Source: a virus. From it: a stretch of DNA of 64,000 nt. The stretch covers positions 248,001 to 312,000 of IMG/VR virus record IMGVR_UViG_3300028666_000022, one strand, 5' to 3'. A program made the position numbers and the translations under genes. The notes below the pieces were generated by a model. That model ran no database searches. It was not told where the DNA came from and saw nothing but the letters and a program-made list of their open reading frames with translations. This document shows positions 1 through 64,000 of this stretch, piece after piece; the stretch's first letter is position 1; each line of letters begins with the position of its first letter.

Positions 1-681
1 ATTTCCTCGATATAGTCTTGATGTTATTAAATTGCTATCAATAACAAATTCACTTTTACATATATTACAATAAAAATGCACAACACCATTATCACGTTTA
101 ATAAATTTTAATGTATCATCATTAATTCTGTTTAACATACGTTTTAGATTGAATTCATCTCCACTTAAAACTAATTGTTTTCTATTATCAATAACTGATT
201 GAATTTTCATTGGACTATCAACACCATAATTATTAAATAATGTATTATTAAATTTTTCTCTAATTTCCTTAGATTGTAAAGGACTTTCAACTCCATAATT
301 TTTAAGTGTAGTTTGCTTTTTCTTTTCTTTAACAGAATCTAATTGGTTATGGCTCTCAACACCATATTTATTCATATTACTATCTTTAATTTTTTCTTTA
401 TGTTCTTCTGAGGAATTTAAACAATTAATTGAACAATATTTACTATGTCCCTTATTAAGAGTATCGACAAATTTTACGTTATTACCACAATTTGGACATT
501 TAGGAACATCTTTTAAATCATTAATATAAAGATAAACTTTTTCTTTAAAAGGAATTGTTTTATCATTTGAATTTTCAATAATTGCAGTATATAACTCATT
601 ATGATTTTTACTAAGCCAATTTTCGGTTGTTTTAAATCCAGATTTATTGTCTTTTAAAAAGAAATCTTTTACATTTTCCAT
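1..681 (-). CDS. Vsr-like homing endonuclease family protein, N-terminal part (runs off left edge)
   Basis: The reading frame starts at ATG 679-681 and stays open to base 1, so only about 227 N-terminal residues are present. It begins MENVKDFF, has a helical module (SGFKTTENWLSKNH), a zinc-ribbon pair (CPNCG then CSINC), and three copies of a (K/N)YGV(E/D)S repeat. The same start and zinc ribbon occur in the gene at 1957-3336, and the zinc-ribbon/YGVE layout recurs at 8081 and 29435. The nuclease domain would lie beyond the edge. It is the last gene of a minus-strand run: tail tube, GIY-YIG, this gene, with a 24-nt gap to the GIY-YIG gene. Family identity is inferred from the siblings. Confidence 0.75.
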   Translation of the reverse strand, partial: MENVKDFFLKDNKSGFKTTENWLSKNHNELYTAIIENSNDKTIPFKEKVYLYINDLKDVPKCPNCGNNVKFVDTLNKGHSKYCSINCLNSSEEHKEKIKDSNMNKYGVESHNQLDSVKEKKKQTTLKNYGVESPLQSKEIREKFNNTLFNNYGVDSPMKIQSVIDNRKQLVLSGDEFNLKRMLNRINDDTLKFIKRDNGVVHFYCNICKSEFVIDSNLITSRLYRGN

Positions 682-705
682 ATTATTTAAAATTTTTATT
701 ACAAA

Positions 706-1338
706 TTATTTTATGTTTAACCATGTCTTTCCAAGAATTATTGAAGATATTGTTGCTTGTGTTACATTGTATATTTTAGCTATTTTTGTTTGTGTAAAAT
801 TTTCCACAGTAAATAACTTTCTAATATTTATTATGTCATCAGATTTTAATTTCGACATTGGGTGTTTTTCACATGTAAAAATTCCTTTTCTACTTATAGA
901 AATTTTGTTTTTACTTTCTTCGGAGAGTTTATAATTAAATTTTGGATGTAAATTTCCTTTCTTACCATACATAGGATTTTTATCACCAGTTTTTTGATTA
1001 GAAGGAATTTTAGTATCTTTATTAAGATTTTTATTTATGTGAATTTCTTTTGGATCATTAATGTTATAACCAAAATTCTTATCAAATGAATTGTAATATA
1101 AAATATATTCCTTTTCTTTAGTTAATAAGTCATCAAGTTTACATTCTTCAACTATGAAAAATTCAAAAGCAGTTATAGTATATTTGTTCCAAGATAATTG
1201 TAGATGAGAGTTGTGATGTTTATTGTGATTTAAATACCATTTGTGATCACGCCATCTTTTACTTATATTGGTAGAACTACCAATATAAATTTTATTATTT
1301 ATTTTATTAACAATTATATAAATTCCAGTTATTATCAT
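706..1338 (-). CDS. GIY-YIG homing endonuclease
   Basis: About 210 aa from the ATG at 1336-1338. An ATG nine codons upstream is also in frame, but its extra residues do not belong to the fold. The GIY-YIG core is complete: GIYIIVNKINNKIYIGSS, the Arg helix (SKRWRDH) and a Glu in LTKEKEYILYY. After it come a NUMOD3-like segment (GDKNPMYGKKGNLHPKFNYK) and a C-terminal helix-turn-helix (FTQTKIAKIYNVTQATISSI) that probably sets target specificity. It lies directly downstream of the tail tube gene, past a terminator hairpin, which is the usual place for a free-standing homing endonuclease in a T4-like genome. Confidence 0.85.
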   Translation of the reverse strand: MIITGIYIIVNKINNKIYIGSSTNISKRWRDHKWYLNHNKHHNSHLQLSWNKYTITAFEFFIVEECKLDDLLTKEKEYILYYNSFDKNFGYNINDPKEIHINKNLNKDTKIPSNQKTGDKNPMYGKKGNLHPKFNYKLSEESKNKISISRKGIFTCEKHPMSKLKSDDIINIRKLFTVENFTQTKIAKIYNVTQATISSIILGKTWLNIK

Positions 1339-1347
1339 ACAATAAAA

Positions 1348-1384
1348 ATTTAACCACAAATACAAATATTATATCTGTGGTTAC
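1348..1384 (-). terminator. Hairpin after tail tube gene
   Basis: TAACCACA (1351-1358) pairs with TGTGGTTA (1376-1383). Read on the minus strand the stem is followed by AAATTTTTATT. It lies between the tail tube stop and the GIY-YIG start, so it should end most tail tube transcripts. Confidence 0.6.
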
Positions 1385-1401
1385 TATAATTAAAATTAAT
1401 T

Positions 1402-1893
1402 TTACAAATTAAGAATGCATCGCCAAGGTTGTATCGTTAATTGAACTGTTTGAAGTGCATCATCTTCATAACTACTTTCTCCAAAATCAATTGCAACAAT
1501 TTGACATTGTTCAAGAAACCATTTTTCAACCTCAATACCAGTAGGATCTAATGCTTTAAGAAGGATATTTTTTGCATAACCAGATTTATAACCTTGCCTC
1601 CCAGTAAGGCTTTCAGCGTGTAATCGAACCCACTCCATTAATTGTTGTGATGTTGATGGACCAATAGGATCAAGAAATGTAATTTGCATTTCATCCCAAG
1701 TATATCTACCTGCAACATAATTCTGTTCATTCATAAATTGAATTGGAACTGAATTTATTTTCATTGAGGGTCTTTTAAATTTTTGTACTTTCCATACTTC
1801 GATCCCAAGTTCGTCAGCAAATTCTGCAAAGAATCTGTTTACTCTCTTAGGTTCAAAAGTCATGGGTATACCCCTGATTAATTCACCAGCCAT
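1402..1893 (-). CDS. 19: Tail tube protein (T4 gp19-like)
   Basis: 163 aa, the same length as T4 gp19. It starts MAGELIRGIPMTFEP and contains the tube-fold pattern RVNRFFAEF, a central YTWDEMQITFLDP strand pair and a terminal QTVQLTIQPWRCIL. The product polymerises into the rigid inner tube of the contractile tail. Its base composition is more even than in the neighbouring endonucleases, as expected for an old virion gene. It is separated from the tail sheath gene by about 7.7 kb of unrelated genes. A late-type motif lies 40 nt upstream, at 1934-1948. Confidence 0.85.
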   Translation of the reverse strand: MAGELIRGIPMTFEPKRVNRFFAEFADELGIEVWKVQKFKRPSMKINSVPIQFMNEQNYVAGRYTWDEMQITFLDPIGPSTSQQLMEWVRLHAESLTGRQGYKSGYAKNILLKALDPTGIEVEKWFLEQCQIVAIDFGESSYEDDALQTVQLTIQPWRCILNL

Positions 1894-1894
1894 A

Positions 1895-1909
1895 GTATTT
1901 ATATTAAAA
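1895..1909 (+). promoter_or_regulatory. Late-type motif GTATTTATATTAAAA facing right
   Basis: A plus-strand copy of the structural-gene motif, about 47 nt before the endonuclease start at 1957. It overlaps the leader of the oppositely oriented tail tube gene, so two facing late promoters may sit in one 60-bp gap. Confidence 0.35.
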
Positions 1910-1933
1910 ATAAAGTTATCATTATAATCTTAT

Positions 1934-1948
1934 GTTTAACATAAATAC
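1934..1948 (-). promoter_or_regulatory. Late-type motif upstream of tail tube gene
   Basis: On the minus strand it reads GTATTTATGTTAAAC, 40 nt before the tube start codon. It is one of a set of related motifs before structural genes on both strands. Confidence 0.45.
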
Positions 1949-1956
1949 TGAATATT

Positions 1957-3336
1957 TTGGAAAATGTAAATAAAAAAGAATTGATTGAATATTTTCTCAC
2001 AGATAATCAATGTGGTTATAAAACAAGAGAAAAACACATAATAAAAAAATTTAATGGTTTAATTGATTTAATTAATGATTATAATCAAAAATATTTTGAT
2101 GATGAATTACCATTTACACAAAAATTATATGATTACTTATATGAAATTACAGAAATTCCTAAATGTAAAAATTGTGGTAATTTAATAAAATGGAGAGGTG
2201 TTTTTACTGAAGGATATTTAAAATATTGTTCTAAAAAATGTAGAAATGAAGTAATGCCAAAAATAATGAATGAAGCAATAGTTGAATTATATGGAGTTAA
2301 AAATATTTTTCAATTAGATAAATTTAAAAATGAAAGGTGGAATACAGGAAATAATAAAATAATTGAACATTTTAAGTTAAGTGGTTTTGAAGTAATCGAA
2401 AGCAATAAGAAAACATTAAAAATTAAACACCCAGATGGTCATATTTTTGAAGGAAACAGAAAAATACTAATAAATAGATTAAATCGAGGTATTGAAGTTT
2501 CTACTAAAATATTACCTATTGGCTCAACATTTTCTACAATAGAACTTGAAATTAGAAATTTTATTAATACACTAAACATTCAACATTCGTTAAGCGATAG
2601 AAAAATATTAAGTGGTAAAGAATTAGATATTTATTTTCAAAATAATAAATTAGCAATTGAATTTGATGGTTTATATTGGCACTCCGAAAATTTTCTTCCA
2701 AACGATTATCATTTAAATAAAACTGAACAATGTGAAAAACAAGAAATTGAATTATTGCACATATTTGAAGATGAATGGTTATGTAAAGAAAAGATTGTAA
2801 AATCGATAATAAAATCTAAGTTAAATATATTTGACACAACAATAGATGGTAATAAATGTTCAATTAAAGAAATTGATGAGATAGAATGTAATAAATTTCT
2901 AAGTAATAACCATATATTTAATTCTATTGAAAGTGATATTAGAATTGGTTTGTTTTATGATGATGAATTAATGTTGGTTATAACATTTAAAAATAATTCA
3001 AATAATGAATATGAAATATTAAGTAATTGCAATAAATTAAATACTAACATACTTAATAGTAACAATAAACTAATAGAATATTTTAAAGCTAAATATCAAC
3101 CATCTTCAATAACAATTTTAGTCGATAGAAGATATTCAAATGGAAATGAATATAAAGATCTTGGTTTTAATTTTATTAAGAATACTGAACCAATCTATTG
3201 GTATTTCGATAAAAATTCAATAATAAAATTTAGTCGTTTTAAAATAAAACCTGAAGATGAATCTACATTGGATAAAAGATTTCTAAAAATTTTTGATTGT
3301 GGTAGTATAAAATTTGAGTTAACCCTTAAAAAATAA
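1957..3336 (+). CDS. Vsr-like (EDxHD-type) homing endonuclease
   Basis: 459 aa from a TTG start. The resulting N-terminus MENVNKK matches MENVKDF of the gene at 1-681, which supports the TTG. The order is: helical module, zinc ribbon (CKNCG, CSKKC), a KHPDGHIFEGNRK segment shared with the gene at 8081, then a nuclease core ELDIYFQNNKLAIEFDGLYWHSE followed by YHLNKTEQCEKQ. The core resembles the Vsr-like family typified by I-Bth0305I. About 170 C-terminal residues form an accessory domain (RIGLFYDDEL, VDRRYSNGNEY, FDCGSIKFEL) also found in two other genes here. It is transcribed away from the tail tube gene. Confidence 0.8.
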   Translation: MENVNKKELIEYFLTDNQCGYKTREKHIIKKFNGLIDLINDYNQKYFDDELPFTQKLYDYLYEITEIPKCKNCGNLIKWRGVFTEGYLKYCSKKCRNEVMPKIMNEAIVELYGVKNIFQLDKFKNERWNTGNNKIIEHFKLSGFEVIESNKKTLKIKHPDGHIFEGNRKILINRLNRGIEVSTKILPIGSTFSTIELEIRNFINTLNIQHSLSDRKILSGKELDIYFQNNKLAIEFDGLYWHSENFLPNDYHLNKTEQCEKQEIELLHIFEDEWLCKEKIVKSIIKSKLNIFDTTIDGNKCSIKEIDEIECNKFLSNNHIFNSIESDIRIGLFYDDELMLVITFKNNSNNEYEILSNCNKLNTNILNSNNKLIEYFKAKYQPSSITILVDRRYSNGNEYKDLGFNFIKNTEPIYWYFDKNSIIKFSRFKIKPEDESTLDKRFLKIFDCGSIKFELTLKK

Positions 3337-3347
3337 TTCTATTTTTC

Positions 3348-3377
3348 TTGTAATTCTAAAATTTTATCTTATATTTG
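3348..3377 (+). promoter_or_regulatory. Bacteroidota-type promoter for DNA ligase operon
   Basis: TTG (3348-3350), a 19-nt spacer and TATATTTG (3370-3377) match the Bacteroidota -33/-7 pattern. The ligase ATG follows 26 nt later. The stretch CTTGTAATTC recurs at 35097 and 46827. Confidence 0.75.
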
Positions 3378-3403
3378 CATAATTAACTTAAAAGATTTTA
3401 ATT

Positions 3404-4783
3404 ATGAAACAACAAGAATTGATTGTAAAGATCCTCACCACATTGAAAGAAATAGAATTATGTACTGGTGAAGGTTCAGTAAAGAAGAAAGCAAATCTAC
3501 TAAATGATTGCAACACTCTTATATCTCAAGACGATTCTAATTTACTAAAATTTATTTTATCTACGGCATTTAATCCTTTCTGGGTAACTCATATAAATAA
3601 GATTGATAAAACAGAAAATAAATATTTCAATGATTATGATTTTTATACTCTCGTTGAAATGTTAAAATCTCTTAAAGCAATGAATAATGATCTTCGTTAT
3701 GTTGTTACTGCTTATGTTAACAGTTTTCCTTTAGAAGTAAGAGATATACTTTCAAAAGTTTTAACAAAAAATTTAAATATTGGAATATCTACAAAGGCAA
3801 TTAATTCTGTTTTTTCTAAACTAATTCCAGACGTAGAGTTAATGAAATGTGAAAAGAAAATTTCTCTTGTTGAAGAATGGTTTAGAAAGGGAGAGGATGT
3901 ATTTGCTGAAATGAAATATGATGGTTGGAGAATTTTTGCTGAAATGAAGGGTACTGAAGTAGTTTCATTGAAAACATATAATATGAGTGAGTTAGATATT
4001 ACAAAAATGACACATATTGTTCCACAGCTTGAATTATTGGGAGCTTCTTGGATGAAAACTGTAAATGTTGAACATTATTTCTTTGACTTTGAAATCACTG
4101 GAAAAGAAAGACAAACTGTAGGTGGAGAAATCGGAAAACTTCTTAAAGGAACTGCAAAAGAAGGTTGTGATAAGAATTGGGTAGTGAATTTATTTGATTG
4201 CCATTCTTGGGATATTTTTGAAGACGTACCAAGTAAAATATCATATTTAAATAGAAGGTCTATATTAGAAATTGTATTTAATTCAACATCAGAAATGCCT
4301 AATCTTCAAATTTCTGAACGTTGGAAAGTTAATTCAATGGAAGAATTAAACACTTTATTTGCTAATGTATTAGAACAAGGTTGTGAAGGTCTTGTTGTTA
4401 AAGTAGGTTCAGGAGTTTATGAACTAAAATATTCTAACTTTTGGGTTAAAATGAAAAGTGAAAAAGAATGTGATCTTAGAATTATTGGTTGGTTTAAGGG
4501 TAAAACTGGAACAAAACGTGAAAAAACTATTGGTGGGTTTGTTTGTGAATCTGAAGATGGTAAATTAAATGTAGATCCGGGTTCTGGGTTTTCGGATAAA
4601 TTATTAGCTGAAATAATAGAAAATGGTGTAGATTCATATATTGGAAAAATTGTTGAAGTAAAATATAATACTATAATTTCAAAAAAAGATAGTGATATTA
4701 AATCTTTATTTCTTCCTAGATTTAAAAGATTTAGATTTGATAAGAATTATGCAGATACTTTAGAAAGAATATTAAGTAAATAA
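3404..4783 (+). CDS. ATP-dependent DNA ligase
   Basis: 459 aa, close to T4 gp30 in size. It seals nicks through an adenylated-lysine intermediate. The adenylation motif KYDGWR is at residues 171-176, with Lys171 the expected nucleophile. Later nucleotidyltransferase motifs are visible: FFDFEI (motif III), EGLVVKV (IV) and FWVKMK (V), followed by an OB-fold region ending LFLPRFKRFRFDK. An N-terminal helical region of about 150 residues resembles a ligase DNA-binding domain. It heads a plus-strand operon with its own host-like promoter, suggesting early expression. Confidence 0.92.
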   Translation: MKQQELIVKILTTLKEIELCTGEGSVKKKANLLNDCNTLISQDDSNLLKFILSTAFNPFWVTHINKIDKTENKYFNDYDFYTLVEMLKSLKAMNNDLRYVVTAYVNSFPLEVRDILSKVLTKNLNIGISTKAINSVFSKLIPDVELMKCEKKISLVEEWFRKGEDVFAEMKYDGWRIFAEMKGTEVVSLKTYNMSELDITKMTHIVPQLELLGASWMKTVNVEHYFFDFEITGKERQTVGGEIGKLLKGTAKEGCDKNWVVNLFDCHSWDIFEDVPSKISYLNRRSILEIVFNSTSEMPNLQISERWKVNSMEELNTLFANVLEQGCEGLVVKVGSGVYELKYSNFWVKMKSEKECDLRIIGWFKGKTGTKREKTIGGFVCESEDGKLNVDPGSGFSDKLLAEIIENGVDSYIGKIVEVKYNTIISKKDSDIKSLFLPRFKRFRFDKNYADTLERILSK

Positions 4784-4793
4784 AATAGTAATC

Positions 4794-4955
4794 ATGAGAC
4801 AAGAAGGTTTTTATTGGGTAAAAGGTTATAAATGGTCGGAAAATCCTAGATGGTTTATAGCAGAATGGACGTTAGGTAGTTGGTGGTGTCATGGTGATGA
4901 TTACGATGATGATAGTATGTTAAAAATTGATGAAACACAAATAATTAGAGATTAA
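4794..4955 (+). CDS. Small Trp-rich acidic protein
   Basis: 53 aa, starting 10 nt after the ligase. It has eight aromatic Trp/Tyr/Phe-dense positions (FYWVKGYKWSENPRWFIAEW) followed by an acidic stretch GDDYDDD. It resembles small phage proteins of unknown function that start with a WI/YW sheet. No function assigned. Confidence 0.6.
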   Translation: MRQEGFYWVKGYKWSENPRWFIAEWTLGSWWCHGDDYDDDSMLKIDETQIIRD

Positions 4956-4969
4956 TTAATAATATTTTT

Positions 4970-5206
4970 ATGAAAGATTTTTATGTTGAATCCTCAGTTA
5001 AATACACCAATCCTAATGACGGCAAACCATTTAATGATACTGAATTTTATACATCTATAATTCAGGCAAATTCATTAAAAATTGCTGAAAATATAGCGAA
5101 AGAAGATGTTTTGAAAATATTTAATGAAGAAATTAATGATGAATTTGAAAACATTTATGTCGAAATAATACAGAGTTATGAGACTTCCGATGATGCTCGT
5201 TCTTAA
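4970..5206 (+). CDS. Hypothetical protein, 78 aa
   Basis: An acidic soluble protein with a mixed alpha/beta pattern: an N-terminal strand FYVESSVKY, a long helix around QANSLKIAENIAKEDVLKIF, and a final strand IYVEIIQSY. It lies 14 nt after the previous gene. Not recognised. Confidence 0.6.
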   Translation: MKDFYVESSVKYTNPNDGKPFNDTEFYTSIIQANSLKIAENIAKEDVLKIFNEEINDEFENIYVEIIQSYETSDDARS

Positions 5207-5232
5207 AATAATTTTTAAATAATAAATATTTT

Positions 5233-5508
5233 ATGATTAAAAAGGGTGATAGATTACTTGTATGGTCATTACAATCTTTCTCAAATGGTGGATTTTTAAA
5301 AGGTGAACCAGCTTTTGCACGGCAAAGTAGCAATGGAGATAGTGTTATTCTTTGTGTAATTAGAAACTTTAATGGAGAATATAAGATAGATGAAAGTTAT
5401 GAAGTTTATATAAAACAAGTTGAAAGTGTGACAAAGGATAATTGGAATGCAGAAAAGAAATTAAAAAAATTTAGAAAAGTTATAATATTAAATAATGCAA
5501 TTTCATGA
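5233..5508 (+). CDS. Hypothetical protein, 91 aa
   Basis: The N-terminus GDRLLVWSLQSF and alternating hydrophobic strands suggest a small beta-rich fold; the C-terminus is lysine-rich (NAEKKLKKFRKV). It belongs to the plus-strand operon after the ligase. Not recognised. Confidence 0.6.
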   Translation: MIKKGDRLLVWSLQSFSNGGFLKGEPAFARQSSNGDSVILCVIRNFNGEYKIDESYEVYIKQVESVTKDNWNAEKKLKKFRKVIILNNAIS

Positions 5509-5535
5509 AATTATTAATAAAATAAAAATTAAGTA

Positions 5536-5733
5536 ATGGATTTGAACGTAAATACAGATAAAAGAATTACTGAAACCCAAAATATTTCAGTAATACCAGC
5601 AATGTTAGATACATTATGGAATATTTTTGAGAAATTGGATATAAATTTACCAATTCATTCGATGGAAGCACGAATAAAATTTGATGGTGCTATTATTTAT
5701 TGGTTAAAATTTATATCTGAAAATAATGAATAA
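5536..5733 (+). CDS. Hypothetical protein, 65 aa
   Basis: A small helical protein (MLDTLWNIFEKLDINLPIHS). It has the same AT-rich, Shine-Dalgarno-free leader as its neighbours. Not recognised. Confidence 0.5.
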   Translation: MDLNVNTDKRITETQNISVIPAMLDTLWNIFEKLDINLPIHSMEARIKFDGAIIYWLKFISENNE

Positions 5734-5753
5734 TTTAAATTCACACTTATATC

Positions 5754-5879
5754 ATGTTAACAGAATTATTAAAAAAAGAATGTGTTTGTCATACGTGCAA
5801 ACCTATTTCAACAGATGAATTTGGTAGAAAATATTTTATATGTGATAACTGTGGTAAAATAGTTTATATTAAATTTTAA
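5754..5879 (+). CDS. Mini zinc-ribbon protein, 41 aa
   Basis: MLTELLKKECVCHTCKP, then CDNCGKIVYI: two Cys pairs spaced like a zinc ribbon. It lies 20 nt after one gene and 10 nt before the next. Its size and metal-binding pattern suggest a small nucleic-acid-binding or adaptor protein, but this is inference. Confidence 0.5.
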   Translation: MLTELLKKECVCHTCKPISTDEFGRKYFICDNCGKIVYIKF

Positions 5880-5889
5880 TTTTAAATAA

Positions 5890-6426
5890 ATGGCATATAG
5901 TAAAGAAAAATTAAAACCAAGTAATAATTTAGTAGAATTATTATCACCAATTGTTTTTAAAAATGTTAGAAGTACTTCTGAACATAAAACTAGTAGAGTA
6001 AGACAATGTTATGCATGTGGTAATAAAATAAATAAAAACGATAATTATATTAATCATCAATTTAAATATGATGGTAGAATAATTACAATATCTTTTTGTG
6101 TTGATTGTTTTAATGAAAATCAATTATTACCTAATGGAGATGAATTAATTACAAAAATTCATTTTGTTTCAAAAAACGAAAAAATTACTGTCATTAATAA
6201 GTATTCTATGAATAAAATAGATGATTTTATGAAAGAATTTCCTAGAAGAAATAAGTTGTATGAATGTACTCCTTCTGAACTAGCAATTTCTAAAGCAATA
6301 GAAGAAGTAGAAAAAATTGGTGCTCATGTTAAATTAACTGAAGTAATTATTAAATTAATTGAAGCAAGAGAATTAGTAAGTGATTTTACTGATGATACTT
6401 TAAAATTATGGAAAAGTTTAGAATAG
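5890..6426 (+). CDS. Hypothetical protein with CxxC pairs, 178 aa
   Basis: A treble-clef-like pair of knuckles (CYACGNKINKNDNY and FCVDCFNE) lies near residues 38-75. A helical C-terminal half follows (AISKAIEEVEKIGAHVKLTEVIIKL). Its 3' end overlaps the next gene by 19 nt, so the two are probably translationally coupled. Function unknown. Confidence 0.6.
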   Translation: MAYSKEKLKPSNNLVELLSPIVFKNVRSTSEHKTSRVRQCYACGNKINKNDNYINHQFKYDGRIITISFCVDCFNENQLLPNGDELITKIHFVSKNEKITVINKYSMNKIDDFMKEFPRRNKLYECTPSELAISKAIEEVEKIGAHVKLTEVIIKLIEARELVSDFTDDTLKLWKSLE

Positions 6427-6860
6427 TAGTAATTGAAACAACTAATGGTAAAGGTGAAACTAAAACCAGTTATAAGATTCAAAAAAAATTCTTATTTTGG
6501 TTTTTTGATTATAATATAATAACCCATTATTATACTAATACAAATTGGAATGCAATAAATGAGCCTACTCATATGGTATTTTTAACTAAAAGAATATTTA
6601 TTTTTAATACAATAACAAAAGCAACAGAATATTTAAATAAAATTCAAAATTCCTTTATTGAACAATATGATGGAGATAAGATAATCAGAGTTTTTGATGA
6701 TTATAATTGGACTGACACCTATATTAATAAAAGCTATTGGAGCATTGAAATAGATAGGCTTGGAATTAGTATAGGATATGAATATTCAAACAATCTTTCA
6801 AGTTTAAAAGAAATGATAGATGTTAGAAAAACTAAAACAAAAATTAATGTTGTAATATAA
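6408..6860 (+). CDS. Hypothetical protein, 150 aa
   Basis: It starts inside the previous gene (19-nt overlap). Aromatic-rich strands (FLFWFFDYNIITHYY) and a terminal KKTKTKI-like basic tail can be seen. I cannot tell whether the hydrophobic stretch is membrane-spanning; it contains charged residues, so a soluble fold is more likely. Confidence 0.55.
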   Translation: MEKFRIVVIETTNGKGETKTSYKIQKKFLFWFFDYNIITHYYTNTNWNAINEPTHMVFLTKRIFIFNTITKATEYLNKIQNSFIEQYDGDKIIRVFDDYNWTDTYINKSYWSIEIDRLGISIGYEYSNNLSSLKEMIDVRKTKTKINVVI

Positions 6861-6899
6861 ATTTAAAAACTGTATATTTTTAATTAAAAATTAAATAAA

Positions 6900-7259
6900 A
6901 TGAAAAACAAAACTTTGATTACCCACTTAACCCGGCTTTGCTTATGTGCATTATTAGCGGGCGTTTGTTTTAGTTCATTTGGACAAAAGAAGATGTTTAT
7001 TGAATGTTATAATAACTTTGAAAATAAAAGAGTTTGTGATACGACTTATGAATATTTCCGTTCAGACACTTCTGTAATTCATATTATATACGCAGATAGT
7101 TTAGATATTATGAAATATTCAAAAGCAATAAAAGTGATTAGTGGTTATGGATATGAAGGATATTTTGATTTAGAAAATAACGTTCAAATTTTTATCCGAT
7201 ATAAAAATAAATGGCTTGAAATAAATAGAAGGCGTATTTGGAAAATTCAAACCGATTAA
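6900..7259 (+). CDS. Exported small protein with Bacteroidota-style signal peptide
   Basis: 119 aa. Residues 1-28 form a classic signal peptide: MKNKTL, then a hydrophobic core (LCLCALLAGVCFSS) and a FGQ end as in many Bacteroidota exported proteins. The mature part is a small beta-rich domain with one Cys pair (ECYNN, RVCDT). The first 80 bases are richer in G and C (ccggc, agcgggcg) than any neighbour, suggesting recent capture of the leader or gene from a host. A terminator hairpin follows the stop. A periplasmic or surface role is inferred. Confidence 0.65.
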   Translation: MKNKTLITHLTRLCLCALLAGVCFSSFGQKKMFIECYNNFENKRVCDTTYEYFRSDTSVIHIIYADSLDIMKYSKAIKVISGYGYEGYFDLENNVQIFIRYKNKWLEINRRRIWKIQTD

Positions 7260-7261
7260 TA

Positions 7262-7290
7262 TTATTGGATACGAAATGTCCAATAACTTT
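7262..7290 (+). terminator. Hairpin terminator after exported-protein gene
   Basis: TTATTGGA (7262-7269) and TCCAATAA (7279-7286) form an 8-bp perfect stem with a 9-nt loop, followed by CTTTTATAT. Confidence 0.65.
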
Positions 7291-7331
7291 TATATATAAG
7301 ATTTATTAAATAATAACAAAAAAACATTAAA

Positions 7332-7652
7332 ATGGAAAAAATAGATTTAAGGCGAGAATATATCGCAAAATTAAAAAAAGAAGGAGAAGTTAATGTACCA
7401 GAAGAATATTATTTAACTCGAAATCAGAACTATTCTGAATGGCTTGAACTAAAATTACTAATTGAAGTTGAATCAAAAAAAGGTTTGTTTGTAACAGATA
7501 AACAACCCGAAACTTTATTTAGGAATATTTTCGTTGACTTAATTGAAGAAATTGATATGGATGGAGAAAAAACGTTTTCACCTGTTGATTTTGAATATTA
7601 TGAAGAATATTTCAAAAGAGGAATAAAGTTATTAATGTGGCAAATTCATTAA
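7332..7652 (+). CDS. Hypothetical protein, 106 aa
   Basis: Acidic and mostly helical: LRREYIAKLKKEGEVNVPEEYY, then ETLFRNIFVDLIEEIDMD. It lies downstream of the hairpin and 12 nt before a membrane protein gene. Not recognised. Confidence 0.55.
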   Translation: MEKIDLRREYIAKLKKEGEVNVPEEYYLTRNQNYSEWLELKLLIEVESKKGLFVTDKQPETLFRNIFVDLIEEIDMDGEKTFSPVDFEYYEEYFKRGIKLLMWQIH

Positions 7653-7664
7653 ATACACATAGAA

Positions 7665-8003
7665 ATGATTGGATTTGCATTACCTTGGATTTATGCACAC
7701 TTAATTGGGGATTATTTACTGCAAAATGATTGGATAGCATTAAACAAGAAGAAAAATAGTTGGATTTGCTTGGTTCATATATTAATTTATATGATACCAT
7801 TCTTATTCACAAGTATTAACTCTATTGGATTGCTATTAATAGCAGCACAGCACTACATACAAGACCGAACATATATAATTGCATGGTTTTGTAGAGTTAC
7901 AGGAAAATTTCAACCTGAAATAAGTAAATTTTGGGGACATGTAATAGTTGATAATGTGGTTCATATTCTGTGGATGGCTTCGGTAGCTTATTATTGCCAA
8001 TAA
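7665..8003 (+). CDS. DUF3307-family membrane protein
   Basis: 112 aa. The N-terminal AHLIGDYLLQNDW followed by KK and a membrane segment (LVHILIYMIPFLFTSI) is the DUF3307 signature. A second hydrophobic stretch (SIGLLLIAAQHYIQD) and a C-terminal segment (VVHILWMASVAYY) give about three membrane passes. The family is common in phages of Gram-negative bacteria; its biochemical role is not established. It is the last gene of the operon and converges on the endonuclease at 8081. Confidence 0.75.
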   Translation: MIGFALPWIYAHLIGDYLLQNDWIALNKKKNSWICLVHILIYMIPFLFTSINSIGLLLIAAQHYIQDRTYIIAWFCRVTGKFQPEISKFWGHVIVDNVVHILWMASVAYYCQ

Positions 8004-8080
8004 TTATTTGTATATTAAAACATGTAATAAAAACATTCTAATTTATATTTTCCAGTTACCTAGCTTTCCTCAGTAAAGAA

Positions 8081-9568
8081 TTATTTACAATCATCCTTCC
8101 ATATACTTTTCCCACAATCAAATATTTTATAATATTTTTTATCTTTACCTATTAGTTCCTTATTTATTCTTCTTTTCTTAACAACATATTTATAGTCGGG
8201 TTTAATATGTTTAATAAATCTAAAACCTAATTTAAGATATTGATTATCTTTAGAATATCTTCTATCATCGAAAGCAATTATTGAAGTTGATACATAGTTT
8301 GACTTAAAGTATTGATATAATTCAATTAGTTTATCTTCGTGATTTTCATTAAGTTTATCAGAAAAATATTGTAATTCATATTCATCATTTTCTATTGATT
8401 TAAAACACATAAGAGAAACTAAATCAGTATTATAGAATAGACCAATTCTAACATCACTTTTAATAGAATCACATAAAGAATTATTATATAGAAAATTATT
8501 TGCATCTATTTCACTAATAGGTTTAATATAGTAATTATTAATATTAGTGTTTTTAGTATTAAGATTCAATTTAGTTCTTATAATATTCTCGATTATTTCA
8601 TATTTTTCAATTAGTTCATCTTCAAAAAAATGTAATAATTCAATTCCTTTCTTTAAGCATTGTTCGGTTTTATTTAGATGATATTTTTTATCATGATATT
8701 TTTCACAGTGCCAATATAAACCATTAATTTCAATAGCTATTTTATATTTAGGAATGTAAATATCTAACTCACCCTTAATTGTTCTTCTATCGTTGGAAAT
8801 ATATTTAATATTATTTTCTTTTAAGAAATTACATATTTTTATTTCAAATGTAGTTCTAGGTGATCCTATTGGTAATAAAACAGTTGATATTTCAGTACCA
8901 TGATTTAATCTACTATTTAATAATTTTCTGTTGCCTTCAAATATATGACCATCTGGATGTTGAATTTTGAGATATTTATTATTAAACTCCAATATTATAT
9001 AACCCTTTTCTTTAAATTTTTCAACTAATACCTTATCTCTTTTTTGTTTTAATTTTAAATTATTATTTTCTACTACTTTCTTCCCTTTTTCACTTTTATA
9101 TGTTTTTCTAAGATTTATAAGTGCTTTTTCTCTTAATGAATCTACTTGAAAAGTGCTTTCTACACCATATTTCTTAAGATTAGCTTCTTTTGTTTTATTA
9201 ATTCTTGATTTTATATTTTCGGGTTTGGCTTGCCAAGATTTTCTACATTTTTCTGAACAGAATTTTCTTTTATGTTTTACTCTTTCTGAAAATACTTTAC
9301 CACAAACTAAACAAGTTCTTTTTTCTTTGGATTTATTTGTTCTCATTTTACCTGCACATTTATATGAGCAGCATTTTTTATCGTCTTTCTTTTTGGATGT
9401 AAATAATTTATTACAACATTCACAATGTTTTTCTATATAAAATATTTTATCTTTTTCTTTTCTGTGCTCAAGTTTACATTTTTTACAACAAAATAATTTT
9501 TCTCTTCCTTTAATTACAGTGAATGATTTATTACACTGTTGACAAACTAATTTAATTATTGTTGCCAT
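8081..9568 (-). CDS. Vsr-like homing endonuclease with three zinc knuckles
   Basis: About 495 aa from the ATG at 9566-9568, which gives MATIIKLVCQQC; an upstream in-frame start would add residues unlike the family. Three CxxC/CxxxC zinc units occupy residues 1-110, then a KKYGVESTFQ repeat, the shared QHPDGHIFEGNRK segment, and the nuclease core ELDIYIPKYKIAIEINGLYWHCE with YHLNKTEQC. The C-terminal accessory domain (RIGLFYNTDL, FDDRRYSKDNQY, IFDCGKSIW) matches the gene at 1957. It lies just downstream of the tail sheath gene, insulated by a hairpin. Confidence 0.82.
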   Translation of the reverse strand: MATIIKLVCQQCNKSFTVIKGREKLFCCKKCKLEHRKEKDKIFYIEKHCECCNKLFTSKKKDDKKCCSYKCAGKMRTNKSKEKRTCLVCGKVFSERVKHKRKFCSEKCRKSWQAKPENIKSRINKTKEANLKKYGVESTFQVDSLREKALINLRKTYKSEKGKKVVENNNLKLKQKRDKVLVEKFKEKGYIILEFNNKYLKIQHPDGHIFEGNRKLLNSRLNHGTEISTVLLPIGSPRTTFEIKICNFLKENNIKYISNDRRTIKGELDIYIPKYKIAIEINGLYWHCEKYHDKKYHLNKTEQCLKKGIELLHFFEDELIEKYEIIENIIRTKLNLNTKNTNINNYYIKPISEIDANNFLYNNSLCDSIKSDVRIGLFYNTDLVSLMCFKSIENDEYELQYFSDKLNENHEDKLIELYQYFKSNYVSTSIIAFDDRRYSKDNQYLKLGFRFIKHIKPDYKYVVKKRRINKELIGKDKKYYKIFDCGKSIWKDDCK

Positions 9569-9598
9569 AATATGTTTAACATAAATAATACGAAATAA

Positions 9599-9627
9599 AA
9601 AAGCCACTAGATTATTTAGTGGCTTTT
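9599..9627 (-). terminator. Terminator of tail sheath gene
   Basis: AAAAGCCACTA (9599-9609) pairs with TAGTGGCTTTT (9617-9627): an 11-bp perfect stem with a 7-nt loop and a T-run on either strand. It lies between the sheath stop and the endonuclease start. Confidence 0.85.
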
Positions 9628-9648
9628 AAATTGCTGTGAATTACTATA

Positions 9649-12414
9649 TTAAGCTCCTAGGTCTACAAATGATGCACCTGAAGGAGTAATTGTAAAAGTT
9701 ACTCCAATGTATTCTATGCTACGAGTTGGTTTTAACATTATCTCCCCGTAAAGCTCATTTCTGTCCATTGTCTCTGGAGTATTATTACTATCGTCCATTT
9801 TTAGTTTGAAATCAAGCAATCCTCTTTCTCTTTTTACTGTATCAAGAATTGGAGTAGCTTTGCTTAAGAACTGATCAATCGTTGTTTGATCATTTTGTTC
9901 AAAAACAAGTCTTATTGCAATGTTTGAAATTAAAACTTTTAGTTGAAGTAATAATCTACGAACATTAATTCTATTTAAAGCACTTTCTTTTACCTGTAAA
10001 GTTTTCTGTCCAAAGATTGCAGTACCAGAATCAGCAAAGTCAGCCATTGGATTTATACGACCTGTTCCGTACAGAAGATCCCTCGCCTCAGTAGATAATT
10101 TATATTTAGATTTTATTGCACCAGTTACACCTCTCTGTAAACCTGCTGGAGCAAACCAAGGATAAGCAACATTATCAGTAAATGCCATTGCTTTAACTAC
10201 TTCACCAGTAGGTGGAATATAAACATTGATATTATTCTGAGTATCCCTCATTTGTATCCAAGGAAAATAAGTACAAGCATAATTACTATCAATACCTGAA
10301 GTATCCATTAAATCAACAATATCTTGAGCAGCTAGTACATCTTGTTTAGTGCCACCAATTGTTTGAGGTATATCAACATCAGGACTATCAACAATATAAA
10401 GAGTATCAGTCCTTTGAGTTTCAATCATAGTGATGGTATCTTGTACTAAAATATTTTCATCACTCCAATTAATACCGGGAGTAGCAAAAAGATTGATTGT
10501 AACAGCTTCTGGATTTGCAAAAGTGTTGATTGCTGTTTCCCATGCTTGAAAATCATTAGTTGCAGAAACATTAGGATCTACACCATCGTAAATTCCACCT
10601 TGGGTATATAAATCACCATAAGAACGTGAACCTCTATTAACATCCCAACCATCAAAACCACCTGAAGGTACTAATGTGAATTTTCTAGTAGCTATAGCAT
10701 AATAAGTATTTAATGGATTAACTACATCAGAAATACCTCTAAATTGACCAGCACCTACCTCAAATTGACCAACTAATTCAGTTCCATCATGAAATGTTCC
10801 GGTTGCACCACTATCCATATGAAAACCTTTAGATTTAGTAAAACTTTCAGCATTACTATCACCAGTATTATTCCAACCATTATAATTAAAAAGGTTCTGA
10901 TTAATTCCATTTCCTACAACACCAGTTGCATTATAACCACTATTTGAAAGACCTAGATAAAAACGAGCTACTCTTTCATTTGGTTCATATTGTGTTTTAT
11001 AAAAAATCTTAGGAGCAATACCAGCTTTACCTGAAGTAGTTGTAGTTGCAGAAATAGCATAGTTATTAAGCATATAACCTTCAAAACCTGCTGGAAATGA
11101 ATCTGGATGTGCTTCTGTTGGCAATTCAACCATAATATATTTACTTAAAAGATTGTATTCACCATCAGTAGTACCAATTCTCTGCCCAATAAATCCAGAT
11201 GTACCCTTAGTCATATTACATTTAGTATATGTTTCTAAAATGTTTTGACTATCATCAGTATCATAAAAACTACGAACAACTACATCAAATTCTAAAGTAA
11301 TTGGATTAATGTTTTGTATACTAACCTTAATTTCTTGATTTGCAGCATCACCATCTGATATAGAAACAAATTTAAATAACCTACTTAATTTATTACCCTT
11401 TAATTGAGATACTACCCAAGGAGTTTCAGGTGTCTTAAATTGTGTTCTACGATTTGTAAATACACTTGATTTACAATCAATCAAAGTAGTATTAATTGCA
11501 TACCCAAATCCTTCTGCATCTAATTTTTTAATTAAATTAGAATAAACTGCTTCTGTCCAGATCTTACTTTTTTTGTCTTTTGCATCAATTCCTATAACAT
11601 TAGGTAAGAAATTACTTGCATCTGGATTTAATGAAACGCTATATGTTTCTGTTGAACCTGTAGAAACTGCGGTTAAGACGAAATTTCCAAAAAGATCACC
11701 ACTTGTGGTGGTTGTATTAGCACTTATGGTTAATGTACTAGTATCGAATACTGTAGTTGAAGGTAAATTTATATTATCTTGAACATAACCTCTACTTCTT
11801 ACTACTGCAAGAACCATATTTTCGTATTGACTATAAGAGGAACCTGAAAGTCTCGTAACTGTTTGATTTACAGTGCCTCCCGTAAGAGATAAATTTGTGA
11901 TCAGAAAAGTTATCGAATCTCCGGTGAATTGGGTTGCATTTATTTTTGTGAATCCTAAGAAGGTTGTTCCTGTTTGACCAGTTGCATAAATAGTAACACC
12001 TAAATATTCTGTTCCTGTAAATGGTACACCTGTTTGAGAACTACTAGAAACAATTCCTTCTGTAGCAGGATCAACTCCAGCACTTAATGTTATTGCCCAT
12101 GCTTTTCCAGCATCATAACCGCTAAGTCCCAGAATACGAGTTACATACATCTGATTTGACTCAGACATGTAAGCGTTAGCTATGTATGGAAGCTGATATT
12201 GTAGTTGATTATTTGTTGAAAATCTTTTAACACTCTGTGAACCAAATCTTTGTGCAAATTCACTTTGATCTTGTATAAAGATAGGTTCAAATGCTGGCCC
12301 CTTTAATGTTTCCCCAACAAGTCCTAACGTGGTAATACCTACGTTTTTCGAAACAAAACTCATGTCTCTCTCGATATATTTGACTCCTGGCGATGTGAAT
12401 ACAAATTCTGACAT
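9649..12414 (-). CDS. 18: Tail sheath protein (T4 gp18-like)
   Basis: 921 aa against 659 in T4, so it carries large extra surface domains. The N-terminal signature FTSPGVKYIERDMSF, a GPAFEP segment and FAQRFG are typical of contractile sheaths. The conserved C-terminal core is also present: IRLVFEQNDQTTIDQFL, then VKRERGLLDFKLKMDD and IEYIGVTFTITPSG. The protein forms the contractile outer tube that drives injection. Residues about 120-260 are Thr/Ser/Gly-rich and look like an inserted, surface-exposed domain. A strong terminator follows. Confidence 0.92.
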   Translation of the reverse strand: MSEFVFTSPGVKYIERDMSFVSKNVGITTLGLVGETLKGPAFEPIFIQDQSEFAQRFGSQSVKRFSTNNQLQYQLPYIANAYMSESNQMYVTRILGLSGYDAGKAWAITLSAGVDPATEGIVSSSSQTGVPFTGTEYLGVTIYATGQTGTTFLGFTKINATQFTGDSITFLITNLSLTGGTVNQTVTRLSGSSYSQYENMVLAVVRSRGYVQDNINLPSTTVFDTSTLTISANTTTTSGDLFGNFVLTAVSTGSTETYSVSLNPDASNFLPNVIGIDAKDKKSKIWTEAVYSNLIKKLDAEGFGYAINTTLIDCKSSVFTNRRTQFKTPETPWVVSQLKGNKLSRLFKFVSISDGDAANQEIKVSIQNINPITLEFDVVVRSFYDTDDSQNILETYTKCNMTKGTSGFIGQRIGTTDGEYNLLSKYIMVELPTEAHPDSFPAGFEGYMLNNYAISATTTTSGKAGIAPKIFYKTQYEPNERVARFYLGLSNSGYNATGVVGNGINQNLFNYNGWNNTGDSNAESFTKSKGFHMDSGATGTFHDGTELVGQFEVGAGQFRGISDVVNPLNTYYAIATRKFTLVPSGGFDGWDVNRGSRSYGDLYTQGGIYDGVDPNVSATNDFQAWETAINTFANPEAVTINLFATPGINWSDENILVQDTITMIETQRTDTLYIVDSPDVDIPQTIGGTKQDVLAAQDIVDLMDTSGIDSNYACTYFPWIQMRDTQNNINVYIPPTGEVVKAMAFTDNVAYPWFAPAGLQRGVTGAIKSKYKLSTEARDLLYGTGRINPMADFADSGTAIFGQKTLQVKESALNRINVRRLLLQLKVLISNIAIRLVFEQNDQTTIDQFLSKATPILDTVKRERGLLDFKLKMDDSNNTPETMDRNELYGEIMLKPTRSIEYIGVTFTITPSGASFVDLGA

Positions 12415-12468
12415 AATTATTAATTTTTAATATTTATTATTATTTTTCAATTAATAGCCGAAACTATA

Positions 12469-12483
12469 TTTTTTTATAAATAC
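12469..12483 (-). promoter_or_regulatory. Late-type motif upstream of sheath gene
   Basis: On the minus strand it reads GTATTTATAAAAAAA, 54 nt before the sheath start. Confidence 0.4.
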
Positions 12484-12680
12484 TAAAAATTTATCGAAAA
12501 GGCAAAATTTCATCATAAATGAAGCATTGTTATTATTGCTCATAAAACAATATTTCATTAAATTTCATGTTTTTTAGTTTAAATTTTTTAAAATTTTATT
12601 ATTTTTTATTGATTTTTCCTTAAATTTTAGAAGAAAAATATTTTCATTTTTTATAAAAATAATTATATAATGTAATTAAA

Positions 12681-12695
12681 GTATTTATAATAAAT
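12681..12695 (+). promoter_or_regulatory. Late-type motif GTATTTATAATAAAT
   Basis: It ends 11 nt before the ATG at 12707. The same 15 bases occur, on the other strand, 12 nt before the gp15-like gene at 18800. Confidence 0.6.
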
Positions 12696-12706
12696 TATAA
12701 ATTAAA

Positions 12707-14857
12707 ATGAACAAATCTCAGAGGATTTACTTAAATACTGGAACTACAGAAACAGATAAATATATTAATGTTCAATTAGAACAAAATGTGGATACTCTTG
12801 AATTCATGTCAATGAGTATTTCCACAAAAGATGTGTATCAGAACACCAATGCCGATTACGGCCTGATCGTGGGAAAAATTTTAGCGAACGGACTTGTTGG
12901 TGTTCCTAATGCCAAGATCAGTATTTTCATTCCTTTAACTGATGAGGACTCCAACATAGGAGAAATTTTTTCGATCTACCCTTATAAAACCCCACGTGAT
13001 AAGAATAATGAAGGTAAAAGATATAATTTACTTCCTAGAGTTTCAAGAATTGATACAATCACAAAAATCGCAAGTCCTCGCCAACCTTTTGGTTCATTTC
13101 CAACTAAAGAAGAGGTTTTAACTAATGATACTATATTAACAGTATATAAAAAATATTATAAATATACAACAACAAGTAATAATGCTGGTGATTATATGAT
13201 TTTTGGAGTTCCAACTGGAACACAAACTGTTCATATGAGTATTGATATTACCGATATTGGAAAATATTCAATGACACCTGCAGCAATGGTTATTAATTTA
13301 GGTTATTCTCCCAATTTGTTTATGGATAATAATTCAAAAATAAAACCAAGTAATGATTTAGGTGATTTACCACATATTGAAACACAAGAAATTAGTGTAA
13401 ATGTCGTTCCTTTTTGGGGAGATAGCCAAAATTTTATTATTGGAATTACTCGTCAAGATTTTAGAATAAGATCTGTTTTAACAAACACTTTTACTATTTT
13501 TGGAAGTGCTTTTACTGACAGTGGTACTGATATGTGGGGATTTAACACAAATACCCTTAAGGAAATATATGAAATTAATAAAGATTTAAATGTAAAATCT
13601 AAAAGAATTGGTAAAGTAACCGAGCGAATTTATTATTATCCTTCAAATATTTCAGACGCAGATATTGATGCTGGATATATTGATTCAGATCAAATGTTAT
13701 TATTAGATCCCACAGAATATTCAGCATATAAAAGAGATGGTGATTTTGCTTTTATTATTTCATGTAATAGAAATAAAATTATTACTGATGATTTTGAAAA
13801 TGAAGTTCCTGTACCTGAAGATTCAATTAATGGAATATTTACAAAATTTAGAGGTTTTATGACATTGGAAATAACACCAGATGATCTCCCAATGAATTTT
13901 CATAATGATCAGTTTTATCCTTTAAGATATAAACTAAAATTCCCACAACATGCAGATAAAGGTCATACGTTTGCTAAACCAAGTGCTGATATTACTACTC
14001 CCGCACCTGCGCCAATACCGGGATTTCCAGCTAGTGTTGTTGATTATAAATTAAGAGATATTGATAATAAAAATTGGAGACAACAACATTATACATTTAC
14101 TGGTGGTCAATTATATAGTGTTTCAAGATTTCATAGTACCGTATTTAATAATCAAGATGATGTTAATGTGAATCAAAACACTATATTAAATGTTGGTTTT
14201 ACTGGTGGAGACAAAATAAATTCACCATATAAATTAGATCAGGTACATGATGTAGGTATAATTCAGGTTAGTGATAGTGTTGGAGTAACTGGTAATACTG
14301 CAAATAATGTTAAAATGGTAGGTAATACTGTTGGTGCTGATGGAAAAACAAAATTTTTTGGTGCTAACTGGTTAAATTTAAGTGTTCATTTACCCCAAGT
14401 AGCATATGATATTAATAAACAAGCCGAACAAGGTGGAGGTAAGGTAATTTCAAATAGTGATTTCACTAAAGATCTTTATTTCAATTATTATGTTCACGAT
14501 AATATTCAAGATATTGCTGCAGGAGATACAAATACTAAATTTTTTGCTAGATCAGATATAAACTGGACTGACTTTATTAATGTTCCAGTAAGTGATATTA
14601 GGGAAATGGCATTAGTGCCAAGTAAGGGATTTACAGATAAAGATTTAAATTTACCTAATGTTGGTTTAGATGGAATCACGAAAAAATACTATAGAAATGG
14701 GAATAATATTCCTATAAATTGGACAAATCCTTGTCCTGTTAATGGTGGTAAAACTAATGGTGATATAACATTAAGTGGTGATCCAAAAACTTATTTTTAT
14801 AGAGGTTTTGGCGATGCTGATTGTATACAATTTCTTTCTGAACTAGGTATTGTTTAA
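12707..14857 (+). CDS. Large virion structural protein with carboxypeptidase-regulatory-like domain
   Basis: 716 aa. Residues about 45-190 look like a prealbumin/CarboxypepD_reg fold (GLIVGKILANGLVGVPNAKI, then NNAGDYMIFGVPTGTQTVHM). The rest is beta-rich, Gly/Asn/Asp-dense and lacks hydrophobic segments, as expected for a baseplate, fibre or decoration protein. It carries the late motif directly upstream and ends in a strong bidirectional terminator. It is not matched to a specific T4 protein; an external virion role is inferred from size, composition and context. Confidence 0.7.
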   Translation: MNKSQRIYLNTGTTETDKYINVQLEQNVDTLEFMSMSISTKDVYQNTNADYGLIVGKILANGLVGVPNAKISIFIPLTDEDSNIGEIFSIYPYKTPRDKNNEGKRYNLLPRVSRIDTITKIASPRQPFGSFPTKEEVLTNDTILTVYKKYYKYTTTSNNAGDYMIFGVPTGTQTVHMSIDITDIGKYSMTPAAMVINLGYSPNLFMDNNSKIKPSNDLGDLPHIETQEISVNVVPFWGDSQNFIIGITRQDFRIRSVLTNTFTIFGSAFTDSGTDMWGFNTNTLKEIYEINKDLNVKSKRIGKVTERIYYYPSNISDADIDAGYIDSDQMLLLDPTEYSAYKRDGDFAFIISCNRNKIITDDFENEVPVPEDSINGIFTKFRGFMTLEITPDDLPMNFHNDQFYPLRYKLKFPQHADKGHTFAKPSADITTPAPAPIPGFPASVVDYKLRDIDNKNWRQQHYTFTGGQLYSVSRFHSTVFNNQDDVNVNQNTILNVGFTGGDKINSPYKLDQVHDVGIIQVSDSVGVTGNTANNVKMVGNTVGADGKTKFFGANWLNLSVHLPQVAYDINKQAEQGGGKVISNSDFTKDLYFNYYVHDNIQDIAAGDTNTKFFARSDINWTDFINVPVSDIREMALVPSKGFTDKDLNLPNVGLDGITKKYYRNGNNIPINWTNPCPVNGGKTNGDITLSGDPKTYFYRGFGDADCIQFLSELGIV

Positions 14858-14863
14858 AAATAA

Positions 14864-14886
14864 AAACCCACTCTTATGGTGGGTTT
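14864..14886. terminator. Bidirectional terminator
   Basis: AAACCCAC (14864-14871) pairs with GTGGGTTT (14879-14886), with a 7-nt loop. A-runs lie to the left and T-runs to the right, so it serves both the plus gene ending at 14857 and the minus gene ending at 14912. Confidence 0.9.
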
Positions 14887-14911
14887 AAATTTTTTTCATT
14901 AAAGATTTATT

Positions 14912-15400
14912 TTATTGTTTATTAAGAGTATATACTCCATTTACTAAAAGTGTTTTAATATCTGGTGCAATTAATTTTAATACTAATACTTTATTTATTT
15001 TATCATAAGATATTATTTGCCATACAATACCATTATCTAATGTAATTTGATTTAATTTTGTGTCTAAAGTTAAAAAATTATCTGTAGTATTACCAAAACA
15101 AGCATCAAGTAAATCACATAGATTTGCTCCACCATATCCAGAAGCATTAATTCTAATGTTTAAACTTAAAATTATTTTTCCTTTACTTCTTGTTACAGCA
15201 TCATAAGAAATTTCATCACAATTACTATATACCTTATTATTATATTGATATGAATAAAAATTCCACATGCCATTTAATTCAGTTAATGATATTAAACCAG
15301 TATTAGGATCATCTGGAGTAATTGTATCATCCTTTTTACAACTGGTTACTAATGTTACTATCGTGAACATTAGGGCTACAAATAAATTTATTTTTTTCAT
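14912..15400 (-). CDS. Lipoprotein with lipocalin-like domain
   Basis: 162 aa. The leader MKKINLFVALMFTIVTLVTSC ends in a lipobox with Cys21, followed by KKDD, the charged stretch common after the lipid-bearing Cys in Bacteroidota. The mature part, LNGMWNFYSYQYNNKVY to INKVLVLKLIAP, looks like the host lipocalin-like lipoprotein fold. Expressed in the host it would sit in the envelope. A superinfection-exclusion or receptor-blocking role is possible but only inferred. It is flanked by virion genes on the opposite strand. Confidence 0.75.
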   Translation of the reverse strand: MKKINLFVALMFTIVTLVTSCKKDDTITPDDPNTGLISLTELNGMWNFYSYQYNNKVYSNCDEISYDAVTRSKGKIILSLNIRINASGYGGANLCDLLDACFGNTTDNFLTLDTKLNQITLDNGIVWQIISYDKINKVLVLKLIAPDIKTLLVNGVYTLNKQ

Positions 15401-15466
15401 TTCAGTAAGTTTTTAGTTTAACATGATATATTATACGAAAATAATTCAAATTTGTTACAAATAATA

Positions 15467-15649
15467 TTACTCTAATTCAGAATATAACATCCAATTTAAG
15501 TTACTATTCATTTCTTCATTTAATTCATCAAATAATAAATCATTAAGTATTATTGTTACTTCTTTAATTAAAAGATCACCACAATAATAAAATTTTAATT
15601 TATCATCTAATTTAATATCTAATTTAATGTCAATAGTCGTGTTTTTCAT
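15467..15649 (-). CDS. Small acidic protein, paralogue A
   Basis: 60 aa, Leu/Asp/Glu-rich. The C-terminal half (LLFDELNEEMNSNLNWMLYSELE) resembles that of the next gene upstream (LLFDGLHDELKDELSWEICFELK), so the pair arose by duplication. Function unknown. Confidence 0.5.
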   Translation of the reverse strand: MKNTTIDIKLDIKLDDKLKFYYCGDLLIKEVTIILNDLLFDELNEEMNSNLNWMLYSELE

Positions 15650-15664
15650 ATAAAAAGAATTTTC

Positions 15665-15853
15665 TTATAATGAAGATTTTAATTCAAAACATATTTCCCA
15701 ACTCAATTCATCTTTTAGTTCATCATGTAATCCATCAAATAATAATGAACACAATAAACTTGGATTATAATTATATATACCATACGATTTGAATTTACGA
15801 TCTATATTAAAACATAAATCATCTATATAATATGCTGTTTCATTATTTTTCAT
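15665..15853 (-). CDS. Small acidic protein, paralogue B
   Basis: 62 aa. It shares the LLFDxLxxEL...W...EL pattern with the gene at 15467, 15 nt downstream. Both start ATGAAAAA after a TATAAAA-type leader. Function unknown. Confidence 0.5.
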   Translation of the reverse strand: MKNNETAYYIDDLCFNIDRKFKSYGIYNYNPSLLCSLLFDGLHDELKDELSWEICFELKSSL

Positions 15854-15917
15854 ATAAAATGTTTAATTTAAATTACAAATCTAATAATTATTTTCTTATT
15901 TACAAACATATTTTTCA

Positions 15918-15932
15918 CTATTTATATGAAAT
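15918..15932 (+). promoter_or_regulatory. Late-type motif CTATTTATATGAAAT
   Basis: It contains the ATG at 15926. If it is a promoter, that ATG would lie inside the element and the real start would be GTG 15941, 8 nt after the motif. Confidence 0.45.
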
Positions 15933-17083
15933 ATATTCTAGTGAAGATTCTATTAAATAGTGCAAGAAATATAAATTCGGTAAATGTAGATACATATCAA
16001 CAGATAGAGTTAAAAAATAAAACCAAACAAATTACTGAATATGTAGTTAATAATGTTTTAAGTGCTTCTGATATATTTGATGCAGAAAGGGAAGCTAATG
16101 AAGTTTATAGAATTTATGGTAGAATAGAATACTTATCTTTATTAAATGGTTTAAAAAAAAATTATAAAGTGGTTTCAGATTTTTTTCAGCCACAAACAAC
16201 AAATCAAAAAAATATTTTTAATTCATTTGAATTTTATTTACTTAAACCAAGCAATAATTTTAATAAATTAAATAATACTAAAACACAATATGGAAGATCT
16301 TTTGAAGTAATTGCAACACCAAATGATTTTGATTTATATGATGCTGGATTTTCTAAGAATGTTTTTGGAGAACAAACATTTACATTTAATTTCAATAAAG
16401 ATTATGATATTAGTGGTTATAGAGATTTTTTTAATTTTCCAATAACTGAGTTATTTTTATATGCACAATATTTACCTTCAGTAAATTTTTATAATGAGCC
16501 AGAGTTAATGAAACAAATTTTGTGGAATGATAATGGTAATCCACATAAAGTATCATTTGTACCGATTAGTTATAATGTTGGTGATATAATCGGTTATGAT
16601 TTAATTGATTATAATAAATCAAATTTTCAACAAATACAAAAATCAGAAGAAACATATTATATTACAACGCCATATCATGATGATTCTAATAATTCAAAAT
16701 CTCTTCAATGGAAATATAATCCATTTATTAAGCTTACTTTAAATAATTTTAGTAGCAATTTAAATAAAGCAAATACTGGAACAACAGCATATAAACAACA
16801 ATTATCTATTCCTAACTATGCAACATTATTGGGTGATGGAAATTATGTTTGGAGAGACATATTACCTCAAGGATTTATTGATCCAGTAACTGGTATTGGT
16901 ATTAATTTACCTTTTGTTAACAAAAGAAGATATTTATTTACAACAAACATTTTAAGTATTTCACCAGATTTAACTGATTCAAATACTAAAAGTGTGTTTA
17001 GTGAAATTAAGCTTAATTCATCAACAATATTAAATTATATTCCTGTGGATGATTTAAGTATGGTAGGAACACCTTGTCAGTAA
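15926..17083 (+). CDS. Structural protein, 385 aa
   Basis: Asn- and Tyr-rich and beta-rich, without hydrophobic segments, and ending DDLSMVGTPCQ. The ATG at 15926 is embedded in the late-type motif, so translation may start at GTG 15941 (VKILLNSARN). Next gene 29 nt downstream, same strand. A virion role (baseplate or fibre) is inferred from its place in the tail region, late motif and composition; no family recognised. Confidence 0.6.
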   Translation: MKYILVKILLNSARNINSVNVDTYQQIELKNKTKQITEYVVNNVLSASDIFDAEREANEVYRIYGRIEYLSLLNGLKKNYKVVSDFFQPQTTNQKNIFNSFEFYLLKPSNNFNKLNNTKTQYGRSFEVIATPNDFDLYDAGFSKNVFGEQTFTFNFNKDYDISGYRDFFNFPITELFLYAQYLPSVNFYNEPELMKQILWNDNGNPHKVSFVPISYNVGDIIGYDLIDYNKSNFQQIQKSEETYYITTPYHDDSNNSKSLQWKYNPFIKLTLNNFSSNLNKANTGTTAYKQQLSIPNYATLLGDGNYVWRDILPQGFIDPVTGIGINLPFVNKRRYLFTTNILSISPDLTDSNTKSVFSEIKLNSSTILNYIPVDDLSMVGTPCQ

Positions 17084-17112
17084 ATATAAATAATTATATT
17101 TTATAAAACATA

Positions 17113-17997
17113 ATGATTAGGCAGAAAATTAAACTCGATGGAACTACAATGAATTTAAATTTTACTTTAAGTTCAAATGATGATTTTTATGGTCAACAAC
17201 AAGAAATTGATAATTTAGTTCAAGCAGTTTCAAATAGTTTAATTAATCCAGAAAACGATGTAGAAGAACGTAGATTTAAATATAATCCAAATAATTCAAC
17301 AGCAATTTTAAATTTTCAATTTTATGATCAAATAAATAATACATATTCAAGTTCATTTACTGCTGCTGGTTTTACAAGTGATGAAATTACAAATAATAGA
17401 AATAATATTTTAAATAGTTTTTTTATATTAGATTTTTATGATAGTTTTGATGTTAATAGTCAAAATAAAATATTTACTACTTATTTAACTAAAATAGTTA
17501 ATAATTTCACAGGTGAGATAACACCATCATATTTAATTGATAGTGATAATTCTAATCAATATTATTATTGGAATATTCCAATATCATATATTAATTCACA
17601 AACACATTCAACTATTTTTGGTTATGTTAAATTTAGTTTTTATAATGCTAAAGATGGTACAATTACTACTTTTTATAATCCTGATTATGAAAATACATCA
17701 ATACCAAGAAAAATGTTTTTTAATGCTACTTTAGATTTGGTTAATAGAACATGGAGTATTAAAACTAATGAATATCCAGTAATTCGTCCTAAAGAATCAT
17801 TTAATAGTGTTATATATAATAACAAAATTAATGATGCTAATGCCAATTATAATAATACTAAACAAAATTTTCCTATTGGAAATACTTTTGATAGTTGTAC
17901 TGGTAAATATATTATTACAAATCCTTCTACAAGTAGTATTAGTACTACAACTTCTTGTGGAAGCACTTCATGTTGTTCTTGTTGCTGTTGTTGTTAA
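17113..17997 (+). CDS. Structural protein with poly-cysteine C-terminus
   Basis: 294 aa. The first 250 residues are Asn/Tyr/Thr-rich and beta-like, similar in character to the upstream gene. The last residues, TTTSCGSTSCCSCCCCC, contain eight Cys in 13 positions, while the rest of the protein has one Cys (SFDSC-like, near residue 262). The coding DNA there is a TGT/TGC repeat (about 17958-17994). A Cys cluster at a virion protein terminus could bind metal, form disulfides or be lipid-modified; none is proven. No family recognised. Confidence 0.65.
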   Translation: MIRQKIKLDGTTMNLNFTLSSNDDFYGQQQEIDNLVQAVSNSLINPENDVEERRFKYNPNNSTAILNFQFYDQINNTYSSSFTAAGFTSDEITNNRNNILNSFFILDFYDSFDVNSQNKIFTTYLTKIVNNFTGEITPSYLIDSDNSNQYYYWNIPISYINSQTHSTIFGYVKFSFYNAKDGTITTFYNPDYENTSIPRKMFFNATLDLVNRTWSIKTNEYPVIRPKESFNSVIYNNKINDANANYNNTKQNFPIGNTFDSCTGKYIITNPSTSSISTTTSCGSTSCCSCCCCC

Positions 17998-18006
17998 ATC
18001 AATAAT

Positions 18007-18024
18007 TATATATATATATATATA
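18007..18024. repeat. (TA)9 microsatellite
   Basis: Nine TA units between convergent genes ending at 17997 and 18036. It is self-complementary and may act as a weak two-way terminator. Confidence 0.7.
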
Positions 18025-18035
18025 ATAACCTTTAA

Positions 18036-18800
18036 TTATGTAATAATATAACCAATCTTTGGTTTTCTTACTGTTTTTACTATTTCATATTCTTTTTCAT
18101 CTCGAATGAAACCAAGAATTTTTAAAGCATATTTAGAAATAAAAAACCTATCACCATCAATATTTTCAATTGTATTTGCTTCTGCAAATCCTTCAAATAA
18201 TAATGGCATTGGTGAACCCTTTATATTAATATATTCTTGACGCGAAGCAAAATTCTTAAGTACTTGTTCATCGTATTGGTTTACGTCTACTCTAAATTTA
18301 GTAATTAAAGCTACTTCATATGTTAAATCAACATTAACTGGTTCTGGCATTTTCATTTGTAAATATATTACTTCGCCAGCATCTAAAATAGGTACATTTA
18401 AATACCTGAATTTATGTGGTTGTGGTATGCGATATTTACTTCCTAATCTAGTACCAATTTGCTTGTCTATGCGCCTAACGGTTACGTATGGGCTAATAAT
18501 ATTGAGGTCTCCGTCTACAAACTTCCATGTCTTTGCTAATTCTGCAAATCTCTCATTTTCAAGATAATAGCTCTGAACATCTTTGCCATCAAGGGTTACC
18601 TTCATTTTTTCTTGACTCACATAATCAAAAACTCCTTGATCTAAATCTTCGAGTAAAATAGTTCTAGGTAAAAATTTTGTTTTAACGTCAGTAGCTTGCA
18701 TTAATTTTTCGATCTGTTCCATTCCATATTTTAAGAATTCTGTACCCGGTCTAGGAGGATTTACATCTAAAGTATATTTGATTTTGCTTGGAACTGACAT
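18036..18800 (-). CDS. Tail completion / sheath terminator (T4 gp15-like)
   Basis: 254 aa (T4 gp15 is 272). The central part follows the gp15 pattern: EPVNVDLTYEVALITKFRVD, then NQYDEQVLKNFASRQEYIN, a loop, and a final ISKYALKILGFI strand before a short basic tail. In T4 this protein caps tube and sheath and joins the tail to the neck. The late motif GTATTTATAATAAAT lies 12 nt before the start. The call is by pattern memory, not by alignment; another tail-terminator type is possible. Confidence 0.6.
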   Translation of the reverse strand: MSVPSKIKYTLDVNPPRPGTEFLKYGMEQIEKLMQATDVKTKFLPRTILLEDLDQGVFDYVSQEKMKVTLDGKDVQSYYLENERFAELAKTWKFVDGDLNIISPYVTVRRIDKQIGTRLGSKYRIPQPHKFRYLNVPILDAGEVIYLQMKMPEPVNVDLTYEVALITKFRVDVNQYDEQVLKNFASRQEYINIKGSPMPLLFEGFAEANTIENIDGDRFFISKYALKILGFIRDEKEYEIVKTVRKPKIGYIIT

Positions 18801-18812
18801 TAAATTTAAATA

Positions 18813-18827
18813 TTTATTATAAATACT
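18813..18827 (-). promoter_or_regulatory. Late-type motif GTATTTATAATAAAT
   Basis: Minus strand, 12 nt before the start codon at 18800. It is identical over 15 bases to the motif at 12681. Confidence 0.6.
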
Positions 18828-18838
18828 TAATAAAACAA

Positions 18839-18869
18839 TTGCAAAATTAAATATTAATATCTATATTTG
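18839..18869 (+). promoter_or_regulatory. Bacteroidota-type promoter of accessory operon
   Basis: TTG (18839-18841), a 20-nt spacer and TATATTTG (18862-18869). The first ATG follows 18 nt later. It is divergent from the late motif 12 bp to its left. Confidence 0.7.
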
Positions 18870-18887
18870 TCAAATAAAATATAAACT

Positions 18888-19226
18888 ATGTTAATAGAAC
18901 GTAAAGAAATTCTAAATGAAGATGGAAGTAGTGGATATATTGAAGCTATTTTCAATTCTGGCAATATATTAAAAACAACATATTTTCCTACTTTACAAAG
19001 ACTTTATATTGCATTTACCAGAGGACAAACATATTCTTATGGTAATTTTAAATCAGAAGATTATAAAAATTTTGAATCAGCAGAATCACAAGGAAAATTC
19101 TTTCATTCTAATATAAAAGATAAAAAAGAATATTCTTATCGAAAAGAATTTACATTATATCCTACTGAAGTTAAGGATATAAAACAAATTATAGAAGAAA
19201 ATAAGAAAGTTGAAGATGATGAATAA
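18888..19226 (+). CDS. KTSC-domain protein
   Basis: 112 aa. Residues about 24-75 match the KTSC domain (SGNILKTTYFPTLQRLYIAF, then YKNFESAESQGKFFHSNIK). The N-terminal strand is short and the C-terminus is an acidic helix. KTSC domains occur in phage and bacterial small proteins and, in some cases, next to lysyl-tRNA synthetase; a biochemical function has not been settled. First gene of a long plus-strand operon. Confidence 0.7.
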   Translation: MLIERKEILNEDGSSGYIEAIFNSGNILKTTYFPTLQRLYIAFTRGQTYSYGNFKSEDYKNFESAESQGKFFHSNIKDKKEYSYRKEFTLYPTEVKDIKQIIEENKKVEDDE

Positions 19227-19521
19227 GGATCAATATAAAAATATAATTGAGTTACAAAAACAAGCACTACGATTCTATGCCGATGAGAATAGTTATGTGA
19301 AAAAATTACCAAATTCAAATAATAATACAATTTCTTCTCATGTTGATTTAGATAAAGGAGAACAAGCACGTTTCGTTTTAAATCAAATAAAAAATCTCGA
19401 TGATTTTAATGAGAATATTAAATCAGAATATGATGAATATTTAAAATCATTAGAAGAAGAAAATGTTAATGGCGAGGATTTATTACAAGCTTTAAATAAA
19501 TTAAAAAAAAGATATAGATAA
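19216..19521 (+). CDS. Hypothetical helical protein, about 101 aa
   Basis: It starts at ATG 19216 (or 19219), overlapping the previous gene by 11 nt. Charged and helical (EQARFVLNQIKNLDDFNENI, EEENVNGEDLLQALNKLKKRYR); coiled-coil character likely. Not recognised. Confidence 0.55.
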   Translation: MMNKDQYKNIIELQKQALRFYADENSYVKKLPNSNNNTISSHVDLDKGEQARFVLNQIKNLDDFNENIKSEYDEYLKSLEEENVNGEDLLQALNKLKKRYR

Positions 19522-19542
19522 TTTTAAAAAATAAAACAATTT

Positions 19543-20016
19543 ATGAAAATATACATTAAATACCATAATCCTAAATGCAAGATTAAATCCTTCGGTAATT
19601 GGATTGATTTAAAATCTGCAGAATCAGTAGATTTAGAGAAATTAGAATTTAAATTAATATCTCTTGGAGTTTCCATGAAACTTCCCAAATTTTATCAAGC
19701 AAATATTGTACCTAGAAGTAGTACTTACATGAAATTTGGTATAATTCAAACCAATCATTATGGCGTTATAGATGGTCCAGATAATTATTCTGATGGTTAT
19801 TCAGGTAATGAAGATATTTGGAAATTCCCTGCTATTGCATTAAGAAATACTTCAATAATAGAAGGTGATAGAATTTGTCAGTTTGAAATAAAGCCAACAA
19901 TGCAAGCTCCTTGGTATATTAAATTAAGATGGTTATTCGACAATAAAATAAAATTCATTGAAGTTTTAGACTTAAAATCAAATAATCGTGGTGGTTTTGG
20001 AAGTAGTGGTAAATAA
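19543..20016 (+). CDS. dut: dUTPase (dUTP diphosphatase)
   Basis: 157 aa, typical for trimeric dUTPases. All five motifs are readable in order: WIDLKSAE (I), PRSST (II), GVIDGPDNYSDGY (III), EGDRICQFEI (IV) and the C-terminal RGGFGSSGK (V). The enzyme converts dUTP to dUMP, keeping uracil out of phage DNA and supplying substrate to the ThyX encoded 2 kb downstream in the same operon. Motif III carries an extra acidic loop (SGNEDIWK). Confidence 0.92.
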   Translation: MKIYIKYHNPKCKIKSFGNWIDLKSAESVDLEKLEFKLISLGVSMKLPKFYQANIVPRSSTYMKFGIIQTNHYGVIDGPDNYSDGYSGNEDIWKFPAIALRNTSIIEGDRICQFEIKPTMQAPWYIKLRWLFDNKIKFIEVLDLKSNNRGGFGSSGK

Positions 20017-20028
20017 AATAAATATATT

Positions 20029-20166
20029 ATGTTAATTGGTTTAATAATAGGATTTTTATTGGGTATTATCTTAGAAGAAATATTTTTAATTTATTTAATT
20101 AGATTTCTTAAAAAGAAAGGTTATATTAAGTTTGGTAAAAAAATTAAAAACATAAAATTTAAATAA
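20029..20166 (+). CDS. Small single-pass membrane protein, 45 aa
   Basis: MLIGLIIGFLLGIILEEIFL is one hydrophobic segment, followed by a basic tail (LKKKGYIKFGKKIKN), predicting an N-out/C-in orientation. One nt before the next membrane-protein gene. Function unknown. Confidence 0.5.
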   Translation: MLIGLIIGFLLGIILEEIFLIYLIRFLKKKGYIKFGKKIKNIKFK

Positions 20167-20167
20167 A

Positions 20168-20335
20168 ATGAAAAGATTTGTAATATCATTGTTATTATTC
20201 TTTTGGTTCATATTTACCATAATATCAGCATTATCAATAATTGGAATAATATTATTAGATTCTTGTTATGATAGTAATGGAGAAAGTATTTGGTTTGGAA
20301 TTGGTAATGATTTAAAAAATGAATTATTAAAATAA
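20168..20335 (+). CDS. Small membrane protein, 55 aa
   Basis: MKRFVISLLLFFWFIFTIIS and the following ALSIIGIILL form one long or two short membrane segments; the C-terminus is soluble (DSCYDSNGES). It directly follows the 45-aa membrane gene, so the two may act together. Function unknown. Confidence 0.5.
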   Translation: MKRFVISLLLFFWFIFTIISALSIIGIILLDSCYDSNGESIWFGIGNDLKNELLK

Positions 20336-20341
20336 GTTTTT

Positions 20342-21166
20342 ATGATAAAGATTGGTATAATTGGGCTTGGATTTGTTGGTAATGCTGTTTATTCTTTTTA
20401 TGGAGATAAAAACTTTAATATAATTAAATATGATATTCAAAGAGAAAAATCAGACTTTAATACATTAAATGATTTTTTGAATGAAAAACCTGAATATATT
20501 TTTCTTTGTGTGCCAACACCTGAAGTAAATCATAAGTCTAATTTTGGTATTATTGGTGATTTATTATTAGAAATTGAAGAATATTCAATTAGAAATAATC
20601 ATGAATTTAAGATTATTATTAAATCTACTGTATCACCAGAATTTTTAAAAACTTTAAAAACCAGAATAAATAATTCAATTTTAATTACATTTCCAGAATT
20701 TCTTTCTCAAAAAACTGCAGTAGAAGATTTTGAAAATAGTGAAATTTTAATATTTGGTTGCGAAAATCAAGTAGTTTTAGATAAAACAATATTTGATTTA
20801 TGTGTTGGATTTAGTAAATTAACTAAAGTTTATAAATTTTATGATATTGGAACACCAATGAAATTTAAATATGTTCATAATGTTATGGGAGCATTATCTA
20901 TTTTAATGTCAAATATTATGTTTGATTATATTAATGATGAACATATATATAGTATATTTAAAGAATTTTTAGTTAAAACTAATCATTTTACTGATACATA
21001 TTTAAATGTTCCCGGACATGATGGTAGTAGAGGATTTGGTGGAGCTTGTTTTCCTAAAGATTTGGTGAGTTTTATTGAACAAATATCTGTTGATGAAAAC
21101 ATAAGTACAGAAGAATTTGAATTCATTGCCAAAGCTAAAATATTAAATAATAAATTAAGAAAATGA
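20342..21166 (+). CDS. Nucleotide-sugar dehydrogenase-like protein (UDP-glucose dehydrogenase family)
   Basis: 274 aa. The NAD-binding GLGFVG (residues 8-13), a CVPTP motif, KSTVSPEF, and the catalytic-Cys motif GFGGACFPKDL (Cys236) are all present. Cellular UDP-glucose and GDP-mannose dehydrogenases are near 400 aa; this version stops just after the active-site Cys, lacking the C-terminal nucleotide-binding domain. It may act on another substrate, need a partner, or have changed function. It sits among nucleotide-metabolism genes; modification of a sugar or base is possible but inferred. Confidence 0.75.
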   Translation: MIKIGIIGLGFVGNAVYSFYGDKNFNIIKYDIQREKSDFNTLNDFLNEKPEYIFLCVPTPEVNHKSNFGIIGDLLLEIEEYSIRNNHEFKIIIKSTVSPEFLKTLKTRINNSILITFPEFLSQKTAVEDFENSEILIFGCENQVVLDKTIFDLCVGFSKLTKVYKFYDIGTPMKFKYVHNVMGALSILMSNIMFDYINDEHIYSIFKEFLVKTNHFTDTYLNVPGHDGSRGFGGACFPKDLVSFIEQISVDENISTEEFEFIAKAKILNNKLRK

Positions 21167-21390
21167 AAACATTAAATTTAATTCTAAAAATATTCTTTAT
21201 TAGAATAGTAAAGAAGGAAGAAAAAGTAATTGATAATCGTGAAATAATTTCATATGATTTAACAGTAGGTGGAATTTGTGAGAGAGGTTATGGTAATGTT
21301 AAAATAAATACTTATTATTTTATAGAATTTTTTATTAATCCACTTAACAATAAATCTATTGGTAAATTTAAAACATATAAAATAAATTAA
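21163..21390 (+). CDS. Hypothetical protein, 75 aa
   Basis: The ATGA overlap with the previous gene implies coupled translation. Beta-rich with two short hydrophobic strands (GNVKINTYYFIEFFINPL). Not recognised. Confidence 0.55.
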   Translation: MKTLNLILKIFFIRIVKKEEKVIDNREIISYDLTVGGICERGYGNVKINTYYFIEFFINPLNNKSIGKFKTYKIN

Positions 21391-21394
21391 TATA

Positions 21395-21760
21395 ATGAAA
21401 GATTTAAACAAAGTAAATGAAAATTGTATTCTTTTAAAAAGAAATGAATATGATAAATTGGTTGAAAAAGCTAATAGTTGTAAACCTAATGAAATAATCA
21501 TAAATTGGAATTGGTATAAAGGTTATGGGTATGTTGGTGGTTTTGATGCTAATTTAAATGTTTCGGGTAATGTTGAATTATCAAATAAAATATTTAGACA
21601 ATTACGTAATATTTGTAACATAATTAAATTAGAATACGATACAAAAATTGTAGAAAATTATAATACAATAAAGAAAAATGCTAAAATCGATGTTTTAGAA
21701 AATTTTTCTAGTTTACCTTGGTATAAAAGATTATTTTTTAATGAAAAATATATAAAATAA
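21395..21760 (+). CDS. Hypothetical protein, 121 aa
   Basis: The N-terminal half has a typical small-phage-protein opening (NENCILLKRNEYDKLVEKA), followed by a WNWYKGYGYVGGFD strand region and a helical end with SLPWYKRLFF. It lies 2 nt before thyX. Not recognised. Confidence 0.5.
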   Translation: MKDLNKVNENCILLKRNEYDKLVEKANSCKPNEIIINWNWYKGYGYVGGFDANLNVSGNVELSNKIFRQLRNICNIIKLEYDTKIVENYNTIKKNAKIDVLENFSSLPWYKRLFFNEKYIK

Positions 21761-21762
21761 AT

Positions 21763-23283
21763 ATGAAATTAATTAAAGCCAGCACAGAAATTATTACACC
21801 AATAAATGGTGAAGAAATTCTAAAACAAATTGAACTTGCATCAAGAACCTGTTATCAATCAGAAGGAAAAATAGAATATGAAGATTATATTGACAATGAA
21901 ATTGAACCACCAATTGGAGTTTTAAATTATTACGCTAAATCTGCTCGTGTTTTAATACCCAAACTAATATCACGTGGTCACGAAGCTATGTTAGAATTTG
22001 GTGGTAATATTAGTGTTAAATTTATTTGTGATCGTGGCGTAAGTCATGAACTTGTTCGTCATAGAATTGCTAGTTTTGCTCAAGAAAGCACGAGATATGT
22101 ATCATCTTGTGAAAAAAGAAATATTTTAGAGTTTAATTGTGATAATGAAATTGATATTATTAATGCATATAATCAGGGATTTTCAATGCGAGAAATTTCA
22201 GAATATAGCTGTAACACAGAATGGGAAATTCGTAAAATTTTATTAAAAAATAATGTATCAATTAGAGGATTAAATAATAAAGGTAATAGATGTGAAAATT
22301 ATTTTTCTAATATAGATTCACATGAAAAGGCTTATTTATTAGGTTTAATTCAAACTGATGGCTCTGTTCGCCGTACTTCAAAAGGAAGTTCAAGTCTATG
22401 TATTACTCAACATAAAGATTATGCTTGGTATATTAAATTAATGTTTTCTATATTTAGTGAATATGTTGGTGAAAGTAATGATAGAAATTGTAAACAAATA
22501 GTAATTGGTTCTAAAAAAATTGTAAATGATTTAAATAATTTAGGAATAGTTCAAAATAAAACTGAAAAACAATCTGATAAAGACATAGATATAATGTGGA
22601 ATAGTATCCCCAAAGAATATCTTAATTCATTTATTAGGGGGTTAATTGATGGTGACGGATATGTTTGTTTTTTCAAACAAAAGAAAAGTATAAATGAAAG
22701 TTGTAATATTGGTTTTTGTTCCGTTAATGAGCATTTAATTGATATTCTTATTGATTTTATTAAAAATAATTTTGATTATTCATGTACTAAGTATAAAGAT
22801 AAAAATGTTTATAAATTTAGTATTACCAATTATAAAAAATCTATTTATATTGGTGAGTGGTTATTTAAAGATTTTAAATATCCCTTTGGACACCCCAAAA
22901 AATCTAGTGCTTGGATTAAAAGAATAAATAAACAATATCCAATAGCAGAATTTGGAGGGAATAAATTCATTATAATTAAACCATTGTGGTTAGATTCAAG
23001 TTCTCCAGAATCTATATTTAAGTATATTCATACTATGAATAATATTGAAGTAACATATGAAAAGTTAATATTAGGTGGTTGGTCACCTCAACAAGCTCGT
23101 AGTGTTCTTCCAAATTCTCTTAAAACAGAAATTAATGTTTCTTGTAATATTAGAGAATGGAGACATATTTTTAAACTTCGTTGTGCTAATGCTGCACATC
23201 CAGATATGCAATATTTAATGAGGCCACTATTAAAAGAATTTCAAAGTAGAATTCCAATTTTGTTTAATGATTTAAAATATTAA
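21763..23283 (+). CDS. thyX: Flavin-dependent thymidylate synthase ThyX with in-frame LAGLIDADG insertion
   Basis: 506 aa; ordinary ThyX is about 220. Residues 1-114 and about 392-506 together make a full ThyX: RHRIAS (99-104), STRY (109-112), then after the insert EFGGNKFIII, QQARSVLPNSLKTE and CANAAHPDMQYL. It makes dTMP from dUMP with FAD and folate. The insert (about 115-391) has a helix-turn-helix-like region (SMREISEYSCNTEWEIRKIL) and two LAGLIDADG motifs (LGLIQTDGS near 193, RGLIDGDGY near 292). I see no intein block A, no block B His, and no terminal His-Asn, so it does not look like a standard intein. Confidence 0.88.
   Translation: MKLIKASTEIITPINGEEILKQIELASRTCYQSEGKIEYEDYIDNEIEPPIGVLNYYAKSARVLIPKLISRGHEAMLEFGGNISVKFICDRGVSHELVRHRIASFAQESTRYVSSCEKRNILEFNCDNEIDIINAYNQGFSMREISEYSCNTEWEIRKILLKNNVSIRGLNNKGNRCENYFSNIDSHEKAYLLGLIQTDGSVRRTSKGSSSLCITQHKDYAWYIKLMFSIFSEYVGESNDRNCKQIVIGSKKIVNDLNNLGIVQNKTEKQSDKDIDIMWNSIPKEYLNSFIRGLIDGDGYVCFFKQKKSINESCNIGFCSVNEHLIDILIDFIKNNFDYSCTKYKDKNVYKFSITNYKKSIYIGEWLFKDFKYPFGHPKKSSAWIKRINKQYPIAEFGGNKFIIIKPLWLDSSSPESIFKYIHTMNNIEVTYEKLILGGWSPQQARSVLPNSLKTEINVSCNIREWRHIFKLRCANAAHPDMQYLMRPLLKEFQSRIPILFNDLKY
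22105..22935 (+). mobile_element. LAGLIDADG endonuclease insertion inside thyX
   Basis: About 277 codons placed right after the ThyX RHRxxS/STRY signature. Boundaries are approximate: joining residue 114 to Tyr392 restores the usual spacing to the FGG segment. The open frame continues through both junctions. It could be a degenerate intein, an intron whose RNA core overlaps the ORF, or a tolerated insertion; the sequence alone does not decide. Confidence 0.7.
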
Positions 23284-23301
23284 TACTAAAACAACTTTAA
23301 T

Positions 23302-24426
23302 ATGAATAACCTAGAAAATGTAGAAATATTATCTAATGAAATAAAAGAAGTAATTGGAATAATTGTAAATAAATGTCCAGATGTTGTTTTCGGTGGATCA
23401 ATTGCATTAAATGCTGTTGGTTTAATCAATAGAAAAGTATCTGATATTGATATATTTGTTAGAGATAATAAATCCTTAACTAATGGTAATTTATTAGATG
23501 CAGGAATAATTGATGATGAGAGTTTATTGTCTGATACTGTAACAAACACCAATGGAAAAGAAATTCAACGTACTGGTGCTAAAATTAATGGTATAAAAAT
23601 CTGTATTTTTAAAGTTGATACTGAAGAATTACAACATTCAATATGTGAATTTTCTGGATTAAAAATTAAAATTCAAAATATTAATTATGCTATTCAAGCT
23701 AAATTATCATATAAGTTTAAAAATGAAAAACATAAAGATGATTTAGATGAAATATTTAAGGAAATTGATAAAATGTTAGAGAAAAAAGATTTAGATAAAA
23801 TACTTCTTAAAGGAGCATTTGTTGATGATAGAAAAGATGAAGAAGTACTTAATGATGAAAAATTAAATAATGATGAATATCTTTTTAAAGAAAATAATAA
23901 ATATATTATGAAAACATGGAATTATAACCCACCGTATGAAATCGTTTTTGGAACACAAGATGATTGGAATCAAACATTAGTAACAGCATTTAATAGTGTT
24001 ATTGAAGAAAATAATATACTCAATTTTCCAATTGAAATATATTCTCCAGAAAAATTTAGAAAAATATTTGAATCACTATATTATTATAACCCAAAAGATA
24101 ATACTCTTAGTAATAAATATATTGTTAAGTATGGAAGTAGTAATTTTCAAAACATTATTCTAATTAATAGCCAATATGAATTAGAAATACTTAACTATGT
24201 GGAAGAAAATAATGTTGAAACTAAATCAGATATTTTATTAGGTATTGAATATCTTATTAAGGAACGAGATGATGTAATAGATAGTTTTATTAATATCATC
24301 AAAAATAAATTATACTCGAAAGAATATTGTTTACAAGAATTGGATATTATTTTAGAATTTAATAAAAAAATTAAAATTCTTGAAGATACTTTAATATTTT
24401 TAAGAATAAAAAATAAAAACAATTAA
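23302..24426 (+). CDS. Nucleotidyltransferase-fold protein, 374 aa
   Basis: Residues 28-55 carry a nucleotidyltransferase signature: VVFGGSIALNAVGL, then RKVSDIDIFV, with the two Asp expected to bind metal. KHKDDLDEI around residue 150 matches the helix that follows the active site in many NTase/AbiEii-like proteins. The remaining 220 residues are mixed alpha/beta (ETKSDILLGIEYLIKERDDVIDSF) and unrecognised. Substrate unknown: nucleotidylation of protein or RNA is possible. It lies 18 nt after thyX. Confidence 0.6.
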   Translation: MNNLENVEILSNEIKEVIGIIVNKCPDVVFGGSIALNAVGLINRKVSDIDIFVRDNKSLTNGNLLDAGIIDDESLLSDTVTNTNGKEIQRTGAKINGIKICIFKVDTEELQHSICEFSGLKIKIQNINYAIQAKLSYKFKNEKHKDDLDEIFKEIDKMLEKKDLDKILLKGAFVDDRKDEEVLNDEKLNNDEYLFKENNKYIMKTWNYNPPYEIVFGTQDDWNQTLVTAFNSVIEENNILNFPIEIYSPEKFRKIFESLYYYNPKDNTLSNKYIVKYGSSNFQNIILINSQYELEILNYVEENNVETKSDILLGIEYLIKERDDVIDSFINIIKNKLYSKEYCLQELDIILEFNKKIKILEDTLIFLRIKNKNN

Positions 24427-24427
24427 A

Positions 24428-24658
24428 ATGGAACACGAAGAAGGAGCAATATTATTAACACCACTAACTTCAGAAAAAGAATATGTATTTAAATCATTGG
24501 AAAATGATGAATATTTAATTAGTTTAATTAATTCACATAAAGAAAAATTATATGAAAGAAATATTGAAATATTTCATCAAGAAAATAATATATTAATAAC
24601 TGAAGAAGGCTATTATGTTGCAGTATATACCAAAAATTTAAGGAGTATTAATGAATAA
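24428..24658 (+). CDS. Hypothetical protein, 76 aa
   Basis: Acidic, one nt after the previous stop. ILLTPLTSEKEYVFKSLENDEYL and a strand pair around NILITEEGYYVAVYTKN. Not recognised. Confidence 0.55.
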   Translation: MEHEEGAILLTPLTSEKEYVFKSLENDEYLISLINSHKEKLYERNIEIFHQENNILITEEGYYVAVYTKNLRSINE

Positions 24659-24690
24659 AACAAATAATTAAATATTTTTAATGATTCTAA

Positions 24691-24930
24691 ATGATAATAT
24701 TATATACAATAATAATTATTTTATTAGTTATTATTCTTTTACTTGCATTGGCATTATATATTTTTTCAAAAAAATCAATATTTTTATCTGAAAAAGAAAA
24801 AGAATATATTATCTTTGTTATTGATATATTTATACAATATGGTGATGATTTAGGTATTCAATCAAAAGAACAACATCTGAAATTAACCGAAGAACTTGAA
24901 AAAATTAAAAATAAACACTTAAATATATGA
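24691..24930 (+). CDS. Single-pass membrane protein, 79 aa
   Basis: An N-terminal segment of about 26 hydrophobic residues (MIILYTIIIILLVIILLLAL onward), then a charged helical domain (SEKEKEYIIFVIDIFIQYGD, LKLTEELEKIKNKH). Overlaps the next gene by ATGA. Function unknown. Confidence 0.6.
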   Translation: MIILYTIIIILLVIILLLALALYIFSKKSIFLSEKEKEYIIFVIDIFIQYGDDLGIQSKEQHLKLTEELEKIKNKHLNI

Positions 24931-25142
24931 AATTTCACGTAAATATATGGAACAAACAAGATAAGGAATATGTTATGTTAATTCTCACTGAAGAAGATAT
25001 TGAAAATGAAAGTAAGAAACATCTTGGTGCTGGTTATGAAATATTAATTTTACCATCAAAATATAAAGATGTTCATTCTCCATATTTAGATACAATTAGA
25101 ATGTTGTCTATTGCTAGATGTGGTGAAATTATTTACGTTTAA
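24927..25142 (+). CDS. Hypothetical protein, 71 aa
   Basis: Starts within the stop of the previous gene. Small alpha/beta protein (FHVNIWNKQDKEYVMLILTE; HLGAGYEILILPS). Not recognised. Confidence 0.55.
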   Translation: MKFHVNIWNKQDKEYVMLILTEEDIENESKKHLGAGYEILILPSKYKDVHSPYLDTIRMLSIARCGEIIYV

Positions 25143-25154
25143 AAATTTAAATAT

Positions 25155-25340
25155 ATGAAAAAGGAAGTTGCTGATAAAATAAAATCTTTTTTCGACAAAG
25201 AATTAAGAGGTATTGATCATAAAATTTGGGAAAATAAATACCAAATGAAAAAATTAGTTCTTGAACAAACAATATTAAAACGAACACGTGCCGAATTAGA
25301 TAAATTATCTCGAAGTATGGATATTAAAACAAAAATATAA
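25155..25340 (+). CDS. Hypothetical helical protein, 61 aa
   Basis: A basic, fully helical protein with heptad-like spacing (ADKIKSFFDKELRGIDHKIW; LEQTILKRTRAELDKLSRSM); probably a short coiled coil. Function unknown. Confidence 0.5.
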   Translation: MKKEVADKIKSFFDKELRGIDHKIWENKYQMKKLVLEQTILKRTRAELDKLSRSMDIKTKI

Positions 25341-25351
25341 AAATTTATATC

Positions 25352-25552
25352 ATGACAAAGAAAATAATAATCGAACAGGATGAGAATTTAAATATGTTAA
25401 GCATTAGAACTGCTGAAGATATTAGTATATTTTATGGTAATGAATGGGATTTCGATAGAAGTGGAAATAGTTTTAAAAAATTATTTGAAAAACTAGGTCT
25501 TGAAGTTGAAATTCTTGATGTTGATATGAGCGATGAGTTTAACTATGAATAA
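25352..25552 (+). CDS. Hypothetical acidic protein, 66 aa
   Basis: IIIEQDENLNMLSIRTAEDI, then FGNEWDFDR-like turn and an acidic end (DVDMSDEFNYE). Not recognised. Confidence 0.5.
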   Translation: MTKKIIIEQDENLNMLSIRTAEDISIFYGNEWDFDRSGNSFKKLFEKLGLEVEILDVDMSDEFNYE

Positions 25553-25562
25553 ATAAAAATAT

Positions 25563-25901
25563 ATGAAAAATATAGATGATTACCCATATAAAAGAATTCA
25601 AACTAAAGAAGGAAAATGGAATTTAATAAATAAAAAAAATGATATATTAATATCCAATGTTTGGTTCGATAATCTAGGAACATGGAGTTCATATTCATGT
25701 ATTGTTGGTAAAGAACTAGATGTTTTTGGTTGGGATGGACTAATATTTTTAGAAAAACCAACAAAAACACCAAAAAGTGCATATCCATATAGTGTTAAAG
25801 CTAAAATTTATCATTATAGTAGTGAAGGTGAATTATTAAGTGTTGGAGAGAATACTTGTGGAATATGGGGTCATGGTTATGTTGAAAATGTTATATATTA
25901 A
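25563..25901 (+). CDS. Hypothetical beta-rich protein, 112 aa
   Basis: Begins like a WG-repeat protein (KRIQTKEGKWNLINKKNDIL, with ISNVWFDNLG) but contains at most one such unit. Aromatic and Gly-rich, no hydrophobic segment. Function unknown. Confidence 0.5.
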   Translation: MKNIDDYPYKRIQTKEGKWNLINKKNDILISNVWFDNLGTWSSYSCIVGKELDVFGWDGLIFLEKPTKTPKSAYPYSVKAKIYHYSSEGELLSVGENTCGIWGHGYVENVIY

Positions 25902-25913
25902 ATAATAGTGAAA

Positions 25914-26426
25914 ATGGAATTTATGATGGAAAAATCAGCAATTATTTCAGATTGTAAACAATATCGATATAGACTTGAAAGAACATGGGACAAAACTAAA
26001 CCTAAAGTATTATTCTTAATGCTAAATCCAAGCACTGCAGATTCATTTATTGATGATCCTACAATAAGAAGATGTATAGGTTTTGCTAGAAGTTGGAATT
26101 ATGGAGGAATTTTGGTTGGAAATTTATTTGCTTTTAGAGCTACAGATCCTAAAACATTATTAAATATTTATGATCCTATTGGTGAAGATAATCAAAAACA
26201 TTTAAAAGAAATGTATAATGAAGCTGAAATTATAATAACTGCATGGGGAAATAGTGGAATTGTTGAAAAAACATTTAAAAAATTTAAAGACTATAAACCA
26301 CTTGAAGGTGCTAAAGAATTATATTACTTAGAATTAAGTAAAACTGGTACGCCTAAACATCCTCTGTATTTAAAAAAAGATTTAAAACCAATTAAGTTCG
26401 AAATACCGAAAAGAAGGAATTATTAA
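25914..26426 (+). CDS. DUF1643 family protein
   Basis: About 170 aa from ATG 25914 (a GTG two codons earlier is also possible). The family signature is clear: LFLMLNPSTADSFIDDPTIR, then CIGFARSWNYGGILVGNLFA and FRATDPKTL, ending with a TGTPKHPLYL motif. DUF1643 proteins occur in phages and mobile islands; their reaction is not established. It sits between small hypothetical genes in the nucleotide-metabolism operon. Confidence 0.8.
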   Translation: MEFMMEKSAIISDCKQYRYRLERTWDKTKPKVLFLMLNPSTADSFIDDPTIRRCIGFARSWNYGGILVGNLFAFRATDPKTLLNIYDPIGEDNQKHLKEMYNEAEIIITAWGNSGIVEKTFKKFKDYKPLEGAKELYYLELSKTGTPKHPLYLKKDLKPIKFEIPKRRNY

Positions 26427-26453
26427 AATTTTTAATCACATAAAATTATAGAT

Positions 26454-26891
26454 ATGAAAATTATTAAATTTTTAAAAAATATCTTCTCCAATGAAAAAGA
26501 TATTGTAAAATGTAATACAAATGGTTTAAATAAACTTAGTAAAAATTTTCATGATTTCCAAATGAAAATGGGGTTTACTAATGGTGATATTGTTCAAAGA
26601 TTGATGTTGGTTCATTCTGAAATTTCAGAAGCATTTGAAGCTTATCGTAATGATAGGTTTTGTAATACAGAAAATTTTAAATTTGACATACAAATTATGG
26701 ACGGTACGGAATTGTTTAAAAAACAATTTGAAAAAAGTGTAAAAGATACTTTTGAAGATGAACTTGCAGACAGCATAATTAGATTATTAGCTATATGTGG
26801 AGAAAATAATATTGATATTGAATTTCACATAGAACAAAAAATGAGATATAACGAATTACGTGGTTTTAAATATGGTGGTAAAAAATTTTAA
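26454..26891 (+). CDS. MazG-like nucleotide pyrophosphohydrolase
   Basis: 145 aa. The MazG-type helices are visible: LVHSEISEAFEAYR and FEDELADSIIRLLAI, supplying the acidic residues that bind Mg2+, followed by NNIDIEFHIEQKMRYNELR. Such enzymes hydrolyse NTPs or dNTPs to monophosphates, and phage versions are suggested to alter nucleotide or alarmone pools. The first 25 residues (KIIKFLKNIFSNEKD) are extra relative to minimal family members. Confidence 0.8.
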   Translation: MKIIKFLKNIFSNEKDIVKCNTNGLNKLSKNFHDFQMKMGFTNGDIVQRLMLVHSEISEAFEAYRNDRFCNTENFKFDIQIMDGTELFKKQFEKSVKDTFEDELADSIIRLLAICGENNIDIEFHIEQKMRYNELRGFKYGGKKF

Positions 26892-26951
26892 AATCTTGTA
26901 ACAAAAATAAAAATAATTCGTTTTAATAATTAAATTAAAAATAAATTTAGT

Positions 26952-27161
26952 ATGAAAAGATATGTTATTTTATTCAACAACGGCCAAATTGTACAACAAA
27001 TAGGTCTTAATACCACATACTTACAATTACATAGTATTGGTGTTATAAAAATGATAATAGATACTAAAGAAGGTAAAATATTAACGGGTGAAAAATGGGA
27101 ATGGACTATAATTCCAGAATATCATGACAGTTCATTAGTAACAGAAATTAATACTAAATAA
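26952..27161 (+). CDS. Hypothetical protein, 69 aa
   Basis: Beta-rich, starting MKRYVILFNNGQIVQQIGLN. It lies 60 nt after the MazG-like gene, with no clear promoter. Not recognised. Confidence 0.5.
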   Translation: MKRYVILFNNGQIVQQIGLNTTYLQLHSIGVIKMIIDTKEGKILTGEKWEWTIIPEYHDSSLVTEINTK

Positions 27162-27172
27162 AATTAATTATT

Positions 27173-27364
27173 ATGAAACCAGTTCTAATACTTAAATATA
27201 AGGTTGAAAATGATTCTATGACTGATGAAGAATTTTATAGTCAAGAAGAACGTCAGTTAATTGTAACTGAGGAAATGATCGAAGATTTAATTAAAAATGC
27301 AGATAGAAATCTAAATCGTGGAGATTATATTTTATATGAAAATGTTTATTTAAATAAAATTTAA
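27173..27364 (+). CDS. Hypothetical acidic protein, 63 aa
   Basis: Strand VLILKYKV, an acidic linker (DSMTDEEFYSQEERQ), then a helix EEMIEDLIKNADRN. Three nt before the ATP-grasp gene, so probably co-translated. Not recognised. Confidence 0.5.
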   Translation: MKPVLILKYKVENDSMTDEEFYSQEERQLIVTEEMIEDLIKNADRNLNRGDYILYENVYLNKI

Positions 27365-27367
27365 AAT

Positions 27368-28129
27368 ATGTATTATTTAATCCAAGAAAATACCTTTAGA
27401 GAAGAAAACTATGATTTAATTTGGCAAACTCTTGATAGAATGAGTTTACCTTACGAAATTGTAAAAGTACGTCCTTTTCTTGAAGATTTTGAATTTAGCA
27501 CAAAAAGAAAAGATATATTCTGTTTTGGTTCATTAAAAATGGCAAGACTATCAAATAAATATAGTTGGAAACCCGGTAGTTTAATGAATGATAATCATGA
27601 TTATCAAATTTATAAAAATTATTATAATGAAAATCTTCTAAATTATGATTCTAAAATAATTAAATTTGGTGATGAAATTGATTTAGATTATTTCTTTGCT
27701 CGTCCATGTAAAGATACTAAAGTTTTTACAGGAAAATCATTTACTTTAAATGAATGGAATGAATTTAAACAACAATCTTTAACTAATGGACATTCAACTA
27801 TATTAGATTTAAATACTGAAGTTCAGATTGCATCAGTTAAAGAAATTCAAAAAGAATATAGATTTTGGATTGTTGGTGGTGAATTAATTACTGGTTCTCA
27901 ATATAGATTAGGTAATAGATTCTGTTTATCTGATGTTATTGATGACGATGCAATAAGATATTGTAAAGAAATGATTAAATTATTTCAATTAGCAGATGCA
28001 TTTGTTATGGATATTTGTTTAACTGGTGATGAATGGAAAATAATTGAATGTGGTTGTATTAATTGTGCTGGATTTTATAAAGCAAATATACCTAAATTAA
28101 TTGATTCTTTAGAAAATTATTTTAATTAA
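27368..28129 (+). CDS. ATP-grasp domain protein (DUF4343-like)
   Basis: 253 aa. The C-terminal 150 residues show the DUF4343 ATP-grasp pattern: FFARPCKDTKVFTGKSF, EYRFWIVGGELITGSQYR, then DAFVMDICLTGDEWKIIECG and CINCAGFY, the acidic residues of which would bind Mg-ATP. ATP-grasp enzymes join a carboxylate to an amine or thiol; the substrate here is unknown. It is the last gene of the operon and ends in a double hairpin. Confidence 0.75.
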   Translation: MYYLIQENTFREENYDLIWQTLDRMSLPYEIVKVRPFLEDFEFSTKRKDIFCFGSLKMARLSNKYSWKPGSLMNDNHDYQIYKNYYNENLLNYDSKIIKFGDEIDLDYFFARPCKDTKVFTGKSFTLNEWNEFKQQSLTNGHSTILDLNTEVQIASVKEIQKEYRFWIVGGELITGSQYRLGNRFCLSDVIDDDAIRYCKEMIKLFQLADAFVMDICLTGDEWKIIECGCINCAGFYKANIPKLIDSLENYFN

Positions 28130-28135
28130 CTATAA

Positions 28136-28162
28136 AGGACATTATATGGGACAATATGTCCT
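28136..28162 (+). terminator. First hairpin of double terminator
   Basis: AGGACAT (28136-28142) pairs with ATGTCCT (28156-28162). It starts 6 nt after the ATP-grasp stop codon. Lacks a strong T-run, so it may be a regulatory or partial terminator. Confidence 0.5.
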
Positions 28163-28182
28163 AAATAACAAAAATCTTATTT

Positions 28183-28218
28183 ATATCGGACATTTATAAG
28201 ACATGTCCGATATTTTTA
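28183..28218. terminator. Strong bidirectional terminator
   Basis: ATATCGGACAT (28183-28193) and ATGTCCGATAT (28203-28213) form an 11-bp perfect stem with a 9-nt loop, followed by TTTTTATA. Upstream AAAAAT serves the opposite strand. It separates convergent genes ending at 28129 and 28216. Confidence 0.85.
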
Positions 28219-28773
28219 TATAAAATCTCCTTGAGTTTCATTAAGAAAAGGAATAATATCTTCCTTGGCTGGAACACCAGTTATGTGCCTAAAATATTTT
28301 TGGAATCCTCCAATAGTGTGACTTGTAGTATCTGTAACAAGATCAGCATCTTCTACTTCATAATATCTTTTCTTTTCTCCACTTAAATTATATTCAATTA
28401 TATCACCCCTATCTATTTCTAAATTTTTTTCTTTTAATTCTTTTAAATAAACACCAAAATCAATTTTTCCACTATCCTGCCTCGTCACCCCTGCTGGTAT
28501 ATTTCCATAATATGCTTGCTCAGAGTTACTTACGTTTACCATTACATTTATTTGAACTGCTGACATATATTTCTTATCTTTAGGCTTCGCTTGTCCATAT
28601 AAACTATGTGTCTTGGTTTCAATTATATTAACTTTATGTATATATACATATTGAACATTATCTGTTTTTAAAAAATGTCTTCCATACTCAACCTCCAAAT
28701 CAAACGATTCTTGAGTCATAAATAACCCAAATCTCTGAGTCTTCTGATCAACTACTTGTTTTTTCTTTTTCAT
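28216..28773 (-). CDS. Putative neck/connector-region structural protein, 185 aa
   Basis: Basic start (MKKKKQVVDQ), then a beta-rich domain in which RGDIIEYNL is followed by KRYYEVEDADLVTDTTSHTI and a C-terminal helix ending FLNETQGDFI. T4-like gp14 neck proteins have a comparable layout, and the gene is two genes downstream of the gp13-like gene, but I cannot confirm homology. Overlaps the upstream gene by one nt (TAATG). Confidence 0.45.
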   Translation of the reverse strand: MKKKKQVVDQKTQRFGLFMTQESFDLEVEYGRHFLKTDNVQYVYIHKVNIIETKTHSLYGQAKPKDKKYMSAVQINVMVNVSNSEQAYYGNIPAGVTRQDSGKIDFGVYLKELKEKNLEIDRGDIIEYNLSGEKKRYYEVEDADLVTDTTSHTIGGFQKYFRHITGVPAKEDIIPFLNETQGDFI

Positions 28774-29189
28774 TAGTGCATTTCAATTTTATAATTATTA
28801 ATATCTTCCTTTGGAAAATATTGTTTTAATTTACTTTTAATGTCATTAATAACATTATTTGGTAGATAATCATCCCAAAATGAAATAGTTTTAAAATCAA
28901 TCCAAATCCTTCCCCAATAATTTGTTTTATTCTTTATCTTATAAAACATGGCTTCATCTTCAGGTAATTTTAAATTGAAATTCTGAATAATCGCATCACC
29001 ATGTGCTCCACCTTCTTTAGAAACAATTAAATTATCATCATAAACAGAAAAAGCATAAGTATTTGAATTCCTAAAATAATTTGTTTCACCATCAACAGTA
29101 AGATGCTCAACACCTTCACTAATACTGAATTTATTATCTATTCGTAAAGTATTCTCAAATAATATCCTCTTGTTGCTTTTGAAATTCAT
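28773..29189 (-). CDS. Hypothetical late protein, about 138 aa
   Basis: An ATG at 29204 is in frame, but it lies within the late-type motif (29198-29212), so ATG 29189 (MNFKSNKRILFEN) is the likelier start. The product is beta-rich with KEGGAHGDAI and a terminal helix (VINDIKSKLKQYFP). It forms an operon with the gene at 28216, so a virion-assembly role is likely, but no family is recognised. Confidence 0.55.
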   Translation of the reverse strand: MNFKSNKRILFENTLRIDNKFSISEGVEHLTVDGETNYFRNSNTYAFSVYDDNLIVSKEGGAHGDAIIQNFNLKLPEDEAMFYKIKNKTNYWGRIWIDFKTISFWDDYLPNNVINDIKSKLKQYFPKEDINNYKIEMH

Positions 29190-29197
29190 GAAATGGA

Positions 29198-29212
29198 ATT
29201 TCATATAAATAC
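29198..29212 (-). promoter_or_regulatory. Late-type motif GTATTTATATGAAAT
   Basis: It contains one possible ATG (29204). As at 15918, a second in-frame start lies 8 nt after the motif. Nearly the same 15 bases occur at both places. Confidence 0.5.
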
Positions 29213-29261
29213 TGAAAAAATAATTGTAAAATATTGATCTTTTTCGTAAATATTTAGTATT

Positions 29262-29269
29262 TATATTTG
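29262..29269 (+). promoter_or_regulatory. Bacteroidota-type -7 element TATATTTG
   Basis: 24 nt before the ribbon-helix-helix gene. The -33 region is weak: no TTG at 19-20 nt spacing. Confidence 0.45.
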
Positions 29270-29292
29270 TAGTTCAAATAAACAACATTGAT

Positions 29293-29454
29293 ATGGGATA
29301 TTCAAAAGACAAAGACAGGACATTAGGCATAAGACTTGATGTAGATCTCAAAAAGAGATATTTAAAATTTATTAGTGATAATGGATATTCATTATCGAAA
29401 AGAATAAGAGTTTTATTGGAAAATGATATGAAAAATGAAAAAAACAGTATTTGA
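29293..29454 (+). CDS. Small ribbon-helix-helix (Arc/MetJ-type) protein
   Basis: 53 aa. The strand RTLGIRLDVDLKKRYLKF and the helix pair that follows (GYSLSKRIRVLLENDMKNE) fit an RHH DNA-binding fold. Its last 20 nt overlap the start of the endonuclease gene at 29435, so both are made from one transcript. It may repress its own promoter and thereby the endonuclease; that regulation is inferred. Confidence 0.6.
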   Translation: MGYSKDKDRTLGIRLDVDLKKRYLKFISDNGYSLSKRIRVLLENDMKNEKNSI

Positions 29455-30907
29455 TGACATTAGTAGTTTTACTAAGGAAGAACTGAAAATCTGGTTTAAC
29501 ACAGATAATATTGGTGGTCATAAATGTAGAGAAAATTTTATTTTTGAACATTATCCTGATTTACATAAAGAAATTCTTGAATATTCAAAAATAAACCCAG
29601 ATGTCATTAATTGGAAAGAAAAACTATTTAATTATTTAAATAATTTAATTGAAAATCCTAAATGTAAAAATTGTGGAAAAACTTTACATATTAGTACAAA
29701 ACATAAAAATTATCCAACATTTTGTTCAAAAGAATGTTATGATAAAAAACGAAATTTTAAACCAAAAAAAGAAAATATTGATATTAGTGCTTTTTCTAAA
29801 GAAGAATTAAAAGAATGGTTTTTATGTAATAATTATGGTGGGTATAAAACACGGGAAGATTGGCTTAAATTACACTATCCAATTCTTTTAGATAAAATAT
29901 TAAAAAATACTAATGAAATTAATTTAAAATTAAAGGCAAAAATTTATTTATATATTTATGATTTAAAAGAAAGTCCGAAATGTCAAGAATGTGGAAATAA
30001 ATGTAATTTTAGGGATCATTTAACAGAAGGTTTTACTAAATATTGTTGCAATAAATGTTCTCTTAAACAAAGTAGAAAATATAATGGGAAAAATAAAGTG
30101 AATATAGAAAATTATGCATCATTCTCTGATTTTATTATTAAGAATTATAAAAATGGTATGAGTTCAAACGAATGTTACATAAAAGAATCTAATCCAATTG
30201 AATATAATGAAATTATTAATCTACCAATTAACTTAAATAATATTCCTTGGAGAGAGAAATTATATAATTATACACATGGAATCATAGAAAGACCAATATG
30301 TCCTGAATGTGGTAAACCAGTGAAATTTAAAAATTTTAATAAGGGTTATAGAAAATTTTGTTCAAAAAAATGTCAAATAGTTTTTATTAATAATATAATA
30401 AGAAATAATTATAATATTATTATAGCTAAGAGAAAAGAAACTAATTTAAAAAAATATGGTGTTGAACATGCTGCGCAAAATAAAGAAATACAGGAAAAAA
30501 TACAACAAACTATAATTGAAAAGTATGGAGAAATTTATGCAAAATATATTCCAAAATATAATATTAATTCAATAATATATTTAGATATTTTAGCTGAAAA
30601 ATTAAATCTTCATATACAACATGCTTTAAATGGTGGGGAAAAAAGATTTATAAAATATTGGATTGATGGATATAGTGAAAAATATAATGTATGTATAGAA
30701 TGGAATGAAAAATATCATTACACAAAAAAGAATATCGAAAAAGATATAAAAAGAAATAAATTTTTAGTTGAAAATTTTAGGTGTAAGATGATTTATATTA
30801 AAGAAAAAGAATTTTTAAAAGATGTTGAGAAAAATATTGAGATATTATGTAATGAAATAAATGAATATATTAAAACTAAAACTGTTTTAGAACCCACTAA
30901 ATACTGA
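29435..30907 (+). CDS. Homing endonuclease-like protein with three zinc-ribbon modules
   Basis: 490 aa. Three repeats of one module occupy residues about 10-330. Each has a helical GG(H/Y)K(C/T)RE motif or a variant, a helix ending in W(K/R)EKL(F/Y)NY, then PKCxxCG and a CSKxC knuckle. A KKYGVEHAAQ repeat and a C-terminal PD-(D/E)xK-like segment (YWIDGYSEKYNVCIEWNEKYHY) follow. The first repeat resembles the N-termini of the genes at 1-681 and 1957. Its stop codon overlaps the 3' end of the convergent gp13-like gene by 11 nt. Confidence 0.72.
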   Translation: MKKTVFDDISSFTKEELKIWFNTDNIGGHKCRENFIFEHYPDLHKEILEYSKINPDVINWKEKLFNYLNNLIENPKCKNCGKTLHISTKHKNYPTFCSKECYDKKRNFKPKKENIDISAFSKEELKEWFLCNNYGGYKTREDWLKLHYPILLDKILKNTNEINLKLKAKIYLYIYDLKESPKCQECGNKCNFRDHLTEGFTKYCCNKCSLKQSRKYNGKNKVNIENYASFSDFIIKNYKNGMSSNECYIKESNPIEYNEIINLPINLNNIPWREKLYNYTHGIIERPICPECGKPVKFKNFNKGYRKFCSKKCQIVFINNIIRNNYNIIIAKRKETNLKKYGVEHAAQNKEIQEKIQQTIIEKYGEIYAKYIPKYNINSIIYLDILAEKLNLHIQHALNGGEKRFIKYWIDGYSEKYNVCIEWNEKYHYTKKNIEKDIKRNKFLVENFRCKMIYIKEKEFLKDVEKNIEILCNEINEYIKTKTVLEPTKY

Positions 30908-32015
30908 TAATTGGAAATTTGGGAGGCTGAAATTTCATAGTTTCATTAATATTGGACGCTATCTGTAATCTTTCTCCGGTTAAATTTACCTGAGCAAGTT
31001 TATCTAATTGTTCAAGTATTATTTTTTCTGTATCTTCTTTAAGTTTAAGTCCTTCATCTAACAAATGTCTATAGTCCATAGAAAGTGCGGCTTCTGAAGG
31101 GGAAAAAACTTTACCCTCAAAAAATCCTCTAACATTACCTAAAACAATTTTTACCTTGGCAATTAAAAAATTTCTTATTTGTTGACGAGCAACATCATTT
31201 AATTTTCCCCATTCTAGTATCTTTGTAGGGGCATCTGAAGGTAATCTAACCACATCTGGATTATCTTCTAAACATTTGTCTCTGTTATCTGAATTTGTAT
31301 CATAATAAAAGTACCATATAAGATAACCGTTCCAATGTTTCCCCCATTTGCCAGCTATTTCATACCTATCGCCCGGCACAGGATATAAATGTAACATTTT
31401 TTCTCCTGTTTCTAAACCAGTAATTCTATACGTAAGTGTTGATTGCAACATACGTTTTTTCATCATATTGTCCTGACTCATCAAAAGCGTACTGTATATG
31501 GGTTGTACTAAATTACCGGGACGAGAGAACATATTCGTGCCCGTTATTCCAGCACCCATTGAATTTAAAGCAAATGGATCAACAAGTCCTAAATCTGCAG
31601 ATCCGGGTGTGGACCATAAAACCTCATTTACTTCTCTATTCTTAGGAATTATATAATGTTGTGTATGACCAGAAGTAATAATAAAATCACGTTTTAATTC
31701 CCAACCTTTAGCTGCAGGAGCATTAGTACCCAGACCTACTTGTTTAGAGTAAGCATAGGTAAAAGATTCCATGTAGTGGTTAGATTTAGTTGTAAAAGCA
31801 GTAAGAAAATCACCAGAAAGATCCATTCCTTCAAGGTTAATCCAATTTTGTTGAATTAGCCAACTATTAACTAAAGAAGAATAATCTTCAACAACCATTT
31901 CAAGATAAGAGATCATCATGTCATCGGTAAGTTCGAATGGTCTAAGAGGCCAACCCATTTCATGTTTGATTTGTGTAAATAATTTATTTCTATCTGGTGT
32001 TGTGATTAAAGCCAT
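30897..32015 (-). CDS. Probable neck protein (T4 gp13-like)
   Basis: 372 aa. The N-terminal pattern LRPFELTDDMMISYLEMVVEDYSSLVNSW resembles the helix of T4-like gp13 neck proteins, with a following beta region (LEGMDLSG). The C-terminal half has WGKLNDVARQQIRNFLIAKVKIVLG and a terminal helix with DEGLKLKEDTEKIILEQLD, as in gp13's C-terminus. gp13 helps join the DNA-filled head to the tail. It is longer than T4 gp13 (309 aa). A late motif lies 11 nt before the start. Confidence 0.6.
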   Translation of the reverse strand: MALITTPDRNKLFTQIKHEMGWPLRPFELTDDMMISYLEMVVEDYSSLVNSWLIQQNWINLEGMDLSGDFLTAFTTKSNHYMESFTYAYSKQVGLGTNAPAAKGWELKRDFIITSGHTQHYIIPKNREVNEVLWSTPGSADLGLVDPFALNSMGAGITGTNMFSRPGNLVQPIYSTLLMSQDNMMKKRMLQSTLTYRITGLETGEKMLHLYPVPGDRYEIAGKWGKHWNGYLIWYFYYDTNSDNRDKCLEDNPDVVRLPSDAPTKILEWGKLNDVARQQIRNFLIAKVKIVLGNVRGFFEGKVFSPSEAALSMDYRHLLDEGLKLKEDTEKIILEQLDKLAQVNLTGERLQIASNINETMKFQPPKFPIISI

Positions 32016-32026
32016 ACAAGATTAAT

Positions 32027-32041
32027 ATTTAATATAAATAC
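32027..32041 (-). promoter_or_regulatory. Late-type motif GTATTTATATTAAAT
   Basis: Minus strand, 11 nt before the gp13-like start codon. Confidence 0.6.
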
Positions 32042-32091
32042 TTGATAAAATAATATATGATATGTTTAATTATAAAATTATTTTGTTTATG

Positions 32092-32125
32092 TTTGTAACA
32101 AAATTAAATTATTTTCGTATATTTG
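32092..32125 (+). promoter_or_regulatory. Bacteroidota-type promoter (copy 1)
   Basis: TATATTTG at 32118-32125 with TTTG at 32092-32095 (22-nt spacer, long). About 30 bp around it are repeated at 32482-32520. Confidence 0.55.
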
Positions 32126-32153
32126 AATATTAAGAATTAAATAAAAAAATATT

Positions 32154-32444
32154 ATGAATAACGAACAAAACATAATTGATGTTAGTGATAATAAAATCAC
32201 AGTACCACAATTAATTGAAGAATGTAAAAAATACTATGCTCTACCGGGTAATAGAGTTGGTGGAAGTCTTCATATTGTATTAGATGATGATAATATTGGT
32301 GATAATCATATTAAGTATTGTATTGAATATGCTAAAAGTAAAAATGATATAGAAGGCATAAAACTTGGTGAATTAATATTAAAAGCAAGTAAAACACAGA
32401 GAAAGAAACTTGTTAATAATTATTCACATTATTGTTATTGTTAG
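32154..32444 (+). CDS. Conserved phage hypothetical protein, 96 aa
   Basis: It contains KKYYALPGNRVGGSLHIVLD, DNHIKYCIEYAKSKNDIEGI and a C-terminal SKTQRKKL. I have seen this pattern in small phage proteins, but no function is known to me. It has its own promoter copy and a TAG stop. Confidence 0.65.
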   Translation: MNNEQNIIDVSDNKITVPQLIEECKKYYALPGNRVGGSLHIVLDDDNIGDNHIKYCIEYAKSKNDIEGIKLGELILKASKTQRKKLVNNYSHYCYC

Positions 32445-32481
32445 ATATTTGGTTTTATTTGTAAATAATATAATTAAAATT

Positions 32482-32520
32482 TTAACAAATTTAAATTATT
32501 GTCGTATATTTGAATATTAA
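32482..32520 (+). promoter_or_regulatory. Bacteroidota-type promoter (copy 2)
   Basis: TATATTTG at 32505-32512. The surrounding TAACAAA...TTAAATTATTnTCGTATATTTGAATATTAA copies 32096-32132 with few changes, so the promoter region was duplicated. No TTG at ideal spacing. Confidence 0.5.
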
Positions 32521-32539
32521 TAATTTAAAAACATTAAAA

Positions 32540-32571
32540 ATGAATTTATACAAAAATGAATTTATACAAAA
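32540..32571 (+). repeat. 16-bp tandem duplication of a start region
   Basis: ATGAATTTATACAAAA is present twice back to back. The second copy starts the gene at 32556; the first gives an out-of-frame 11-codon ORF ending TGA. Confidence 0.8.
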
Positions 32572-32957
32572 TTGAATTTTTACATGCATCCCCAAAGGAC
32601 AGTGAAATTGGTATGAAATGTTTATTACTTGCTGAAAATGATGAACAAGTTTATGAGTGGTTAAAATCAGAACCAAAAATTGGAGAACGACATCTCTTTA
32701 ATAACTGGAATGATAATGAAACTGAAAATGAAGAATTTAATATTTATGATGATAATTATGAAATCATTGAAAAAGAAAATTTTAAACAAAAAATAATTCG
32801 TTTGAAAGGTCAAATGAATGATGATGATTATGATTACTCGGATGCTTACTATGGTATAACATTATTCGGTTGGAGTATTTTAAAAGAAAATGTAACTACT
32901 GATTATTCTGAATTAATTGAATTAGAAATTGTTTACCGTGTTTTGAATATTAAATAA
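32556..32957 (+). CDS. Hypothetical acidic protein, 133 aa
   Basis: MNLYKIEFLHASPKDSEIGM, then a helix (NDEQVYEWLKSEP) and an Asp/Tyr-rich loop (NDDDYDYSDAYYG). The leader was duplicated, so a short upstream ORF may lower its translation. Function unknown. Confidence 0.55.
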   Translation: MNLYKIEFLHASPKDSEIGMKCLLLAENDEQVYEWLKSEPKIGERHLFNNWNDNETENEEFNIYDDNYEIIEKENFKQKIIRLKGQMNDDDYDYSDAYYGITLFGWSILKENVTTDYSELIELEIVYRVLNIK

Positions 32958-32962
32958 TTGAA

Positions 32963-33259
32963 ATGGAAAATTTAATCTGTAAGAAAGTTTCATTTGTAAA
33001 TGAAGAACAAGCATTATTCTATATAAATAAGTTAAATAGAACATCAAAAAGAAATATAATACCACAGAGAGCATATTTATGTGAAAAATGTTTAACGTGG
33101 CATTTAACATCCATTATTAACAATAAAGATAAAATGCTTAATATACTTCAATCAAGAATTGATATTTATTTAAAGGATAATAATATGGATACTAAATTTA
33201 AATTGAGATTAATTGAAGAAAATGAATATATTAAAAAACAAATTTTAAGTTTATTTTAA
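32963..33259 (+). CDS. Small zinc-knuckle-like protein, 98 aa
   Basis: RAYLCEKCLTWHLTS has a CxxC plus Trp-His pattern seen in small phage zinc proteins; the C-terminus is helical (KFKLRLIEENEYIKKQILS). Five nt after the preceding gene. Function unknown. Confidence 0.55.
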   Translation: MENLICKKVSFVNEEQALFYINKLNRTSKRNIIPQRAYLCEKCLTWHLTSIINNKDKMLNILQSRIDIYLKDNNMDTKFKLRLIEENEYIKKQILSLF

Positions 33260-33270
33260 AATAAGTAATT

Positions 33271-33576
33271 ATGAACTGGATAAAATTTACAGATAAATTA
33301 CCAGAAGTAAATGTAGAAGTACTTTTATTTAATAGTGTAGTTAATAATACTTATGGTATTGGAGCAATTAGTGAAATAGATGAAGATGGTACATTTTGTA
33401 TATATTCTAAACAATTATTATTTAATCAATGTAAAGAATATAAACCTACTCATTGGATGCCATTAATTGCACCTGACGCTAATAAGCAATATTGTGAAAT
33501 CTGTAATGAAGAAATTAGCGATAATAAATTACATGATTCTAATTTTATTTTAGATAATTATAGTGATCATATTTAA
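33271..33576 (+). CDS. DUF551-like protein
   Basis: 101 aa. WIKFTDKLPEVNVEVLLFNS at the start and THWMPLIAP in the middle frame the DUF551 pattern common in phages. The tail adds a CEICNEEI knuckle. Function not known. Confidence 0.65.
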   Translation: MNWIKFTDKLPEVNVEVLLFNSVVNNTYGIGAISEIDEDGTFCIYSKQLLFNQCKEYKPTHWMPLIAPDANKQYCEICNEEISDNKLHDSNFILDNYSDHI

Positions 33577-33586
33577 ACTAAATATT

Positions 33587-33997
33587 ATGACAAAAGATGA
33601 GATTAATCAAATGGATAGTGAATATGCTAAAATCTTTCATGAAGAAACAGAAAAAGTAAGATTATTAAAACTTGAATGGAAAAATAAATTAAAGGGACTA
33701 GTAAATATTAATAGTTTATTTAAATGGCTTGATGATCATGATTATTGGTTACCAATTGATATTGTTGAAATATATAATATAGATGAAAAACAAAGTGGTT
33801 ATAGTAGTTATCAACATGTAAGAATAAAAGACGATAAAGATAAATTACTTTACATGATGCAAAATGAAGATGAAATTCGTGGAGTAACTCATTATTGTGT
33901 TTGGCAAACATGTGGAATGATGGGTGATGATTATTCGGGTTATCTTTTATTTCCATTAAAAAATGGTAAATATTTTAAAGTTAGTTATGCGTGTTAA
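33587..33997 (+). CDS. Hypothetical protein, 136 aa
   Basis: The start is ATG 33587, just after the preceding stop; an earlier in-frame codon would overlap it. Helical N-terminus (MTKDEINQMDSEYAKIFHEE) and a C-terminal beta region with a paired C/W motif (HYCVWQTCGMMGDDYSGYLL). Not recognised. Confidence 0.5.
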   Translation: MTKDEINQMDSEYAKIFHEETEKVRLLKLEWKNKLKGLVNINSLFKWLDDHDYWLPIDIVEIYNIDEKQSGYSSYQHVRIKDDKDKLLYMMQNEDEIRGVTHYCVWQTCGMMGDDYSGYLLFPLKNGKYFKVSYAC

Positions 33998-34022
33998 ATT
34001 AATTATTAAAACATTAAATATT

Positions 34023-34226
34023 ATGAGAATATATGAATTTATTGAAGGAATTAAAATCCTTGAAAAGTATGTGCCAGAAGATGAACTTCAATCATTTGGA
34101 GTTCAATTTGAACATGATCAAATTTATTTTGGGTCTGAATCATGGGTTACTGATGAAGACGATAGAAATAAATTAGTTGAATTAGGATGGTATGTTGAGG
34201 AAGATAGTTGGTGTGCTTTTTCTTAA
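34023..34226 (+). CDS. Hypothetical protein, 67 aa
   Basis: The start ATG 34023 gives MRIYEFIEGIKILEKYVPED. It ends with WVTDEDDRNKLVELGWYVEE, a small alpha/beta sensor-like shape common in phage proteins of unknown role. Confidence 0.5.
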   Translation: MRIYEFIEGIKILEKYVPEDELQSFGVQFEHDQIYFGSESWVTDEDDRNKLVELGWYVEEDSWCAFS

Positions 34227-34255
34227 AAAGAATTTTATTTATATAATAAACAAAA

Positions 34256-34438
34256 ATGATGTATACTAAACAAGAATTTTACGGAACTCTCAGAATAACA
34301 AATCCAATGACATTAGAGAAATGGAAGAAAAGTGGAAAATATCAAGAACTACTTAATGAAGGATATATTTATGCTATTGGTTGTGGAAGATTCAGAAAAG
34401 AAATATGTTTTTGTTATAAATGTCGTAAAATAAATTAA
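34256..34438 (+). CDS. Hypothetical basic protein, 60 aa
   Basis: GTLRITNPMTLEKWKKSGKY suggests a helix-turn-helix-like segment, then CFCYKCRKIN, a terminal CxC/CxxC cluster. A DNA-binding role is plausible but unproven. Confidence 0.5.
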   Translation: MMYTKQEFYGTLRITNPMTLEKWKKSGKYQELLNEGYIYAIGCGRFRKEICFCYKCRKIN

Positions 34439-34446
34439 TTAATATT

Positions 34447-35079
34447 ATGAAAACCTTAAACAAAGTCTTTACTGAAGAACAGGTAAATGAAGTTTCAGAG
34501 AAAATACTTAAATCAAGTATTGAAAAAATCAATAATGATTTAAATAGTAGGTTTTATGATGAAATGAAAAGTTTTCTTTATGAACATTATCAAAATGTAA
34601 GTGATAGTATTCATAAAGAACTAATTAAAGAAATTACAGAAGAATTTATTAAAGATCCATTATTATATAAGTTTGCAGGACTTCGTCAAAAATTGTTTAA
34701 TGAAAATAAAGATTTGCTTATAAAAACTTTAACTGACGAAGCAATTGAAAAAAATGTTGAAGATGTTATTTGGCAACATACTAATCAAAATTATCAATTT
34801 GATTGGAAATGGAAGAATGCTATTATTAGGATAATTCTTGAAAACTGGAATAAATTAAAAGATGATGAAAGGATAAATAATGGATTATTAAGAGAAATTG
34901 AACAATTAAAACATCGACTTAATAATATTAAAGAGGTTGATTTAGAAGTAACACAAACTGTAATACAAGATGCTTTATATGCAACAAATCATTATAGTAC
35001 TGATGATTGTGATAATTTAGCTATTGAAATACTAATGTATTTTAAAGATGCTGGATTTATGATTGTTAAGCAATTTTAA
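34447..35079 (+). CDS. Hypothetical helical protein, 210 aa
   Basis: Long amphipathic helices (EEQVNEVSEKILKSSIEKIN; NGLLREIEQLKHRLNNIKEV) imply coiled-coil formation. Ends TDDCDNLAIEILMYFKDAGF. Not recognised. Confidence 0.55.
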   Translation: MKTLNKVFTEEQVNEVSEKILKSSIEKINNDLNSRFYDEMKSFLYEHYQNVSDSIHKELIKEITEEFIKDPLLYKFAGLRQKLFNENKDLLIKTLTDEAIEKNVEDVIWQHTNQNYQFDWKWKNAIIRIILENWNKLKDDERINNGLLREIEQLKHRLNNIKEVDLEVTQTVIQDALYATNHYSTDDCDNLAIEILMYFKDAGFMIVKQF

Positions 35080-35097
35080 AAAATTTAAAAATTTTTC

Positions 35098-35128
35098 TTG
35101 TAATTCAAAATATTTATAATTATCTTTA
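35098..35128 (+). promoter_or_regulatory. Probable Bacteroidota-type promoter
   Basis: TTG (35098-35100), a 20-nt spacer and TATCTTTA, one base off TAnnTTTG. The upstream CTTGTAATTC is shared with the promoters at 3347 and 46827. Confidence 0.5.
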
Positions 35129-35145
35129 CAATAAATAATGTTCTC

Positions 35146-35418
35146 ATGAAAAAGCTATTAAAAAAATTACTGAATTTAAGATTACGATTTGTAGTTGATT
35201 GTAATTTTAATGATTTGTCTGAAAAAGAAAAGCAAAAATATTTTGACTGGGCTAATGAATTAATCACAGATGATGTATTATTTTGTACACGAGTTTGGTC
35301 AGCTTGGAATGTTGGAACTATGAGCGAAGATGATTTCTTTCCTGCCTATGAAGACGATGATTTCATTTATCGTATTGCTGAAGCATTATTTGAAAGTAGT
35401 AAAAATAAAATATTATGA
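35146..35418 (+). CDS. Hypothetical protein, 90 aa
   Basis: Basic N-terminus (MKKLLKKLLNLRLRFVVDCN), acidic C-terminal part (MSEDDFFPAYEDDDFIYRIA). Has its own promoter and overlaps the next gene by ATGA. Not recognised. Confidence 0.55.
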   Translation: MKKLLKKLLNLRLRFVVDCNFNDLSEKEKQKYFDWANELITDDVLFCTRVWSAWNVGTMSEDDFFPAYEDDDFIYRIAEALFESSKNKIL

Positions 35419-35696
35419 TTGAAGTTAAATTAATTAACAATAATTTTCAAAATGGTGAATTTTTACCAAAAAGAAAAATTATTGAAATACCAATTGTTAC
35501 TGAATTACAACAAGATTGTTATTTATTTAATTCTATGGATGCTCCATCTGAATTTAAAATAATGTTATTAAAAGAAGTTGCTAGTAAGATAGATGAAATT
35601 ATTATGAATGATGCTCCTAAACATATTGATAAACAATGGTTAATTAATAAATTAAATAGAATTAAAGTAATTGATTATGGAACTGAAAATAGTTAA
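35415..35696 (+). CDS. Hypothetical protein, 93 aa
   Basis: Coupled to the previous gene by an ATGA overlap. IEVKLINNNFQNGEFLPKRK, then a helix ending DKQWLINKLNRIKV. Overlaps the next gene by 20 nt. Not recognised. Confidence 0.5.
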   Translation: MIEVKLINNNFQNGEFLPKRKIIEIPIVTELQQDCYLFNSMDAPSEFKIMLLKEVASKIDEIIMNDAPKHIDKQWLINKLNRIKVIDYGTENS

Positions 35697-35913
35697 AAGA
35701 CCATTACAAGATAGTAATACTAAATCAGAAGATTTAGAATTTATTGAACATAAAATTGAAAATAATCAATTAAAAGAGATAATACCAAGTTGGTGTGTTA
35801 AATCTTCTATCTATAGAGAAGGTGATGGAGGTATGAATATGTGGTTTAAGGAAATTGAACGAGTTAAACCAGATGTTATTTATATGAAATACACTCTTGG
35901 AAAGAAAAAATAG
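35677..35913 (+). CDS. Hypothetical protein, 78 aa
   Basis: ATG 35677 gives MELKIVKRPL. It contains a CVKSSIYREGDGGMNMWFKE loop and ends in basic YTLGKKK. Starts inside the preceding gene. Not recognised. Confidence 0.45.
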   Translation: MELKIVKRPLQDSNTKSEDLEFIEHKIENNQLKEIIPSWCVKSSIYREGDGGMNMWFKEIERVKPDVIYMKYTLGKKK

Positions 35914-35921
35914 TTAATGGT

Positions 35922-35987
35922 ATGAATGAAAATGATTGGTTTGAAGATATTTTATATCGTGTAAGATATGACTTTAAAAAATTTTAA
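35922..35987 (+). CDS. Possible 21-aa peptide
   Basis: MNENDWFEDILYRVRYDFKKF, in line with the operon. Its size makes this a weak call. Confidence 0.2.
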   Translation: MNENDWFEDILYRVRYDFKKF

Positions 35988-36035
35988 AATAACATTATAT
36001 AAATTAAAGTTAAATAAAATTAATAAATAAAAATT

Positions 36036-36239
36036 ATGAATACATTAGAAACAAAAATCAGATTACTTCTAATTGAAAATATTGATGAAGTATTAAATAA
36101 TCCAATTTTGGGTGATTTTGATTGTTATTTTGGCGAAAATCAATCTGAAAGAATGGCTGATGCAGCATTATCTGTTTTATTGGCAACAAAAGAAGCACAG
36201 GATTTAATTAAAAGGATGAGATTGAATTACGTTAAATAA
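36036..36239 (+). CDS. Hypothetical helical protein, 67 aa
   Basis: TLETKIRLLLIENIDEVLNN and ERMADAALSVLLATKEAQDL: two helices around a FDCYFGENQ turn. Not recognised. Confidence 0.5.
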   Translation: MNTLETKIRLLLIENIDEVLNNPILGDFDCYFGENQSERMADAALSVLLATKEAQDLIKRMRLNYVK

Positions 36240-36260
36240 CATTATATAATAACAAATTTA

Positions 36261-36716
36261 GTGCTTAAAATAGAATATGAAATCAAATTAAATAAATCAG
36301 GTAGACCATATATTGAGTTATCTAAAGATTATGAAGATAAGGCAGAGGATAAATTTTTGGTGCTTGAATTAAGTAGATATATTTTACAAAATGTTTACAG
36401 TAATAAAAGTTCTGAATTCGATAAAATTACTTCAGAATATTTAGAAAATTGTCTGGGTTTATTAGGACAAGTTTCAGATGAGGTAGCAATACTGTTACGT
36501 GAACAAATGGAAGTACTAGGAGAAACATCAATTATTATGAATAGAAATTATCATATTCAAGTTGATAGTATTAAAGAAAGAAATAAACTCAATTATAATG
36601 GTATTATTTATAATGATAAAATTTTTGTAAGACAAGAAGGTTTAAAAGTTTTAGTACTTTCAGATATGAAAATATATGAACTCCAAGGTGGAATTGATAA
36701 TGAAAATTGGAAGTAA
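36261..36716 (+). CDS. Hypothetical protein, 151 aa
   Basis: GTG start (MLKIEYEIKLNKSGRPYIEL). A helical central part (YLENCLGLLGQVSDEVAILL) and a C-terminal beta region (YNGIIYNDKIFVRQEGLKVL). Not recognised. Confidence 0.5.
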   Translation: MLKIEYEIKLNKSGRPYIELSKDYEDKAEDKFLVLELSRYILQNVYSNKSSEFDKITSEYLENCLGLLGQVSDEVAILLREQMEVLGETSIIMNRNYHIQVDSIKERNKLNYNGIIYNDKIFVRQEGLKVLVLSDMKIYELQGGIDNENWK

Positions 36717-36721
36717 GTAAG

Positions 36722-36874
36722 ATGAAAAATGAGGAAATTTTTAGTTTATTATCAGATAAATTAAATTCTAATATGATTTATATTTTTTATGAGTCTAGTT
36801 CACATGAAATATTATTTAATGATTTTGACGATGCACTCAGTGATTTACAGAACATATATTTTGATATAACCTAA
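36722..36874 (+). CDS. Hypothetical acidic protein, 50 aa
   Basis: MKNEEIFSLLSDKLNSNMIY, strand IFYES, then a helix rich in Asp. Five nt after the previous stop, typical of this operon. Not recognised. Confidence 0.4.
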   Translation: MKNEEIFSLLSDKLNSNMIYIFYESSSHEILFNDFDDALSDLQNIYFDIT

Positions 36875-36890
36875 TTATTATGAAATAAAA

Positions 36891-36998
36891 ATGAAAAATG
36901 ATTTAATTGAAAATAGGCTACATGAAAATCTCAAAAGAAATTTTAATTATTTATATTACATATTAAATATGTATAACATAAATTATCGACAAAAATAA
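36891..36998 (+). CDS. Possible 35-aa peptide
   Basis: MKNDLIENRLHENLKRNFNY and a Tyr/Asn-rich end. It fits the tight operon spacing on both sides, but its size limits confidence. Confidence 0.3.
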   Translation: MKNDLIENRLHENLKRNFNYLYYILNMYNINYRQK

Positions 36999-37008
36999 AA
37001 CAAGTTTT

Positions 37009-37302
37009 ATGTCCAAAGAAAAGAAATTAAGTCGTAATGATCCTAAAGTTTTTGAAACCCTAATAAACAAAGAATTAGAAAAATATGGTGTTAGTTATGA
37101 TTACATAAAAAATAATCAAGAATTTGATGGTGTACCTTGGTATCAATATTATATTTTTAATTCCCAAGAAGAATATGAAAAATGGAAATCTTTTTGTAAA
37201 GAATTTTTACAGAAAAAAGTAACACCGAAAATGACTAATAAGGAATTTAATAATTGGTGGCCTTCGTTTGATTTATGTTATGGCTTGAAACAAAATTTTT
37301 AA
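37009..37302 (+). CDS. Hypothetical protein, 97 aa
   Basis: A helical, aromatic-rich protein (WYQYYIFNSQEEYEKWKSFC; TNKEFNNWWPSFDLCYGLKQ). The Trp/Tyr density recalls small phage proteins that bind host factors, but nothing specific is known. Confidence 0.5.
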   Translation: MSKEKKLSRNDPKVFETLINKELEKYGVSYDYIKNNQEFDGVPWYQYYIFNSQEEYEKWKSFCKEFLQKKVTPKMTNKEFNNWWPSFDLCYGLKQNF

Positions 37303-37361
37303 GAAGTTTTATTTTTAAAAATAATATAATGAATAATTTAATTAATCTAAAAAATATTACT

Positions 37362-37625
37362 ATGAAAGATGATATCATGTATTTAATTGATGTTGTGGAC
37401 AGCCTAAATGATTGTATTTGGGGAGAAGAAGGTGAGAATGAAGAAAATTTTGAACACATGTTCAGTCTTAGATATTCACCTATATTTCAAATGATTTATT
37501 TTGATGACACACTATTGTGGCATTCTGAATTTGAAGATGAATATGAAGATTTAGAAGAATTTTGTAAAGATAGGCTTCGCGAAATAAATGAAAATTTAAT
37601 ATCATTAAATGATTTATTGGAATAA
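37362..37625 (+). CDS. Acidic protein, tandem paralogue 1
   Basis: 87 aa from ATG 37362; an in-frame ATG at 37329 would add 11 residues absent from the paralogue. It shares IWGEEGENEENFE with the next gene, with near-identical DNA at about 37418-37449 and 37680-37711. Very acidic, about a third Asp/Glu. A DNA-mimic role is possible but speculative. Confidence 0.55.
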   Translation: MKDDIMYLIDVVDSLNDCIWGEEGENEENFEHMFSLRYSPIFQMIYFDDTLLWHSEFEDEYEDLEEFCKDRLREINENLISLNDLLE

Positions 37626-37637
37626 AACATAAATAAT

Positions 37638-37913
37638 ATGGAAAATTTAGTAGAAATAATAGATAACCTCAATACAAGTATTTGGGGAGAAGAAGGTGAG
37701 AATGAAGAAAACTTCGAATATAATTTCAATTATAGATATTATACTTCATTCGAATTGATATTTTTTGATGATATACTTTTGTGGAATTCAAATAATGACG
37801 AAAGAGAATGGATAGAAGAACTTGATGATTACGAAGACTTAGAAGAATTTATAAAAAAAGAATATTGTAAATTGAGCGAAAAGATGTTAACTTTTAAAAA
37901 TTTTATTAAATAA
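37638..37913 (+). CDS. Acidic protein, tandem paralogue 2
   Basis: 91 aa, 12 nt after paralogue 1. MENLVEIIDNLNTSIWGEEG, then FFDDILLWNSN and DDYEDLEEFIKKEY align along most of the length with paralogue 1 (YFDDTLLWHSE, DEYEDLEEFCKDR). A recent tandem duplication. Function unknown. Confidence 0.55.
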   Translation: MENLVEIIDNLNTSIWGEEGENEENFEYNFNYRYYTSFELIFFDDILLWNSNNDEREWIEELDDYEDLEEFIKKEYCKLSEKMLTFKNFIK

Positions 37914-37921
37914 TAAAAATT

Positions 37922-38098
37922 ATGAAAATATTAGATCATATAATAATTAAGTGTATCTTTGCACTTATACTTGGTTATATATTCTTATCGTTTTGTAATT
38001 GGAGTTTAAATATTGGCCATTGGAATGGGTTTTCTAGATTTTTGTTTGGTTGTGAGTTTATAGTGGTAATTTTGATATACATAGAAGATCTGAGATGA
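37922..38098 (+). CDS. Small membrane protein, 58 aa
   Basis: Two hydrophobic segments (CIFALILGYIFLSFC and EFIVVILIYI) around a loop with NWSLNIGHWNG. The next gene starts within its last codons. Function unknown. Confidence 0.5.
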   Translation: MKILDHIIIKCIFALILGYIFLSFCNWSLNIGHWNGFSRFLFGCEFIVVILIYIEDLR

Positions 38099-38265
38099 AA
38101 GAAGCTAAACAAGGAGAATTTTCATTAGTTTATAATGAAACAGATAGGGCATTTGCCGTTGCTTTAACAAAAGAACAACACGAAATTTTACAAGCATTTC
38201 TTTGTGGAATCGGAGAAATTAGTGTTATATCAAAAATTGAAGTAAATTATAAAAGAATTGAATAA
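38095..38265 (+). CDS. Hypothetical protein, 56 aa
   Basis: ATGA overlap at the start and a one-base overlap (TAATG) at the end. GEFSLVYNETDRAFAVALTK, then EQHEILQAFLCGIGEISVIS: a small alpha/beta domain common among phage hypothetical proteins. Confidence 0.5.
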   Translation: MKEAKQGEFSLVYNETDRAFAVALTKEQHEILQAFLCGIGEISVISKIEVNYKRIE

Positions 38266-38462
38266 TGGGAGCATTAGAAGGAAGTAAAATGAAAAATGAA
38301 AATGGTCTAAATTATTTAAGAAAAAATTTAAATATTATATTCGATAATAATAACAAATACCGTCATTTTGAAGATATTATAAGATTTTTAGATGATAATC
38401 AGGTATTTGAACTTGACATTGAACTGAGTTTTGATTTAAATTATGTTTATGAAAAATATTGA
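38265..38462 (+). CDS. Hypothetical protein, 65 aa
   Basis: Helical and charged (NGLNYLRKNLNIIFDNNNKY). An internal ATG at 38289 (MKNENGLNYL) could be the true start. Overlaps the next gene. Not recognised. Confidence 0.4.
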   Translation: MGALEGSKMKNENGLNYLRKNLNIIFDNNNKYRHFEDIIRFLDDNQVFELDIELSFDLNYVYEKY

Positions 38463-38970
38463 ATATTATTATGATGGTTTTGCTAATCGTTGGAGTAGTC
38501 AACTAAATGAAAATTTGTATGAAAATAATATAGTAAAATTATTAATAGTTTCAATATCAAAAGATTCTGTAATAGAGAATGATTGTTCTGATGGATATTT
38601 AACGTTTATGTATAATCAATATTCTGAAATTAATTTACCAAATAATCATTGTTCAATTATTGGTAAATTTTCCGAATTATCTAATGAAGAATGTGTTCAA
38701 TTAATTTATTCAAAACAAGCTTTAGATGATATAACCAATTATTGTAATTATGGAGATATTTTAGCATTTCGATCAGCTAAAGATTCTCTAAAATCATTAT
38801 TAATATCAAACGATTTGTGGCTTAAAGATTGGATAGTAAAACCAGAAACAATTTGGGAAGCTGAATCGGAATCTCAAGCAGGTGAAATAGCAGATTTATT
38901 TTTAGATTATGAAGAAAAATTAAATAAGGCATCAGAAGATTTTTTAATAATAAAAATAAAAATATGTTAA
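38449..38970 (+). CDS. Hypothetical protein, about 173 aa
   Basis: Start chosen at ATG 38449 (MKNIEYYYDGFANRW); an ATG two codons earlier is also in frame. Contains YCNYGDILAFRSAKDSLKSL and an acidic C-terminal helix (ESQAGEIADLFLDYEEKLNK). Not recognised. Confidence 0.5.
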   Translation: MKNIEYYYDGFANRWSSQLNENLYENNIVKLLIVSISKDSVIENDCSDGYLTFMYNQYSEINLPNNHCSIIGKFSELSNEECVQLIYSKQALDDITNYCNYGDILAFRSAKDSLKSLLISNDLWLKDWIVKPETIWEAESESQAGEIADLFLDYEEKLNKASEDFLIIKIKIC

Positions 38971-39149
38971 GATTCAAAGTAGGGGATATTGTTAAAATAT
39001 CCACAGACGAACATAAACTTATTATTCCTAAGGGAGAAAAGGTTGAGATATTGGCAGTAGATGAAGAAAGTCTTACACCTTATTTCGTACAGTCATTACA
39101 AGGTGATATTAAATTAGAAGTATGTAATCATAATTTACAATTTATTTAA
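38964..39149 (+). CDS. Small SH3/KOW-like protein, 61 aa
   Basis: FKVGDIVKISTDEHKLIIPK, then GEKVEILAVDEESLTPYFVQ form the short-strand pattern of a KOW/SH3 barrel, a fold frequent in small phage nucleic-acid or protein-binding factors. Seven-nt overlap with the upstream gene. Specific role unknown. Confidence 0.5.
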   Translation: MLRFKVGDIVKISTDEHKLIIPKGEKVEILAVDEESLTPYFVQSLQGDIKLEVCNHNLQFI

Positions 39150-39150
39150 A

Positions 39151-39924
39151 ATGAAAAAATTTAAACATAAAATCAGCAATAATATTGCCATTGAAACAAA
39201 TTCTGGTAAGAATTACAGAGTTTCAAATCCTCAAAATTTCACTATTCCTAAATGGATTATCGAAAACAGTGAAGATTGGGAAGAAATCAAAGAAGAAAAA
39301 ATTTTTGAAATTTTAGAATTTGGTGATGGAATAAATAGATTTTATAAAAAATCTGATGGAGTTTTTACGATTAATTTACAATATTTATATGGCGAAAGTG
39401 ATTTACTAAATAATACCAATTATTTTATTACTAGAGTTAAAAGATTAAGAGATGATGTAATATTTGAACAAGGAAATAAAGTAAAATTCAATGGTGTTTG
39501 TTCTTATAAATTTTTTAAAATCGATAATTTTTATTTAAGAACACATGATAATATATTATTAGCTCGAAGCAAAGATAAATCAATTGTTGAAGACATATTA
39601 AGGATTGAAAAATTAAGGGAGCCGTTGTTTATAAGCGAAGATGCTGTTGAAATTTTTGAAAATGATTTTCCTTGGATTTTACATAATAATGAAATATATC
39701 AATGGGATGAAGGTAGAATGGAAATTGGGATATTCCCAACATATGATAAATCATTAAAATATTTCTCAACAAAAGAAGCTGCAGAAAAATATGTTGATGA
39801 TAATGAATTAAAGTTTAGTAAAAGACAAATATTAGATGCTTTTGAAAACAGTGGTGAAATTAGTACTTCTTCTTGGGGAATAGTATATACAAAACAAATG
39901 ATATTAAATAAATTAGGAATATGA
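39151..39924 (+). CDS. Hypothetical protein, 257 aa
   Basis: Alternating strand/helix. N-terminal NFTIPKWIIENSEDWEEI is typical of phage proteins that end a beta-sandwich with an entry helix; a DNAILARS-like middle and a C-terminal helix (STKEAAEKYVDDN) follow. One nt after the previous gene. Not recognised. Confidence 0.5.
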   Translation: MKKFKHKISNNIAIETNSGKNYRVSNPQNFTIPKWIIENSEDWEEIKEEKIFEILEFGDGINRFYKKSDGVFTINLQYLYGESDLLNNTNYFITRVKRLRDDVIFEQGNKVKFNGVCSYKFFKIDNFYLRTHDNILLARSKDKSIVEDILRIEKLREPLFISEDAVEIFENDFPWILHNNEIYQWDEGRMEIGIFPTYDKSLKYFSTKEAAEKYVDDNELKFSKRQILDAFENSGEISTSSWGIVYTKQMILNKLGI

Positions 39925-40181
39925 GTAAAATTTGTGAAAAAATAAAATATAAGACCGAAGGGCCTTATGGTAGTGTTGATGAAAAAACACTATATTGTGA
40001 AAGTAATGCTAGTATTGATGTTACTACATTTTTTTATGATGATGGAACACGAATATTTTCATTTGAAGATACATTAGATAATAATATTTTCGATAAAATG
40101 ATTGAAATTATTAAAAATTGGAAAGATAATCCTAATGTTGAAACCATGACAATAGAAGATTGTAATAAATGTGGAATATAA
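39921..40181 (+). CDS. Hypothetical protein, 86 aa
   Basis: ATGA overlap with the previous gene. Paired Cys at both ends (SKICEKIKYKTEG, IEDCNKCGI) hint at metal binding. Not recognised. Confidence 0.5.
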   Translation: MSKICEKIKYKTEGPYGSVDEKTLYCESNASIDVTTFFYDDGTRIFSFEDTLDNNIFDKMIEIIKNWKDNPNVETMTIEDCNKCGI

Positions 40182-40194
40182 AATATATGAAATT

Positions 40195-40452
40195 ATGAAT
40201 AAATTAAAAAATTTCTATGAAAATTATTTAGAATATTATTTTTTCGTATTCAAAATATATTTAAAACTATTTTTAATATCAGCATCAGGATTTTTTATTT
40301 TACAAGGAATAGCTTCATTTTTATTATTTTATGAACAAATATATTCAGAAGAAATAAATTTTAATAATTTAATGATTGGTCCTACTATTTTTGGAATTAT
40401 GATTTGTTTTATTTTTGGAATGCAAATACATCGTTATAATAAATTGAATTAA
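40195..40452 (+). CDS. Two-pass membrane protein, 85 aa
   Basis: Start chosen at ATG 40195 (MNKLKNFYENYLEYYFF); an upstream GTG lies within the preceding gene. Two hydrophobic segments: LFLISASGFFILQGIASFLL and LMIGPTIFGIMICFIFGM. Ends with a basic tail. One base shared with the helicase start. Function unknown. Confidence 0.5.
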   Translation: MNKLKNFYENYLEYYFFVFKIYLKLFLISASGFFILQGIASFLLFYEQIYSEEINFNNLMIGPTIFGIMICFIFGMQIHRYNKLN

Positions 40453-43019
40453 TGATACACAAACCCACCAAAGAACAAGAAAAAATATTTACTTATATTG
40501 AAAAACGACCTGAAAATCTATTAATTGAAGCATACGCCGGAGCTGGGAAAAGTTCCACTGTTGTTGAAGCAGTTAGGTTATTACCTAAAGATAAGTCAAT
40601 AACATTTTTAGCTTTTAATAAACACATTCAAGAAGAATTAAAAACTAAATTACCTGAACATGTGAGGTGTTATACAACATATGGTTTAGGAAATGCAGCA
40701 ATTAAAAGAAAATATGGTGATAAGATAGTGTTCGATGAATTCAAAGCAGACAAAATAATTCAAAAGAAAGCTAAAAATTGGGATTTAAATAACGAATTTA
40801 AAAATGAAGAGAAAATAAATTATTATCTAAATAATATAAAAAAATTAGTTAATCTCTGTAGATTAACATTAACAGTAAAGCCAGATTACATACCGTTTTT
40901 AGCTGAAAGACATGATATCAATAATTTAAGTAAACCAAAAGATATTAAAAGAGTTCTAAAAGTACTAGATGAAATGACTATAGATAGAACTTCTTATGAT
41001 TATACCGATATGGTTTATTTACCAGCAGTTGATAATTCAATTTGGATGTTTCCTCAAGATTATGTAATCGTGGATGAATGTTTACCAAAAGAAACATATA
41101 TTTTAACAACAGAAGGTAAAATACAAATAAATTTATTGTGTACTAATTATAATAAAAATATAAAAATACCTAATGTTATTACATATAATGAAACTATAAA
41201 TAAATTTGAAGAAAAGAAAATAAATTGTGTTTGGTGTAATGGGATTAAGGATGTTTATTGTGTTAAATTAGGCACTAAAAGAAAATTGTATGCTACAGTT
41301 AATCATAAATTTTTAACATTAAATGGATGGAAAAGATTAGATGAACTAAAAATTGGAGATGCTATACTATCGAATTATCATAATCAACCATATCATTCGA
41401 TATTAAATAATATACAAAAAGAAATTTTTGTTGGTTCAATTCTTGGTGATGGACATTTATATAGTTTAAGTAAAAATATAGGAAGAATTAGTGTTATTCA
41501 TGGTGAAAAACAAAAGAAATATATTGAATGGAAAGGACAATTTTTTAATTCTAAAATAAATAAAATTGAAAAAAATGGTTATAGTCAAAAGGTTGCATAT
41601 ACTTTTCGAACATTAGGATATTATTTTGATTTAAATATCGAAGATAGTATAAAATCAATAACTCCACAATCATTAGCAATTGCTTGGATGGATGATGCTA
41701 ATTTAAGTAAATTTGAAAATTGTTCAAAATTATATTCATTGGCTACAACAAAAAACTATGTCCAATTATTAAATAAAACAATATTTAATAATTGGAATAT
41801 CGAATCTAGTGTTAGAACACAAAAAAGTTCATCAACAAAAAAAGAATATTATTATTTAGAATTTAATAAAAAAAATACCGAAAAAATATCTGAATTAATT
41901 TCACCGTATATTCATGAATCAATGAAATATAAAATTTTAAAAAAACATTATAATAATATTAATAATGAAAATTGGAATATTATTGATGATAAATACTCAA
42001 ATTTAGGTTGTATTGTTGTTACTGATGAATATAAATTTCATAAAACCGAAAAAACATATGACATGAGTGTTGAGGATAATCATAATTTTATTATTACTTC
42101 GAAAAAAGATAGTAAAAATAGAGGTGGAGCGAGTAATAATGGAATTGTTGCACATAATTGTCAGGATACTGGGTCAGCACAACAAAAAATAATTGAAAAA
42201 ATATTAAAAAAAGATAAATTAACTGGTAAAATTTTAGGTAGATTAATCTCGGTGGGTGATAAATTTCAAAACATATATGCATTTAATGGTAGTAGTGATA
42301 AATGTTTTGAATGGTTCAGAAATTTTCCTAATACAAAAGTTTTACCTCTTTCATATTCTTTTAGGTGCGCCAAAAACATCATTTTAAAAGCAAATGAAAT
42401 TGTACCAGATATTAAAGCATTGGATGATGCACCTGATGGTATTGTTAGAGATGGTGATGTATTAAGTGAAGCTCAGAGTGGTGATTTTGTTTTATGTAGA
42501 ACAACAATGCCATTGGTTAAATTATTTTTTCAATTCTTATTACAACATAAAAAAGCAATTATTAAAGGCAGTGATATTGGAGTGCATCTTATTGAATTAA
42601 TTGGTAAAATTAATAATATTAAACAATTAATTAGTTTTTGGGAAAAAGAATTAGATGATTATAGTAATGATTTAAAATCAAAAGGTATTTTAAATCCAGA
42701 TGAACATAGTGGTTACATTGCTTTAGCTGATAAAGTTTCAACATTATTATTTCTAGCTAAACTTTCAAATAGTATCGAAGATCTTAAAGATAAAATAAGA
42801 ACAATATTTAGTGATGAAATTGAGGGTATTGTGCTCAGTTCTATCCACAAAATCAAGGGGTTAGAGTCAAATAGAGTATTTATTGTTAGACCAGATTTAT
42901 TACCGTTAAAAACTGCAAGAGGATGGCAAAAAGATCAGGAAATGAATTTATCATATGTCTCAATAACGAGGGCCAAATTAGAATTAATTTATGATAGAGA
43001 ATGGTCAGATTTAAAATAA
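40452..43019 (+). CDS. dda: Dda-like SF1 DNA helicase containing an intein
   Basis: 855 aa; without the intein the helicase is 495 aa (T4 Dda is 439). Walker A is AYAGAGKSST near residues 27-36, motif Ia is FLAFNKHIQ. The Walker B/DExQD box is split: VIVDE before the intein and CQDTG after it, giving VDECQDTG on splicing. Later SF1 motifs: VGDKFQNIYAFNGS (III), LSYSFRCAKNI (IV), SSIHKIKGLES (V) and SYVSITRAKLEL (VI). It unwinds DNA at forks or origins and removes bound proteins. Without splicing the ATPase site cannot form. Confidence 0.9.
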   Translation: MIHKPTKEQEKIFTYIEKRPENLLIEAYAGAGKSSTVVEAVRLLPKDKSITFLAFNKHIQEELKTKLPEHVRCYTTYGLGNAAIKRKYGDKIVFDEFKADKIIQKKAKNWDLNNEFKNEEKINYYLNNIKKLVNLCRLTLTVKPDYIPFLAERHDINNLSKPKDIKRVLKVLDEMTIDRTSYDYTDMVYLPAVDNSIWMFPQDYVIVDECLPKETYILTTEGKIQINLLCTNYNKNIKIPNVITYNETINKFEEKKINCVWCNGIKDVYCVKLGTKRKLYATVNHKFLTLNGWKRLDELKIGDAILSNYHNQPYHSILNNIQKEIFVGSILGDGHLYSLSKNIGRISVIHGEKQKKYIEWKGQFFNSKINKIEKNGYSQKVAYTFRTLGYYFDLNIEDSIKSITPQSLAIAWMDDANLSKFENCSKLYSLATTKNYVQLLNKTIFNNWNIESSVRTQKSSSTKKEYYYLEFNKKNTEKISELISPYIHESMKYKILKKHYNNINNENWNIIDDKYSNLGCIVVTDEYKFHKTEKTYDMSVEDNHNFIITSKKDSKNRGGASNNGIVAHNCQDTGSAQQKIIEKILKKDKLTGKILGRLISVGDKFQNIYAFNGSSDKCFEWFRNFPNTKVLPLSYSFRCAKNIILKANEIVPDIKALDDAPDGIVRDGDVLSEAQSGDFVLCRTTMPLVKLFFQFLLQHKKAIIKGSDIGVHLIELIGKINNIKQLISFWEKELDDYSNDLKSKGILNPDEHSGYIALADKVSTLLFLAKLSNSIEDLKDKIRTIFSDEIEGIVLSSIHKIKGLESNRVFIVRPDLLPLKTARGWQKDQEMNLSYVSITRAKLELIYDREWSDLK
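41079..42158 (+). mobile_element. LAGLIDADG intein in helicase Walker B motif
   Basis: 360 aa, from Cys210 to Asn569 of the precursor. Block A is CLPKETYILTTEGK, block B is TVNHKFLTLNGWKRL, block F is KTYDMSVEDNHNFIITS, and the end GIVAHN precedes Cys570. All expected catalytic residues are present: Cys1, block-B His, penultimate His, terminal Asn and +1 Cys. LAGLIDADG motifs: FVGSILGDGHLY and LAIAWMDDANLS. A standard splicing-competent intein by sequence. Confidence 0.93.
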
Positions 43020-43031
43020 AAATATAATATT

Positions 43032-43307
43032 ATGGACTTAAGTAAATTTACGGAATTAGAACTACTTGATTTAAGATTTCAAGTAAGTCAAGAATTAGAA
43101 AACTATACGTGTAGAGATAAAAAAGAAGTGTTTAAAATCTTTATTGAATTCGATGGAACTGAGTATTTTATAAAGAAAGAAAATGCATATAAACGTCTTA
43201 ATGAATTAATTGAGATGGACATATTTTTCGATTCAGAAATAACTGTAGGTAAAAAGTTTTTAAATGATGCTGAAATTCAAAAGCATTGTAAAGATTATGA
43301 AGAATAA
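43032..43307 (+). CDS. Hypothetical protein, 91 aa
   Basis: Helical N-terminus (KFTELELLDLRFQVSQELEN), then a strand pair (FKIFIEFDGTEYFIKK). It follows the helicase by 12 nt. Not recognised. Confidence 0.5.
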   Translation: MDLSKFTELELLDLRFQVSQELENYTCRDKKEVFKIFIEFDGTEYFIKKENAYKRLNELIEMDIFFDSEITVGKKFLNDAEIQKHCKDYEE

Positions 43308-43370
43308 TTATTGTATTATTAAATAATTTAAGATATATATACTGAATATTTGAATTTAAAATAAAATTTT

Positions 43371-43916
43371 ATGACATGTATTATTGGTTATATTGATAGA
43401 ATTAATAATAAAGTAATACTTGGTGGGGATTCAGCAAGTATTACTAATAAACAAATTATGATAAGAAAAACACCCAAAGTATTTAAAAATGGTAATTTCA
43501 TATTTGGTTCTTCAGGTAGTATTAGATTAAGTCAATTATTGGAAAATTCATTTAAACCACCTAAAATAGAAATAGATACTATTCTTGAGTATATGTGTAT
43601 AACATTCGTTAATGAAATAAGAAATTGTTTAAGAGAAGGTGGCATATTAAATATTAATAATAATATCGAAACAATGGAAAATGATATTATTGTTGGATAT
43701 AAAAATAGATTATTTACAATATATTCAGATTTTACTGTTTTTGAAAATATAAATGATTTTATCTCAATTGGAAGTGGTTTAGAATATGCGTTAGGTTCAT
43801 TACATACTACAAAAGATGATAACATTACCATTGAAAATAAAATATTGTTAGCATTAGGAGCAGCATCTAAATATTGTACTGGAGTTTCTGAGCCATTTAA
43901 CTTAATTAGTACTTAA
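43371..43916 (+). CDS. Proteasome-like Ntn hydrolase
   Basis: 181 aa starting MTCIIG. Removing Met would expose Thr2 as the N-terminal nucleophile. GGDSA (Asp20) and PKVFK (Lys36) follow at about the spacing of Asp17 and Lys33 in proteasome beta subunits. Further family marks: FGSSGSIR, ISIGSGLEYALGSLH and LLALGAASKYCTGVS. Short like HslV or Anbu-type subunits. Probably a threonine peptidase or amidase assembling as a ring; targets unknown. It sits at the end of the small-gene operon. Confidence 0.75.
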   Translation: MTCIIGYIDRINNKVILGGDSASITNKQIMIRKTPKVFKNGNFIFGSSGSIRLSQLLENSFKPPKIEIDTILEYMCITFVNEIRNCLREGGILNINNNIETMENDIIVGYKNRLFTIYSDFTVFENINDFISIGSGLEYALGSLHTTKDDNITIENKILLALGAASKYCTGVSEPFNLIST

Positions 43917-43926
43917 AAATATAATC

Positions 43927-44220
43927 ATGAAGTGGATAGTTAATATAGAGAATAAACCAAATCAAAGAATTGTTGTGAATTTCAATCCTTTGGAAGAACA
44001 ATTAATTTTTAATGGTGAATATAAACCCAAGAATAGAGAATGGATTGTATTTAGTACTGAAAAATATTCAATGAAGCTTGATTTAGAAAAAATCCAAGAA
44101 TTATTGTTTATAACATATGAGAATTTAAAAATACGCCTCGAACAATATGAGATTCTTAATGAAGGTTTTAAATTAATTAATTTAATTGAGATAAAAGAAG
44201 AGGAAGAAGAATTAGGATAA
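43927..44220 (+). CDS. Hypothetical protein, 97 aa
   Basis: KWIVNIENKPNQRIVVNFNP at the start, beta-rich, with an acidic C-terminal tail (EIKEEEEELG). Its 3' end overlaps the convergent gene at 44212 by 9 nt. Not recognised. Confidence 0.5.
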   Translation: MKWIVNIENKPNQRIVVNFNPLEEQLIFNGEYKPKNREWIVFSTEKYSMKLDLEKIQELLFITYENLKIRLEQYEILNEGFKLINLIEIKEEEEELG

Positions 44221-44466
44221 TTTATAAAATTTATTCACTACTACAATATAATCGTTAACAAAAAAGAACTGAAAATTTTCAGTTCTATCTACAAGATGAG
44301 CGAAACGTATATTTTTGACATCAAAACTCATTTTATACATCGAAAATTTAGCTAAAAAATCTAATATTTCAAAAGCTAAATCTTCAATAATTATTTCATC
44401 TTCTTTAACACCAGTTGATTTAAGATAGTTAATTTGATCACTAATTACTGTTTCAAAATTTTTCAT
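44212..44466 (-). CDS. Hypothetical protein, 84 aa
   Basis: Helical N-terminal half (METVISDQ-like start: NFETVISDQINYLKST), then two strands (NFQFFFVNDYIVVVNK). Last gene of the minus-strand membrane cassette. Function unknown. Confidence 0.5.
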   Translation of the reverse strand: MKNFETVISDQINYLKSTGVKEDEIIIEDLAFEILDFLAKFSMYKMSFDVKNIRFAHLVDRTENFQFFFVNDYIVVVNKFYKLS

Positions 44467-44522
44467 ATAATTAATTTAAAATAAGGTTAATTATAATAAA
44501 ATGTTGATGAAACAAATATTAT

Positions 44523-44954
44523 TTAATCATCCTCGCCATCTTCTTTTGATTTTTTTGCTTTTAGTTCTTCGTTTTCTTTTATTAACATATCAACTTTTTC
44601 ATCATAAATAGCTTTAACCATTTTATGTGTTTCTTTATTTGTTTGACTTAATATATTAAAAGCATCCTCACCAATTTTCTCTCCAACTTCCCTTCTAATT
44701 TCTTTATGATCTTCAATATTCTCATCATGTTTTCTTTGAATTTCAGTTCTTATTTCCGCTTCAGTTTTTTCTCCAATTTTTTTTATTGAAGAAATATAAA
44801 AAATTAACAATGGAGTACCTAAACCAATTGCAAAAGAAGCAATTAATTTATTTGTTTCACTAGTAAATGTCATTAATATCGTAAATACAATATAACCTAA
44901 TATTGTGGAGGTTATAAGTATTGCAAGAAATGATCTTATAAATATTTTTAACAT
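44523..44954 (-). CDS. Two-pass membrane protein with coiled-coil tail, 143 aa
   Basis: Hydrophobic segments FIRSFLAILITSTILGYIVF and LIASFAIGLGTPLLIFYISS, then about 75 charged helical residues ending KKSKEDGEDD. The layout would suit a holin or a membrane anchor. It overlaps the upstream gene by 7 nt. A lysis role is inferred only from the neighbourhood. Confidence 0.5.
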   Translation of the reverse strand: MLKIFIRSFLAILITSTILGYIVFTILMTFTSETNKLIASFAIGLGTPLLIFYISSIKKIGEKTEAEIRTEIQRKHDENIEDHKEIRREVGEKIGEDAFNILSQTNKETHKMVKAIYDEKVDMLIKENEELKAKKSKEDGEDD

Positions 44955-45388
44955 AAAAATCTTATTAATAGCAAAAAGTATAATGTTATTGATATTGCAA
45001 ATAAATATTTCAATTCAACTTTAGGAAAAAATCTAATTACAGTAAAATCAACTAAAATTATTAAAAATGACATTGAAAATAATTCAGTTAAATGCCTATT
45101 TGAACATATTTTATTATATTCTCCAAGTGGATGACTTGCTAAAAGAAATTGAAATAATAAATATTCAAAAATAAACATCATAAATCCAATAACAGCTAAT
45201 TTATTTAATGAATCATTTAGATAATATACTAAATATCCAGAAACAGTTAATAACATCGTATATAACAACACATAAAAAAAGCAGTTCCAAAACACACTAG
45301 GAACTGCTCTAGTTATGTAAGTTTCTATTAATGCTCCGAATAGAAATATAATATAAATTATACTGTGTTTTTTTAATTCGTTAAGCAT
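44948..45388 (-). CDS. Four-pass membrane protein, 146 aa
   Basis: Four hydrophobic stretches: IIYIIFLFGALIETY, FFYVLLYTMLLTVSGYLVYY, AVIGFMMFIFEYLLFQFLL and FLIILVDFTVIRFF with a fifth partial one at the C-terminus. No signal peptide. Part of the minus-strand cassette and the only large polytopic protein in it. Function unknown; holin-like or envelope-modifying roles are possible. Confidence 0.5.
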   Translation of the reverse strand: MLNELKKHSIIYIIFLFGALIETYITRAVPSVFWNCFFYVLLYTMLLTVSGYLVYYLNDSLNKLAVIGFMMFIFEYLLFQFLLASHPLGEYNKICSNRHLTELFSMSFLIILVDFTVIRFFPKVELKYLFAISITLYFLLLIRFLC

Positions 45389-45394
45389 AGATAA

Positions 45395-45544
45395 CTATTT
45401 TGTTGGTTGTGGCGGTGGTGGAGGTTGTACTATACCATCCTTATTTTTTGATTTTGGTGGTTGTGGCGGTGGTGGGGGTTGTACTATACCTGCTTGAGCC
45501 TTTAAACCAAATAAATTTAGAATATAATTCCAGATTTTTTTCAT
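45395..45544 (-). CDS. Proline-rich peptide with amphipathic N-terminus, 49 aa
   Basis: MKKIWNYILNLFGLKAQAG is an amphipathic or weakly hydrophobic helix. It is followed by two copies of GIVQPPPPPQP, one ending PKSKNKD and one PTK. In DNA the repeat is GTTGTACTATACC... near 45417 and 45477. Spanin or outer-membrane lipoprotein genes can be proline-rich, but there is no lipobox here. A poly-Pro II rod is expected. Confidence 0.55.
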   Translation of the reverse strand: MKKIWNYILNLFGLKAQAGIVQPPPPPQPPKSKNKDGIVQPPPPPQPTK

Positions 45545-45786
45545 TATTAATTGTTTTTTAAATAAAGTTATTTTGTAATTATTGAGATTGTATTTTCTCT
45601 ATAAATAAATAGTAAAAATAATCCTAAAGAGCAATGGTTAGATAAGATTTTTTTATAGAAATTAGATAATTATTTTAGTATGTTTAAAAACATTATAAAA
45701 AATTATAAAAATGTGGATTATTAGATAAGTGAAAGTGTGTTAATTACTTAAGATATGTTAGTGTATAATTATTTATGAATATGATT
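45545..45786. other. Intergenic region, 242 bp
   Basis: No gene seen. It holds a possible late-type motif at 45598-45612 (minus) and several TTAGATAA repeats near 45650-45730. Confidence 0.5.
45598..45612 (-). promoter_or_regulatory. Possible late-type motif CTATTTATTTATAGA
   Basis: Minus strand, 53 nt before the proline-rich gene. A weaker match than others in the set. Confidence 0.3.
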
Positions 45787-46194
45787 TTATTTATTTTTAA
45801 TAATATATGCTGTGTTATTATTGTTTTTTTCGTCAGCATCATCACCTAGCGCACCACTTGTATTATTAAGTGTTTTTATTGTTAATTTTTCTCTGTTAAT
45901 GGCATCTATCGAACTACTTAACGAACCTATTGATGTGTTTATTTTACCAAGTTCTTGATAAAATAACGTATTTTGACTCTTCTGATCTTCAAACATCTGT
46001 CTATAATTGTTTTCAGTTAAATTTATTTTTGGAACTACAACTAATTGATAAAATCCATAAAAAATACCTAAAATAGTACCAATTGTAAGAAGAAAACTTT
46101 TTACAGTGAAAACAATCTGAGTATTAGCACTAATCTTAAATCCTCCCTCTTCTTGCACATCATCACTAGATTTTGCTATAATTTTCTTTTTCAT
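45787..46194 (-). CDS. Single-pass membrane protein with coiled coil, 135 aa
   Basis: A soluble N-terminus (MKKKIIAKSSDDVQEEGG), one membrane segment (SFLLTIGTILGIFYGFYQLV), then a helical outer part (NNYRQMFEDQKSQNTLFYQE; INTSIGSLSSSIDAINREKL). This is the layout of an inner-membrane spanin, with the coiled coil in the periplasm. The gene follows an exported protein gene by 27 nt. The lysis link is inference. Confidence 0.5.
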   Translation of the reverse strand: MKKKIIAKSSDDVQEEGGFKISANTQIVFTVKSFLLTIGTILGIFYGFYQLVVVPKINLTENNYRQMFEDQKSQNTLFYQELGKINTSIGSLSSSIDAINREKLTIKTLNNTSGALGDDADEKNNNNTAYIIKNK

Positions 46195-46221
46195 TATTCC
46201 TCTTTTTATCTCAAATTATTT

Positions 46222-46683
46222 TTAATTGTTTGAATTATATACACAATTTTCCCATTTTATTGTCACTTTTATTGACTCCATTGAAGTCTCGTACCAATAT
46301 ATTACTGTTGGTGTTACATCAATAACAGCAGTGAATCCATTAGGGAATTGTTCGTTAGTTACTTCAACATTATCTATGAATACCCTTGCATTTGATATCC
46401 ATGTTTTTACTGTTTTATTATAATATGTTGATTTACTGATTAGAATTAATTCGTACCTGTATTTAGGTAATTCTGAAAGGGTTTTTTGTTTTTGTTTAAA
46501 ATCTCGATGTGTTAATATTGTTTGTCTAGTTACATATGATGATATAGATACGTTGGTTTCATTCGAAATATCATGTCTCCATGTGCCATAATCTACATAT
46601 ATTTTCTTTTTACCATAAGACTGTGCCTCTGTAGAAAAACACGTAAATAATGTCGCTAAAATAAGAAATAATATAAATCTCAT
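46222..46683 (-). CDS. Exported beta-rich protein, 153 aa
   Basis: Signal peptide MRFILFLILATLFTCFSTEA with cleavage before QSYGKK; Bacteroidota proteins often mature at such a Gln. The mature part is all beta (RYELILISKSTYYNKTVKTW; ARVFIDNVEVTNEQFP). First gene of the cassette and directly preceded by the late motif, so it should be made late in infection. Function unknown. Confidence 0.6.
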   Translation of the reverse strand: MRFILFLILATLFTCFSTEAQSYGKKKIYVDYGTWRHDISNETNVSISSYVTRQTILTHRDFKQKQKTLSELPKYRYELILISKSTYYNKTVKTWISNARVFIDNVEVTNEQFPNGFTAVIDVTPTVIYWYETSMESIKVTIKWENCVYNSNN

Positions 46684-46694
46684 GGCATTAATAT

Positions 46695-46709
46695 TATATC
46701 TATAAATAC
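46695..46709 (-). promoter_or_regulatory. Late-type motif GTATTTATAGATATA
   Basis: Minus strand, 11 nt before the exported-protein start. Places the membrane cassette with the virion genes in expression class. Confidence 0.5.
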
Positions 46710-46827
46710 TTTCGTAACGATAAAGAATATTAAATTTTATAAAAAATTAGAGAAAATAGTTTTATATGATTAATTATTTGAAAATCCAAGAGATTGGAGT
46801 AAATTTAAAAAAGATTTTAGACTTTAC

Positions 46828-46858
46828 TTGTAATTCTGGTAAAAATAAATTATATTTG
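46828..46858 (+). promoter_or_regulatory. Bacteroidota-type promoter
   Basis: TTG (46828-46830), 20-nt spacer, TATATTTG (46851-46858). CTTGTAATTCT is shared with the ligase promoter. Confidence 0.7.
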
Positions 46859-46885
46859 TAGCATTATTTAATTAAAAACATAAAA

Positions 46886-47428
46886 ATGAAAAAACTTGAA
46901 ATTAGTACAGAATTAAGAAATGAAATTCTTCTTAAACATAAGAATGGAATTTCGATGCGTAAATTGGAAAAAGAATATCCATATTCATTTGCATTTATTC
47001 AGACGTTAATTAATTCTAGTGAACTGGAAGAAAAATTAAAAACAAATTATCCACAAAAAGAAGGATATTTAATATTTGCTGTTTGTAAAAAAACAAAAAA
47101 AGAATTTATTGACTATTGTAATGATTCAGGTATTATTACTAAGCATTTGTTTAAAACATACCCAAATGAAATTAAAGGAAGTAAATATACTAGAAAATCA
47201 AAAGAATATGAAACAGGCAAATTTTGGTTTGATAAATATTTTACTTTTGAATATAGATTAATTCGTGTTCGTGAAACAAAAAAATGTTTTTATTGTGATT
47301 GGACTACTCATGATTTAGATAATAAAGCAGGTACTTATCAAAGACATTTACAAAATGTTCATAATAAAACAATTTACGATTATCTTCGAGATAATTTCGA
47401 AGATATGTTTTATTTTAAAAATATGTAA
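46886..47428 (+). CDS. DNA-binding protein of the homing-endonuclease module family, 180 aa
   Basis: N-terminal helix-turn-helix-like region (ILLKHKNGISMRKLEKEYPY). Residues about 60-120 form the module FAVCKKTKKEFIDYCNDSG...GKFWFDKYF, the same as the C-termini of the two GIY-YIG proteins at 47776 and 49755. A C-terminal C2H2-like finger follows (CFYCDWTTHDLD, then HLQNVH). No nuclease domain is visible, so it may be a stand-alone targeting or regulatory part, or a nuclease of another type. Confidence 0.65.
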   Translation: MKKLEISTELRNEILLKHKNGISMRKLEKEYPYSFAFIQTLINSSELEEKLKTNYPQKEGYLIFAVCKKTKKEFIDYCNDSGIITKHLFKTYPNEIKGSKYTRKSKEYETGKFWFDKYFTFEYRLIRVRETKKCFYCDWTTHDLDNKAGTYQRHLQNVHNKTIYDYLRDNFEDMFYFKNM

Positions 47429-47432
47429 AAAC

Positions 47433-47795
47433 ATGAAAGTTTTAATCAATTTAATTATTGAAAATTTAACAGATGACTTATTAAAAAATAAATATAAGTC
47501 ATCTGTTAATAAAAATAAATTTACTGGACATTGTTATGTTGCTACAGAAACATTATATCACTTACTTGATGATAATGAGAAAAAAAATTATATACCAGCA
47601 ATATTAAAAATTAATAATGATACCCATTGGTTTTTAAAAAATAAAATAACTGGTGAAATATTTGATATAACAAAAAATCAATTTAATTATAGTTTAGATT
47701 ATAGTAAATCAATAAATAAAGCTTTTTTAACAAAAAATCCATCAAAAAGAACATTAATATTAATAAATAGAATATATGAAAAAATTAATTTATAA
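47433..47795 (+). CDS. Possible papain-like hydrolase, 120 aa
   Basis: From ATG 47433 (MKVLINLIIENLTDD). Cys in GHCYVATETLYHLL, His in NDTHWFLKN and Asp in GEIFDITKNQF have the order and spacing of a small papain/NlpC-like catalytic triad. It ends in FLTKNPSKRTLILINRI. Phage relatives of this shape exist, but I do not know a function. Its 3' end overlaps the chimeric endonuclease by 20 nt. Confidence 0.5.
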   Translation: MKVLINLIIENLTDDLLKNKYKSSVNKNKFTGHCYVATETLYHLLDDNEKKNYIPAILKINNDTHWFLKNKITGEIFDITKNQFNYSLDYSKSINKAFLTKNPSKRTLILINRIYEKINL

Positions 47796-49686
47796 CAAAA
47801 CAATACTATTATTTTTAGATACTAATGATATTGAAACATTAGAAAAGGGTGATTTAAAAAAAATAAAAGATGATTATCTGCTTATATATGATAATTGTGT
47901 TATTTTTAGTTATTTCGATATAAAATATCATAAAAATATAATTAAAGATAAAATAAATAAATTGAAGTTTATTAAGCAAACTAAAATAAATGCAAGAGAA
48001 TGTAATATTGTAAAAATAGACAACGTTGAAAAAAATAAATTTTTGAATGAAAATCATCTTCAAGAAACCGATAGATCTCAAATATTTTATGGAGCATATT
48101 ATAATAATGAATTACTTGCTGTTATGACATTTGATAATTCAAGAAAAATGAATGGTGGTGTTGAAAAAGATGAAAATGAATATGATTTATCAAGATTTGC
48201 AATTAAAATGGGTTATATTATTGTTGGTGTATTTAATAAGATGCTAATGACATTTATTAATGATTATTCGCCAAATAAAATTATAACATTTGCTGATTTA
48301 GATTTGGTTAATAGAGAAAATAATATTTATTTACACAATAATTTTAAATTATGTAAAGTAATTAACCCTGATTTTAGAATATATTTAAAAAATAAAAATA
48401 ATATCTTTCATAAATTTACTTATGGTAATAAGTTTATGAAAGATGGTAAAATTTCTGACGAAAAGAAAGAAGATGTAAGAGAAAATATGATAAAATTATG
48501 GAACTGTGGAAAAATAAAATATGAATTATTAATAATTAACAAAAAAATAATATATGGTTTTATTTACATAATAAAAAATAAAACTAATGGTAAAATATAT
48601 ATTGGTCAAACAACTAGAAGTTTTACTAGAAGATTATGGGAATATAGAAGCGCATATAAATATAATAATTTTCACAATCAATATCTTGCTAATGCATTCA
48701 ATAAATATGGTTGGGATAATTTTGAAATTTCTGTTATAGATAATGCATTAACTGTTGAAGAATTAAATGAAAAAGAAATCAATTACATTAACAAATATAA
48801 TTCAAATAATAGAGAATTTGGATATAATTTAGAGGCAGGTGGTAATAATTCTCTTCCTAGTTCAGAAACACTTGAAAAAATGTCAATTTCGCATCAAGGT
48901 GTTGTTCAAAGTGATGAATGGGTTGAAAAGAGAATTGCTAAAGCTGGTACTGAAGATGCAAAGAAATATGGAAAAGCTAAAACAGAAGAAGAAAAATTAA
49001 AATTAAGTTTAACCTCAACTAAATTTTGGGAAGGAAAAACCAGAGACGAAGAAACTAGAAGAAAGATAAGTGAAACAAAAAAGAAAAATGGGTTATCGGA
49101 AAAACAAAAAGAATTATCATGTGTACGTGTTTGTAAAGTAAATTCAAAAACTAATGAGATTGTAGAAACATTTGAATCAGTATCGGAAACTGCTAGACGT
49201 GAAAATACTAGTCAGGCAACTATCATTAGAAGATGTTCTGGTGAAACAAAAAATGTTGGCGATTATTTTTATTATTATGAATCAGATTTTTCGAATAATA
49301 TTGTAAGAGAATTTAAATCAACCGAACGCAAAAGTTTGAATAATTTTACTGAAGAAGAATTACATAAAATTTATAATGAACACATTAATGATGGAGTTTC
49401 AGTTAGAGAATTATGTACTAAATATAATCTAATTTATAGTACTCTTTCTAATTATATCAGTAAAAAAAGAAATCCACTTAATTTAGATTCTAAATATTGG
49501 GCTGTTTGTAAGAAAACCAATAAAAAATTTGAAGATTATTTAAATAAATCTGGAGTATTAACAAGACATATTCAAGAAATATATGCTGAAGAGAATTTAG
49601 AATCAAAATTTTCACGAAAGAAAATTGAATTAGAATCTGGACACTTTTGGTACGCTAGATTTTTTGATTTTATTGAAATTAAATAA
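47776..49686 (+). CDS. Chimeric homing endonuclease: accessory domain + GIY-YIG + AVCKKT module
   Basis: 636 aa. Residues 1-250 are the accessory domain seen at the C-terminus of the Vsr-like nucleases (SQIFYGAYYNNELLAVMTFD, then WNCGKIKYELL). Residues about 255-350 are GIY-YIG (GFIYIIKNKTNGKIYIGQTT, Arg helix, Glu in EEINYINKY-type helix NEKEINYINKY). NUMOD-like and helix-turn-helix segments follow, and residues about 570-636 are the AVCKKTNKKFEDYLNKSG module. So parts of two nuclease families are fused in one gene. Confidence 0.8.
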   Translation: MKKLIYNKTILLFLDTNDIETLEKGDLKKIKDDYLLIYDNCVIFSYFDIKYHKNIIKDKINKLKFIKQTKINARECNIVKIDNVEKNKFLNENHLQETDRSQIFYGAYYNNELLAVMTFDNSRKMNGGVEKDENEYDLSRFAIKMGYIIVGVFNKMLMTFINDYSPNKIITFADLDLVNRENNIYLHNNFKLCKVINPDFRIYLKNKNNIFHKFTYGNKFMKDGKISDEKKEDVRENMIKLWNCGKIKYELLIINKKIIYGFIYIIKNKTNGKIYIGQTTRSFTRRLWEYRSAYKYNNFHNQYLANAFNKYGWDNFEISVIDNALTVEELNEKEINYINKYNSNNREFGYNLEAGGNNSLPSSETLEKMSISHQGVVQSDEWVEKRIAKAGTEDAKKYGKAKTEEEKLKLSLTSTKFWEGKTRDEETRRKISETKKKNGLSEKQKELSCVRVCKVNSKTNEIVETFESVSETARRENTSQATIIRRCSGETKNVGDYFYYYESDFSNNIVREFKSTERKSLNNFTEEELHKIYNEHINDGVSVRELCTKYNLIYSTLSNYISKKRNPLNLDSKYWAVCKKTNKKFEDYLNKSGVLTRHIQEIYAEENLESKFSRKKIELESGHFWYARFFDFIEIK

Positions 49687-49960
49687 ATTTAATATTGGGG
49701 TTTAATTAAATAAAATAAATACATGATTAAAGATTAACTAGTTTATATATGTGGTTACTTTTTAATCTCTATGAAGTCAAAAAACTTAGCATACCAGAAA
49801 TGACCAGTTTCTAACTCAATTTTCTTTCTAAGGTATTTTGATTCTAAATTCTCTTCAGGATATGTTTCTTGAATATGTCTTGTCAATACTCCAGATTTAT
49901 TTAAATAATCTTCAAATTTTTTATTGGTTTTCTTGCAAACAGCAATATAATTAGAATCTA
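49500..49960. repeat. Inverted repeat formed by convergent endonuclease 3' ends
   Basis: The last about 65 codons of the genes ending at 49686 (plus) and 49755 (minus) encode almost the same residues (DYLNKSGVLTRHIQE, FFDFIEIK). The DNA is similar but not identical, giving arms of about 190 bp around a 70-bp centre. Confidence 0.65.
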
Positions 49961-51164
49961 AGTCAAGTACATTTTCTTTTTTATTTTTCTTTTCAATATA
50001 TGATAATAATATTGAAAATCTTATTGAATATTTTTTAGATAATTCTCTTATTGATATAAGAGAATTCATGTGTTCATTATACATATCTAATAATTCATTA
50101 TCTGTAAATTCTTCTAATTTTTTAAATATATTAGATTTGAAATCTTTTAATTCGTTATTTAGAAAATCACATTCATAACACCAATAATATTCACCTTTAT
50201 TTTTTGATATACCTAAACATTTTCTTAATATTGCTTCATATGATAAATTATCTGAATTTAATCTACCAGCATCCGCTAATGATTTAAATTTTTCTACAAT
50301 TTCATTATTTTTATTAATTTTTAAAACTGGTTTAGATACTTTATTTATTCTTTTCTCAATCCATTCTTTATTTTGTTTAATATCTTTTCTTGCTAAAGAT
50401 AATTTTAATTTTGTTTCTAAACTAGCAAGAGAGTTTTTACCACCATTTTCAATATTATAACCAAATTCTCTAATATTTGATTTATATTTATTAATATAAT
50501 TGATTTCTTTTTCATTTAGTTCATCAATATTTGTTGCATAATCAATGATATTGAACTCAAAATTATTTAAATTATGTTTATTAAATGCATGATATAGTAT
50601 ATGATCTTCATTATTTTTTGCTTTTAATATATGTTCATATAATCTGTCTTTCACTCTTATACTTTGACCGACATATTTCTTATTATTTAGTTTATTGATT
50701 ATTAGATAAATATGTCCGAATTCATCTAAAGTAATATCTAATTTAATATTTACATTAATATTATGTTTTTTCATTACCCAAATATTTGTTTTTTCTGAAG
50801 ATGATGTTAAATTATTATTAAAATCATAATTATAACCAAATTCTTCAATATTTGATTTATAAATGTTAGTATGAACAATTTTTTTCAAATCTAACTCACT
50901 AATATTTGATGCACTATCAATGATAGCAAACTCAAAATTATTAATCCCATATTCATTAAATGCATCACATATTGGATGATTTTCACCATTATTTGCTCTT
51001 CGTATATGTTCGCCAAATCTCTTTCTAACTTGAGTACTTTGTCCAACATATTTTTTATTGTTTATTTTATTTGTAAGTAAATAAATATGTCCAAATTCAT
51101 TCATGATTATATTTTTACTAACATTTACTATGATTTCATGTTTTTCAATTAACCAAGTTTCCAT
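49755..51164 (-). CDS. Homing endonuclease with two GIY-YIG domains
   Basis: 469 aa. First domain about residues 25-115 (GHIYLLTNKINNKKYVGQST), second about 148-240 (GHIYLIINKLNNKKYVGQSI). The second keeps the Glu-bearing helix (NEKEINYINKYKS); in the first this helix reads DLKKIVHTNIYKS, with Lys at the catalytic Glu, so it is probably inactive. NUMOD-like repeats and the AVCKKTNKKFEDYLNKSG module follow. It lies just downstream of the major capsid gene, past a terminator. Confidence 0.8.
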   Translation of the reverse strand: METWLIEKHEIIVNVSKNIIMNEFGHIYLLTNKINNKKYVGQSTQVRKRFGEHIRRANNGENHPICDAFNEYGINNFEFAIIDSASNISELDLKKIVHTNIYKSNIEEFGYNYDFNNNLTSSSEKTNIWVMKKHNINVNIKLDITLDEFGHIYLIINKLNNKKYVGQSIRVKDRLYEHILKAKNNEDHILYHAFNKHNLNNFEFNIIDYATNIDELNEKEINYINKYKSNIREFGYNIENGGKNSLASLETKLKLSLARKDIKQNKEWIEKRINKVSKPVLKINKNNEIVEKFKSLADAGRLNSDNLSYEAILRKCLGISKNKGEYYWCYECDFLNNELKDFKSNIFKKLEEFTDNELLDMYNEHMNSLISIRELSKKYSIRFSILLSYIEKKNKKENVLDLDSNYIAVCKKTNKKFEDYLNKSGVLTRHIQETYPEENLESKYLRKKIELETGHFWYAKFFDFIEIKK

Positions 51165-51223
51165 ATAAAATATTTTTAGTAAAATTACTAATTATTATTT
51201 AATAATAAAAGAAATAAAATAAA

Positions 51224-51247
51224 AAAGAGTGGAAAATTCCACTCTTT
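51224..51247 (-). terminator. Terminator of major capsid gene
   Basis: AAAGAGTGG (51224-51232) pairs with CCACTCTTT (51239-51247), 6-nt loop, A-run and T-run flanks. It lies 25 nt after the capsid stop and before the endonuclease start. Confidence 0.85.
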
Positions 51248-51271
51248 AATTAAAGATTATATTTTTTTGTC

Positions 51272-52945
51272 TTATGATAAGTCACCAATACCAAAAGTAG
51301 TTAAACCATCGCAATATATACGGCCAAAATAACGATTTAACACCATTTTCTTAGCGTACCTAGTCATTATCCCGCGAATTGGGCTAAAATCAAACGGGTT
51401 ATACATCACAGGTGTTAGCTGTAATGGCACGTACGGAGCATATATGTAACCGGTCTCAAGTATGCTAGTACCTTTATGTCCAATTAACACCGTATTAGCA
51501 GGTGAATATGGATCACGGTATACTATATAACGTCCACTTAAAGTACCAATTTTCTCAATACCCATGTTATACTTATCCTGTTCAGGACTTGCATTACTAA
51601 CGTGGAAATATTCAAGGTCATCAAATACAGCACTAACTTCAGGAGAAACTACTATCCAAGAAGCACCACCACGAAGGGTTGCTTTATGAATCTGAGCAGA
51701 AATCTGATTGATTTTAGTAACTAGAGTTTGATTCCAGTCTTTCTGTGTTCCGTAATAAGCTGTAGATTGTCTACGTAAACCATTATAGTCCCAACGACTT
51801 GTCCAAGCAGCACCTCTACGAAGATCACGAAGAATTTCACGGTCAATTTCAGCAGCCATTTGTTCAGATAACAAAGCAGTTAATTCAGCTTCGGCATCGA
51901 TATTATGGAAAGCAGAAACGTCTTGTGCTAATTCAGGAGTCCACTGAGCACGCATTTTACGAGTTTCAACACTAACAGTAACTTGATCAAGTACGAATGT
52001 TACTTCTGCCATTCTTGAATCTTCTTCAAGGTCAGAATAAACACTATAACGATACCTAAAAGTAGGAGTTGTAGCAGCACTCATTGCATTATAACCATCA
52101 GTACCAGCATAAGTAAGATCAACAACAACAGTTAATTTTCCAGTAGCATCAACAATTGCTTGTCCGTACTTCTGTACTTTAACGTTGAAAGGAAGAGGAT
52201 TACCTGCAGTGATACCTTCTGTTGAAAATGGAGAAGGAGCAACAAAATTAACACTAGAAGAAATTTTCAAACTAGCTAAAAAAGATTCTGTATCCATAGG
52301 AACTCCAGTAGGACCAACTAATTTACCTTCATAAGTAGTAGAAAAACCACTAATAACTAAGGTTAATGATTTGTCAGCAGCAGTATAAGCATAAGGACTT
52401 TGAGCACAAGTACCTGAAGTAATTGTAAGTTCACCTTTAGACCTATCAAATAATGAAGTACCTTCATCGTCATATGATTTAGCATAGAATGCATCATATA
52501 AAGATTGGCTTTCAAACTGAGTTTTAGCTGAAGCAGCAGTAGAAGCAGCATTTGCATAAGCACCATCAGGTGAATAATTGTCAAATTGACTAGCAGTTGT
52601 TTGTTTCCTTGAGCTTGCTTTAGGATTGATGTAATATAACTTACCAATAGGTAAATTCAATGCTTGAACCGATACGATGTCATTAGCTAAAAGTTTAGCA
52701 AATACCCTACGTATTACAGGAAAAGCAACTGTTTCAAACTGACCACTAGATGCAGATTCAGTTGATTCATTAATCATGTGGCTTAGTTGGTTTTCGAATA
52801 ACTGTGCGCAGTTTTCTTTTACGTTACCTTCAAGGCCTTCTAACAAACCAATTTTTTCCCAACGGTTTGTAGTTATTTCTCTTTGTTCGCGAAGTTGTTT
52901 TAATCCAATATTGCCAACTTCGGCACTTTCCATTAAAAATCCCAT
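51272..52945 (-). CDS. 23: Major capsid protein (T4 gp23-like)
   Basis: 557 aa (T4 gp23 is 521). N-terminal helical propeptide, then a HK97-type core with gp23 features: FPVIRRVFAKLLANDIVSVQ, PIGKLYYINP, ARKMRAQWTPELAQD-like segment (TRKMRAQWTPELAQDVSAFH), EILRDLRRGA and a C-terminal YAPYVPLQLTPVMYNPFDF, RYFGRIYCDGL. A likely protease site INE60/S61 would remove the propeptide. It forms the hexamers of the head. Its upstream neighbour, 17 nt away, is the scaffold gene. Confidence 0.93.
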   Translation of the reverse strand: MGFLMESAEVGNIGLKQLREQREITTNRWEKIGLLEGLEGNVKENCAQLFENQLSHMINESTESASSGQFETVAFPVIRRVFAKLLANDIVSVQALNLPIGKLYYINPKASSRKQTTASQFDNYSPDGAYANAASTAASAKTQFESQSLYDAFYAKSYDDEGTSLFDRSKGELTITSGTCAQSPYAYTAADKSLTLVISGFSTTYEGKLVGPTGVPMDTESFLASLKISSSVNFVAPSPFSTEGITAGNPLPFNVKVQKYGQAIVDATGKLTVVVDLTYAGTDGYNAMSAATTPTFRYRYSVYSDLEEDSRMAEVTFVLDQVTVSVETRKMRAQWTPELAQDVSAFHNIDAEAELTALLSEQMAAEIDREILRDLRRGAAWTSRWDYNGLRRQSTAYYGTQKDWNQTLVTKINQISAQIHKATLRGGASWIVVSPEVSAVFDDLEYFHVSNASPEQDKYNMGIEKIGTLSGRYIVYRDPYSPANTVLIGHKGTSILETGYIYAPYVPLQLTPVMYNPFDFSPIRGIMTRYAKKMVLNRYFGRIYCDGLTTFGIGDLS

Positions 52946-52962
52946 TTTATTAAAATTTATTT

Positions 52963-54510
52963 TTATGATTTAATTATTTTTTTACCTCCGTTTTCTACGT
53001 ATTCGATAATCTTTCTCATTCTATTCATATGATCATTATCGGCGTAGGCAGTTTTTTCAATTACTTCATCAAGTTTATGTTTTGAAGATGGTTGTATAGA
53101 GGTGCTTACTTTATCTTCAAGACTTTCAGAAATTGTTTTCCTATTTTCTTTCATTTCTGTTAGAAAAGATTTATACTTTTTCTGTGAATCGGTAATACTA
53201 TCAACTTGTTTAAATTCGTTGATAATTTTTATTTTATCCTCTTGGGTCAGAGCTAATTCTTCGTTTACCAAAAGATTATTGACGTGAGCCAAATTGGTAT
53301 TAAAGACAGCCATTTCCTTCAATTGATTGCGATATTTTTCAAGTGCGGTTTTATAATTTTCAAGCAAACCACTGACAGTACCTTTATAAGATTTAACTTC
53401 GTTTAATTTTTTTGTTAAGTTTTTATTTTCCTTAATTAAACCGTTAATTTTTTTCTGTGATTCTTGAACATATGGAGAATGATTTTTTTCACCCTGACTC
53501 AAATAATCTTCACCCGGTAATTCTCTACCTGACATTTTTCTACGTGAACTATAAGACAATCCATGTGCTTCATCAACATCGTTTGCTTCGCCTTTTCCTA
53601 ATACTGATTCAATATCAGCATCAGTAATTGGTTCTTCATCTATTAAATTACTATCGTATTCGCCTTTATGCATTTTATCCAAAGGAAAGTTACCACCATG
53701 CATTTCGTCAACTGATTTTTCATCGATAAGATTAGAATCATATTCACCCTTATGCATTTTATCTAATGGGAAATTGCCACCATGCATTTCATCAACATTT
53801 TCATTATCGAGAGATTTAATAACCTCATCGATTTTGTTTTTCATGTTAATTAATTCATTATATGCAATTCCTTTGTTTCCCTTTTCCATGTATGATGGTG
53901 AATTTGCGTTAATACCCTTAAGTTCTTCTTCAAGACCTTCCATTTCTGAAATTTCTTTTTCGATTGCTTCCATCGTGAGTACTTCGTCATTTTCATCAGC
54001 ATTTTCTAATGCAGAACCTACACTCTTCATATCCAATTCTGTTATATCGAATTCTTCGGTTTGAAGTGGTTTTTTTAGTTTTTTATCGAAAGGTTTACCA
54101 TCACCAACTACTTCTTCAATAGCTTCTGGTTTTTTTACCTTTTTATCAAAGGGTTTACCTTCTCCGGCGGTTTCTTCAACCTTTTCCACTTTTTTTGCTT
54201 TTTCGTTGAAGGGTTTTCCTTCTCCAGCATTTTCTTCGACTTTCTTAGTCTCTTTTGTTTGATTCTTCATAACAGATTCTTCTTTATTTGTTTCAGCATC
54301 ATCTAAATCTTTAGATTCTTTATCTTTATCCAATTTTTTGTAGGATTCTTTTGCCGATTTATTTTTATTTATTTCTTCTTTTAGAATATTATTAAACTTT
54401 TCTGGAAATTCTTCTGCTAATTTTTTCTTAGCATTAGCTTCAGCAGCTTCAACTATTTCTTTATAATCAGTTAGAGCTTCCTTTAATATTGACTTTTTAT
54501 CTTCTTTCAT
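52963..54510 (-). CDS. 22: Prohead core scaffold protein (T4 gp22-like)
   Basis: 515 aa, extremely charged and helical, placed between protease and capsid genes as in T4. Residues 91-150 hold three 20-residue repeats (VEETAGEGKPFDKKVKKPEA type). Residues 239-294 hold two nearly identical 28-residue repeats (VDEMHGGNFPLDKMHKGEYD...LIDE). The C-terminal third is coiled coil (SSYVQESQKK... to KKYKSFLTEMKENRKTISES). T4 gp22 is 269 aa, so this is about twice as long. It should fill the prohead and be cut up by the gp21-like protease. Confidence 0.78.
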   Translation of the reverse strand: MKEDKKSILKEALTDYKEIVEAAEANAKKKLAEEFPEKFNNILKEEINKNKSAKESYKKLDKDKESKDLDDAETNKEESVMKNQTKETKKVEENAGEGKPFNEKAKKVEKVEETAGEGKPFDKKVKKPEAIEEVVGDGKPFDKKLKKPLQTEEFDITELDMKSVGSALENADENDEVLTMEAIEKEISEMEGLEEELKGINANSPSYMEKGNKGIAYNELINMKNKIDEVIKSLDNENVDEMHGGNFPLDKMHKGEYDSNLIDEKSVDEMHGGNFPLDKMHKGEYDSNLIDEEPITDADIESVLGKGEANDVDEAHGLSYSSRRKMSGRELPGEDYLSQGEKNHSPYVQESQKKINGLIKENKNLTKKLNEVKSYKGTVSGLLENYKTALEKYRNQLKEMAVFNTNLAHVNNLLVNEELALTQEDKIKIINEFKQVDSITDSQKKYKSFLTEMKENRKTISESLEDKVSTSIQPSSKHKLDEVIEKTAYADNDHMNRMRKIIEYVENGGKKIIKS

Positions 54511-54540
54511 TTTATTAAATTCTTGTAACTAATAATCTAA

Positions 54541-54555
54541 TTTTTATATAAATAC
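54541..54555 (-). promoter_or_regulatory. Late-type motif GTATTTATATAAAAA
   Basis: Minus strand, 30 nt before the scaffold start. Probably drives the scaffold-capsid pair. Confidence 0.5.
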
Positions 54556-54636
54556 ATCTGCTTTGCGAAAAAGTATAAAAAATAATAAAATTTCTTGTTT
54601 TATTAAAAATTTATACTTATATTCTCACCATTATTT

Positions 54637-56544
54637 TTATAGTAAAAACTTATCTATTGCAGATGATAATTTATTATCTTCTTCTTTTAAATAAACACCA
54701 TTTTTATTTACATAACTTTCTTCAAAACTAAAATTTCCTTTATTTGGAAATAAATATGCTCCGGGAGTACTTGGTGTAGAAACTAAATCAAATGCTATTA
54801 ATTCAAAATCATTTTGAACATAATTTTCACCTTGTATTTCTTTTAATGTTCCAACTCCCCTTGATGATATTCCAATTCTGATTTTGTTTTGTAGATATAA
54901 AACTATTTTATCACCAATGACTGAAACAACACCATACTTAATATAACCGGGAGATACAATTATTTTTAATTGACCAAACAAAACATTTTCTTCTTTACCT
55001 TTTCCCCACCACATTTTTGTTATTAAATGTGATATGTTTTGTAAGGAAACTACAGATGAATTACCAGTCCAATGTGCTTTACCATTTACTTTAACTAAGA
55101 AATTACCATTTTTAACTCTAACACAAGCAATGTTATCATTAAAATCAATTTCAGTAACTTTAATAAATCTTTTATCTAAATAAATGTGTTTAGTTTTTGA
55201 TATGTTTAAATTATATTGTATTTGACTATTCTCTGCTTTAATCAATCTATTTGTTTCGAGAGTTTCATTAATATATTCAATTGTACCATCAGATAAAACA
55301 ACTTCTTTTTTTACTATTTTTTTATCGATAATATTTCTATCTTTGGGTTGATATGTTGTAATTGTACCACTACTACCAGTTTTAATTAAGATCTCATGTA
55401 AATCTTCAATTAGTTGTCTTGATGTTGAAAAAACAGATTTTTTATTATTTAGTTTTCCATTTTTTTCAACATAATCAATGTTCCTGCCATCACCCAACCA
55501 GAACCAATGAAATAATATTTTTAATAAATCCGAAGATGCTTGTTTTAATTCTATTGGAATATATTTATTATGTGAATGTCCTAATATATATAGATAATTA
55601 TATAATCTAGCATCATTAATATGATATTGACATTTACCATCATCATGCTCGTCTTTCCAAAATTTAAATGGTAATTTTTTTAATAAATTTTCAATAAGAA
55701 TCTTTTTTTCTTTATTTTTTTGTGTTATAATAACACTATAACCACTTAATTTATATTGATTTGATTTAGCACCAGTACTATGACCTTCAGCTAAATATAT
55801 TCCCATAAAAGCAAACCAATCTTCTGATTTAATTTTTATTGGTGTAGTATAACGTTCAATTAAATCATGTTTTGAATTAAAACTTAACGTATTCTTATCT
55901 ACTCCTTCTAAAGTAAAATATTCATTATAATTACCTTGCCATTCAGCAGTTTTTAATATTTTATATTTTCCTGATGAAAGAACATTGTTTAGATTATTAT
56001 AAATATCTTTAGCATAATAATATTCTCTTTTGCCTTTAGAGTTTTCTATTAAAAATCTATGATTTTCTGTTACAGTTAAATCGATTGAATTACTTAAAAA
56101 TTTATACATTTTACCTTGATATGGTGTATATATTTTTTTATCTATTTTTTGAATTTCAATTTGATTAGTTTCTGTATTAAGTGTTAATATTTCTTCATTC
56201 TCTGAAATATCTTTAAACCATTTCCATCCATCTTTAGTGCATATTTTAGATTCTGAAGCATTCACGCAATCTGGATGATCAGCTTCATTTACAGCACAAT
56301 TAGTATCAATTAGTTTTTGATATTCTATAACTTGAGGAACTAAAACATCTTTTGGATAAATTCTACCATTTTTATTTTTCACACCCCATTTTTGAAGTAT
56401 GCAATCTATTAAGACTGGTTCATTAGGTTTAAGTTCAAAACCTTCTTTAATTAATTGTGGATTTAAGTCTGAAGTAATAAAACCTGAATCCGACTCAATA
56501 AGAATTCCAAAACCCGTCTCATTTGCTTTTAATATATTGCCCAT
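54637..56544 (-). CDS. 21: Prohead maturation protease (T4 gp21-like) containing an intein
   Basis: 635 aa; the spliced product would be 232 aa (T4 gp21 is 212). Before the intein: GRIYPKDVL and NEADHPD with catalytic His90. After it: SSVVSLQNISHLITKMWWGK (catalytic Ser region), GISSRGVGTL and ELIAFDLVSTPSTPGAY. The enzyme cuts scaffold, capsid and portal-associated proteins in the prohead, in T4 after (I/L)xE. Unspliced precursor should be inactive because the insert separates His from Ser. Confidence 0.92.
   Translation of the reverse strand: MGNILKANETGFGILIESDSGFITSDLNPQLIKEGFELKPNEPVLIDCILQKWGVKNKNGRIYPKDVLVPQVIEYQKLIDTNCAVNEADHPDCVNASESKICTKDGWKWFKDISENEEILTLNTETNQIEIQKIDKKIYTPYQGKMYKFLSNSIDLTVTENHRFLIENSKGKREYYYAKDIYNNLNNVLSSGKYKILKTAEWQGNYNEYFTLEGVDKNTLSFNSKHDLIERYTTPIKIKSEDWFAFMGIYLAEGHSTGAKSNQYKLSGYSVIITQKNKEKKILIENLLKKLPFKFWKDEHDDGKCQYHINDARLYNYLYILGHSHNKYIPIELKQASSDLLKILFHWFWLGDGRNIDYVEKNGKLNNKKSVFSTSRQLIEDLHEILIKTGSSGTITTYQPKDRNIIDKKIVKKEVVLSDGTIEYINETLETNRLIKAENSQIQYNLNISKTKHIYLDKRFIKVTEIDFNDNIACVRVKNGNFLVKVNGKAHWTGNSSVVSLQNISHLITKMWWGKGKEENVLFGQLKIIVSPGYIKYGVVSVIGDKIVLYLQNKIRIGISSRGVGTLKEIQGENYVQNDFELIAFDLVSTPSTPGAYLFPNKGNFSFEESYVNKNGVYLKEEDNKLSSAIDKFLL
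55060..56268 (-). mobile_element. LAGLIDADG intein in prohead protease
   Basis: 403 aa, from Cys93 to Asn495. Block A begins CVNASESKICTKDGWKW; block B is TVTENHRFLIENSKG; the C-terminus is VKVNGKAHWTGN followed by Ser496. The penultimate residue is Gly, not His; a His lies three residues earlier. LAGLIDADG motifs: FMGIYLAEGHS and WFWLGDGRNI. Joining the flanks restores the gp21 sequence ADHPD-SSVVSL. Confidence 0.9.
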
Positions 56545-56553
56545 GTGAAAATA

Positions 56554-56568
56554 TTTTAATATAAATAG
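56554..56568 (-). promoter_or_regulatory. Late-type motif CTATTTATATTAAAA
   Basis: Minus strand, 9 nt before the prohead protease start. Confidence 0.5.
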
Positions 56569-56615
56569 TTTATAATATCAATTATTTTTCTTAAATTTAG
56601 GTTTCAGATAATAAT

Positions 56616-56630
56616 GTATTTATGATAAAT
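56616..56630 (+). promoter_or_regulatory. Late-type motif GTATTTATGATAAAT
   Basis: Plus strand, 8 nt before the hub-like gene. Back to back with the minus-strand motif at 56554. Confidence 0.55.
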
Positions 56631-56638
56631 ATTCTTGA

Positions 56639-59600
56639 ATGGCTGTAACAAATTTAAATTCAGATCAAGCTTCGATAACAGTTGGTAATGTAACTTTAGT
56701 TGATCCAAATAAAGTCAATGTTAATTTAAATGTTGTTAATGGTATTCCTCAATATCAGGACATGTATATTTTTGCTGAATTAACAGCAACAAAAAAAGGT
56801 AGAACAGTATTAGTTACAGGTGCTAATGGTATAACAAATAATAATACTTCAGATAAATCAGTTGTTGTAAATTTCATGGGTAATGATCAAAATCCCGATT
56901 CACCTAATTATTTAAAATTCACCACAAATTGGTATGATGGAAGTGTTGGAAATAATACACAATATGAAGGTTTTGGTATTAGTAATATTAAAGTAGTTGT
57001 TAATTCATCGTTTGTTCCACAAATTAATATTCAATTTATTGATTTAAGGGGATTAGCATTTTTTAATCAATCTAATTCTCCATATAGAATACTTTTTGAT
57101 TTTCCACCACCAGTATTTCAATTAACATTAAAAGGATATTATGGTAAAGCGTTATCATATAAATTACATTTAGTTAAATATACTTCTGAATTTAGGGCAG
57201 AAAATGGAAATTACATTATTGATGCTCAATTTATTGCAATTACATATGCTCCATTAACAGATATTTTATTTAGATATGCAGTTAATTTCCCGTTGATCAA
57301 TAATGATAGCGTCTCAATTAGTTCAAACACTGGATTAGAACCAAAAAATACTTATGAATTAATATTAAAATTAAAAAATTTATATTCTGAATTTAGTGAA
57401 AAAAAGAATACTAGTACAGATAATCAAACATATGAAAATATATTAAAACAAATTAGTAATATTGATGATGCAATTTCTTTATTGGGTGCATATAATAATG
57501 ATGAGGATTTGAAAAAAAATTCAGTTCCGGTTCTCATGATGAAAAATAGTCAATTTATTACTGAAGGTGGTGATGAATTAACTACGATTAAAAATCTTTC
57601 TGAATACGATAATTATATAAAGAGTTTATCTAAAGATGGAATACCAGATAATTTAGATCAAAGATTATATATTACTTATTTGGTTAGTAATAACGTTTCA
57701 ATTCCAAATGATTTATTAGGTATTTCAGAAGGTGGTAGTACTGATTATAGAACCAATATTTTAATTGAAGCATTAGATACATATAGAAAAAATAAATTAA
57801 TTGCTAAAACCAATAATGTTTTAGGTAAAACAATAAACGATAATGATATTCCACTTGCTAGTGAATTTAGAAGTAATACTAAAAATAATACTAGTGATCC
57901 TGAAATAACAAATCTGTATGTTGGTTTAGATGTAACTAATTTTTATATTAAATTATATAAACAAAAAGCAAATTTATTAAAATTAAAATCAGATACAATG
58001 TCAGTTATTAATCAAAAAATTAATAACATGGTTATTGGAAGCCTTGGTATGAAACCAACAATATATAATATATTTAAAATTATATTAAATGATGTTGATA
58101 CTTTTTTTAATATTTTAAGAACAACATCAAATAAAGCAGAAAATGATCATCATGTTAAATACGCTAATTTAATTGCTAATAGTAATACATATAAAGATAT
58201 TATAAGTAAAATATATGCGTTTCCATTGATAATTAAACAGGAGATGATTTGTAATCAAATTAAAGAAAGTAGAATAGCACCTGTTGAATTAAGTGCTAGT
58301 TTACCTGAAGTATTTCCAGAATTAGATTTAATTAAAAACTTTATTGATACATTTACTACTCAGCAAAAAATTACTGAACTAGTAAATATGAGAGCAGAGC
58401 AAAATGCTGATGGTACATATAAATGGATTCCAATATCACCAGTAGATTCAAAACTTGCAACATCTGATTTAAATACTCCATATTATGGTGTTGATACTTC
58501 TGCAGGTGGTAATGCTTCTCAACCAATTAATTTGTCTAGTGATAGTAAATTGACACAAATATTTAAAATATTATTAAATAGATTTTATATTCTTTCACAA
58601 AGTTCATTAACAAATGATTTTTATAATACTGGAAGAGGAAGTGAAACGTTAATTAGTATGTTTTCTGCTTCAGAATCAATCAATTTAGCTGCTTCAATTA
58701 CTAATACAAATAATACAAAATTATTATCAAATGCTGCAGAACAATTTGGTGGAAATGTTAATAATTTTTATAATTATATTAAAACAAATATTCCAGATTA
58801 CTATTCTTTTACACAAGATTCAAAAGAATCGATTAAAATATCAAATGGTAGTGATATTTATGTAGATAAAAAAAATAAAAATTATCAAGGATTTATATTA
58901 TCTTCAGAACAAATCGTTATCCAATCTAATGAAGGTGGAAATAGTAATAATCCAATAGATAAATTTCAAAAAGACAATAATTTAGGATTTTGGGATAAAT
59001 TATTAAATGGTGCTAGTCGTGAAAGTTTTTATAAATTTACACAAGAAAATGTTTTTTATATTAAAGATAGTAATCCAGATGGTAGTGATGGAAATAATAA
59101 CGTAAATGTTCAAACACGTTTTGCTAGTATTAACTCTGGATCTCATTTAATTGAAGGTGTTAAGACTTATGTTGGTGTTGATATTAATGTTGATACATAT
59201 ACTAAAGATAGAATAAGACTAAGTAATATATTTGCTGAAGTTAATGTATTTAAAAATAGAATCGATGATATTAATTTTTTATCAAAAAATGGTAATAACG
59301 GTTTTAGAGAAATTGGGATAACTTCAGAAGTTCAAGCAAATGGTTTAATTTTATTTGGTGATATTATCAATATTTGGGTTAGTCAATTAAGTAATTTTGA
59401 TACTCAAATATATGATACTATTATAAATGTTGATAGTTCTAAATTTAATTCAAGGTTAAGTGCGTTAATAATATTATCTAATTTTGGATATACATTAAGT
59501 CCATTTAATATATTTCCATTTGAATTAAATAAATTAATTTTTAATATACCTGCAGCAATTGAAATACCCAGTTATTTAGCTCCATATATGGGTGCATTGG

Positions 59601-61264
59601 TTGATATTAAAGCTGGTGATAATAATTATAACGATATTTATAATTTTTTTGTTAATGGTTCAGGTAGAAATTTAGATACTTCAGGTGTTTTTATATTTGC
59701 TGATATTTTTGACATTAATAATTATTTATCTGCTAATGATAAAAAAACATTCCAAGATTCATTCAATACTTTTTATAGAAATGGTGAATCAAATACACCA
59801 TTTAGAAATATTTTGAGTTTTTTAAATTTAATTTATCTTGAAGCACAAAAAAATAAAACAATTAAAAAGGATGTGTATCAAAATGGATTAGATCCTACTA
59901 AAAATGGTAAATATTTTAATACAATACTACAGCCATTATTAATGAGAAATAATATAATAAATTTTAGTCAAATTACATTTGAACGTTCAATCGATAATAA
60001 TATTGGTTATGAATCAATTAGTGTTGTTAATGATGGTGCAGCAAATAAAAATGTTGATTTTGTAAATAAAAAAAATGTTAATGATAAGTTTTTTAAAAGT
60101 TTTTTTAGAAATTTATCTGTTGATATTAAATCAAAAGAAAATGAATTAACAAATAAAGAACAAGAAAATAAAAAACTAAGTGGTGATGATGATATTACCA
60201 CTCAAATGTATTATTCATTTAAAAATATAAATGATAAATGGCTTACTGGACCACTTAATAACAATTCTGGTTATCCATTTAATGATAATGTTAATAAAAA
60301 TTTAATTGATTCTTTTGTTTTTGTTGATAGGGCAATGAATCCAGTTGGTGATACTGTAATTAATCCTGAAATATTAGTAAATATGCTTGATGATCCAAAC
60401 ATTTCAGTATTTACTGTATTAACACAATTATTATCAAATAATGGATTTGAATTCTTTCCATTACAAAATTTTATGGATATTGATAATAATGATTGGGAAA
60501 ATTCATTTAAAATTGATACGTCTGGAATTGTTAATCAAGCACCAACATTTGTTTGTATGTATATTGGTGGTTCAAGTAGTTATCCATCGGACATTGAATC
60601 ATCTGGTAATGAATTTAAAAATGATGGAATATTAGATTTAAGTAATCCCGGTGTTAATGACTTTTCAACAGAAGGATGTCAACAAAATCCTAGTGAAGAT
60701 AATCAAACACAACAAAATAATAACTTTCAATATAGAAAAGTTAGAGCATTTAGAGTAAGATTTGGCGAACAAAATCAATCTATGTTTACTAATATTAAAA
60801 TTGATAGTAAAGAATATCCAGAAACTAACGAATCAATTCAAATATTATCAAGATTAGCTGGTGATAATAAATTAAATGCTCCCCCACCCAAAGGACAAAA
60901 TTTATATAATTTATATGAAAATAGATCATATAAAGCAACTGTAAATGGATTGGGAAATATGATGATTCAACCAACACAATATTTTCAATTAGAAAATGCA
61001 CCAATGTATAATGGTGCTTATATTATTTTAGGTGTTGAACATTTTGTAGAACCAAATAGAATGACAACTAGTTTTTATGGTACAAAAATATTAAAATATC
61101 CAGTACCTAGAGTAAAACAAGCATCTGCAATATTAGGTTTTGAGGGTGGGAATAGTGATCAAACAGATGCTAATACATCCACAGATATTAATCCTGCTGC
61201 AAATGCTGATACTAATCCAGCACAAACACAATATAATTCAATGTATAGTTTTAAAATACAATAA
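56639..61264 (+). CDS. Very large baseplate hub-like protein, 1541 aa
   Basis: N-terminal 220 residues contain a tail-associated pattern: NIQFIDLRGLAFFNQ, PPPVFQLTLKGYYGKALSYK and FIAITYAPLTDILFRY. The long middle is Asn/Ser-rich with helical stretches. The C-terminal 130 residues (YKATVNGLGNMMIQPTQYFQ, then YIILGVEHFVEPNRMTTSFY) look like the oligosaccharide-binding/hub domain of gp27- or VgrG-type proteins. It is followed after one base by a transglycosylase gene, fitting a hub plus cell-wall-cutting enzyme pair. The family link of the middle part is unknown. Confidence 0.65.
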   Translation: MAVTNLNSDQASITVGNVTLVDPNKVNVNLNVVNGIPQYQDMYIFAELTATKKGRTVLVTGANGITNNNTSDKSVVVNFMGNDQNPDSPNYLKFTTNWYDGSVGNNTQYEGFGISNIKVVVNSSFVPQINIQFIDLRGLAFFNQSNSPYRILFDFPPPVFQLTLKGYYGKALSYKLHLVKYTSEFRAENGNYIIDAQFIAITYAPLTDILFRYAVNFPLINNDSVSISSNTGLEPKNTYELILKLKNLYSEFSEKKNTSTDNQTYENILKQISNIDDAISLLGAYNNDEDLKKNSVPVLMMKNSQFITEGGDELTTIKNLSEYDNYIKSLSKDGIPDNLDQRLYITYLVSNNVSIPNDLLGISEGGSTDYRTNILIEALDTYRKNKLIAKTNNVLGKTINDNDIPLASEFRSNTKNNTSDPEITNLYVGLDVTNFYIKLYKQKANLLKLKSDTMSVINQKINNMVIGSLGMKPTIYNIFKIILNDVDTFFNILRTTSNKAENDHHVKYANLIANSNTYKDIISKIYAFPLIIKQEMICNQIKESRIAPVELSASLPEVFPELDLIKNFIDTFTTQQKITELVNMRAEQNADGTYKWIPISPVDSKLATSDLNTPYYGVDTSAGGNASQPINLSSDSKLTQIFKILLNRFYILSQSSLTNDFYNTGRGSETLISMFSASESINLAASITNTNNTKLLSNAAEQFGGNVNNFYNYIKTNIPDYYSFTQDSKESIKISNGSDIYVDKKNKNYQGFILSSEQIVIQSNEGGNSNNPIDKFQKDNNLGFWDKLLNGASRESFYKFTQENVFYIKDSNPDGSDGNNNVNVQTRFASINSGSHLIEGVKTYVGVDINVDTYTKDRIRLSNIFAEVNVFKNRIDDINFLSKNGNNGFREIGITSEVQANGLILFGDIINIWVSQLSNFDTQIYDTIINVDSSKFNSRLSALIILSNFGYTLSPFNIFPFELNKLIFNIPAAIEIPSYLAPYMGALVDIKAGDNNYNDIYNFFVNGSGRNLDTSGVFIFADIFDINNYLSANDKKTFQDSFNTFYRNGESNTPFRNILSFLNLIYLEAQKNKTIKKDVYQNGLDPTKNGKYFNTILQPLLMRNNIINFSQITFERSIDNNIGYESISVVNDGAANKNVDFVNKKNVNDKFFKSFFRNLSVDIKSKENELTNKEQENKKLSGDDDITTQMYYSFKNINDKWLTGPLNNNSGYPFNDNVNKNLIDSFVFVDRAMNPVGDTVINPEILVNMLDDPNISVFTVLTQLLSNNGFEFFPLQNFMDIDNNDWENSFKIDTSGIVNQAPTFVCMYIGGSSSYPSDIESSGNEFKNDGILDLSNPGVNDFSTEGCQQNPSEDNQTQQNNNFQYRKVRAFRVRFGEQNQSMFTNIKIDSKEYPETNESIQILSRLAGDNKLNAPPPKGQNLYNLYENRSYKATVNGLGNMMIQPTQYFQLENAPMYNGAYIILGVEHFVEPNRMTTSFYGTKILKYPVPRVKQASAILGFEGGNSDQTDANTSTDINPAANADTNPAQTQYNSMYSFKIQ

Positions 61265-61265
61265 A

Positions 61266-62228
61266 ATGGCAAATAATATTAACTCAATTATTCCTAATTC
61301 AAAATACGAAAATTCAATAACTGCCGCTGGTGAAGAATTTATACATTTTATTTGTACGAGAGGTGGTCAAAATCTTTTAAGTGGAAAAAATAGTTATGCT
61401 TTACCATATACAAAACCATCTGTTAATAAAACTTGGACTTGTAACATATTTCACAATTTTAAAAAAATAACCACTGGAGATGATCTTGCAATTGCATTAA
61501 TCGATTGGTTTAACAAATATGCTGAAATGTATGGACTTGATGCCAATGTTATTGCAGCACAAGCATATATTGAATCTAATTATGTTATGTGGAATTATGC
61601 TGGCGGTAGTAGTTTACAAGGTCAAGATAGTACTGCTTCTGGTGTAAATCAATTTACCATGTTAACAATTTATGACATTATTATTAAAGGCACTTATGAG
61701 ACAATAAAAATGACAGCAAATGAAATCACTACATTAACCAATGGTATGAATAATCCATTAGATATAAATTCATATAGTGTTAAAAGTGCCACATATGAAG
61801 ATGCTTGGTTTAATAGACCAATTTTACATCAGAATGTTATTGATAATCCTGATATTATGATTAAAGCACAATGTAGATATATGAAAGCACTTGCTAATAG
61901 ATGTGCATCTTTAACTTCATCTTCTTTATTTTGCTATAGTAGAGGTAATTTTTATGCTGATACTTATACTAATACTATTCAAAAATGTAAACAACATTTT
62001 GTAAATAATGACAAATATCTTCAAGAAGGTCTGGATTATGTACTAAAAATATTTGGAGTGTTGGGTGATAAAAATAATGCATTAATAAAAAAGGGTGGTT
62101 ACAAACCTGCTGGTTATTATTTTGGATATGATGATACTAAAGGAAATAGTGAAAAAAATTTAAAACTAAATCAAAATTTTGATAGTTATAATGCTAATGT
62201 TAAAGAATCAGGAATGTATAAAATTTAA
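61266..62228 (+). CDS. Lytic transglycosylase-like tail enzyme
   Basis: 320 aa from ATG 61266, one base after the hub-like stop. The lysozyme-like core has YGLDANVIAAQAYIESNY with the probable catalytic Glu, and STASGVNQFT in place of the GLMQ motif of soluble lytic transglycosylases. No signal peptide, so delivery is by the virion. It would open peptidoglycan during injection, the role of T4 gp5. The C-terminal 80 residues (GGYKPAGYYFGYDDTKG) are Gly/Tyr-rich and may bind the hub. Confidence 0.72.
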   Translation: MANNINSIIPNSKYENSITAAGEEFIHFICTRGGQNLLSGKNSYALPYTKPSVNKTWTCNIFHNFKKITTGDDLAIALIDWFNKYAEMYGLDANVIAAQAYIESNYVMWNYAGGSSLQGQDSTASGVNQFTMLTIYDIIIKGTYETIKMTANEITTLTNGMNNPLDINSYSVKSATYEDAWFNRPILHQNVIDNPDIMIKAQCRYMKALANRCASLTSSSLFCYSRGNFYADTYTNTIQKCKQHFVNNDKYLQEGLDYVLKIFGVLGDKNNALIKKGGYKPAGYYFGYDDTKGNSEKNLKLNQNFDSYNANVKESGMYKI

Positions 62229-62240
62229 AAACTATTTATT

Positions 62241-62262
62241 GGCAGTTTTTATAATTACTGCC
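62241..62262. terminator. Hairpin between convergent genes
   Basis: GGCAGT (62241-62246) pairs with ACTGCC (62257-62262); a T-run follows the first arm and TTTATA-type sequence flanks both sides. Short stem, so moderate strength. Confidence 0.55.
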
Positions 62263-62273
62263 GAAATATAGTT

Positions 62274-63062
62274 TTATATTATTTCTTTCTTTAATTCATG
62301 TAAACTAATAATATCGTCATTAATTGTATTTGAATTAAATTTCATTTCACGAATCTTCTGAATGGTTTTACTTATTTTATCTTTAATGTTTTCGTTATTA
62401 ACATTCTCTAAAATAACTAAACTATCTTTCTTATATGTTTCAAGAAGCTCTTGTTTTTCTTCATCGCTAGATTTAATGAGTGTTTTTAATAAATTTTTAT
62501 CTTCTTCATTAAGACTCTCATATTTGTCATTAAATTTACCAATAGCTAGTTCAATAACTTCTTCATTAATATCTTTAAATTCTTTATTCTCAACTAAATT
62601 TTCTTTAGAAGATTTAATGTGATTTAAAACAATAGTAAATGATTCATGAATATCATCAACATCTACATTATCATAATCATTTAAAGATTCTTTAATTAAA
62701 TTAGAAATTGAATTATATAGTTTAACTTTCTCAGAATTTGCAATTCGCGAATCGAGAATATTTTCAGTAATAAATTTATTTAATTTCTTATGTTCAACAT
62801 CAATTTCAGTATTAGTATAAACCTCAAATAATTTAATGTTATTATCAATATAACGTGTAGCACTTAAATCATCATTAATATGTTTCTTCTCAATGTTATT
62901 GAAAACCTTAAATTCTAATTGTAGGATTGGTGAATTTTTTATAACATCAAAAAAATCAGAGGTTATCTTCTTAGATTCTTCATTTAATTCATTACTAAAA
63001 TAAGAATCATTCAATTTTTTCGAAACTAATAAATTAACTACCCCAATGTTAATGTTTTCCAT
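62274..63062 (-). CDS. Helical prohead-core-like protein, 262 aa
   Basis: Almost entirely charged helices (SEKVKLYNSISNLIKESLND; DEEKQELLETYKKDSLVILE), without hydrophobic segments. It sits between the portal and prohead protease genes, the position of core genes 67 and 68 in T4, but sequence similarity to them cannot be seen. I infer an internal scaffold or portal-cofactor role. A late motif lies 7 nt before the start. Confidence 0.5.
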   Translation of the reverse strand: MENINIGVVNLLVSKKLNDSYFSNELNEESKKITSDFFDVIKNSPILQLEFKVFNNIEKKHINDDLSATRYIDNNIKLFEVYTNTEIDVEHKKLNKFITENILDSRIANSEKVKLYNSISNLIKESLNDYDNVDVDDIHESFTIVLNHIKSSKENLVENKEFKDINEEVIELAIGKFNDKYESLNEEDKNLLKTLIKSSDEEKQELLETYKKDSLVILENVNNENIKDKISKTIQKIREMKFNSNTINDDIISLHELKKEII

Positions 63063-63069
63063 ATTAATA

Positions 63070-63084
63070 ATTTATAATAAATAC
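63070..63084 (-). promoter_or_regulatory. Late-type motif GTATTTATTATAAAT
   Basis: Minus strand, 7 nt before the start of the gene at 63062. Confidence 0.5.
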
Positions 63085-63134
63085 TATAATTTATTGTAAA
63101 AATATTATAATTTATTGTAAAAATATTATAATTA
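63085..63134. repeat. 21-bp tandem repeat, about 2.3 copies
   Basis: TATAATTTATTGTAAAAATAT at 63085-63105, repeated at 63106-63126, with a partial third copy. It lies in the 150-bp gap between the core-like and portal genes. Confidence 0.75.
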
Positions 63135-63137
63135 ATT

Positions 63138-63170
63138 TCGTCCGAAAAATAAGATACATTTCAGACGAAA
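63138..63170. other. Imperfect hairpin with long loop
   Basis: ATTTCGTC and GACGAAAT can pair across a loop of about 20 nt, in the gap downstream of the portal gene. No T-run; possible terminator or processing site. Confidence 0.35.
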
Positions 63171-63215
63171 TATCATTATATTTGTCACAAACATATACTA
63201 AATTTGTGAAATTAT

Positions 63216-64000
63216 TTACACTTCTAAGTCTTCTATATCCTCAAAATTAACATCTTGTACTTCATTGATGGTTTGTACTTTATTTATGCTTTCACCTTGT
63301 TTTAACATATCATCTATTTCATTAATCATATTCATTGCATTGGTATTTAGTTGAGTGTTTTTACTATCATTCTCTTTAATTATCTTCTTATGTTTAACTT
63401 CTTTTTTCAGTTCTTTTCCATAAACAAGATTTTCTATTTGCTTATTATATTCTTCTTCAGTTAAAACAGCTTTCTTATTTACAAATCCTTCACCTTCTAC
63501 TGGTGGTAATTCTGATGGTGTTTGAAATGGTTGCCCTTCTTGTGGTTTTGGTGTTTCATTAGGATTTTGAGCATCACCTGCAGGAGCATTAGAAGGATTG
63601 TTTGAACCACCTTGAGTAGTTTCACCACTTTGAGGTGTATTTCCTCCTAATGGTAATCCTTCTACTGGTTCTCCATATCTTTTATCTATATCTGTAAATA
63701 AACCAGATTTTTTGATTATAACAGGAGAATCTTGAAGCTCTTGTATTATAACCCTTTCCATCTTCTGTTGCTTTAAGTCCTCTACAATTTCTCTATCACT
63801 CATATTAAATATTTGACGTTTAGCTGTTGTATGTGACATTGGGGCAATACCATTTTCACTTCGAGTTAATTCACCATAGGTTTGTGCTTTTTCTCGCATT
63901 AATTCTGATTTTAACAATTCCTGTTGTGTTGATGGATTTGTTAATGTTAATGTGAAATCTTTTAAATCATCTCCAGAATATCCTAATAAATATAGGTGTA
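63216..64000 (-). CDS. 20: Portal protein (T4 gp20-like), C-terminal part
   Basis: The frame is open to the right edge, so about 260 C-terminal residues are present. YLLGYSGDDLKDFTLTLTNP, STQQELLKSELMREKAQTYG, GIAPMSHTTAKRQIFNMSDR and EIVEDLKQQKMERVIIQELQ match the T4-type portal. After this the tail is long, Pro/Gly/Gln-rich and then acidic (NEVQDVNFEDIEDLEV), an extension T4 gp20 lacks. The portal forms the dodecameric ring through which DNA is packaged and ejected. First gene of the head cassette as transcribed here. Confidence 0.88.
   Translation of the reverse strand, partial: HLYLLGYSGDDLKDFTLTLTNPSTQQELLKSELMREKAQTYGELTRSENGIAPMSHTTAKRQIFNMSDREIVEDLKQQKMERVIIQELQDSPVIIKKSGLFTDIDKRYGEPVEGLPLGGNTPQSGETTQGGSNNPSNAPAGDAQNPNETPKPQEGQPFQTPSELPPVEGEGFVNKKAVLTEEEYNKQIENLVYGKELKKEVKHKKIIKENDSKNTQLNTNAMNMINEIDDMLKQGESINKVQTINEVQDVNFEDIEDLEV

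Follow-up and report, generated by a model that had tools for sequence, protein, structure and literature searches.

Can a homing endonuclease lodge beside the active site of an enzyme, in the enzyme's own reading frame, with no recognisable means of being spliced out again? Homing endonucleases that reside in introns or inteins spare their host gene by splicing, and the free-standing ones lie between genes. The question is raised by a thyX gene in a 64,000-nucleotide stretch of DNA (hereafter the window) taken from a 339,898-base virus record (IMGVR_UViG_3300028666_000022). The original prediction, made from the letters alone, had described complete ThyX halves around an insert placed just after the active-site signature, and had offered three readings, namely an insertion of 277 residues that ThyX tolerates, a group I intron whose RNA core is hidden in the frame, or a degenerate intein. 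This interpretation held in part: the tolerated insertion is the option favoured by the evidence, and the hidden intron and the degenerate intein are not supported. We consider it likely that a splicing-free homing endonuclease domain is kept as an insertion in the mobile active-site loop of ThyX.

An endonuclease in the reading frame of thyX

The gene and its parts, all on the plus strand, are as follows.

21763..23283, +: thyX with the in-frame homing endonuclease insert; 506 aa in one open frame; the 340 kb record has no further Thy1 match
21763..22101, +: ThyX N-terminal half, residues 1-113, with the RHRIASFAQESTRY active-site motif; catalytic residues kept in 3/3 inserted homologues
22099..22116, +: left junction/linker, residues 113-118; low AlphaFold confidence
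22102..22932, +: insert, residues 114-390, 277 aa, a helix-turn-helix (HTH) plus double LAGLIDADG endonuclease; no HINT and no intron core detected
22147..22248, +: HTH region of the insert, model residues 129-162; AlphaFold helices 129-137, 142-147 and 153-162
22321..22863, +: LAGLIDADG fold with two repeats, model residues 187-367; from the secondary structure of the model and Foldseek matches to I-Tsp061I, I-AniI and I-SceI
22336..22362, +: LAGLIDADG motif 1, LLGLIQTDG, residues 192-200; Asp conserved in 3/3
22633..22659, +: LAGLIDADG motif 2, IRGLIDGDG, residues 291-299; Asp conserved in 3/3
22891..22959, +: right junction/linker, residues 377-399, FGHPKKSSAWIKRINKQYPIAEF; low AlphaFold confidence, highly conserved with L001
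22933..23280, +: ThyX C-terminal half, residues 391-506; R446 (AR.VLP) and R473 (LR) conserved

Both ThyX halves are complete, as had been predicted. Pfam Thy1 matched the 506-aa ORF at E 7e-36 in two stretches, one at each end, and the NCBIfam thyX model scored 99.1 bits against a cut-off of 87.9. The RHRxxS motif, the following S.RY and the downstream arginines are present, with R99, H100, R101, S109, R111, Y112, R446 and R473 all retained. The insert begins immediately after RHRIASFAQESTRYV. Since insert-free phage ThyX proteins read STRY[C/V]NYSKDKFGGEITFIKP at this site, the window protein can be read as STRYV-[277 residues]-QYPIAEFGGNKFIIIKP, without any evident loss.

The endonuclease assignment of the insert was likewise confirmed. 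LAGLIDADG_3 (PF14528) matched it at E 9.6e-10, and the phage endonuclease family phrog_4645 (PHROG) matched it at E 5e-33 over profile positions 44-288 of 308, that is, over most of its length. Both LAGLIDADG motifs carry the terminal acidic residue. At the 23% GC of the insert, 277 stop-free codons would be expected by chance with a probability of about 7e-14.

Recurrence at the same codon

The same insert occurs in frame at the same codon of thyX in two further phages, L001 (IMGVR 3300029906_000002, 168.6 kb; 588-aa thyX) and L203 (IMGVR 3300026549_000298; 573-aa thyX), the latter found by a junction-based scan. The three inserts are 276-277 aa long and 57-64% identical with almost no indels; identity in the ThyX parts is 42-48%. 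All three phages have a frame that is open through both junctions and retain R99, H100, R101, S109, R111, R446 and R473. The sample comprises these three cases, all metagenomic and of one family. Early pattern scans of IMG/VR gave no example besides L001, which was also the only two-sided in-frame fusion without HINT among 80 IMG/VR loci with endonuclease relatives, and GTDB genome contigs yielded no further examples. Very close relatives yielded no insert-free allele, and the exact empty site is therefore only inferred. The L001 thyX also has a second in-frame insertion of about 37 residues (YWLINKNTNKVDKVIPGRSWKDINSVPRSMYNIVERG) in its region 4400-4764, near the C-terminal active-site arginine, which was not present in the other ThyX sequences compared.

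Both parts of the fusion evolve as protein. Among the three phages, dN/dS is 0.16-0.28 for the insert and about 0.35 or lower for the ThyX parts, indicating purifying selection on both. Synonymous sites at the insert ends have diverged widely (pS 0.55-0.71 in the first and last 27 codons), and the protein is conserved despite this divergence, most of all at the right end (pN 0.15-0.17 in the last 27 codons).

Search for splicing machinery

Most relatives of the insert are located in introns or are free-standing, so that the natural prior was a self-splicing group I or other intron, with a ribozyme core hidden in the open frame and the whole insert excised from the mRNA. The closest relatives are indeed intron-encoded, in gyrA of Bacillus phage Goe21, the DNA polymerase of Providencia phage PR1 and rec of Staphylococcus phage MSA6, and genuine group I introns are known in phage thyX, as in Kolpuevirus 'frurule' (L196). 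Against this, the Rfam search for group I/II introns gave no match at E<=10 over 22080-22970 or over the L001 insert; the conserved group I ribozyme core (P3-P9, RF00028) was not detected in the insert at E<=10, and at E<=1 RF00028 matched nowhere in the 340 kb record. In comparable short stretches, the control introns of 'frurule' thyX (74 bits, E 8e-19) and MSA6 rec (E 0.026) were found. However, Rfam scores several true phage introns weakly (PR1 0.013, L006 0.43) and missed two apparently intron-interrupted loci, Goe21 gyrA and the MMB025 polymerase, so that its negative result alone is modest. Stronger is the protein alignment of the insert, in which free-standing endonucleases match it over nearly its full length; about 100 nt at most are left over, and thus no non-coding room for a core. 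The end codons combine high synonymous divergence with a conserved protein, the RNA folding of the insert is ordinary (z -0.62), and a consensus fold of the three inserts revealed no common structure, its covariation term being unfavourable. The 3' junction is moreover in frame in every one of the three phages. Taken with these results, the hidden intron that had been proposed is very unlikely.

The alternative of a degenerate or unrecognised intein, which would still excise itself from the protein, deserves attention because the window genome is rich in inteins and the sister phage L002 (LR756500.1) has a thyX intein five codons upstream of the window insertion site. That intein was readily detected by the same searches (Intein_splicing E 7.8e-15, intein_Nterm 8.5e-10, intein_Cterm 9.7e-6). 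By contrast, no HINT model matched the thyX of the window or L001 at E<=10 in Pfam and NCBIfam, and none matched that of L203 in Pfam. The intein blocks reported missing in the original prediction are therefore absent by these models, and by the HINT-profile check that it had proposed the insert is not recognisable as an ordinary intein. Terminal splicing residues were not found either: the first residue of the three inserts is Ser or Asn, the last residues are KRINK, KRINK or KRLNE, and Q or K follows, so that no junction of Asn/Gln plus Cys/Ser/Thr is common to all three. In the AlphaFold model, the HTH/LAGLIDADG fold takes up all of the insert but about 16 and 23 residues, far too few to form a HINT domain. 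An intein, even a degenerate one, thus seems highly improbable.

Intein-like sequences were noted at other loci as well. The window carries a helicase-like ORF with a HINT intein match of 57.5 bits (40452-43019) and a protease-like ORF with a HINT match of 20 bits, below the curated cut-off (54637-56544). In L187 (own record C1, about 191300, minus strand), a 953-aa replicative helicase-like ORF has an apparent intein in its Walker A motif (GVGK^AQPLTSK...LTHN^TT); this intein seems to begin with Ala, hence is not of standard class 1, and was missed by PF14890 at E 1e-3.

Predicted structure and the fate of ThyX

In an AlphaFold model of the 506-aa single chain (mean pLDDT 83), the ThyX core, the three-helix HTH region and the two-repeat LAGLIDADG fold form separate parts, joined by low-confidence linkers at 113-118 and 377-399. 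Except in the linkers and the 41-60 loop, pLDDT is mostly 79-97 across the ThyX core blocks. The insert shows the alpha-beta-beta-alpha-beta-beta-alpha repeat fold, and its best Foldseek matches in the PDB are the homing endonucleases I-Tsp061I, I-AniI and I-SceI, with E about 1e-7. In the input of this first run, the alignment wrongly set parts of the free endonucleases against ThyX columns; a second run without these endonucleases gave the same order of secondary structure and a confident ThyX core with a low-confidence LAGLIDADG part, so that the quality of the LAGLIDADG model rests on the first run.

Alignment to PDB structures places the insertion point at residue 92 of the Chlorella virus PBCV-1 ThyX, in a loop (89-104) that is reported to become ordered only upon inhibitor binding (PMC3498832). 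The insert therefore seems to have gone into a loop next to the active site that is mobile by nature. Since this loop contributes to dUMP binding, an insertion of 277 aa could slow or block catalysis. It could accordingly be asked whether the insertion inactivated ThyX and left the gene as a mere carrier for the endonuclease, the more so as it adjoins the substrate-binding motif and the host cell may provide dTMP. This is very unlikely given that both ThyX halves are intact in all three phages with every catalytic residue and under purifying selection, that both junctions are still in frame after the inserts diverged by about 35-43%, and that no second ThyX was found in the window or L001 records, both of which are possibly incomplete. 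A back-up thymidylate synthase was not found in the window record either, where thyA is absent, although the record may be incomplete.

The flexibility predicted for both linkers might alternatively suit a fused protein that is cut by a protease or another process into a split ThyX and a free endonuclease. We found no published example of such cleavage and know of no cleavage signal, and we regard it as most unlikely. In the reading that we favour, the fusion would persist as one 506-aa product and be active as ThyX.

Horizontal movement and probable co-conversion

In the ThyX tree, the window groups with L012, which has no insert, and L002, which has its intein elsewhere, and L001 and L203 group with crAss-like phages. 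With the tract downstream of the insert masked, a single clade of the three inserted ThyX was rejected (p-AU 3e-9), as was a clade of window plus L001 (p-AU 2e-5); a clade of L001 plus L203 was not rejected (p-AU 0.24), L203 being a long branch. As the inserted ThyX do not form one clade, the insert has moved horizontally, and its distribution at a single site is at odds with the host gene tree in the manner of a mobile element. That two other phages carry the element at the identical site, and that it has passed between ThyX lineages, speaks for a mobile element that is active and against a relic.

Immediately after the insert, the window ThyX carries a further mark that may relate to this movement:

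22933..23037, +: 35-codon downstream ThyX tract common to the window and L001 and not to the window's ThyX sisters; probable co-conversion tract

Over these 35 residues, normalised similarity is 0.56 between window and L001 and 0.07 between window and its sister L012, and outside the tract window and L012 have a similarity of 0.81. The window-L001 pair ranked 1 of 70 comparably distant pairs (mean 0.07, sd 0.09), a rank that is descriptive because the tract was noticed before the test. The shared tract probably reflects the co-conversion expected of double-strand-break repair during homing, and the transfer was likely directed from a crAss-like donor to the window's lineage. Over 22933-23037, synonymous divergence from L001 is low (pS 0.33, against 0.58 for the insert) while amino-acid divergence is ordinary, although this is a small sample.

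On these grounds, we propose that an HTH plus double LAGLIDADG gene, kin of phage group I intron endonucleases, came to lie in frame within thyX without splicing machinery, and that translation would yield one protein of 506 residues. ThyX would fold around the insert, which would emerge from the core on two flexible linkers and form a domain of its own, at the mobile loop just past the STRY substrate-binding motif. In co-infecting phages, the endonuclease would cleave thyX copies that lack the insert, at the STRY codons, and repair off the inserted copy would spread the insert, sometimes taking downstream thyX along.

Further putative free-standing homing-type endonuclease ORFs, recognised by sequence only, lie in the window at 47776-49686, 49755-51164, 1957-3336, 8081-9607 and 29435-30907, consistent with a genome rich in mobile elements. 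In another phage, L103 (LR756508.1, 484 kb), a HEARO-like RNA (2289-2510; 68.9 bits, below the gathering score of 83) is followed immediately by a LAGLIDADG ORF, where an HNH-type ORF would be usual.

Significance and comparison with known systems

What is new here is that the same insert stands at the same thyX codon in two further metagenomic phages. Three distinct phages carry it within a conserved gene, where it seems to do without splicing, and there are signs that it has moved horizontally. That distantly related phage ThyX share one insert at one position points to a selfish gene able to spread as a loop that the working enzyme tolerates. We lean towards regarding this as a class of splicing-free homing, in which the endonuclease enters a mobile active-site loop, the enzyme stays a working two-function fusion, and horizontal transfer carries the element from one distant phage to another; such a fusion may also couple nucleotide synthesis to a nuclease within a single protein. 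If so, a selfish gene could maintain itself within a conserved one through the choice of a loop that the enzyme is able to extend, and the fusion would offer a natural test of the insertion size that an active-site loop can bear. The thyX gene now shows three kinds of intervening element, an intron, an intein and a naked endonuclease, within a few codons of each other. In a search limited to an open-access library, we found no earlier description of thyX with a naked endonuclease.

The other two kinds of element in thyX differ from the window insert. Inteins occur in frame near the active-site motif of phage thyX both in L002 and in the ThyX-like inteins reported in mycobacteriophages (PMC5050341); in L002 (LR756500.1, 462 kb phage; thyX at 3001-4719) the intein interrupts FAQE^STRY and comprises a complete HINT domain together with an HNH-like region, whereas the window insert has no HINT and follows STRYV. 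A mobile-type element next to the same RHR motif of the same gene is also found in L196 (OQ198718.1, Kolpuevirus 'frurule'), but there the element has a clear ribozyme core (74 bits) and stop codons that split thyX, and the window insert has neither. This element, at 1023-1408 of L196, is a group I intron in a crAss-like thyX at RGVSH^FVRHR (Rfam 74.1 bits, E 8e-19), and the record annotates two separate thyX genes.

With the group I intron endonucleases of MSA6 (I-MsaII in rec), Goe21 (gyrA) and PR1 (DNA polymerase), the insert shares family, 22-32% identity and the HTH plus LAGLIDADG architecture; those endonucleases lie within intervening sequence, with a start and stop of their own and with non-coding flanks able to carry an intron core, whereas the insert has no start, stop or non-coding flank. 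The ShiLan domain (PMC11855218) is, like the insert, an in-frame-open and apparently unspliced homing insertion in a phage enzyme, but its HNH endonuclease lies in another reading frame and that of the window in the frame of the host gene. When such an overlapping endonuclease was looked for in the window insert, the only other-frame ORF was a 62-aa TTG frame.

The nearest published case is the lone LAGLIDADG domain in the DNA methylase of the actinophage Taj (Taj_79) and its relatives (PMC9957025, PMC11855218). Both are in-frame LAGLIDADG insertions in a phage enzyme with no HINT, no detectable intron and a predicted separate domain, and that of Taj is thought not to interfere with the enzyme. 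The Taj domain comprises 139 aa, lies in a methylase that is missing entirely from some relatives, and is inherited vertically within one clan. The window insert, in contrast, has 277 aa with an HTH and two LAGLIDADG motifs, resides in the active-site loop of a nucleotide-synthesis enzyme, and has moved between distant ThyX lineages.
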